In this document: positions 1-22,333 of the stretch, in pieces
Numbering within the stretch: the first letter of the stretch is position 1
Layout: every line of letters begins with the position of its first letter
Source of the DNA: a virus
IMG/VR virus record: IMGVR_UViG_3300025652_000620
Span: 1-22,333 of that record
Direction: 5' to 3' (one strand)
DNA: 22,333 nt
Made by a program: the position numbers and the translations under genes
The notes under the pieces: model-generated
The model's database searches: none
Seen by the model: the letters and a program-made list of their open reading frames with translations, nothing else
What the model was told of the DNA's origin: nothing

Positions 1-1332
1 TTCCGTCTCTGAGACAGCAATTGTGATGTGGTCCAGATAAATCAGCTTGCAGCCATTAACCGCCAAGTGTTCAATCTTTTCCACTAGAGAACCATCAGAC
101 ACAGAGCCTTGGTGGTCCACAAACATGGTCCTCCCAGGAAGCCCAACAGTCTCTTCCCAAGCTTGTCGTTTCTCCTCGTTAGAGACTCCGTGATCAGGAA
201 TCCCTAGTCTCTTGTTCAGATGAAGGCCAAGAATACCTGTTACGGTTTCACCCACGTCTTCCTCAAGAAAGCAGGCTCCAACCTTGTGATCGGTGGTCTG
301 GATGATGTGGTAGATATCCTCTCGTAACCACGTTGACTTACCCACCGAAGTACCTGCTGCCAACATCGTGATGGTGCCAAAGGCCCTCCCGTAGGTTAGC
401 TTGTTAAGTTGACCAAGGAAAGGAGCCCAAGGGACAAAGGTCATGTTGTCAAACTCAGTGACCTTCTCCCAAGTGTCCTCCCCCTTCACGATGCCAGCGG
501 GTGTGTACTCGGTAGCATCCCAGATGTAGTTCCAAACGGCTTTGAAACCGTCATTCAACTCCTTGGCATTCTTGACCGTGTCGTTAGCATCTTTCTCATT
601 GGATACCACGACCTTTACCTTGTCCACCCCTATAGCCCTAGCAGCCTCTTTGATGGCTGTCTGGCCCTGTGCGTCGTTATCGAACCATAGAATCACCTCA
701 TCGAACTTACGAATTGTTTCACGGTTCTTGACAATGAACTTGATCTGGTCTACACCGCCCATGGAACAAACAGGATAAATCTTGTTGTACTTCCACATGG
801 AGGCGGTGGCCACGGAGAGCGCATCTTCCTCGCCCTCAGTGATCACTAGCCGTCGGCCTCCGTTCTTGAAGTGCTCAAGACCGAAGACATCCTTCACATC
901 CTTTATGGCAAAGGTGTTCTTCTTATCGTTAGGGTCCTTGATCTTGTAACCCGTAGGCTCGCCAACAAGTCCTTCAGAGATTGGATAAAATCGCTTCTCA
1001 ACCTCACCATTAGATTGATAACTGGTCTTGACTCCGAAGAACTCACACACTAACTTAGAGATCTTTCTTTCTCGCATCCCCGGTGAAGGTAGAACCGAGA
1101 CGTCTTCCAGAGAAATCTCCGTAGCCCGATAGTGTGAGCGTTTGAAGTTGTCTTCGACTTCTTCTTTTGTGTGTTCGTCCTTCTTGTAGGTTGCTCTACA
1201 ACTGAAACAGTGATATTTGTTATCGTCGTAGAGTTGTGCCGCATCCGAAGACTTACACTTCGAACACGGCTGGTTTCTTTTCAGTATCCTGCCCAGACTG
1301 ACCGTCCCTTTCTGCTTACTTCTCGGCCCCAA
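1..1332 (-). CDS. Primase-helicase, T7 gp4-like (3' end beyond left edge)
   Basis: Bifunctional replication protein that lays RNA primers and unwinds DNA as a hexamer. Reading the minus strand, a zinc-binding start (CSKC...CFSC, about 1190-1275) is followed by the TOPRIM primase signatures ITEGEEDAL (about 830-850) and LWFDNDAQG (about 670-695), then the RecA-like helicase with Walker A AAGTSVGKST (about 335-365). This domain order is that of T7 gp4. The C-terminal helicase part lies outside the window. The start is uncertain: no ATG is in frame between the upstream stop and the zinc motif. A TTG at 1332 gives 22 residues before the first zinc cysteine, close to T7 gp4. The gene overlaps the end of the upstream kinase gene. 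A short ATG ORF ending AAG-TAA could alternatively enter this frame by a +1 shift. Function is very likely; the exact start is not settled. Confidence 0.9.
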   Translation of the reverse strand, partial: MGPRSKQKGTVSLGRILKRNQPCSKCKSSDAAQLYDDNKYHCFSCRATYKKDEHTKEEVEDNFKRSHYRATEISLEDVSVLPSPGMRERKISKLVCEFFGVKTSYQSNGEVEKRFYPISEGLVGEPTGYKIKDPNDKKNTFAIKDVKDVFGLEHFKNGGRRLVITEGEEDALSVATASMWKYNKIYPVCSMGGVDQIKFIVKNRETIRKFDEVILWFDNDAQGQTAIKEAARAIGVDKVKVVVSNEKDANDTVKNAKELNDGFKAVWNYIWDATEYTPAGIVKGEDTWEKVTEFDNMTFVPWAPFLGQLNKLTYGRAFGTITMLAAGTSVGKSTWLREDIYHIIQTTDHKVGACFLEEDVGETVTGILGLHLNKRLGIPDHGVSNEEKRQAWEETVGLPGRTMFVDHQGSVSDGSLVEKIEHLAVNGCKLIYLDHITIAVSETE

Positions 1333-1850
1333 AGATTGTACCCATGTATGGAGCTGTAGCCTTCATCAAGGCTTGGTTCATAGTCACTTTTTTCCATGGC
1401 TTGCATTGTTCCGTCTGAGACACCGCGTCCGCACTGTAACAAGTACTTCCGGCGGAAAAGCCACTCTTGCATGTCCCGTACTTCCAGCTTGGTCGGAGGA
1501 AAGAAGTAGTGGCAAGCAATGGTTTCGTAGCCCTCTTTCCTGAACCATTGCGCCATGGCTCTACGAGCACCGCCCGCTAGATTCAGGTTGTCGATTACCA
1601 AGTTCCGTTCTTCCCGGATAGCCTGATTGAGGTTCTTCGTGCAGAGCTTCAGCGCAGGCAATGACGCTGTTTCAAGAAGCTCATTGAAGGTTTTACCCCG
1701 TTTGTTGTTCAGTGCCGCAAACTCGATAACATCGTCTGTCGAGTAGATAAAGGCATTTGTCAAACATTTCAGTAGCTTAGCCCTGAAGTATGTCTTACCC
1801 AGAGCGGGTAGCCCCACGATCATGTGAGCTGTCTTTGGTATTGCTGGCAT
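1281..1850 (-). CDS. Polynucleotide kinase-like P-loop protein
   Basis: Protein of 189 residues. A Walker A loop, GLPALGKT, lies at residues 13-20, followed by YSTDDV and a central VIDNLNL segment with RR close behind (GGARRAMAQW). This order matches the 5'-kinase domain of T4 polynucleotide kinase and the AAA_33 zeta-toxin-like kinases, which phosphorylate 5'-OH ends or small substrates. There is no sign of the T4 phosphatase domain, so it would be kinase only. The start has a strong GGAGGAAGAGA Shine-Dalgarno directly before ATG. It sits between a small unknown gene and the primase-helicase and overlaps both. A role in nucleic-acid end repair is inferred; nucleoside or other small-molecule kinase activity cannot be excluded. 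Confidence 0.75.
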   Translation of the reverse strand: MPAIPKTAHMIVGLPALGKTYFRAKLLKCLTNAFIYSTDDVIEFAALNNKRGKTFNELLETASLPALKLCTKNLNQAIREERNLVIDNLNLAGGARRAMAQWFRKEGYETIACHYFFPPTKLEVRDMQEWLFRRKYLLQCGRGVSDGTMQAMEKSDYEPSLDEGYSSIHGYNLWGREVSRKGRSVWAGY

Positions 1851-1989
1851 TCTCTTCCTCCGATTGGGTTATAATGCCGAAACGAACAAACTCACCTTCC
1901 TTGACCATTGCGTGGGTTCCGCAAACTGTCTTGTGAAGAGGTTCGCCCGAAACAAGTCGGTTATCTTGGGTTTTTATCGTCACAATCAT
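1795..1989 (-). CDS. Small hypothetical protein (64 aa)
   Basis: I chose the ATG at 1989 rather than the longer frame opening at 2058, because AAAGGAGATTTGTCA stands immediately upstream. The N-terminus (MIVTIKTQDNRLVSG) looks like a small beta-rich fold. The C-terminal third is polar and overlaps the kinase start by 56 nt, while the 5' end overlaps the previous gene by 29 nt. It contains two Cys/His-flanked segments but no recognisable motif. No function is assigned. The double overlap shows strong compression in this part of the replication block. Confidence 0.55.
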   Translation of the reverse strand: MIVTIKTQDNRLVSGEPLHKTVCGTHAMVKEGEFVRFGIITQSEEENASNTKDSSHDRGATRSG

Positions 1990-2290
1990 TGACAAATCTC
2001 CTTTCAACTTCATGAAGAAGCTCTTGGTGACTCCATCGAGATTGAACTTCGGTCCCACTAAAACACTTCCTGAACTCCTCTCTTAATTCCATATCGTCTA
2101 GATCGCGTATGCTGAGGTCTAACATAGCAATGTCAGGCTCACCGTACTCGTCCTTCAGCACACCGTCAACTGCATACCCCCCAACAACGTCATCAACGTA
2201 CCTCACAAAAAACAAGGTGCGGGGGATATCGTCGAAGGGTTTGACGGCAACTGTTTCATCAACCTTTACGGAATGGTCTGTTTTTAACAA
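1961..2290 (-). CDS. Hypothetical acidic protein (109 aa)
   Basis: Encodes 109 residues from a TTG at 2290, with AGAGG about 10 nt upstream, inside the end of the GIY-YIG gene. The middle has a hydrophobic beta-like stretch (TLFFVRYVDDVVGGYAV) and an acidic segment (DLSIRDLDDMELREEF). I do not recognise a family. An in-frame start further in cannot be excluded, because the TTG is supported only by spacing and overlap. It belongs to the same leftward transcription unit as the neighbouring replication genes. Confidence 0.5.
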   Translation of the reverse strand: MLKTDHSVKVDETVAVKPFDDIPRTLFFVRYVDDVVGGYAVDGVLKDEYGEPDIAMLDLSIRDLDDMELREEFRKCFSGTEVQSRWSHQELLHEVERRFVNDCDDKNPR

Positions 2291-2727
2291 AGAACTCTAG
2301 CCTCTCTTTGTGTCTGTTGGTTACTGGCTCAGTAACTTTCCAAGTCACCTTGTCAATGAACCTGTTAATGAACTCCTCGTTGTTCGAGGGGGTCTCCATC
2401 ACCACCTGTGACCATACCTCCGCGAAGGATAGGCCACCGTGTGTGTGGTACTGTTCGAGGATTATGAACTCAAAGGCCTCCTTTCCGTCTTCCTTGATTG
2501 ACTCGTTGAGAAACTTGCTACTACTTGTGTAGCTCTTCCAGTTGGACTGCTGTCCTTTGTTCAGTTTCCCTCTTCCACGAAAATTCTTCTTACCTATGTA
2601 TTTTCGGCCAGAAGACTTCTCGATAATCATGTAGACAAAGCCAGCCGCGTTCTCGGGGTCTAGATCACGTACCGAGCGGCTCCAGTGGCCTTTGTCACTT
2701 ATCTGTCGGCGTTTGCTTTTTCGCCAT
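2259..2727 (-). CDS. GIY-YIG-type nuclease, possible +1 frameshift near start
   Basis: The clear domain reads AGFVYMII...GRKYIGKK, the two strands of a GIY-YIG nuclease. It is followed by WKSYTSSSKFL, FEFIILE and a SFAEVW...ME.PS...FINR segment, as in phage seg/mob-like and related endonucleases. The ORF opening at the ATG at 2630 would cut off the first GIY strand, so the gene must begin earlier. An ATG at 2727, with GGAGA 9 nt upstream and sharing a TAATG with the previous stop, encodes MAKKQTPTDK and then meets TGA at 2697-2695. A +1 slip at AAG-TGA-C leads straight into the GIY-YIG frame (DKGHWSRS...). Read that way it is 155 residues. Alternatives are a non-AUG start or a sequencing error. 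The nuclease assignment is fairly sure; the expression mode is inferred. It may be a free-standing homing nuclease or a phage recombination nuclease. Confidence 0.7.
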
Positions 2728-2909
2728 TATAGAATTTCTCCAGAAAGAATCTTATCGTAAGCGTTGACAGCTTCTTTCTCAGTGTTGAAATGATAGGTTG
2801 TTGATCGCAAATCGTTGTCGATATGCTCCAAGGTGAAACGGCTATCCGAATACTTTCGGAGCCTGAGATACCCGCTGTGAGGCGAGTCAAACTCTAACAA
2901 TAGTGGCAT
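2727..2909 (-). CDS. Small hypothetical protein (60 aa)
   Basis: Begins at the ATG at 2909 after GAGGAGATGTTTG, overlapping the exonuclease 3' end by 23 nt. The sequence LRLRKYSDSRFTLEHIDNDLR followed by a helical tail (TEKEAVNAYDKIL) suggests a small alpha/beta fold. Its TAA stop overlaps the ATG of the GIY-YIG gene (TAATG), so the two are likely translationally coupled. No family is recognised. Confidence 0.65.
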   Translation of the reverse strand: MPLLLEFDSPHSGYLRLRKYSDSRFTLEHIDNDLRSTTYHFNTEKEAVNAYDKILSGEIL

Positions 2910-3630
2910 CAAACATCTCCTCAAATAGTTTGAAGGTGAAGTGCTGATCAGGCTCACGTTGGATAAAGAGTAGTTTTCCGTTGATCAAGAAATGGTGTTC
3001 CCAATCGTCTTCAAACTTCTCCTTGTATTTGTCCACCACCATTGTAGGAACATCGTCGGCCTCTTCTATCCACTTCTTCGCTGTCTTTGAACCAACACCC
3101 GGAAGACCCGGAATATTGTCCATTGAGTCACCGGACAGCATCTGCTCAAGAAAGAAAAGATTTCCCCCTTCTCTGCTCACAACAGCATACTCCTCTGCGT
3201 AGACGCCCCCTACCCGCTTGTGTGGGTTGAAGAAAGTACCCTCCATCTGTCGAAGGTCTTTGTCCACGGAGATCACTACTGATTCACCTACAAGCTGTGT
3301 GGCCCAGTGACCTAACAAGTCGTCGGCTTCAATGTTGTCAACGATAACACAGTTATCCAGTTGTCCGATGTAGGCTTTAGCGTCACCCGAGTGGTCGAGG
3401 CGTTTTTTACGCCCCGCCACCCGAGAAACGGACTGCTTATAAAGAGGGAAGAGATCATCACGATAGTTCTTCCCCTCTCGAGAGCCCAGAGCGATAATCG
3501 CATCATCGCAGAAGGCCCCCATAGTCCACTCGCTAAGGTTTCGTTCTATGTTTTCCACTACACCCTTTACAGTTGTTGTTTGCCAGAGGCTGCTGTGCAA
3601 CAGTACATCTCCATCTATGAGTCCAAGCAA
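2887..3630 (-). CDS. 5'-3' exonuclease (FEN/T7 gp6-like)
   Basis: Structure-specific 5' nuclease that removes RNA primers and degrades host DNA in T7-like phages. The 247-residue protein carries the acidic metal-binding motifs LIDGDVLL at the start, NIEADDLLGHWA and VISVDKDLRQM, then a helix-hairpin-helix region, GDSMDNIPGLPGVGSKTAKKW, typical of the 5'-3' exonuclease family. Length is within the usual range for phage members. The start is a TTG at 3630, which places LIDGD at residues 4-8; AAGGAT lies about 9 nt upstream. It overlaps the previous gene by 16 nt and lies between DNA polymerase and primase-helicase, as expected for a replication module. Confidence 0.92.
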   Translation of the reverse strand: MLGLIDGDVLLHSSLWQTTTVKGVVENIERNLSEWTMGAFCDDAIIALGSREGKNYRDDLFPLYKQSVSRVAGRKKRLDHSGDAKAYIGQLDNCVIVDNIEADDLLGHWATQLVGESVVISVDKDLRQMEGTFFNPHKRVGGVYAEEYAVVSREGGNLFFLEQMLSGDSMDNIPGLPGVGSKTAKKWIEEADDVPTMVVDKYKEKFEDDWEHHFLINGKLLFIQREPDQHFTFKLFEEMFDATIVRV

Positions 3631-4040
3631 ATTGAATGTGATCCTTGCGTCATTGCAATCTCATCCAGCCGCTCCACGAGTTTCTCCATGTAGGGCGGGA
3701 AGTTTGATCCCAATTTAGGTTTAACGCCTTCTTCTGCCACCTTGAGATCACAACGGTTGTTACCCAGTTGGTCCTTGACGACAGAAGAGCGATGGGACGC
3801 TGGAATGTACAGGAAGTTGGTGTGCAGAAAACTACACAGTTGGTCAAAATCCCCCTTAACCAGCGCTAGCTCGTTCTTGATCTTGTAGCAGTAAGCGGCG
3901 GCGAGATACAGTTCCACCAGCAGTGGAAAAGAGTCACGCGCAATCCAGCGGTTCATGGTGTCTTGGTAGTCAAAGGTCTCCCCCGTGGTTTTTTCTTCAA
4001 TCTCATCAGAAAAATCTTTCTCTACAAGCAAGTCTCTCAT
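3615..4040 (-). CDS. Hypothetical protein (141 aa)
   Basis: 141 residues starting at an ATG with AAGGAACAACC upstream. Mostly helical in appearance: LLVELYLAAAYCYKIKNELALVK in the middle and a charged end. No catalytic motif is recognisable. It is placed between two replication enzymes (DNA polymerase side gene and exonuclease) in the same orientation, with a 16-nt overlap into the exonuclease, so it is probably co-translated with it. The function is unknown. Confidence 0.7.
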   Translation of the reverse strand: MRDLLVEKDFSDEIEEKTTGETFDYQDTMNRWIARDSFPLLVELYLAAAYCYKIKNELALVKGDFDQLCSFLHTNFLYIPASHRSSVVKDQLGNNRCDLKVAEEGVKPKLGSNFPPYMEKLVERLDEIAMTQGSHSICLDS

Positions 4041-4049
4041 GGTTGTTCC

Positions 4050-4409
4050 TTACAGTTTTTTCAAGAGCGAACGAATGATGTTGAATCGGTTTTCAGAGGC
4101 GTTAACGGTAAACGCCCGATTTTCCTCATCAACGTAGTACAGCTCACCGGTTGGCAGCCAAATGTATTTCGTGTCAGGAGCAGCAGGTACACGGAAGGCG
4201 CTGCGAGGTCGCCAGTTGCTGCGCACCAAGGCGTCAACAAAGGCATTCAGGCGATCGTCCTTGCGGCGACCCAGATCGATCTTGCGTCGGCCAACGAAAG
4301 ATGGGGTGTGAATCGCTGCGGTGCCTGCGTCGTGGATCGCCAACTTCTTTGTTTCAATATCCAGCTGGAAGCTAAAGTTCGTGTCGGTAACAGTGATTGT
4401 TTTCTGCAT
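4050..4409 (-). CDS. Hypothetical protein (119 aa)
   Basis: 119 residues, ATG preceded by GAGGAAAATAA. The N-terminus (MQKTITVTDTNFSFQLDI) is beta-rich. A central basic helix (GRRKIDLGRRKDDRLNAFVDALVRS) and a basic C-terminus (NIIRSLLKKL) suggest possible nucleic-acid contact, which is only an inference. It follows DNA polymerase by 9 nt. No family is recognised. Confidence 0.7.
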   Translation of the reverse strand: MQKTITVTDTNFSFQLDIETKKLAIHDAGTAAIHTPSFVGRRKIDLGRRKDDRLNAFVDALVRSNWRPRSAFRVPAAPDTKYIWLPTGELYYVDEENRAFTVNASENRFNIIRSLLKKL

Positions 4410-4418
4410 TTATTTTCC

Positions 4419-6278
4419 TCAATGGACTTCGAACCAGTCGAGTCCTATCTTAGCTTCGCCATCCATAATATCCACCCCAAACCATTTCGGGGCTTCAGCA
4501 AAGCCTTCTCTTGCGATTATAGCCGCTCTCTCTGCTTGATCTTCTCTGACCAAGAAAGCTAGTTCATCATGGTACATGATAAGCGGCTGCCAATCAAAAC
4601 CCTCTGAATCCAGACGATCTTGAATCATTGCAACTGCAGCAGCACAGGTGATCTTTTCAGCTGACTGCAGAAGGTAGTTGAGAGACTTGTGATCAGAGTC
4701 TACGAAGATGGGGCGCGTATCCAACGCGTAAATGTGTGGTTTCCCAGTCTTCTTGTCTGTGACCTTGTACATCTGTTTTAGCCTTGCGACCAATGTATCA
4801 AATCCTGGAATCGCTTTCAGGAACTTGTCTCTTACTTTTCGCCCTAGAGACGCGTCACGCTTACCTGAGATGATCAACCCCAGCTTAGCGTCACCGCCTC
4901 CAAAGATTAGCGCGTAGAAGAACGCCTTAGCCTTTCGACGACCACCGTCTCCTAGCGGACCCAGAATGCTTTCCAAGACTTCAAGGTTAGCACTGTGGAT
5001 GTCGACCTCGATAACTTTCCGAGTGTAGTCTTCGTTCTTCAAATAGTGGCAGAGTGCCCTATTCTGGTTCGAGGAGCTATCAGCTCCCACCACCTTATAC
5101 CCAGGTATAGTAGAAAACAACCTGCGTATCTCTGGCCCATACAGCGCGTCTGCTGAAGGGATGTTGGCAATGATCTGGTGCCTCGATCGACCAGTTGGAG
5201 TCCCGATGACGAAGGAGTCACCGTAGATGCGACCAGTCTCTCCGTTGTAGTCAGTCTCTACCCAAGTCCGTAGGATAGAGTGTCGAGCTCTGATTGTGTA
5301 GAACTCACTTATCATCTTGCCGATCTCTCCGAGAGGCTCAAGGGAAGACTCAGACAGCTTTGGTGTTGTCTTTGTCAGTTTGCCATTGATCATCTTGAAG
5401 TTCCAGTCGTCAGGCACCCAACCTATTCGGTAGAGGTATTCCTTGACTAGGTCTGTCGAGCCCACCTTGATGTCGATGTACTCCACTCGGCAGTAGTCAT
5501 CAGTCACGGGCCTCTTCCCTTCCTGACCCTCGGAAGGCTCAAGGTCAAACCACTCATAGGTTCTTTTGGCGTAGTCGCCGTTAGCAACCCAAGCAGTTGA
5601 CTTGAATTCAGGATTACGATCCACTTGTTTGCACTTCTTACCCATCTTAGGCTCGACGTAACTAGCGATCTCTTCCATTCTATCTTCTAATGTTTTCATC
5701 AGCTTACGTGCGCCAACGATATCAAAGGGCCAACCATGAAGCTGAGCACGTCCCACAAACTGTGAAGCTCCGTGCTCCGCTTTCAATCCAAGCTTAATGG
5801 CCTTCTGATTTTTCTTACGCGACAATTCCGCTAGCAGCTTGTTGTAAACGGCTAGATTGATCTCAACATCTTCTCTACAGCGATGACGCATTTCCTTGCT
5901 GTATTTTGACCAGTCTTCGTGCTTTGGTTTTTCTCGACCAAGAGCCGTACCCCAGCGGGCAAGACTATGACCAAACCCAAAGCGCTTGTAGTTAAGAACT
6001 TGAGACATTACCAGTGTGTCCACCAGCTTCTGCCTCTTCGGTCGCCACCCAAAGAGCTTCTCAAGGACCAACATGTCGTACAGAAGTATGTTATGTCCTA
6101 CCAGCATACGACTGTTCTCAAGTAACTTAAAAAATTCAGAGAGAGGGGGTAACTCGGGATCGTAGTCGGAAAACTCAAACCACTCCCCAGAGTCTGTATC
6201 AACTGCAACAGCTATCCAGACCTTACTTACCTCTTTCAGCAACCCATCGCATTCAATGTCAAATACAATAGATCGCAT
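4419..6278 (-). CDS. DNA polymerase, family A (T7 gp5-like)
   Basis: Replicative polymerase of 619 residues with 3'-5' exonuclease. Exonuclease motifs: FDIECDG (D7, E9), HNILLYD near 62-68, and HRCREDVEIN near 132-140. Polymerase motifs: A is GADSSSNQNR (D400), B is RRKAKAFFYALIF (R447, K451, Y455), C is YHDE (D571, E572). The motif A position that is Glu in T7 (E480) is Gln405, and T7 Tyr530 corresponds to Phe459. The protein is about 85 residues shorter than T7 gp5; whether a thioredoxin-binding insert exists in the thumb (residues 210-310) cannot be seen. I start at the ATG at 6278, which shares TGATG with the preceding stop, rather than the in-frame TTG one codon earlier. AAGGAAAGT is the Shine-Dalgarno. 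Confidence 0.95.
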   Translation of the reverse strand: MRSIVFDIECDGLLKEVSKVWIAVAVDTDSGEWFEFSDYDPELPPLSEFFKLLENSRMLVGHNILLYDMLVLEKLFGWRPKRQKLVDTLVMSQVLNYKRFGFGHSLARWGTALGREKPKHEDWSKYSKEMRHRCREDVEINLAVYNKLLAELSRKKNQKAIKLGLKAEHGASQFVGRAQLHGWPFDIVGARKLMKTLEDRMEEIASYVEPKMGKKCKQVDRNPEFKSTAWVANGDYAKRTYEWFDLEPSEGQEGKRPVTDDYCRVEYIDIKVGSTDLVKEYLYRIGWVPDDWNFKMINGKLTKTTPKLSESSLEPLGEIGKMISEFYTIRARHSILRTWVETDYNGETGRIYGDSFVIGTPTGRSRHQIIANIPSADALYGPEIRRLFSTIPGYKVVGADSSSNQNRALCHYLKNEDYTRKVIEVDIHSANLEVLESILGPLGDGGRRKAKAFFYALIFGGGDAKLGLIISGKRDASLGRKVRDKFLKAIPGFDTLVARLKQMYKVTDKKTGKPHIYALDTRPIFVDSDHKSLNYLLQSAEKITCAAAVAMIQDRLDSEGFDWQPLIMYHDELAFLVREDQAERAAIIAREGFAEAPKWFGVDIMDGEAKIGLDWFEVH

Positions 6279-6481
6279 CAACTTTCCTTGAAGGGCACTA
6301 CATCTAATTGCAGATTAGAGTTAATCTGTTTAGCTTGACGTACCAAGGTCTTCGCACCCGCCAGAGAGTAGGGGGCAGTGGGGAAACCTAGCTTTCGGAG
6401 AATTGATTTTTGTTGAAAACCACGTCCACCTTTATAAGTGTTTTTATCGTTTTTGTCGATGACTACGTAGTCGTTTGCCAT
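6278..6481 (-). CDS. Small basic hypothetical protein (67 aa)
   Basis: 67 residues, ATG preceded by AAGGAACTGTAACA. The sequence is basic and helical (KGGRGFQQKSILRKLGF, GAKTLVRQAKQ), as in small nucleic-acid-binding phage proteins, but no family is recognised. Its stop overlaps the DNA polymerase start, implying translational coupling. It may be a polymerase accessory protein; this is only suggested by position. Confidence 0.65.
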   Translation of the reverse strand: MANDYVVIDKNDKNTYKGGRGFQQKSILRKLGFPTAPYSLAGAKTLVRQAKQINSNLQLDVVPFKES

Positions 6482-6483
6482 TG

Positions 6484-7344
6484 TTACAGTTCCTTTGCAA
6501 GTTTTTCGAGAGCTTCGATGTCGACCCGTCCCTCTGCGTTCAAACAGAAGTCACGAATTCGAGCAGCTAGCTCTTCATTTATCCCATAGTAGTTACTCAG
6601 CTCTTGTTCGACAACATCGGGATCGGAAAGATCCAAGGTGTCAAACGATCGCTTGAGGTTGATTATGGTTGAGACAGGGATAGAATACCCCCGTTTAACG
6701 AACTTTTCAATTCGTTTCATGGCCGCGAAAATAAATCGGCTATTTGGTTTGTAAACCAGTGTTTTTTCCGCGATGGCGCGGGCTGACTCACCATGGTAGA
6801 GTAACGTGCCCCCCGTGGGGGATACAAGAGAAGGCTCCCAAGAGACCTTACAGTGCTCAAAATCAAAGGTGTTAAGGATATCCTCGACTGGACCGATGAA
6901 CCTCGTGATCAACTGAATCCTTGAGCAGAGGCTGACAGCGTTAGAGGTCACCATCGATACTCGACGGTTTAACGAAAGGTAGCTGAACAGGGGGTGCCGA
7001 GCGGACCTTTGCTTCTCTAAGCCTCTCTTGGTTGAGGCTCTTAGAGCCAGCTTGAAGCTAGATAGGTTGGGGTTTACTGGGTCCTCCGCGAGCACCCCAC
7101 GATCGACCTCAGCTAACCATTGCCGTTGCAGCCCCCTCTCCAACCCGTTAAGGACTGTCAGGGCAGCTTCAGGCGTCTTGAAGAATACGTCATAGTCGTT
7201 TGGCGATTCCTCTGAGTGTAGCAGCGAGCCCCCTGCAACAAAGGTCCCTGAGAGCACAGTCAAACGCTCAGCATCTGACATGTTAGCTGTGAGGACTTCG
7301 AAAATCCTGTTGCAGTTCCGGTTGGCGGTTTGGTGTAGCGTCAT
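6484..7344 (-). CDS. Nucleotidyltransferase-like phage protein
   Basis: 286 residues. The segment FVAGGSLLHSEESPNDYDVFF (GGS at 38-40, D50, D52) fits the GG/S...DxD signature of the polymerase-beta nucleotidyltransferase fold. Further features match a phage family often annotated as putative nucleotidyltransferase: a VTSNAVSL strand followed by ITRF, a DFEHCKVSWEP segment, and a C-terminal KFVKRGYSIPVSTIINL region. The substrate of this family is unknown to me; transfer of a nucleotide to RNA, protein or a small molecule are all possible. The ATG overlaps the previous stop by ATGA. Only the fold assignment is supported, not a specific activity. Confidence 0.65.
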   Translation of the reverse strand: MTLHQTANRNCNRIFEVLTANMSDAERLTVLSGTFVAGGSLLHSEESPNDYDVFFKTPEAALTVLNGLERGLQRQWLAEVDRGVLAEDPVNPNLSSFKLALRASTKRGLEKQRSARHPLFSYLSLNRRVSMVTSNAVSLCSRIQLITRFIGPVEDILNTFDFEHCKVSWEPSLVSPTGGTLLYHGESARAIAEKTLVYKPNSRFIFAAMKRIEKFVKRGYSIPVSTIINLKRSFDTLDLSDPDVVEQELSNYYGINEELAARIRDFCLNAEGRVDIEALEKLAKEL

Positions 7345-7607
7345 CTCCTGACTCCAGTTCTTTCAATTAAGTTCTTCTGTAGCTGGTCAAACTCAATAGT
7401 CTTACGAAATACGGCAACAAGACCAGTCTCTAGGTGTTTGGCCTTGATACCAGCGTTGGTCCAGCCCATCCGCTTGATCTTCATAAAGAACCTAGCCGCT
7501 TCTTCGGGCTTGAAGACTACTCGGTTTGGACCCGAGTCGAGGTCGGAGTGGATCGCGAAGCTCCAAACAGCGTTCCTACGCTTGAGATTACCTCTTCTTT
7601 TACCCAT
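7341..7607 (-). CDS. Small basic hypothetical protein (88 aa)
   Basis: 88 residues with a very basic start (MGKRRGNLKRRN), then WSFAIHSDLDSGPNRVVFKPEEAARFFMKI. The first 91 nt overlap the 3' end of the HD hydrolase gene in another frame, so a shorter form is possible. The 3' end is coupled to the nucleotidyltransferase-like gene by ATGA. No family is recognised. Confidence 0.55.
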   Translation of the reverse strand: MGKRRGNLKRRNAVWSFAIHSDLDSGPNRVVFKPEEAARFFMKIKRMGWTNAGIKAKHLETGLVAVFRKTIEFDQLQKNLIERTGVRR

Positions 7608-8164
7608 TGCAACAAACTCTCTTGCTTTGTTTCTGTTTTAAACTCTGAGAAGCAAGGTTCTACTTGTTCCCAAACTCCGAGGGCGATTGCCTGCGCCTTG
7701 ACCAGCCGCTCTTGACTGGCGAAACCGACCGTGGAAACGATCTCAGGTCGGCTGACCAATGTGAAGAAATGCGACTCAAGTCGGTCCGCAAACTTCAACC
7801 AGACCTTCTCACTCGCTGTCAGATCGTACTGTGGGACCCCCGCTGCCCTCGCCATCTCGTGCTCCAACTCAGCGTGTTTAGCTGCCAGTTCTGGGTTGGC
7901 GACCTTGGCTGGGTAGGGTACGTCACCAGCCCAGCGCTCTCCACCGTCATGGAAGATAGCTGCCTTGATCAGTTCAAGGGAAGGATCTGGATGCAGCTTG
8001 AACAACAAGGCTGCGCACCCCCACTGGTGGTCAGCGTCGGTTTGCCCAAAGATAGACATGTAGGGGTTTGCGTGGTATCGGATCACTCGACCCGACTCGT
8101 AAACGTTCTGCAGTTCTGGGTGGAGTTCGTACTCAGTGAACGAATTGGCTTTTACAGTGTCCAA
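7517..8164 (-). CDS. HD-domain phosphohydrolase (YfbR/DatZ-like)
   Basis: 215 residues from a TTG start preceded by AAAGGAGTGATATAAA. An HD-domain metal site is visible: H31, H46 (ADHQWG), H72-D73 (FHDGGE), then GDVPYPAK at 80-86 and D127 (FADRLE). The GD.P.P.K motif is typical of the YfbR 5'-deoxynucleotidase group, to which phage dATP triphosphohydrolases such as DatZ are related. It would act on purine deoxynucleotides, but the substrate is inferred. The C-terminal 30 residues overlap the next gene and look unstructured (ASRSTPTSTRVQTE). It lies a few small genes from a second dNTP-hydrolase-like gene (8801-9166), suggesting control of the dNTP pool. Confidence 0.75.
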   Translation of the reverse strand: MDTVKANSFTEYELHPELQNVYESGRVIRYHANPYMSIFGQTDADHQWGCAALLFKLHPDPSLELIKAAIFHDGGERWAGDVPYPAKVANPELAAKHAELEHEMARAAGVPQYDLTASEKVWLKFADRLESHFFTLVSRPEIVSTVGFASQERLVKAQAIALGVWEQVEPCFSEFKTETKQESLLQWVKEEVISSVGTLFGASRSTPTSTRVQTE

Positions 8165-8165
8165 T

Positions 8166-8498
8166 TTATATCACTCCTTTTTCTTTTAGTTGCATGTAGC
8201 TAGCTGCCTCGTTGAAGGTCAAACCTTTTTCTTCGGCTAGCTCTCGGATCTTCGTGTACCGTTCGTGACTTTCGATTTCTTCTTCCGTCATAGGATACCT
8301 ATAATAAACGTAGAGGAAAGCTCCCTCGATCTCGAAACTCACATCGGAGGCTTCAGGGTTCTGAGCATAGAAGTCTTGGATTAGCTTCTGAAGGTATTCC
8401 AGCAACTCTGTACTGCTACGTCCACCTTTTTTGTGCTCTATATCAAACTCCTTGATGGAGTTTTTGATGAATTCAGGCTTTGATGTCGACATTTCCAT
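8166..8498 (-). CDS. Hypothetical acidic protein (110 aa)
   Basis: Start chosen at the ATG at 8498, with GGAGAGG 4 nt upstream; an alternative ATG is two codons later at 8492. The longer frame opening at 8600 overlaps a better candidate gene in another frame and is Cys/Lys-rich in a non-protein-like way. The protein is acidic and helical (STELLEYLQKLIQDFYAQNPE, EEEIESHERYTKIRELAEEKG). It ends with a possible helix-turn-helix-like stretch, LTFNEAASYMQLK. The function is unknown. Confidence 0.65.
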   Translation of the reverse strand: MEMSTSKPEFIKNSIKEFDIEHKKGGRSSTELLEYLQKLIQDFYAQNPEASDVSFEIEGAFLYVYYRYPMTEEEIESHERYTKIRELAEEKGLTFNEAASYMQLKEKGVI

Positions 8499-8655
8499 GG
8501 AACCTCTCCACTCTTGATGATTCTGGCCACACGCTCTGCCGCCAGTTTTCGGCTTCTTGCTCGCTGTTGAACACTTTTGGTTTCCCTGACAAGTTGTCAA
8601 GGACTACTAGCTCGTTGTAGCCGTTGTAGCTTATCTTGATTATGTACTGTTCGAT
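8473..8655 (-). CDS. Small protein with apparent AUC start (60 aa)
   Basis: An open frame between a TGA at about 8666 and the TGA ending at 8473 encodes IEQYIIKISYNGYNELVVLD, then SGKPKVFNSEQEAENWRQSV. This looks like genuine protein (amphipathic beta strands, then a helix), but no ATG, GTG or TTG is available at its start. An ATC at 8655 lies 4 nt after GAGGTGG, which is a plausible Shine-Dalgarno. It overlaps the preceding 54-aa gene by 16 nt and the next gene's start by 26 nt, like its neighbours. Alternatives are a -1 shift from the upstream gene or a sequencing error. Confidence 0.45.
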   Translation of the reverse strand: MEQYIIKISYNGYNELVVLDNLSGKPKVFNSEQEAENWRQSVWPESSRVERFHGNVDIKA

Positions 8656-8804
8656 ACGGCCACCTCAACAAACGACGGGGCCAGAGCCTCAGCCACTTGC
8701 CTATCGTATTCTTCCGCCATGAACTTGAGTATAGCGTCAGCAACTTCCTCGGGTGTTCCGGGAGTATCTCTGATCACTTCAGCGACTTGACTCTTTAGTG
8801 TCAT
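8640..8804 (-). CDS. Small hypothetical protein (54 aa)
   Basis: 54 residues from an ATG that overlaps the stop of the dATP/dGTP hydrolase-like gene (ATGA). The sequence (MTLKSQVAEVIRDTPGTPEE, then VADAILKFMAEEYDRQVAEA) is an amphipathic helical protein with an acidic-basic pattern. No family is recognised. Frame integrity, coupling and protein-like composition support it. Confidence 0.6.
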   Translation of the reverse strand: MTLKSQVAEVIRDTPGTPEEVADAILKFMAEEYDRQVAEALAPSFVEVAVSNST

Positions 8805-9166
8805 TGTAGGTCTAACTCCATTTGTTTCGACTCAACTGGTTTGATCTCTGGGCGGTCATCGTCACCGACTTTCCGATCCCAGTAAGTCACCAGCATTGCG
8901 GTGCAAGCGTGCATGTGGTAGACGTGAGGATAACCCGACTCAGGGTCGTTGTCTTCCCCTCGCCAGAAGGCCCAAGCATGACGCATCAAGGCCGCGAAGA
9001 CCCGTCCCCAACGCATACCACCTTCCCAGTTACGGTCAGCGTACTTGTTGGCTCCGTAGGTGAAGACCACAGCCGAAGCTATGACACTTTCCGGAGGCAC
9101 CAGGTCTACTCGTGGCTTGTCGCCGTCGTATTTATTTCCAATTACGTTTATCGTTGAGTCTGTCAT
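8801..9166 (-). CDS. dATP/dGTP diphosphohydrolase-like protein
   Basis: 121 residues from the ATG at 9166, with AAGGAGAAAGA upstream; the longer frame to 9199 is not needed. The run of motifs KYDGDKPRVDLVPPE, FTYGANKYADRNWEGGM, RHAWAFWRGEDNDPESGYPH and HMHACTAMLVTYW matches the phage dATP/dGTP diphosphohydrolase N-terminal domain family. All conserved Trp, Asp and His positions I know from the pattern are present. The expected reaction is hydrolysis of purine dNTPs to dNMP plus pyrophosphate; substrate preference cannot be seen. It is coupled by ATGA to the zinc protein upstream and to a 54-aa protein downstream. Confidence 0.75.
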   Translation of the reverse strand: MTDSTINVIGNKYDGDKPRVDLVPPESVIASAVVFTYGANKYADRNWEGGMRWGRVFAALMRHAWAFWRGEDNDPESGYPHVYHMHACTAMLVTYWDRKVGDDDRPEIKPVESKQMELDLQ

Positions 9167-9426
9167 TCTTTCTCCTTTTGATAACACTTTTCTCCGCACT
9201 CAGGGCATTGAAAGTAAGGGGGTAGTTTATTCCCGTCTGTATCGTAACCCTTTACATAAATCTCTTTACCAAACCTACCTCTATCTGGGTCTGCTCCGTA
9301 CATAGAAGCAGCATCCAGTGCCTTCTGCCAGTCACCTCCATACTCTTTCAGGAAGTGGGTGTAGATTCTCTCTCCATTCAGGTCAAAGTCACAATGCACA
9401 CACCTCCCATGGTTGTCGACTGTCAT
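9163..9426 (-). CDS. Zinc-ribbon-like small protein (87 aa)
   Basis: Two Cys pairs frame the protein: CVHC at residues 9-12 and CPECGEKC at 74-81, consistent with one structural zinc. The middle (THFLKEYGGDWQKALDAASMYG, GRFGKEIYV) resembles a conserved phage family of small zinc proteins of unknown role, often found near replication genes. No catalytic residues are evident. ATG at 9426; the stop overlaps the start of the hydrolase-like gene. Confidence 0.7.
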   Translation of the reverse strand: MTVDNHGRCVHCDFDLNGERIYTHFLKEYGGDWQKALDAASMYGADPDRGRFGKEIYVKGYDTDGNKLPPYFQCPECGEKCYQKEKE

Positions 9427-9429
9427 CAG

Positions 9430-9534
9430 TCAGTCCCTAACGTTTATAAAGCCGCTGCCAAACAACGCTAAAAACACCACGACAATGCACAGGTGAACAA
9501 AAACTGCAGTGATATCGAAGGTACGACTCTTCAT
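9430..9534 (-). CDS. Single-span membrane miniprotein (34 aa)
   Basis: Starting from the ATG at 9534 gives MKSRTFDITAVFVHLCIVVV plus a short tail, with one clear transmembrane segment (about residues 8-27) and a positive N-terminus. The longer frame to 9615 runs through the DUF1127 gene and is a shadow. GGGTAGAATT precedes the start. No family is known to me. Such tiny membrane proteins are common in phage early regions; a membrane or host-takeover role is only a guess. Confidence 0.5.
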   Translation of the reverse strand: MKSRTFDITAVFVHLCIVVVFLALFGSGFINVRD

Positions 9535-9538
9535 AATT

Positions 9539-9739
9539 CTACCCGTCCATCCCATCATCCCATCCCCTCTTTGCCCTGACATTCTTATCATCCTCCAGCC
9601 AAACCATCTGGTCAATATCGTTTCGATTCAACCCAATGTCTTTCAGCTCTCTGTCAGTCATTTTGTTTAACTGTTTGATTGCTTGCCTGTGGAGTCGCCA
9701 AGTCATTAGGTAGTTAAGGTAGCGCCTAAAAATATTCAT
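9539..9739 (-). CDS. DUF1127-like protein (66 aa)
   Basis: A WRLHRQAIKQLNKMTDRELKD segment followed by IGLNRNDIDQMV matches the DUF1127 (YjiS-like) pattern: a short basic helix, then L-x-x-L-x-D-x-x-L-x-D-I-G-L-x-R. DUF1127 proteins are small bacterial proteins, some of which bind RNA or affect phosphate and stress physiology. Their presence in a phage is less usual. The C-terminal 25 residues (VRAKRGWDDGMDG) are low complexity. It starts on the last base of the preceding gene. Confidence 0.75.
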   Translation of the reverse strand: MNIFRRYLNYLMTWRLHRQAIKQLNKMTDRELKDIGLNRNDIDQMVWLEDDKNVRAKRGWDDGMDG

Positions 9740-10122
9740 TAGCTAATTTCCTCACTGCTCAATAGGAGAGCTTTGCAGGCATCTTTGTGCAGGACGCCCT
9801 CATTCTTTTCCAGCTCAGGTAACAACTTACCGAAAGCATCATCAACTCGTTTCCAGCCTTTTTCAACTATCTGTGAAAGAACACCTGCGATGTTCATCCT
9901 GACGAGCTCGCTATCTTTATTCAGCTGGTATACCGAACCCGACTCTCCCTTGACGAACAAGTGAGGGTCATCATACGTCACGGCAGCGATCCCTGAATTC
10001 AGTTTCCAGGAATCACCATTAAGGTAACTACCTGAAGATCCCGCAAGAACCCTGTGGTGTGACTTGTCAGGTGATTCCACGATCACCCAGTTATCAAACT
10101 TCTGTAGCAAGCTACCCTCCAA
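9739..10122 (-). CDS. Hypothetical protein (127 aa)
   Basis: 127 residues. The N-terminal half is beta-rich and repetitive-looking (DNWVIVESPDKSHHRVLAGSS, DPHLFVKGESGSVYQL) and the C-terminal half helical (VLSQIVEKGWKRVDDAFGKLL). The start overlaps the previous gene by 11 nt and the stop touches the DUF1127 gene. No family is recognised. Confidence 0.65.
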   Translation of the reverse strand: MEGSLLQKFDNWVIVESPDKSHHRVLAGSSGSYLNGDSWKLNSGIAAVTYDDPHLFVKGESGSVYQLNKDSELVRMNIAGVLSQIVEKGWKRVDDAFGKLLPELEKNEGVLHKDACKALLLSSEEIS

Positions 10123-10474
10123 TCCATTGAATTATATCGACAAATCCTGATTCTTTGTCTTTCACATCGACGTATCTTGGACGAGCGATATACCCGTCTG
10201 GTGGAAAAACTTCCAGCCTTTCACGGCCCTCGCTGTCCATATCAAAGTGCATCAGGAACGACACCTTGATTCCTTCAAACTCTAGATCAAATTCAGCGTC
10301 TCCTGTGTGGACTAACTCATTTGCGAAAGTTACAGTAGCAACAGCGTCGGGGCTTGTTGGCTCATGTAGGTGGACGTAGCTGACTGCTTGGTTCTTTGCC
10401 CAGCTGTCACTCCAAGTGACCTTATCAGGGGCGACTGTTGAGACCGTTGCGGCGAGGATAAGCTCAGCTATCAT
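10112..10474 (-). CDS. Hypothetical protein (120 aa), possible signal-like start
   Basis: 120 residues. The first 15 residues (MIAELILAATVSTVA) are hydrophobic and could be a weak export signal, but there is no basic N-region. The remainder is beta-rich and acidic (DAEFDLEFEGIKVSFLMHFD). The start overlaps the upstream membrane protein by ATGA. No family is recognised, and whether it is exported is unclear. Confidence 0.65.
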   Translation of the reverse strand: MIAELILAATVSTVAPDKVTWSDSWAKNQAVSYVHLHEPTSPDAVATVTFANELVHTGDAEFDLEFEGIKVSFLMHFDMDSEGRERLEVFPPDGYIARPRYVDVKDKESGFVDIIQWIGG

Positions 10475-10650
10475 TTGACCTTAACCTGTGCAATGACCAT
10501 GAGGACGGCAGCCACAGAAAGAGTCAGCGTCGGAGGACCCCAGAGCGGTGCGGTTACCCACCACCACGACCAGCTGATATGCTCGGTCAACTTGAGGGTT
10601 AGAAAGACGAGGAACAACAAGGGGAAGAACCCCGGAATACTATATTTCAT
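10471..10650 (-). CDS. Two-span membrane protein, TM Fragile-X-F-like (59 aa)
   Basis: Begins at the ATG at 10650 after GGAGATGAA; the longer GTG frame to 10740 is unsupported. Two membrane segments (PGFFPLLFLVFLTLKL and PTLTLSVAAVLMVIAQ) flank an aromatic ISWSWWWVTAPLWGP linker. LKLT..I.WSWWWV.APLWGP is the signature of short phage and bacterial proteins usually labelled transmembrane Fragile-X-F protein. The function is unknown. It is coupled to the next gene by ATGA. Confidence 0.75.
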   Translation of the reverse strand: MKYSIPGFFPLLFLVFLTLKLTEHISWSWWWVTAPLWGPPTLTLSVAAVLMVIAQVKVK

Positions 10651-10673
10651 TTCATCTCCAAATGGGTTGGATA

Positions 10674-10687
10674 GGCCCCGAAGGGCC
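10674..10687 (-). other. UUCG-tetraloop hairpin in leader
   Basis: On the minus strand GGCCC-TTCG-GGGCC forms a perfect 5-bp stem closed by the very stable C(UUCG)G loop. It stands in the roughly 100-nt spacer (10651-10750) before the two-span membrane protein. No U-run follows, so it is more likely an RNA-stability or processing element than a terminator. Confidence 0.45.
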
Positions 10688-10750
10688 CATCTAGTTATGT
10701 AGGCGTTCGCAAACCTTCGATGTGGCTTCGAGGTGACCACTTGTCTACCA

Positions 10751-10930
10751 CTAGGAATTCTCCCCTAGAGCAAAGACGAGGTAGCAACCGTCGTGGGTTA
10801 CAACGTCAAAGTGTCGAGTATCACCGCGGGGGCTGGTCACGGTGCTGTTAACTAAGTCAACTTTACCGACGACTATTACCGCTTCTGGGTCGTACCCTTT
10901 GCGGTATTTAGCTAAGAAGTGCCTTGCCAT
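10751..10930 (-). CDS. Small hypothetical protein (59 aa)
   Basis: An ATG at 10930 after AACAGGAGAAACCATAAGG opens a 59-residue frame (MARHFLAKYRKGYDPEAVIV, then VGKVDLVN...), ending with YLVFALGENS. It is basic at the N-terminus and then beta-rich, with protein-like composition. It fills the otherwise empty gap between SSB and the membrane protein. No family is recognised. Confidence 0.7.
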   Translation of the reverse strand: MARHFLAKYRKGYDPEAVIVVGKVDLVNSTVTSPRGDTRHFDVVTHDGCYLVFALGENS

Positions 10931-10954
10931 CCTTATGGTTTCTCCTGTTAGTTA

Positions 10955-11458
10955 TCAATAAGGGTCGTCGTTGCCCTCCGCGTCTTCAATGATTTCGAAG
11001 TCATCAGTCAACTCGAATTCATCCTCGTCTGCACGAGGCTCAAACTTGATGAGTTTTGTCACCTGAATACCCTTCAGCGTCCGGGCTGACTTGTCGTCTT
11101 TCACAAACATCGAGATGTTAGCGATTGAACCGTTACCCACGGTGTCAGGGTCGATAGCCTCGCCATTAGCAAGAATCACGTTAACTGGCTTGTTGGGCCT
11201 GCTATCGTCTTCACCACCACCCTTGGCGGCTGAGAAAGCATAACGGCTCAGGGAAGTCTTGTAGTAGATGCCGTCATCGTCGTCGACCACCTTCATTGAC
11301 ATCCCGTACTCTTTCTCCCACTCGTTCTTCGTGGCCTTGTCGCTTGTTCGGATCTGTACACTCCACTTAGCCGGTGCGTCTGCCTTGTTTTGGAAGCGCT
11401 GCGGTTGCTCAGGATTACATTTTACCCAGTGGATCTCTACATTTTTCAAAATAGCCAT
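10955..11458 (-). CDS. Single-stranded DNA-binding protein (T7 gp2.5-like role)
   Basis: 167 residues from the ATG at 11458 with AGGAG upstream; the longer frame to 11485 runs into the polymerase 3' end. The protein has an OB-fold-like beta-rich core (AKWSVQIRTSD, PVNVILANGEAID, GSIANISMFVKDD, GIQVTKLIKFEPR). It has a strongly acidic tail (DEDEFELTDDFEIIEDAEGN) ending in an aromatic residue, Tyr, as phage SSBs need for contact with polymerase and helicase. It sits directly after the RNA polymerase gene. It would coat ssDNA and coordinate the replisome. T7 gp2.5 is longer (232 aa). Confidence 0.85.
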   Translation of the reverse strand: MAILKNVEIHWVKCNPEQPQRFQNKADAPAKWSVQIRTSDKATKNEWEKEYGMSMKVVDDDDGIYYKTSLSRYAFSAAKGGGEDDSRPNKPVNVILANGEAIDPDTVGNGSIANISMFVKDDKSARTLKGIQVTKLIKFEPRADEDEFELTDDFEIIEDAEGNDDPY

Positions 11459-11471
11459 AACTTTTAGTCTC

Positions 11472-12844
11472 CTACGAGAACGCAAAATCGCTCTCTAACA
11501 CTTTTTTTATATCCAACTCGCCCTTCTTTGGAGCAAGGTCTAAACAGTCGAGTTGTCCCAGAACATCTTCAAGAGGCTCCGCTTCATAGAACTCGACAAA
11601 CTTCTCTCTAACCACTCGGAAGAGTGTAGAGATGTTCCCCGCCGTTGCGCCAAAAGAATCGTGACACAAGGACAGAGGGAAATCACAACCATCTGCCGTC
11701 AACATCAGGTGACAGGCATCGAAGCTGTGTACTAGATTTGGGGAAGCCCCTAGTCGTTGGGAGTCCTTAGACAGGACAGAGTTGTCCCAGTCTTCTAGCT
11801 GTATGTTCATTGACTGCCCAGCGTAGGACAGCTTAGTTCTTGCTACAGTGGGTTTACGATAGTTCTGAACAACAGGGAAGTTAGTGAACGGTGTCAACCA
11901 CTCAATGTGTTCTTCTCTCTCGTTAAACCTATCTGCTACAGTCTCAAACAACTGCAGCATGGACCCTAGCTTGTTGAGTCTCTTCCGAGAGACCTTGTGA
12001 AGCAGAGCCCCCAACTGGTTTGACCAGAGCTTTTCTTGCAACCCTAGATACTCGTTCATATCTCGAGTGTCATCCCAGATTTGTTGACCCATTCCGAAGG
12101 GCGTAGCCCCGTAGGACAACGTCATTACCCCTCGTTTAACAATCTTCCGTATAAGCTTGGGATCTTTAATCCTCCGCCAATACGCTGGAAAAAGAGCCTC
12201 TCTGAGGACCCTGTTATTGTTTCGATAGGTCTGTACAGCCTCCCAGGCGTTAGCCTTCTTCTCGGAGCCCCTTGGAGCTGTGTCGTAGTTTGTCTGAAGC
12301 CTAGTAGTCTCTTCAAGAACGTTATCAAGCCTTGAAAAGACCGCTGCAGGTAGCCTCATCTCCAGCATCTCTAGTTCGTCCCAGAGCAACTTCCCTACGT
12401 AGGCGTAGAGATCTCCGGGAGTATCGAGAGGTACAAGATTGACGTAAGGTGCTAGCTGCTCATCACGTGCCATTGCTGCTAGGTGCTGCGAACCGTTGTT
12501 GGATCCGTCAAGCGCAACAGGAAGACACGACATGAAAGTTTCTTGTTCGTTACCCTTGGCAACCCAGTCTGCAAGGAGGTTTAACTCCATACACGTCGCT
12601 AGGAAGACAAAGGGTTTGTCAGCCTTGAACCACCCAGTATTGTTGTAGGGGTCCTGAGCATAACTAAGGAACTCTTCATGTTTGTTGAGTGCCCATTCAG
12701 CTCTGTCATCTAGAGATATCTTGTCGTTACCGAAGCAGTTAGCTGCCTGAACTAACAGCCAGTAAAAACCGTCTTCGCCTATCTCGTCTCCTTTCGCTAG
12801 TAGTAACAAGCCCTTGGCGGTGTCACTAGCTTGCTCGTGAAAAA
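11472..12844 (-). CDS. Phage RNA polymerase, exon 2 (C-terminal 457 codons)
   Basis: Second exon of the single-subunit T7-family RNA polymerase. Joined to exon 1 it completes A-FFHEQASDTAKGLLLLAKG, matching the T7 NPQGNDMTKGLLTLAKG region. In the spliced numbering motif A is ALDGSNNGSQH (D383), motif B is KRGVMTLSYG (K507, Y515), and motif C is CHDSFG (D666), corresponding to T7 D537, K631, Y639 and D812. The specificity-loop region is near EWLTPFTNFPVVQNYRKP. The C-terminus LESDFAFS matches the T7 FAFA foot. Without splicing, translation would need the TTG at 12809, which has no Shine-Dalgarno; an independent second subunit is therefore unlikely. Exons total 2184 nt, exactly 728 codons with stop. 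Confidence 0.93.
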
Positions 12845-13127
12845 CATTATGTTCACTGAGGATCGTTAGCTCTCAGCCGTTTGTGGAGATGTCTGAATGT
12901 TTTGCCCTTTTCCGAAACAGCATGCCATTTTTCTTGCATTTTTTCTCCATAACTGCTGCATGTCACCATGCAGATCGGACTATATCATCACCAAATTGGT
13001 GCCTCGCGCTTCGAACCACTTGGCTCTACATAATAGTCTCTACACCTTCCCGTCAGGGCTTGGCTCGGTATTGTCTGCCTGGCACAGATGTCCACCGAAT
13101 TCACGAGGTTTATACAACGCCTTTACA
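12845..13127 (-). ncRNA. Group I intron in RNA polymerase gene (283 nt, no large ORF)
   Basis: On the minus strand the canonical core can be folded by eye. P1 pairs exon ACAGCGU (13134-13128) with guide GCGUUGU (13120-13114), giving the U-G splice pair. P3 is CCTCGTG (13108-13102) with CGCGAGG (13008-13002). P4 is TCGGT with ACCGA (13098-13094, 13069-13065). P6/P6a is GCC..CCC/GGG..GGT. P7 is GACTA (13038-13034) with TAGTC (12982-12978), in the consensus contexts GTAGAGACTA and GATATAGTCC. P8 is CACCA/TGGTG (13001-12989). P9 is CTGCATG-GTGA-CATGCAG (12973-12956). A P7.1-like stem (AGCC/GGTT) suggests subgroup IA. The intron ends in G at 12845. It has no endonuclease ORF; only a 25-codon frame near the 3' end, which I do not call a gene. 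Confidence 0.93.
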
Positions 13128-13938
13128 ACGCTGTGTTGCAGTAAACTCGACCCCTGAAATCTGTGTTGTACAGGTGGTAGAAGTTTGTCTCTAGATGTTT
13201 CTTTGCTAGACGATAGACACTGCTAGTCTCTATGTACAATGACTCACGTCGTTGTTGGTTCTCCTCGCTTGTGAATTTCAGAGGATTGTCGTCTAGCTCG
13301 TTGTTGATGAAGTACTCTATGACCTCGAACATTGGCTTGTTAACCATCCAGGCCGTCTGTCCAAGCTTGTTTAACATATTGAAAACAATAGGCTGTTTCT
13401 CCGGGCTGAACCCTTTGATGATACCTGGACGAGACTTTTTCACGATACCAATTCCGGTTTCGTGCATCCCACTAACCCAAGGGGCAGGAGGAACGTTGGA
13501 GGGGAAGAGGTCAATATTTTCTTCCTCAACAATTTGATCCCACAGTTCCATCAGGGCCTTCTTGTCCTTGACCAATATCTGGTAGGTCAAGTACTTGGAA
13601 GTCCTGTTTCGTTTAGTCTTGACGTGCTGAAGTCGATGCTCAATCAGACCCGCCTCTATGTAGGATACTAGAACAAACCACCCTGTGTGGCAAGCTCTAA
13701 TGGAGTTTCTTGGTAGCCTCAGCTGTTGCATGATTCTTCGGCCAACGCTGACCGACATGTCCACCAGTGTGGCTTTTCTCTCGATTGCCTTCAGCACCGT
13801 GGCAAACGAGTTGAGAATGATTTCTCTAGCGTCATGTTCCTTGAGATAAACAGTGTGGGTGTGCCTGTCTGCTCTCAACGACTCTTGCCGCTCTTCTAGG
13901 TCGGTAATTAATCGCTCAAGTACGAGACTCAATAACAT
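13128..13938 (-). CDS. Phage RNA polymerase, exon 1 (N-terminal 270 codons)
   Basis: First exon of the single-subunit polymerase that transcribes phage genes from its own promoters. It ends with the conserved YNTDFRGRVYCNTA region, the DxRGRVY motif of T7 RNA polymerase (near residue 424 there). It then reads TTG-TAA in unspliced RNA, so intron removal is needed. The start is the ATG at 13938, immediately after GAGGAGG, or the TTG at 13932, which has better spacing to the same Shine-Dalgarno. A longer frame to 14007 overlaps a better small gene. Only about 260 residues precede DFRGRVY, against about 420 in T7, so the N-terminal promoter-binding domain is short. An SP6-like promoter ends 19 nt upstream. 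Confidence 0.92.
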
Positions 13939-14074
13939 CCTCCTCTGTCGTTTCTGCTTTATCGTTACCTGGTGCGGGGTCTTCGTAGGTGTGTCCCCAC
14001 TTCTCATCTAACTGCCGAACCATTGATGAGAACCCAAGATTGTCGTCCTCCTGCTCTTTTTTCTTATTCTTCAA
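13916..14074 (-). CDS. Small acidic protein upstream of RNA polymerase (52 aa)
   Basis: A frame from a TTG at 14074 (AAAGGA 8 nt upstream) encodes a polar protein: KNKKKEQEDDNLGFSSMVRQ, then LDEKWGHTYEDPAPGNDK and an acidic end. It overlaps the RNA polymerase start by about 20 nt. The phage promoter motif lies inside it, so this gene would be skipped by transcripts starting there. An internal ATG would give 33 residues. No family is recognised. Confidence 0.5.
   Translation of the reverse strand: MKNKKKEQEDDNLGFSSMVRQLDEKWGHTYEDPAPGNDKAETTEEDVIESRT
13957..13973 (-). promoter_or_regulatory. SP6-like phage promoter before RNA polymerase
   Basis: The minus-strand sequence ACCAGGTAACGATAAAG is identical over 17 bases to the copy at 20503 and differs by one base from that at 17203. 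Its AGGTAACGATAAAG core resembles the SP6 promoter AGGTGACACTATAG. Taking the last G as +1, the leader to the polymerase ATG is 19 nt and contains only the Shine-Dalgarno. The position suggests that the polymerase amplifies its own expression. Promoter activity is inferred from repetition and spacing. Confidence 0.75.
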
Positions 14075-14132
14075 TCTATCAGTCCTTTCTGAGCTTTCAC
14101 CTTGCGGTGCTCTTTTGGTCTGCTAAATAGAT

Positions 14133-14210
14133 CTACTTACGACGGCTTGTCTTTGGTGTATTCGAATAACGAATTACGCAAAGAAGTGCGACGATTACCA
14201 GTAGATCCAT
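14133..14210 (-). CDS. Membrane miniprotein (25 aa)
   Basis: ATG at 14210 preceded by AAGGAAAACA. The frame encodes MDLLVIVALLCVIRYSNT plus a basic tail (PKTSRRK), one membrane span with the positive end inside. It lies 9 nt after the preceding gene, and the good Shine-Dalgarno plus TM-like content support it. No known family. Confidence 0.5.
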   Translation of the reverse strand: MDLLVIVALLCVIRYSNTPKTSRRK

Positions 14211-14219
14211 TGTTTTCCT

Positions 14220-14456
14220 TTACTTCTTAAGTTTTACCCAGCAGTGACGACCACCGTGGTCGCCCTTTATTGCTGAACTCAAACGACATGCCCAGTAGGC
14301 AAGCCCCTCTTTTTCACGTTCCTTTGACCAACAATGATACCTCCTCTCAGTTATAGCCTCTACGGCCCTGCAGACTTCAGCAACATTGCTGTAATCTTTG
14401 TCGGAAACGGGAACCGCAAGAGCGGCCCACGTAGCTAGAGTCATTAAAAATTGCAT
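14220..14456 (-). CDS. Small Cys-containing, possibly secreted protein (78 aa)
   Basis: 78 residues, ATG after GAGGAAAAGCT. The start MQFLMTLATWAALAVPVSDK resembles a short signal sequence without a basic n-region. The remainder has four cysteines (CRAVEA, HCWSKER, WACRLSS, RHCWVKL), consistent with disulfides or zinc. No family is recognised. Export to the periplasm is possible but unproven. Confidence 0.6.
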   Translation of the reverse strand: MQFLMTLATWAALAVPVSDKDYSNVAEVCRAVEAITERRYHCWSKEREKEGLAYWACRLSSAIKGDHGGRHCWVKLKK

Positions 14457-14465
14457 AGCTTTTCC

Positions 14466-14990
14466 TCACTTAAGTTTGATCTTCACGTTACCGGGCGCGA
14501 GAGCCCCATTAGTGGTTTCGACAGAGACTTTGATGATCTTGCACCCTGGACTGATCATGGAGCTGACTGTGCCTGTCTTCCCAACGTAAAGCAGTGTTTC
14601 GACCTCTCTGACTTCTGCGGTGCGAAAGATCGCTGACTCGTTGGGGTTGGACCAGCCAAAGGTTGTTACCTTATCCCAAGCCCCACGTTTTGACAGCCTC
14701 AGCAGGAACCCATGTTTCTTGGAAAAGGTGTGAAGCTTCTCCCTCTCCGATCCCCTGAGGAACATCCAGGGCTTTTCATTGCTTGTGGGAGACCACTCGG
14801 GATCTCTCAGCAGACGCTGAAATTTGCTGTCACTGAGCACGCTAAGGCTACAGTCTTTGTAAAAGAGATTACCGCCGGTCAAGCTGTAAACAGTCGCGTA
14901 GGTACCAGAGCGATTGGCAATTGATGAAGAGGTTATGATTACGTCACCCTCTCTGAGCTCAGCACCCACAACTAATTCTGTACCTTGCAT
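14466..14990 (-). CDS. Hypothetical protein (174 aa)
   Basis: Start at the ATG at 14990 after GGAAGGAAAAACTG, which shares TGATG with the preceding stop; the longer frame to 15044 is unnecessary. The protein is beta-rich with many Ser/Thr and Gly (GDVIITSSSIANRSGTYATV, VETLLYVGKTGTVSSMISPG). Basic segments appear in the middle (REKLHTFSKKHGFLLRLSKRG). No catalytic motif. The function is unknown. Confidence 0.65.
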   Translation of the reverse strand: MQGTELVVGAELREGDVIITSSSIANRSGTYATVYSLTGGNLFYKDCSLSVLSDSKFQRLLRDPEWSPTSNEKPWMFLRGSEREKLHTFSKKHGFLLRLSKRGAWDKVTTFGWSNPNESAIFRTAEVREVETLLYVGKTGTVSSMISPGCKIIKVSVETTNGALAPGNVKIKLK

Positions 14991-15511
14991 CAGTTTTTCC
15001 TTCCTAAGTCCCGAAACCAATCGGGTTTTTGACCTGTCTTCCACGTAGGGGTGACTTCATCGTGAGCCCAGCGGTAGTTCAGGTAAGTGCGATAGGCCAA
15101 CACAGTGTTATCGACTCTCGTAAAATCGACGCCGAGAGACTTGTTAGCTGCGGAGTTGTTGAAGGGTAGAAGGCCATCTCTCGGAAATTTGAAATAGTTG
15201 GCCTTAAACCAGGTGCTGGTGACCTGAAGGACTTCCCTCGCTCGGAGATGAACCTCTGGTCGGGAGCGTTTTAGTAACGCATCCATGTGTTGCATCAGCC
15301 AAGCGAACCTAGCTGGTGCAGAGCGTGCCCAAACAGCACAAGGGTGGTTGGGGTTGAAGGACTCATAGAGCCCCTCAGGCGGGTAGACAGTCTTCTCTCT
15401 AATAGCTGTAGAGAGCAACTGACCCGATTCCCTCACCATCTGATTAGCACGTTTATCGTCAAGAAAAAGCGCTGACTGTATCGGCGAGTGATGGCTTACG
15501 AATATGTTCAT
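14990..15511 (-). CDS. Conserved phage protein, function unknown (173 aa)
   Basis: Start at the ATG at 15511 with GGAGACCTC upstream. Recognisable features are MNIFVSHHSP, then LDDKRANQMVRESGQLLSTA, NHPCAVWARSAPARFAWLMQ and a C-terminal YRTYLNYRW...PDWF. The same motif order (D-K-x-x-x-x-M-V-x-E-x-x-Q-L-L-S, H-P-C-x-x-W-x-R-x-S/A) is found in a widespread uncharacterised phage family of similar length. The strongly conserved His, Glu and Trp suggest an enzyme, but I cannot name its reaction. It overlaps the GGCT-like gene by 53 nt. Confidence 0.65.
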   Translation of the reverse strand: MNIFVSHHSPIQSALFLDDKRANQMVRESGQLLSTAIREKTVYPPEGLYESFNPNHPCAVWARSAPARFAWLMQHMDALLKRSRPEVHLRAREVLQVTSTWFKANYFKFPRDGLLPFNNSAANKSLGVDFTRVDNTVLAYRTYLNYRWAHDEVTPTWKTGQKPDWFRDLGRKN

Positions 15512-15890
15512 GAGGTCTCCAATGATAGTGGTCTTTGATGATGGGGCAAGCAGGATATCGTGAGGCCGTCTCTTCCGGTACCAGATACATCCAACAGTCA
15601 GGTATCTGAACCCCACTGGCCTTAATGGTTACGGGCACCTGTTTGCGCTCGTAGAAGGTCGGGTGGCCCTCAAGCTGGTCCACTCGGTTAGCGATCTGAG
15701 GATCGTCTACGCGGTAGACCTCACCGACTACCTGAAGCGTCTGGCTACCCGTTTCAGAGGCAAAGGGAAAGCCACAGTCTGAGAGAAAGTACTCCCGGTC
15801 GGTTGTTGCTGCTCCGATGAATTCCGCCTCAAGCAGAAAGCGGTGATTTCCGAAGCCTTGCTTCAGGGTGCCATAAACAAAAATATACAT
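15459..15890 (-). CDS. Gamma-glutamylcyclotransferase-like (AIG2/GGCT) protein
   Basis: 143 residues. The N-terminal MYIFVYGTLKQGFGNHRFL is the hallmark YGTLK-G-x-N substrate-binding loop of the GGCT/AIG2 fold. VDQLEGHPTFYERKQVPV supplies the LEG-x-x-x-Y-x-R region, with candidate acid/base E74 or a nearby Glu. Family members release 5-oxoproline from gamma-glutamyl amines or peptides. Its use to a phage is unknown; it could act on modified amines or glutathione-related compounds. AAGGATGGGCTA precedes the ATG. The C-terminus overlaps the next gene. Confidence 0.8.
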   Translation of the reverse strand: MYIFVYGTLKQGFGNHRFLLEAEFIGAATTDREYFLSDCGFPFASETGSQTLQVVGEVYRVDDPQIANRVDQLEGHPTFYERKQVPVTIKASGVQIPDCWMYLVPEETASRYPACPIIKDHYHWRPHEHIRKPSLADTVSAFS

Positions 15891-15944
15891 TAGCCCATCC
15901 TTATCGTTGGGGAGTTTCCGTTTCGAACGTCGTACTTCACTGTC

Positions 15945-16313
15945 CTACTCAATAACGTGTTCTGTAAAGAAGTCGATTTGATCGTTTTCGAGTTTAGATC
16001 GAAGAGTAACAAATCGAAATGATTGATCGACTTCCGGAGGCCCTTGATGACCGACCGGAAAAAGAGCTGCAACCTTTTCGCCTCTCTCGTTTCGGTAGAC
16101 TTGAACGCTACCCGCGAGAACTTTTTCATGTTTAGAGAACTCCTGCTTGTTTTGTACAGTTACTGATTCTGTTTCTTGGCTTTCAACGACGATCTTGTCA
16201 CCCTTGATGAATAAGATCTTCACTGCTGGCTTCGGTAGATTTGAGGCTTTCCTGTTAGCAAAGTAGGTATCTAGCCCCATGTAGCTCTTGAATACAAAGT
16301 CGCCTGCTCTCAT
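15945..16313 (-). CDS. Hypothetical protein (122 aa)
   Basis: 122 residues starting with ATG that overlaps the preceding stop by 4 nt. Beta-rich sequence with alternating charged residues (KILFIKGDKIVVESQETESV, VLAGSVQVYRNERGEKVAAL). No family is recognised. A 54-nt gap (15891-15944) without a detectable signal separates it from the GGCT-like gene. Confidence 0.65.
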   Translation of the reverse strand: MRAGDFVFKSYMGLDTYFANRKASNLPKPAVKILFIKGDKIVVESQETESVTVQNKQEFSKHEKVLAGSVQVYRNERGEKVAALFPVGHQGPPEVDQSFRFVTLRSKLENDQIDFFTEHVIE

Positions 16314-16588
16314 TTTGGTATCAACCTCTCACTTGCCACGTCCGGTTGGTTAAGCACCGTCAAATTGGTTCCTTCAATCTCGAGTGAGATCCTGCCAGTG
16401 GGGTCTTCAACAAATCGAAGGACACAGTTAGCGGTATAACCAGGTTCTCGCAAATCGTTCATGTCAACAAGGTTGAGACTTCGGTTTGCCGTTGACTGAA
16501 TAACCGCCACCACTTGACCGTTGTTTTCGAAGGCTGCTCGGAGGTTTACAGCTACTCCTTTGTAAAGAAACTCTTTATCAACCATCAT
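16310..16588 (-). CDS. Hypothetical protein (92 aa)
   Basis: Second gene of the leftward block, overlapping the first by 11 nt. Two adjacent ATGs are possible (16588 or 16585); AGGAG spacing slightly favours the second. The protein is beta-rich (AVNLRAAFENNGQVVAVIQS, ANCVLRFVEDPTGRISLEIE), suggesting a small barrel. No family is recognised. Confidence 0.65.
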   Translation of the reverse strand: MMVDKEFLYKGVAVNLRAAFENNGQVVAVIQSTANRSLNLVDMNDLREPGYTANCVLRFVEDPTGRISLEIEGTNLTVLNQPDVASERLIPK

Positions 16589-17180
16589 GTCTCTCCTGTG
16601 GACGCCAAATTTCTACAATTGAATCGGTGGGTACAATCCAGTTACATACCCTACCAGTGTTGCGGTTCCTCCACGCGAAGAAGACAGCCATCCCTGCTCT
16701 CCTCAGGGGGTCTCCACAGTAAGTCAACTGGTCGGTTGTCAAAACTGCTTCCCTGTTGTTCTGCCGCATCTCTTCAAAGTCCTCTGAGAAGTCCGCGTTT
16801 GATCTGAAGCGGTACAGCGTGTTACCACGACGCGCCAGCCGCCCCGGTAGGTTCCTCTGAGACGGAGCTTGCGCTTGGTGGATCCCGGCTCGCGCGGTGA
16901 CGGGAGAAGTCACCACGACTCCACCAGGCCCCCTACCTCTTCGGGCAACCGAGTAGGGCCAGCCCTTACCTCTCAAGACCTCAGCAACGTTCCTAGCAAC
17001 CAGGAGAGAAGTTGTTGGGATCCGGAGGGCCTTAGAGAACACGAAGTTCCCTCGAGTTGCCGCCGAGGCTTCTATTGTCTGGAGGGCCAGTCCAAGATCG
17101 TTGAGGCCATCACGGGCGGAGAGCACCTTCACTTGAGAGCAACCGCAGCACAAGCCCTCGTGGGAGTAAAGTCTAAACAT
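16578..17180 (-). CDS. Basic hypothetical protein, first gene of leftward block (200 aa)
   Basis: 200 residues, ATG at 17180 with AAGGAA about 9 nt upstream. The start has a Cys-Cys-x-Cys cluster (GLCCGCSQVK). The middle is rich in Arg and Gly (SVARRGRGPGGVVV, PGRLARRGNTLYRF) and the end aromatic (MAVFFAWRNRNTGRVCNWIV). First in the early block, it would be made soon after infection, a place where phages often keep host-takeover genes; that role is only inferred. GC is somewhat higher in the Arg-rich part than in neighbours. Confidence 0.65.
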   Translation of the reverse strand: MFRLYSHEGLCCGCSQVKVLSARDGLNDLGLALQTIEASAATRGNFVFSKALRIPTTSLLVARNVAEVLRGKGWPYSVARRGRGPGGVVVTSPVTARAGIHQAQAPSQRNLPGRLARRGNTLYRFRSNADFSEDFEEMRQNNREAVLTTDQLTYCGDPLRRAGMAVFFAWRNRNTGRVCNWIVPTDSIVEIWRPQERHDG

Positions 17181-17202
17181 ATCGTGTATTTCCTTGTTTT
17201 TT

Positions 17203-17219
17203 ACCAGGTAACGTTAAAG
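17203..17219 (+). promoter_or_regulatory. SP6-like phage promoter for rightward packaging genes
   Basis: Plus-strand ACCAGGTAACGTTAAAG followed by AAGGAGA. It aligns with SP6 AGGTGACACTATAGAAG at 13 of 17 bases over AGGTAACGTTAAAGAAG. With the final G as +1, the leader is 14 nt, ends in a strong Shine-Dalgarno, and reaches an ATG at 17233. It would drive the small terminase group. The call rests on the three-copy match and the layout. Confidence 0.75.
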
Positions 17220-17229
17220 AAGGAGATTC

Positions 17230-17258
17230 ATTATGAATTACACAAACTATTTCCACAA
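17230..17258 (-). promoter_or_regulatory. Host sigma-70-like promoter candidate, leftward
   Basis: On the minus strand TTGTGG (17258-17253), a 17-nt spacer and CATAAT (17235-17230) form a -35/-10 pair with a good -10 (5 of 6) and a weak -35 (3 of 6). It points to the first leftward gene 50 nt away and overlaps the rightward start region, so the two transcription units would interfere. It is a suggestion from base matches only. Confidence 0.35.
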
Positions 17259-17343
17259 TAAGGTAAGAGAATTAACTCATGAGGAAAAAGCATCCGTTCA
17301 GTCGGGGGTTTCATCCGACTCAAAAGAAATTCGTATCCACTAA
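17233..17343 (+). CDS. Short ORF led by strong RBS (36 aa)
   Basis: An ATG after GAAGGAGATTCATT, the best Shine-Dalgarno in this block, opens MNYTNYFHNKVRELTHEEKA and ends at 17343, overlapping the small terminase in another frame. The terminase ATG at 17279 has only weak ribosome-binding sequence, so this frame may act as a translated leader that couples to it. Whether the peptide matters is unknown. Confidence 0.35.
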   Translation: MNYTNYFHNKVRELTHEEKASVQSGVSSDSKEIRIH

Positions 17344-17701
17344 CAAACCTAAGTTTTCATTAGAAGCGAGAAAGGCGATAGCAATGGTCCAAAAAAGCTC
17401 AGGGTTGAAGAACCACCGGGTTGCGACTGACAAGTTACGCGAACTCGACTTCGACCCAATCGACGAATTGATCCGAGAGCTAGAAGATTTAAACCGTATG
17501 ATCATGGAGGAACGAACTTCTTCGTCCCCTCGTTGGTCCTACATTGAAAAACTAAAAGCTCTACGAACCCGGATTCTAGAAGTCCTGCTCCCTTACCGTT
17601 ATGGCAAGGCACCGATAACGACGGTTGAGCACGAGGATTCTAGAGATCCTATTCGAATAATTCTATCCACGGAGGATAAAACCGATGATGACAATCCCTG
17701 A
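17279..17701 (+). CDS. Terminase small subunit, probable
   Basis: 140 residues. A basic N-terminal region (KKHPFSRGFHPTQKKF) is followed by helical segments: LDFDPIDELIRELEDLNRMI, then SYIEKLKALRTRILEVLLPY and RYGKAP. The D-P-I-x-E-L-I plus LLPYRY pattern resembles small terminases, which bind phage DNA and hand it to the motor. It is placed ahead of the large terminase on the same strand, as in T7 where gp18 precedes gp19. There is no close similarity to T7 gp18 that I can see. A phage promoter lies 60 nt upstream. Confidence 0.6.
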   Translation: MRKKHPFSRGFHPTQKKFVSTNKPKFSLEARKAIAMVQKSSGLKNHRVATDKLRELDFDPIDELIRELEDLNRMIMEERTSSSPRWSYIEKLKALRTRILEVLLPYRYGKAPITTVEHEDSRDPIRIILSTEDKTDDDNP

Positions 17702-17804
17702 AGCACTAGGAGCCGCTCTCGGCTACGTAATTGGCAGCCTTGTTCAAGGTGGCCTTTTTGCCCTTGGAGGCTACTTTGCCCTCCAATACATTGGAGTACT
17801 ATAA
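17685..17804 (+). CDS. Single-span membrane miniprotein (39 aa)
   Basis: Start ATG at 17685 after ACGGAGGATAAAACCG, overlapping the small terminase end by 17 nt. The whole protein is nearly one membrane helix (EALGAALGYVIGSLVQGGLF, then ALGGYFALQYIGVL) with several G-x-x-x-G motifs that favour helix packing. A holin-like or other lysis accessory role is conceivable because T7 keeps its lysis genes near the terminase. This is inference from position and size only. Confidence 0.6.
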   Translation: MMTIPEALGAALGYVIGSLVQGGLFALGGYFALQYIGVL

Positions 17805-17965
17805 TGGACGAACCAACCAATAAAGATGAACCGGTCAAAGAGACAGTCAAGAAGACAGTCAAAGTTGACCCAGATACTGCGGCTCTAGAACGAGTCACAG
17901 AGATGCTGAAGGCCCGCCCGAATGGGGGGAGCCTCGCAAATAAGATCAAAGCCTTCTTGGCTTGA
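17804..17965 (+). CDS. Small soluble hypothetical protein (53 aa)
   Basis: Start ATG overlaps the previous stop (TAATG). Polar and charged: a Lys/Glu-rich N-half (KDEPVKETVKKTVKVDPD), then a helical end (ALERVTEMLKARPNGGSLAN). It ends 5 nt before a hairpin. No family is known. It is coupled to the membrane miniprotein, so a partnership is possible. Confidence 0.6.
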   Translation: MDEPTNKDEPVKETVKKTVKVDPDTAALERVTEMLKARPNGGSLANKIKAFLA

Positions 17966-17969
17966 CGTA

Positions 17970-17987
17970 GGGGGCCTTTTGGCTCCC
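17970..17987 (+). terminator. Hairpin terminator after packaging genes
   Basis: GGGGGCC-TTTT-GGCTCCC forms a 7-bp stem (one G-U) right after the stop of the 53-aa gene, followed by TCTCTTATT. The U-run is weak. It separates the rightward unit from the convergent minus-strand gene ending at 17995 and could act from both sides. Confidence 0.6.
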
Positions 17988-17994
17988 TCTCTTA

Positions 17995-18303
17995 TTAACA
18001 AAGTAGTAACTCGTTAGGCTTCTCAACCTTGATGTTCAGAAGCTCCTGAAGTGCTTTCGGTTTCTTCACGCGATAACGCAAGATGCCGATCCGTCGTCCC
18101 CACTTTTCGAGGATAAAGGTACAATTCTTGTCCAAGATATTCCAGGTTACAACTTCGTAGTCACGGCCCATGTGCACTACTCCGGCAAAGTCATCGCCTT
18201 TGTCGTCCTTGAACTCTAGCTCAAGAATGAAGCCGTCGTCTACAGGACAGCCAGAAAGATCGTGGTCGATCCAGGGTCCCCACTCTGTTTTTTCAGTCGT
18301 CAT
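17995..18303 (-). CDS. Conserved small phage protein (102 aa)
   Basis: Start chosen at the ATG at 18303 with AAAGGAA upstream. The WGPWIDHDLSGCPVDDG opening is the recurring W-x-P-W-x-(x)-GCPV pattern of short phage proteins of unknown function. It is followed by a beta-rich body (FAGVVHMGRDYEVVTW, CTFILEKWGRRIGILRYRV). It overlaps the HU-like gene by 11 nt, so the two form an operon running against the terminase genes on both sides. Confidence 0.65.
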   Translation of the reverse strand: MTTEKTEWGPWIDHDLSGCPVDDGFILELEFKDDKGDDFAGVVHMGRDYEVVTWNILDKNCTFILEKWGRRIGILRYRVKKPKALQELLNIKVEKPNELLLC

Positions 18304-18682
18304 TCGAGTTCCTTTCATACATAAAAGAGGCACGGCGTTTTCGATTGTACTCCCGCTGTGCTTCCCATTCTTCCATCTCTTCAGGAGAGATAGGTAACTC
18401 CCTGATTTGAGTTCTGAGAGCTTCCGCTACTCTAACCTTTGCCACCTTAGTTGGTACAGGCTCGTTAGCTCCTGATTTTTGCCCAAAGTAACCACTGGTT
18501 CGACTTCTGACGGTGTACCCAATGGAAAACAACCCGTTAAGTACTACATCGTCACCACGTTCCACCGCCTTGATGAGGCCTGCTACAACCTCATTAACAA
18601 GCATGATAGCGCCATCCCTAGTCAACTCTGGGAAGGTCTCTATCAGCTCATCAACTATTTCTTTTTTCGTGTAGCTCGACAT
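18293..18682 (-). CDS. HU/IHF-family DNA-binding protein
   Basis: 129 residues. The N-terminus (KKEIVDELIETFPELTRDGA, MLVNEVVAGLIKAVERGD) corresponds to the HU helices. VVLNGLFSIGYTVRSRT matches the G-F-G-x-F beta motif, and KVAKVRVAEALRTQI matches the HU end (P-K-x-K-x-G-x-x-L-K). HU proteins bend DNA without sequence specificity. The arm region (SGYFGQKSGANEPVPTK) is short, and a charged C-terminal tail of about 30 residues (PEEMEEWEAQREYNRKRR) is extra. It could help compact DNA for packaging, or counter host HU. Divergent from the large terminase with only 11 bp between start codons. Confidence 0.75.
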   Translation of the reverse strand: MSSYTKKEIVDELIETFPELTRDGAIMLVNEVVAGLIKAVERGDDVVLNGLFSIGYTVRSRTSGYFGQKSGANEPVPTKVAKVRVAEALRTQIRELPISPEEMEEWEAQREYNRKRRASFMYERNSNDD

Positions 18683-18684
18683 AT

Positions 18685-18692
18685 AGGATCCT
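18685..18692. promoter_or_regulatory. Shared palindromic RBS of divergent genes
   Basis: The palindrome AGGATCCT lies in the 11 bp between the HU-like ATG (18682, minus) and the terminase ATG (18694, plus). Being its own complement, it provides AGGA for both genes, 5-6 nt before each start. There is no room for promoters here, so both transcripts must overlap as antisense at their 5' ends. Confidence 0.6.
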
Positions 18693-18693
18693 T

Positions 18694-20040
18694 ATGCCAG
18701 ATATTAGATTACATCCCGCCCAGTCTGAGGTTATCAGGCATTTGTTCATCAAGGACAATGACTACCAGATGAAGTTTTCAACTGTGGTGGGCTCTCGGGG
18801 ACTCGGCAAGTCTTTTCTTTCAGGCGCTGCTGTCTCTCTCGCAATTAATGAACTAGAGCAGCTAGACGCTTCAGTCCCTAACAAGAACATAGCCCTACTT
18901 TGCGGTACCCATACTCAGGTCACTGATATTTACTGGCCGCTACTTGCTTATCAGTTCGGTCTTGAGTCCCGTTGTTCGAAGCACTCCCGGTCCGCAGGTA
19001 AGTTTTGGTTTCCTAACGGCACTGAAGTCAGGGCTTGGTCCGCCGACGCTTACGCGCGACTCCGAGGGACCGGGCAGTATTTTGTGGTGGCCGATGAGAT
19101 GCCCTCTTGGTCGGTGCCCGGTGGGTCTCATAAAGACGCTTGGGAGTCGGTGATTGAGCCGACGATGGTGACACGTTGGTCGCCAAAGCAGGCACGGCTG
19201 GTTGGGGCTCCAAGTCCAGGTCGGGCTCTGATTCCCTCGACTCCGATGGGTAAAGACTTTTTCTATGACCTAGCGCAAAGAGAGCACATTGACACCAGAT
19301 GGAAAACATTCTATTATACATATAAAGACTCTCCTTTGTTGTCTCAAGATGAGATTGAACTTGCCCGTAAGCATAGTGATCCGATTAAGTTTGCTCGCGA
19401 ATATCTGGCCAGCTTTGAGGACTCAGGTCTGAATGTGTTCTACACCTTCGACCGGAAGACCCATGTTGACCCAGACCTCCCTGATTTTGAGGAAGACGAG
19501 ACAGTTTATGCGGCCATCGACTTTAACATCATGATGAACGCAACTAGTTTTCATGCTATTCGCGGAGACCAGCTCCATTGTCTAGACGAGCACCAAGGGT
19601 CAGCAAACACTGAGGAACTGGCTAGAGTTATTAAGGCCAAGTACCCAGGAAAGAAAATCGTCTGCTTCCCCGACCCGTCAGGTAAGGCTCGTAAGACAAG
19701 CGCACCAATTGGTGTTACCGACTTCTCTATTCTCAGGGAGGCTGGTTTTCAGGTGATGGCAAAGAAGAAGGCTCCCCCGATTGTTGACTCTGTTGCTGCG
19801 GTGAACCGTAAGCTACTTAACGCTAACGGAGACGTTGATCTTCTTATTCACCCACGCTGTAAGGGTGTCATCAACAGTATTGAGCGAACTGTTTGGCTCG
19901 AGAACCGACCTGAGACGGCAATGATTGACAAGAGCGGCAACATTGAACACTTCACCGATGGTCTCCGGTATATCGTTGAGTTCAACTGGCCAATCTCAAA
20001 CAGCAAGGCTAAGGTTGCTCAGTCTACTTCCTTCTTCTAA
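18694..20040 (+). CDS. Terminase large subunit
   Basis: Motor ATPase and nuclease for DNA packaging, 448 residues. Walker A GSRGLGKS at 33-40, Walker B YFVVADEM with D134-E135, and the coupling-type PSTPMGKDFF near 181-190. The RNase H-like nuclease has AAIDFNIMMNAT (D276), CFPDPSGKA (D327) and HFTDGLRYIVEF (D422). Length is shorter than T7 gp19 (586 aa), so it belongs to a different large-terminase branch despite the T7-like replication genes. No other gene shares its strand between the hairpin at 17970 and the one after it. Its transcripts probably come from the promoter at 17203 by read-through. Confidence 0.95.
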   Translation: MPDIRLHPAQSEVIRHLFIKDNDYQMKFSTVVGSRGLGKSFLSGAAVSLAINELEQLDASVPNKNIALLCGTHTQVTDIYWPLLAYQFGLESRCSKHSRSAGKFWFPNGTEVRAWSADAYARLRGTGQYFVVADEMPSWSVPGGSHKDAWESVIEPTMVTRWSPKQARLVGAPSPGRALIPSTPMGKDFFYDLAQREHIDTRWKTFYYTYKDSPLLSQDEIELARKHSDPIKFAREYLASFEDSGLNVFYTFDRKTHVDPDLPDFEEDETVYAAIDFNIMMNATSFHAIRGDQLHCLDEHQGSANTEELARVIKAKYPGKKIVCFPDPSGKARKTSAPIGVTDFSILREAGFQVMAKKKAPPIVDSVAAVNRKLLNANGDVDLLIHPRCKGVINSIERTVWLENRPETAMIDKSGNIEHFTDGLRYIVEFNWPISNSKAKVAQSTSFF

Positions 20041-20068
20041 AATGATAAAAAAATCCAAGAGGTAGAGA

Positions 20069-20086
20069 GGAGGACCGAAGCCCTCC
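20069..20086. terminator. Terminator hairpin between convergent genes
   Basis: On the plus strand GGAGG...CCTCC follows the terminase stop and precedes TGTTTTGTTA. On the minus strand the same place reads GAGGGC-TTCG-GTCCTC, a stem with a stable UUCG loop, and an uninterrupted T run follows about 20 nt later. It can therefore serve the large terminase and the convergent gene at 20101. Confidence 0.65.
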
Positions 20087-20100
20087 CCTGTTTTGTTACA

Positions 20101-20472
20101 CTAGCCAAACACTGATCTATTATCCCGGCAGGCATCCAAGAAGCTCGCGGCCAGGTCTTTTCGGTGTGGGAGGGCAACTCCCGCCTTCTCGGCAATGGCC
20201 AAGGCTTCAGAGGGGACGATCTGTATTATGTGCCCCCCTTCAGATAAGCAATTAGGAAAGAACCAGTCGTTTACTGAAGACCATCTGGTCGGTACGATAT
20301 TCAGCGGCATGTATTGGAAGTCGCCAATGAAAAACACTCTACTTTTGTCGTTTGGGAGAAAAGCGACGATCCTACTAGGATCAACTAGGAATGCGAAGTG
20401 GGGTGCATCGCGCATCTGGATGAGCTTCTGGTTCTTGAAAAGTTCAGCCGCTACTGGACAACTTTTTGCCAT
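20101..20472 (-). CDS. Hypothetical protein (123 aa)
   Basis: Start at the ATG at 20472 with CAAGGAGATTAAAG; the longer frame to 20532 crosses the promoter motif and is rejected. The protein has a beta-rich core (HFAFLVDPSRIVAFLPNDK, SRVFFIGDFQYMPLNIVP) and a helical end (SEALAIAEKAGVAL). No family is recognised. It converges with the large terminase. Confidence 0.65.
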   Translation of the reverse strand: MAKSCPVAAELFKNQKLIQMRDAPHFAFLVDPSRIVAFLPNDKSRVFFIGDFQYMPLNIVPTRWSSVNDWFFPNCLSEGGHIIQIVPSEALAIAEKAGVALPHRKDLAASFLDACRDNRSVFG

Positions 20473-20502
20473 CTTTAATCTCCTTGATTTCATTGGCTTT
20501 CT

Positions 20503-20519
20503 ACCAGGTAACGATAAAG
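20503..20519 (+). promoter_or_regulatory. SP6-like phage promoter pointing right, antisense to small genes
   Basis: ACCAGGTAACGATAAAG, followed by AGGGAGGACCC, is identical over 17 bases to the copy before RNA polymerase. It faces right, whereas every gene from here to the edge of the window is on the minus strand. It could drive late genes beyond the window, antisense RNA over the paralogue array, or both. The orientation is taken from the SP6 alignment. Confidence 0.7.
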
Positions 20520-20545
20520 AGGGAGGACCCACCCCCGGTGAGACC

Positions 20546-20836
20546 CTAGGGAACCCCCTTCTTTCCCTCCTCTACAACCTCCTTGCAGAGAACTGAGTGA
20601 TCCCCCGGCTTACTGTGATACCTCCAGCGGACCCCTTCAATGTCCTGGAAGAACTCCAGAGCCTCATTAAGCTCAGGGTGTAGTCCGCTAACATTGGAAG
20701 AGATAATCCTCACATTGATGAAACGACCATGTTGATCATAGTCCTCGCTCTGCAGAGACTTCACAATCACAGGAGTAGTAGTACCCCTCATGAGCACCGG
20801 AAAGGGTACCTTGAACTCTTTACTTCTTCTTCCCAT
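20546..20836 (-). CDS. Hypothetical protein (96 aa)
   Basis: 96 residues starting MGRRSKEFKVPFPVLMRG, then a beta/alpha pattern (TPVIVKSLQSEDYDQHGRFI) and helix (PELNEALEFFQDIEGV). ATG at 20836 with AGAGGAAGAAAGA upstream. It does not carry the motifs of the adjacent paralogue array. It is the last gene of that operon. The function is unknown. Confidence 0.6.
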   Translation of the reverse strand: MGRRSKEFKVPFPVLMRGTTTPVIVKSLQSEDYDQHGRFINVRIISSNVSGLHPELNEALEFFQDIEGVRWRYHSKPGDHSVLCKEVVEEGKKGVP

Positions 20837-20854
20837 TCTTTCTTCCTCTCATTC

Positions 20855-21136
20855 TTATTCTATCTCCCTCAGTCCGTCAACCTCTCTAACAGGCTCCACA
20901 GTGAGACTCTGAGCAATGACGTCTCGTTCTGTTATTTCCCAGGTATGACCCCTCTCACAGACGAAGCGTTTTGTTGTAGTCTCGCCGTTCTTGTCCCTAA
21001 AGTAGTCTTGCTCAAGGGTTGTGATACCGACAATACGGACCTGTAGTTGATTGTGTGTTGTACTCAGTATCCTGACCACCAATTTAGCATGAGGGATGTA
21101 AACCAGCGGCTGAGTCTCCTTGATGTATATCTCCAT
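20855..21136 (-). CDS. Tandem paralogue 1 (93 aa)
   Basis: Start at the ATG at 21136 (AAAAGGAAA before it) so that MEIYIKETQPLVYIP aligns with its neighbours. It has the family end motif FVCERGHTWEITERD (C-E-x-G-x-x-W-x-I-T-x-R-D), then an acidic tail. The N-terminal LGR of the neighbours is replaced by KLVVRIL, so it is the more divergent member. Expected fold is a small beta barrel. The function is unknown. Confidence 0.65.
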   Translation of the reverse strand: MEIYIKETQPLVYIPHAKLVVRILSTTHNQLQVRIVGITTLEQDYFRDKNGETTTKRFVCERGHTWEITERDVIAQSLTVEPVREVDGLREIE

Positions 21137-21393
21137 TTTCCTTTTTCCTTCAACAAAGTCTTTCTCTTTCGAAAGTCTATCTTCGCGATGAACCATCGTC
21201 GACCTTGCACACAAACCATTGCTTCTTCAAAAGAGAGCAGATGCTGCCGCCGAAGATGGCGAGAGATCACCTGGCCTTGTTCGTCTAAAAGAGGTACAAG
21301 GGCTAAGCAACCGTGTCTCGAACCCACTATTCGACCTACGTAAGACCCTTTGTAGAAGAACAACGGACCGTCGTTTCCAAAGTTAACTACCAT
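21064..21393 (-). CDS. Tandem paralogue 2 (109 aa, longer tail)
   Basis: MVVNFGNDGPLFFYKGSYVG aligns with the array's N-terminal motif, and MVCVQGRRWFIAKID with the C-terminal one (Glu replaced by Val). After this it continues about 35 residues beyond the usual end and overlaps the next gene by 73 nt, probably because an ancestral stop was lost. GGAGACGGGGCA precedes the ATG. Confidence 0.6.
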   Translation of the reverse strand: MVVNFGNDGPLFFYKGSYVGRIVGSRHGCLALVPLLDEQGQVISRHLRRQHLLSFEEAMVCVQGRRWFIAKIDFRKRKTLLKEKGKWRYTSRRLSRWFTSLMLNWWSGY

Positions 21394-21674
21394 TGCCCCG
21401 TCTCCCTCTCATGCTCCACAAGTGTGATTCTTGTTGTCGAGTAGTTCACCGACTCCACCACCCAAGACCACCCCTGTTCGCAGATCAGAGGCTGACGGCC
21501 AACACTATTCAGAAAAGGCCTCTTGAGAAAACGAGTCTTAGACCTATAACCGACGGCGACTACTCTGAATGCAAGGCTATCACCCTCGTACTCGACCAGC
21601 GTACCGAGGTGGGAAGTACTTGTTATAAAGAATAACGGAGACTCTTCGACATAGTCGATAATCATTTTCTTCAT
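21387..21674 (-). CDS. Tandem paralogue 3 (95 aa)
   Basis: MKKMIIDYVEESPLFFITST followed by LGTLVEYEGDSLAFRVVAVG, then LICEQGWSWVV. It matches the array pattern: acidic residue before PLF, an LG/T turn, then C-E-x-G-x-x-W. AAAGGGGATAACCA before the ATG; a second ATG three codons later aligns better with paralogues 4 and 5. It overlaps gene 2 by 7 nt. The function is unknown. Confidence 0.65.
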   Translation of the reverse strand: MKKMIIDYVEESPLFFITSTSHLGTLVEYEGDSLAFRVVAVGYRSKTRFLKRPFLNSVGRQPLICEQGWSWVVESVNYSTTRITLVEHERETGQW

Positions 21675-21677
21675 TGG

Positions 21678-21938
21678 TTATCCCCTTTGTTCCAGAGCAA
21701 GAACCTGCTCCTCAAGATCTCGCCGCGTGATCCTCCATCTGTGACCCGCTTCGCAGTAAAGATAGCTCTCACTCGTGGCGAACCGTATTGGCTTCTCGAG
21801 GCACTTAAAGCGGTTACCAGTTATGAGACCAAAGACCGTGAGGTTCATCGAGTACTGACGAAGCTTCTGCACACGGCCCAGACAACTGCAGCTCGGAAAG
21901 TAGAATAGTGGGGAGTTGTCCCCGCAGTTAATGATCAT
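21678..21938 (-). CDS. Tandem paralogue 4 (86 aa)
   Basis: Start at the ATG at 21938 (AAGGAGACCTGCTA upstream), giving MIINCGDNSPLFYFPSCSCL with GRV after it. The end reads YCEAGHRWRITRRDLEEQVL. It shares the CG.xxPLxYxPxCxCLGR signature most closely with paralogue 5, including a C-x-C pair that could bind metal. The longer frame to 21956 only adds bases inside the preceding gene. Confidence 0.7.
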   Translation of the reverse strand: MIINCGDNSPLFYFPSCSCLGRVQKLRQYSMNLTVFGLITGNRFKCLEKPIRFATSESYLYCEAGHRWRITRRDLEEQVLALEQRG

Positions 21939-22218
21939 TAGCAGGTCTCCTTGCATAAAGTTTCGTCATGACGGTTTGCTCGCTAGGGTCTCGCTTTGTC
22001 ACCGCCCAGCAGTCACCCCCCTCACAGTAAAAGAAGAGTTCATCCGTGGAATACGGGAACGGGTTGTCATACCACCAAAGTCCATGATTGGCCCGGCAGC
22101 CGACGACTTCCAACCGCAAGCTGTATTGAGCCACTCCCACTAGACGACCCAGGCAACCGCAGCCAGGGGGGTAGAGTAGCGGGGTGACACCCCCGCAGCC
22201 GATAACACGGTATTTCAT
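21928..22218 (-). CDS. Tandem paralogue 5 (96 aa)
   Basis: First gene of the array in reading direction. MKYRVIGCGGVTPLLYPPGC with GCLGRLVG next, then FYCEGGDCWAVTKRDPSEQ. AAGGAGTAGCGGG precedes the ATG. It overlaps paralogue 4 by 11 nt. Together with 4 it defines the consensus of the family. The function is unknown. Confidence 0.7.
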   Translation of the reverse strand: MKYRVIGCGGVTPLLYPPGCGCLGRLVGVAQYSLRLEVVGCRANHGLWWYDNPFPYSTDELFFYCEGGDCWAVTKRDPSEQTVMTKLYARRPANDH

Positions 22219-22235
22219 CCCGCTACTCCTTGTTC

Positions 22236-22333
22236 TTAGTAGAGTTCAGCAGGATACTCGGGTGACGTCACCGGTGGTAACGACAGTCCGAAGGTTTTCT
22301 CGACCTCCCAGTCGGTCATCTCTTCGGTCTCAA
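22236..22333 (-). CDS. Partial minus-strand gene at right edge
   Basis: The frame ending at 22236 reads ETEEMTDWEVEKTFGLSLPP then VTSPEYPAELY and stop, and runs off the window. An internal ATG would leave only 26 residues, so a longer gene starting outside is more likely. It precedes paralogue 5 in the same direction. Acidic and proline-rich; no family visible. Confidence 0.5.
   Translation of the reverse strand, partial: ETEEMTDWEVEKTFGLSLPPVTSPEYPAELY

Follow-up and report, generated by a model that had tools for sequence, protein, structure and literature searches.

The stretch of phage DNA analyzed here (the window, 22,333 nucleotides) almost certainly carries a group I intron of the phage IA type, self-splicing and without an ORF, within the single-subunit RNA polymerase gene of a Naomviridae-like phage, and the intron is likely to derive from homing. 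The intron comprises 283 nt (positions 12845 to 13127; this and all other window features given below lie on the minus strand).

Two open frames of one RNA polymerase gene

The T7-type (single-subunit) RNA polymerase gene of the window is divided between two open frames, at 14007/13938-13123 and 12809-11472. The first matches PHROG RNA polymerase families (phrog_414, E 4e-17), and its ATG at 13938 is preceded by GAGGAGG, with an alternative upstream start possible at 14007. Exon 1 (13128-13938) consists of 270 codons and the first base of codon 271 and includes the DFRGR motif. Exon 2 (11472-12844) matches the Pfam RNA_pol family (PF00940, E 8e-79) and retains the catalytic motifs A, B, and C (DGSNNGSQHL, KRGVMTLSYG, and HDSFG), all of which align to T7 RNA polymerase. 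The exon 1 frame runs into a TAA one codon past the junction codon, where an unspliced mRNA would stop, and no ATG or GTG start was found near the beginning of the second frame; thus, a whole polymerase would require splicing.

Excision of 12845-13127 fuses the two frames (13938-13128 and 12844-11472) into 2,184 nt, corresponding to 727 codons plus a stop codon with no internal stop, and the arithmetic of the initial annotation, which had joined 13128 to 12844, therefore holds. The predicted ligated exon junction reads ACAGCGT-TTTTTCACG. The fused protein is uninterrupted through DFRGRVYCNTA-FFHEQ, as had been proposed from the nucleotide sequence, and aligns without a gap at the junction to its counterpart in roseophage DSS3_VP1 (DFRGRVYCNTAFFHEQASDTAKG versus DFRGRIYPNTAFLHEQSSDNAKG) and to all 79 IMG/VR relatives that cover the site, with identities ranging from approximately 60% for the closest to 38% for the most distant. 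The junction is ambiguous by 1 nt, the T at 13127 being the same base as that at 12844; it was set to 13128/12845 because this gives a U-G pair at the 5' splice site (U13128 opposite G13120) and an intron that ends in G (G12845). Alignment with T7 RNA polymerase places the insertion directly behind the D-W-R-G-R motif; counted from the D of the DxRGR motif, it splits the codon 11 residues further along, following that codon's first base.

The nearest named relative of the phage is DSS3_VP1 (Naomviridae), with 43% identity in the RNA polymerase, while identity to Autographiviridae is about 30%. Judged by this relative, the phage appears to be Naomviridae-like with a T7-type RNA polymerase and not the T7-like podovirus (Autographivirales) implied by the initial annotation. 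Two further genes of the window encode an HD-domain/YfbR-like nucleotidase (7517-8164; 33% identity to a DSS3_VP1 protein over 129 amino acids) and the N-terminal domain of a dATP/dGTP diphosphohydrolase (8801-9199; PF18909, E 1e-30). Nucleotide-pool enzymes such as these are associated with modified DNA in phages. The dU-DNA of DSS3_VP1 is made with an HD-family dTMP phosphatase (PMC12697855). Five adjacent small genes at 20855-22218 (positions 20855, 21064, 21387, 21678, and 21928) resemble diverged copies of one family, sharing the pattern '..PLxYxxxxSxxGR..' followed by '..CExGxRWxxxxxD..' and 18 to 28% identity to the first copy; no function was found for them.

Structure of the intron core

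The initial annotation had identified the insert in the RNA polymerase gene as a group I intron and named a covariance search as a check. Using cmscan, Intron_gpI (RF00028) was matched at 12956-13166 over the full model (1-253), scoring 75.5 bits where the gathering score is 50 (E 8e-18); this is the sole Rfam match in the 22-kb window, and it lies where the polymerase gene breaks. The first helix of the Rfam model (13166-13135) was rejected as P1, as it would place within the intron the invariant DFRGR residues that all homologues have in the protein. Since protein conservation fixes the 5' junction, this placement in the exon was regarded as a model artifact.

The predicted core is foldable as originally described, with P1 and its U-G pair, P3, P4, P6, P7, P8, P9, and GATATAGTCC present, and P5 and P7.2 were identified in addition. 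The 5' strand of P1 is formed by the end of exon 1 (ACAGCGU, 13128-13134), a conserved target whose last U is in the U-G pair, and its 3' strand by the internal guide sequence GCGUUGU (13114-13120). The 5' strand of P3, CCUCGUG (13102-13108), pairs with CGCGAGG (13002-13008), placed by comparative alignment. P4-P5 (13065-13098; P4 at 13094-13098/13065-13069 and P5 at 13085-13088/13074-13077), P6/P6a (13044-13064), and P8 (12989-13001) were located by both Rfam and the comparative alignment. The guanosine-binding helix P7 is formed by GACUA (13034-13038) and UAGUC (12978-12982), and its 3' strand together with J8/7 (AUGAUAUAGUCC, 12977-12988) is matched by Rfam and shared with T4-like introns. 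P9 (CUGCAUG-GUGA-CAUGCAG, 12956-12973) carries a GNRA loop, and P10 is short, at approximately 4 bp including one U-G. The 3' terminal domain, UAACGA...GAACAUAAUG (12845-12874), ends in G12845, and similar ends are found in the Draal03, KIL1, and cr116_1 introns.

Between P7 and the 3' strand of P3 lies the P7.2 hairpin (AGCC-AAGU-GGUU, 13014-13025), an IA-type peripheral element in which three of the four pairs covary across ten introns; P7.1 is short. This hairpin groups the intron with the IA class, which is common in phages. A P2 helix, as in the group IA2 intron of T4 td, was not found, as just AUAAA separates the guide sequence from P3. P2 is apparently also missing in the closest relatives, and the K1E and DSS3_VP1 introns look like the window intron here.

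Comparative support for the core is strong. The intron was aligned with nine other phage introns, namely, two from KIL1, two from ZH4, those in the terL genes of DSS3_VP1 and K1E, that of cr116_1, and those in the Draal03 RNA polymerase and CP1 DNA polymerase genes, the last two with their ORF insertions trimmed. In the named core structure 95.1% of cells pair, versus 77% in shuffled alignments (none of 500 shuffles reached 95.1%), and pairing falls to 34 to 42% when the partners are slid. Compensatory two-sided changes occur in 27 of the 43 core pairs. For the P3/P7 pseudoknot, six of the seven P3 pairs covary (97% paired) and P7 is invariant in the ten introns; P9 is 100% paired, with covariation in five of its seven pairs. 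Minimum free energy folding of the whole stretch gave no significance (z -1.29), which is expected as the ribozyme is pseudoknotted; it was set aside as evidence, and the weight is carried by the covariance match and the comparative data.

Insertion site and distribution in relatives

The target of the intron is conserved, as indicated by invariant bases at the site in 80 intronless homologues: in the motif A-C-N-G-C-N-T, A-7 is present in 79 of the 80 and C-6, G-4, C-3, and T-1 are present in every one. The guide sequence reads the conserved bases of the codons N-T-A-F. Together with the T7 alignment, this agrees with the earlier remark that the insertion falls right behind a conserved polymerase motif, and a target of this sort is what mobile introns usually choose.

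No intron occurs at this site in any of the 79 IMG/VR relatives that cover it or in the polymerase gene of DSS3_VP1, which is present in both sequence collections compared. Apart from DSS3_VP1, no record among the relatives contains a group I intron above threshold; most of these records are fragments, and ones nearly identical to the window may be missing. In a second sample, of 80 T7-type polymerase loci, no insertion longer than 150 nt was found, so neither sample of 80 IMG/VR loci yielded an intron. Salmonella phage LPST153 and the IMG/VR loci L117 and L135 were rejected as intron cases, having only frameshift-like breaks between abutting pieces. Searching IMG/VR with the exon and guide pattern at a single loop length identified 41 stretches, none encoding RNA polymerase. 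A core-specific pattern found one IMG/VR contig (L222) with an apparent group I intron at 9888-10130, in a phage structural gene region.

Mobility

No homing endonuclease is encoded in the intron, as no sense-strand ORF of at least 60 amino acids is present. A 25-codon mini-ORF (12873-12950) lies at the position of the endonuclease ORF of related introns; it has no PHROG family match and is possibly a decayed endonuclease remnant. We infer that the intron most likely arrived by homing and that it has lost, or never had, an endonuclease of its own, and it may persist because its splicing is clean.

ORF-less introns can be mobilized by a neighbor's enzyme, and the window does contain a gene for a free-standing SegE-like GIY-YIG endonuclease (2259-2630; PF19835, E 2e-16) beside an exonuclease gene. 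It is nonetheless unlikely that this enzyme mobilizes the intron in trans: its gene is 10 kb away, and DSS3_VP1 carries a homologue with 41% identity in the matching position, beside its own exonuclease gene, but has no RNA polymerase intron. As DSS3_VP1 has it too, the SegE-like gene was rejected as an intron-specific partner.

Predicted splicing and alternative readings

Judging by its structure, the intron most likely splices through the usual guanosine-dependent pathway in two steps. Pairing of the final seven bases of exon 1 with the internal guide sequence would form P1 in the precursor mRNA, and a guanosine bound in P7 would attack after U13128. The freed exon would then attack after G12845, joining the exons into the message for a 727-residue polymerase.

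The intron might instead be a regulatory switch, in which the splicing rate times production of the phage polymerase and hence of later genes. The polymerase gene would be a control point, and the unspliced message ends one codon past the junction codon. This reading is very unlikely, as the intron is not conserved (0 of 80 relatives) and no regulatory element was found; its absence from the relatives also means that such regulation is no shared feature. The statement in the initial annotation that splicing would gate phage transcription is unsupported. Still less credence is given to the broader proposal that this is the first intron at the DxRGR site of a single-subunit polymerase and that folding of the ribozyme controls phage transcription in an early-to-late switch.

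Least probable of the functional readings, and barely credible, is that the intron no longer splices, with the polymerase made as two fragments or the gene dead. Splicing is a prediction, and the intron has no endonuclease to keep it mobile, but both exons are open with all catalytic motifs kept, neither the core nor P7 is damaged, and a good start codon is lacking at the beginning of the second half. An assembly error in this one record, a single contig of an uncultured phage, is implausible as the origin of the insert because the error would have had to make a covarying ribozyme.

Comparison with known phage introns

The preferred reading, that of a self-splicing intron, describes a genuine mobile element of a fairly common sort. 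From the literature, public-record, and two 80-locus IMG/VR surveys, the intron belongs to a known kind, and its host gene is one for which introns have seldom been reported. The DxRGR-adjacent position is new among the sequences and literature searched, and that literature named no T7-type polymerase gene as holding an intron. The element extends the known range of phage group I introns by one host gene and one insertion site and leaves the understanding of introns or phage transcription unchanged. Being compact (283 nt) and located in a T7-type polymerase gene, it would be a handy substrate for splicing tests.

Introns in phage RNA polymerase genes appear, from the records compared, to be rare but not unique. 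Pseudomonas phage Draal03 (PP179319.1, 558-3792) has a T7-type RNA polymerase split by a group I intron that has an HNH/endonuclease VII-like ORF and a clear core on its 3' side. The polymerase gene is likewise split in the three sister isolates Draal01, Draal02, and Drael01 (the set being PP179319-22), where its first exon also matches. The Draal03 record annotates just two RNA polymerase coding sequences and names no intron, and the paper describing these phages leaves it unremarked (PMC11256456). The host gene family and intron type are those of the window, but the Draal intron interrupts motif B (KTPV|MTYVYG), some 240 residues beyond the window site, and, unlike the window intron, has an endonuclease-type ORF. 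T7-type RNA polymerase genes have therefore been targeted more than once, in the window phage and, unremarked, in Draal03, a warning that intron-split polymerases may be annotated as two broken genes.

In phage PhiPA3, an RNA polymerase gene contains a group I intron with an HNH nuclease, gp210, that harms a competitor (PMC11620839; PMC11878797), and the public record of AR9 has an intron in an RNA polymerase beta-subunit gene. In both, as in the window, a phage RNA polymerase gene is host to a group I intron. However, these are jumbo phages with multisubunit polymerases, and the PhiPA3 intron carries an active nuclease, whereas the window polymerase is single subunit and its intron has no nuclease. 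In Vibrio phage D265 (OZ195863), a short, weak intron-core match below the Rfam threshold and an HNH ORF lie by an N4-like RNA polymerase gene; this is apparently an RNA polymerase gene intron, but in an N4-type polymerase and at another place. The DNA polymerase genes of some T7-like phages hold group I introns (Bonocora and Shub 2004, as cited in PMC11878797), also in the gene for a key enzyme, but for DNA rather than RNA polymerase.

DSS3_VP1 itself (MN602266.1) carries a group I intron at 5201-5417 in terL (4390-6410), with 93.9 bits and an endonuclease VII-type ORF, and its first annotated terL coding sequence extends into the intron.

Overall, the window intron resembles introns that many phages have in their genes for terminase, DNA polymerase, and ribonucleotide reductase. 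It has the same core as the IA-kind introns of terL (KIL1, K1E, and DSS3_VP1), the DNA polymerase gene (Xanthomonas phage CP1), and td and nrdD (T4), all in other host genes and sites. An HNH or endonuclease VII-type ORF lies within or beside the introns of KIL1, K1E, and DSS3_VP1, whereas the window intron has none. Its nucleotide identity to a KIL1 intron reaches 72.6% over 161 nt, its J8/7-P7 region is 90 to 97% identical over 30 to 40 nt to T4-like td and nrdD introns, and it shares with the terL and CP1 introns a P7.2 hairpin without P2.

Follow-up and report, generated by a model that had tools for sequence, protein, structure and literature searches.

Five small genes lie side by side on a viral contig of 22,333 bases, and they raise the question of whether they are copies of a single gene and, if so, what a phage might gain from several versions of one protein. 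We refer to this whole contig, which lacks end repeats, as the window.

A run of five small genes in a phage fragment

We compared the window with known phages. Its TerL is 53-54% identical to those of the roseophages DSS3_VP1 and DSS3_PM1 (Naomviridae, Noahvirus), and the C-terminal part of its T7-type RNA polymerase is 44% identical to theirs. Judged by the sequence relatedness of both TerL and the T7-type RNA polymerase, the window is a 22-kb piece of the genome of a siphophage related to Naomviridae. In closer uncultured relatives, the terminase is 71-74% identical to that of the window and the RNA polymerase mostly 54-60%, and these relatives have many replication genes in common with it.

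The five genes are consecutive and occupy positions 20855-22218, where an earlier note on this DNA had placed them. The minus strand carries all five, and they are therefore transcribed in the direction from 22218 to 20855, member 5 first and member 1 last. We placed their starts by ribosome-binding sites and alignment, at 22218, 21938, 21674, 21393 and 21136. The first gene to be transcribed, member 5 (21928..22218, minus strand), encodes 96 aa from ATG 22218 with AAGGAG upstream, and its product is cysteine-rich (six cysteines), with a C-G-C. Member 4 (21678..21938, minus strand) encodes 86 aa from ATG 21938, also with AAGGAG upstream, and carries a C-S-C. A longer reading frame for member 4 begins at 21956, and the structure model described below was built from that start; the Shine-Dalgarno sequence and the alignment suggest that ATG 21938 is the better one. 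Member 3 (21387..21674, minus strand, 95 aa) is the protein of the second structure model. Member 2 (21064..21393, minus strand, 109 aa, pI 10.8) has a family core that stops near residue 80 and a tail that runs 73 bp over the next gene. For member 1 (20855..21136, minus strand), the TTG start at 21214 in the list of open reading frames is probably too early, and ATG 21136, which gives 93 aa, fits the Shine-Dalgarno sequence and the alignment better.

With the revised starts, neighbouring genes overlap at three junctions (11, 7 and 73 bp) and are 3 bp apart at the fourth. Thus the five genes are consecutive, as had been described, and overlap at three junctions, not at all four. Since the upstream end of the run is close to the end of the contig, further copies beyond 22333 are possible. 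The gene that follows the run (20546..20836, minus strand, 96 aa) is a non-member without a family-profile match, and its product has no match in Pfam or PHROG. A terminator-like hairpin with a T-rich tail, recognised by consensus match only, is found just past this last gene (20519..20536, minus strand).

Homology among the members and their predicted fold

We tested the kinship of the five proteins with profiles and with pairwise alignments. In leave-one-out searches, the HMM always found the omitted member (5/5), with E-values from 1.4e-7 to 7e-21 (member 1, 5.7e-10; member 2, 1.4e-7; member 3, 1.3e-11; member 4, 7e-21; member 5, 6.9e-14), while the best non-member among the other window ORFs and related contigs reached E 0.16. 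The Smith-Waterman scores of seven of the ten pairs exceed all 2000 shuffles, and that of an eighth pair was reached by one shuffle in 2000. These eight pairs score 50-173, as against at most 43 for members aligned with 32 other window ORFs. The two other pairs, 1-2 and 2-5 (both with a score of 33), were reached by 68 and 97 of 2000 shuffles and are not separable directly. Members 4 and 5 are the closest pair, with 36% identity and a common C-x-C, as the earlier note had recognised; the remaining pairs are about 19-28% identical. The P-L, C, G and W positions are invariant in all five, while identity elsewhere amounts to only about 19-36%. A loosened motif pair, PL[FLV][FY] ... CxxGxxW, is present in all five members; among the 422 six-frame segments of 30 residues or more, exactly five contain it. 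The motifs in the literal form first proposed hold for part of the family: the N-terminal motif fits three members and fails in two, the C-terminal motif fits four and fails in one, and LG[RT] is found in three and missing from two. The family profile found no sixth member in the window (next best E 1.7). From these comparisons, the five genes almost certainly constitute one homologous family. Eight of the ten pairwise scores and the recovery of every omitted member are far from what random alignment gives, and the duplication with divergence suggested beforehand is supported by both the Smith-Waterman controls and the leave-one-out profiles.

We searched for this family elsewhere. None of the five members has a significant match in Pfam, PHROGs, NCBIfam or PADLOC, whose models represent defence, not counter-defence. 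The best matches of member 1, DO-GTPase1 (E 0.019) and phrog_18310 (E 0.045), were both taken as chance. No homologue was found among PDB sequences (best E 0.91), in plasmid records searched with member 4, in five protein scans of viral contigs (with member 4, member 5, an alignment of both, an alignment of members 1, 4 and 5, and member 1) or in two scans of genome contigs (with the alignment of members 1, 4 and 5, and with member 3). In phage records, tblastn with members 4, 1 and 3 gave best E-values of 2, 5 and 4, respectively, and these hits were rejected. Distant homologues may be missed by these scans, whose queries were a few short peptides or, for tblastn, a single sequence. The family is also absent from 34 related records (27 + 4 + 3, with DSS3_VP1 counted twice), many of which are fragments, so that absence from any single one is weak evidence; in the searches of 4 and 3 records, the window served as a positive control and was found (5/5). 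Of 35 RNA-polymerase loci, the family-profile search covered all but the nine most distant (L038-L046). The earlier note had called the family unrecognised, and this description stands across the family libraries, the PDB, and phage, plasmid, viral and genome contigs. The multi-copy clusters that it proposed to look for in phage genomes did not emerge, either from tblastn with members 4, 1 and 3 or from the 34 related records. Within a limited set of search terms, we found no paper on the five-member family. The family is new, an orphan, and ordinary in kind.

We also predicted the structures of two members. AlphaFold2, given the five-row alignment, modelled member 4 with a pLDDT of 91.0 and a pTM of 0.79, as an all-beta protein of eight strands and one three-residue helical turn. 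The five models of this job have pLDDT values of 91.0, 91.0, 80.7, 69.6 and 68.5, only two of them above 90. Member 3, modelled from members 1-3 only (4 and 5 left out), reached a low-confidence pLDDT of 65.5. The secondary structures of the two models agree at 79% of 89 aligned positions, compared with 48% on average and 69% at most in a circular-shift control, and the member 3 model has a helix mid-protein where the member 4 model has a strand. The expectation that structure prediction would give one fold is supported by the model of member 4 and, more weakly, by the strand register of the poorly modelled member 3, the two proteins modelled. On the strength of the models, the five members probably keep one shared fold.

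Which fold this might be is suggested by structural comparison. Foldseek gave weak matches, with small heat-shock proteins on top in the PDB (E 0.094, with poor TM-scores) and a best E of 0.078 in BFVD, where one phage protein named SH3-type matched with an rmsd of 1.9 over 49 columns (E 0.79). In the VIA realignment of the member 4 model, Spt5 KOW came first (Z 4.0, rmsd 3.0, 60 aligned), and below it were Pif1, the RapA N-terminal domain, L21e and Agenet/Tudor domains. The matches that recur in both models are Spt5 KOW, the RapA N-terminal domain, L21e and other barrels that we take to be SH3-like. Many such barrels are listed, with Z up to 4.0 for the member 4 model and up to 4.5 for the low-confidence member 3 model, and other rows, for example TCL1/MTCP1, are present as well. 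The SH3-like label thus derives from barrels that recur among the matches listed, not from one strong match, and a fold family outside these lists may apply instead. The structural matches are weak, and beta sandwiches of the heat-shock type lead the Foldseek PDB list; the models make a barrel of the SH3-like (KOW/Tudor) type, with a beta hairpin added at the C terminus, no more than the somewhat likelier class. The window model and the SH3-like domains (Spt5 KOW, the RapA N-terminal domain, ribosomal L21e and the Pif1 SH3-like insert) have in common an all-beta arrangement over 37-60 model residues. They differ in that Z is at most 4.0, there is no sequence similarity and the window model has the extra C-terminal hairpin, and the likeness may be only a common arrangement. 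The calculated pI of the members ranges from 5.6 to 10.8 (members 1 and 3, at 5.6 and 6.7, count as acidic or neutral, and members 2 and 4 as basic), indicating that what the members conserve is the core, not a surface shared by all.

A variable block and possible roles of the family

We investigated the corresponding region in the relatives with 71-74% identical TerL. In them, the same place is occupied by a variable block of small minus-strand genes, and their terminase gene is followed by small genes on the opposite strand, as in the window. A Pfam scan of ten block proteins found two Lar restriction-alleviation proteins, one dCMP deaminase, one cell-wall hydrolase and one RNA ligase; of the remaining proteins, one fell just under the metallophosphatase cut-off and four had no Pfam match. 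A second small family (alignment A9), without a Pfam match above cut-off, is found in this block in one or two tandem copies per contig (L049 15715-16376, L071 8515-9110 and L074 16398-16706). It occurs at eight places in five of the 16 records searched, a count in which two record pairs score near-equally and may be near-duplicates, and for which the profile was built from members, or close copies, of four of the five positive records. Like the family in the window, it consists of small proteins encoded in the same minus-strand block, but it has another motif (P, VE, W, E-x-G) and another C-terminal part, and kinship of the two families was rejected at an hhalign probability of 0.65%. The variable genes and the unrelated small tandem family of the relatives indicate that this place is a variable block where small tandem families recur. 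The term accessory region, used in the earlier note, is supported: the block varies among relatives (Lar, dCMP deaminase, RNA ligase), and the family is missing from the 34 related records.

We propose that repeated tandem duplication of one gene, in a variable minus-strand accessory block adjoining the terminase genes, gave rise to a lineage-specific family of five. All members would retain the core of a single small all-beta domain that most resembles an SH3-like barrel (KOW/Tudor type) with a C-terminal hairpin, in which the invariant P-L, C, G and W would be scaffold positions and charge and loops could vary freely. The proteins may be made early, a timing read from strand and neighbourhood only. 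The surface of each would bind a host protein or nucleoprotein, such as a defence factor or the nucleoid or transcription machinery, and the copies may have diverged so that, between them, several targets or several variants of a target are covered. Reuse of the scaffold against several host targets is suggested by the tandem duplication in an accessory block, the deep divergence around an invariant core and the differing charge. Two things favour counter-defence, the Lar neighbours in relatives and the known tandem multiplication of small counter-defence genes (tifA, AcrID1). We give a probability of about 0.45 to this main reading, an accessory counter-host cassette that arose by tandem duplication of one beta-barrel scaffold with diverged surfaces, and the host-directed role in it is equally tentative.

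Two known systems resemble this arrangement. It is reported that 26 of 35 AcrID1 homologues are close together in four rudiviruses (SIRV), so that small viral proteins occur there, too, in several diverged neighbouring copies per genome (PMC11065993). AcrID1, however, is a known anti-CRISPR of archaeal viruses, and no sequence relation to the window family was found (no Pfam match). T4 is reported to overcome toxIN via tandem amplification of tifA, an 85-aa toxin inhibitor gene, and this segmental dmd-tifA amplification is likewise a tandem multiplication of a small counter-defence gene in a phage (PMC9391042). Its copies are described as recent and as arising under laboratory selection, whereas the window members are only about 19-36% identical.

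The recurring KOW, Tudor and L21e matches would also suit a set of nucleic-acid-binding modules that act on the host nucleoid or transcription, with copies that differ in affinity for DNA or RNA and not in protein target. T4 MotB provides a precedent: this early protein is described as binding DNA tightly and improving fitness, and its N-terminal domain is predicted to be KOW/SH3-like (PMC7827196). Like the window proteins, MotB is small, has a part predicted to be SH3-like/KOW and is encoded in a non-essential region of a phage, but it is reported as a single gene with two domains (predicted KOW and OB-fold) that is conserved through Tevenvirinae, and the window family has no Pfam or PHROG link to it. 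Members 2 and 4 are basic, as such binding would favour. However, members 1 and 3 are not, none of the five matches Pfam KOW at E up to 10, and the alignment shows no conserved basic patch. We regard nucleic-acid binding as an unlikely role for the set. The five paralogues might instead be the subunits of one obligate complex, as in Sm-type barrels. Small barrels of this kind often oligomerise, and the five genes are similar in size and tightly packed in one run. The identities are uneven, with 36% for one pair and about 19-28% for the others, and a five-subunit complex is improbable.

Much the same improbability attaches to a near-neutral expansion, in which a duplicated gene drifts without strong function and some copies are already decaying. 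The 73-bp run-on of member 2, the loss of the motif's E in the same member and the fact that none of the relatives searched keeps the family could be read in this way. Against it, all five reading frames are open, each with start signals, and P-L, C, G and W are invariant in otherwise highly diverged sequences. The relatives DSS3_VP1 and DSS3_PM1 are reported to have dU-DNA (PMC12697855), and DSS3_PM1 has an ORF homologous to that of an HD-domain nucleotidase in the window. Both facts would suit proteins that inhibit uracil-DNA glycosylase or guard a deoxyuridine genome in a related way. Neither of these two phages carries the family. Known DNA-mimic inhibitors are uniformly acidic, unlike the five members, and we regard this explanation as very improbable.

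The counter-host cassette can also be put in a bolder form, namely that a new beta-barrel scaffold diversified into a five-protein counter-defence cassette, with each copy for a different host defence or variant, and that the unrelated tandem family of the relatives serves the same purpose at the same position. This form is quite unlikely. For new inhibitors of bacterial immunity, the small tandem gene families of phage accessory regions are a promising place to look, and five strongly diverged versions of one domain provide a compact set for asking whether duplication broadens the target range. The unrelated one- or two-copy family in the same block of the relatives suggests that the position itself favours expansions.

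Other features of the window

A group I intron (Rfam RF00028, 75.5 bits, E 8e-18) at 12956-13166 on the minus strand, between the RNA polymerase ORFs 13123-14007 and 11472-12809, appears to interrupt the T7-type RNA polymerase gene of the window. In the relatives, the matches to both RNA polymerase parts adjoin, and in most the distance between them is about 35 bases. A 24-base element (TACCAGGTAACGWTAAAGARGGAG) occurs in two near-identical copies, at 17202-17225 and 20502-20525, each close upstream of a minus-strand gene start, and none are expected in shuffles. They are possibly a candidate promoter for the phage RNA polymerase. Their 11-base core does not occur in the related loci, except for one match in L036.

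Between 17279 and 20040, the clear plus-strand genes of the window are the large terminase gene and, at 17279-17701, what is probably the small terminase gene. Two minus-strand genes are located between them, one of which encodes an HU-type DNA-binding protein (18293-18682). In the annotation of DSS3_VP1 (L004 4001-6021), an endonuclease VII gene separates two pieces of the terminase large subunit, and DSS3_PM1 differs in this respect. The HD-domain nucleotidase mentioned above (PF13023, phrog_6047) is encoded at 7517-8164 on the minus strand and has no match in the closer relatives examined. DSS3_VP1 is described as making deoxyuridine DNA with an HD-family dTMP phosphatase (PMC12697855). The window also encodes a gamma-glutamyl cyclotransferase-like protein (phrog_2520, E 1.9e-23) at 15459-15890 on the minus strand, with matches in the relatives.
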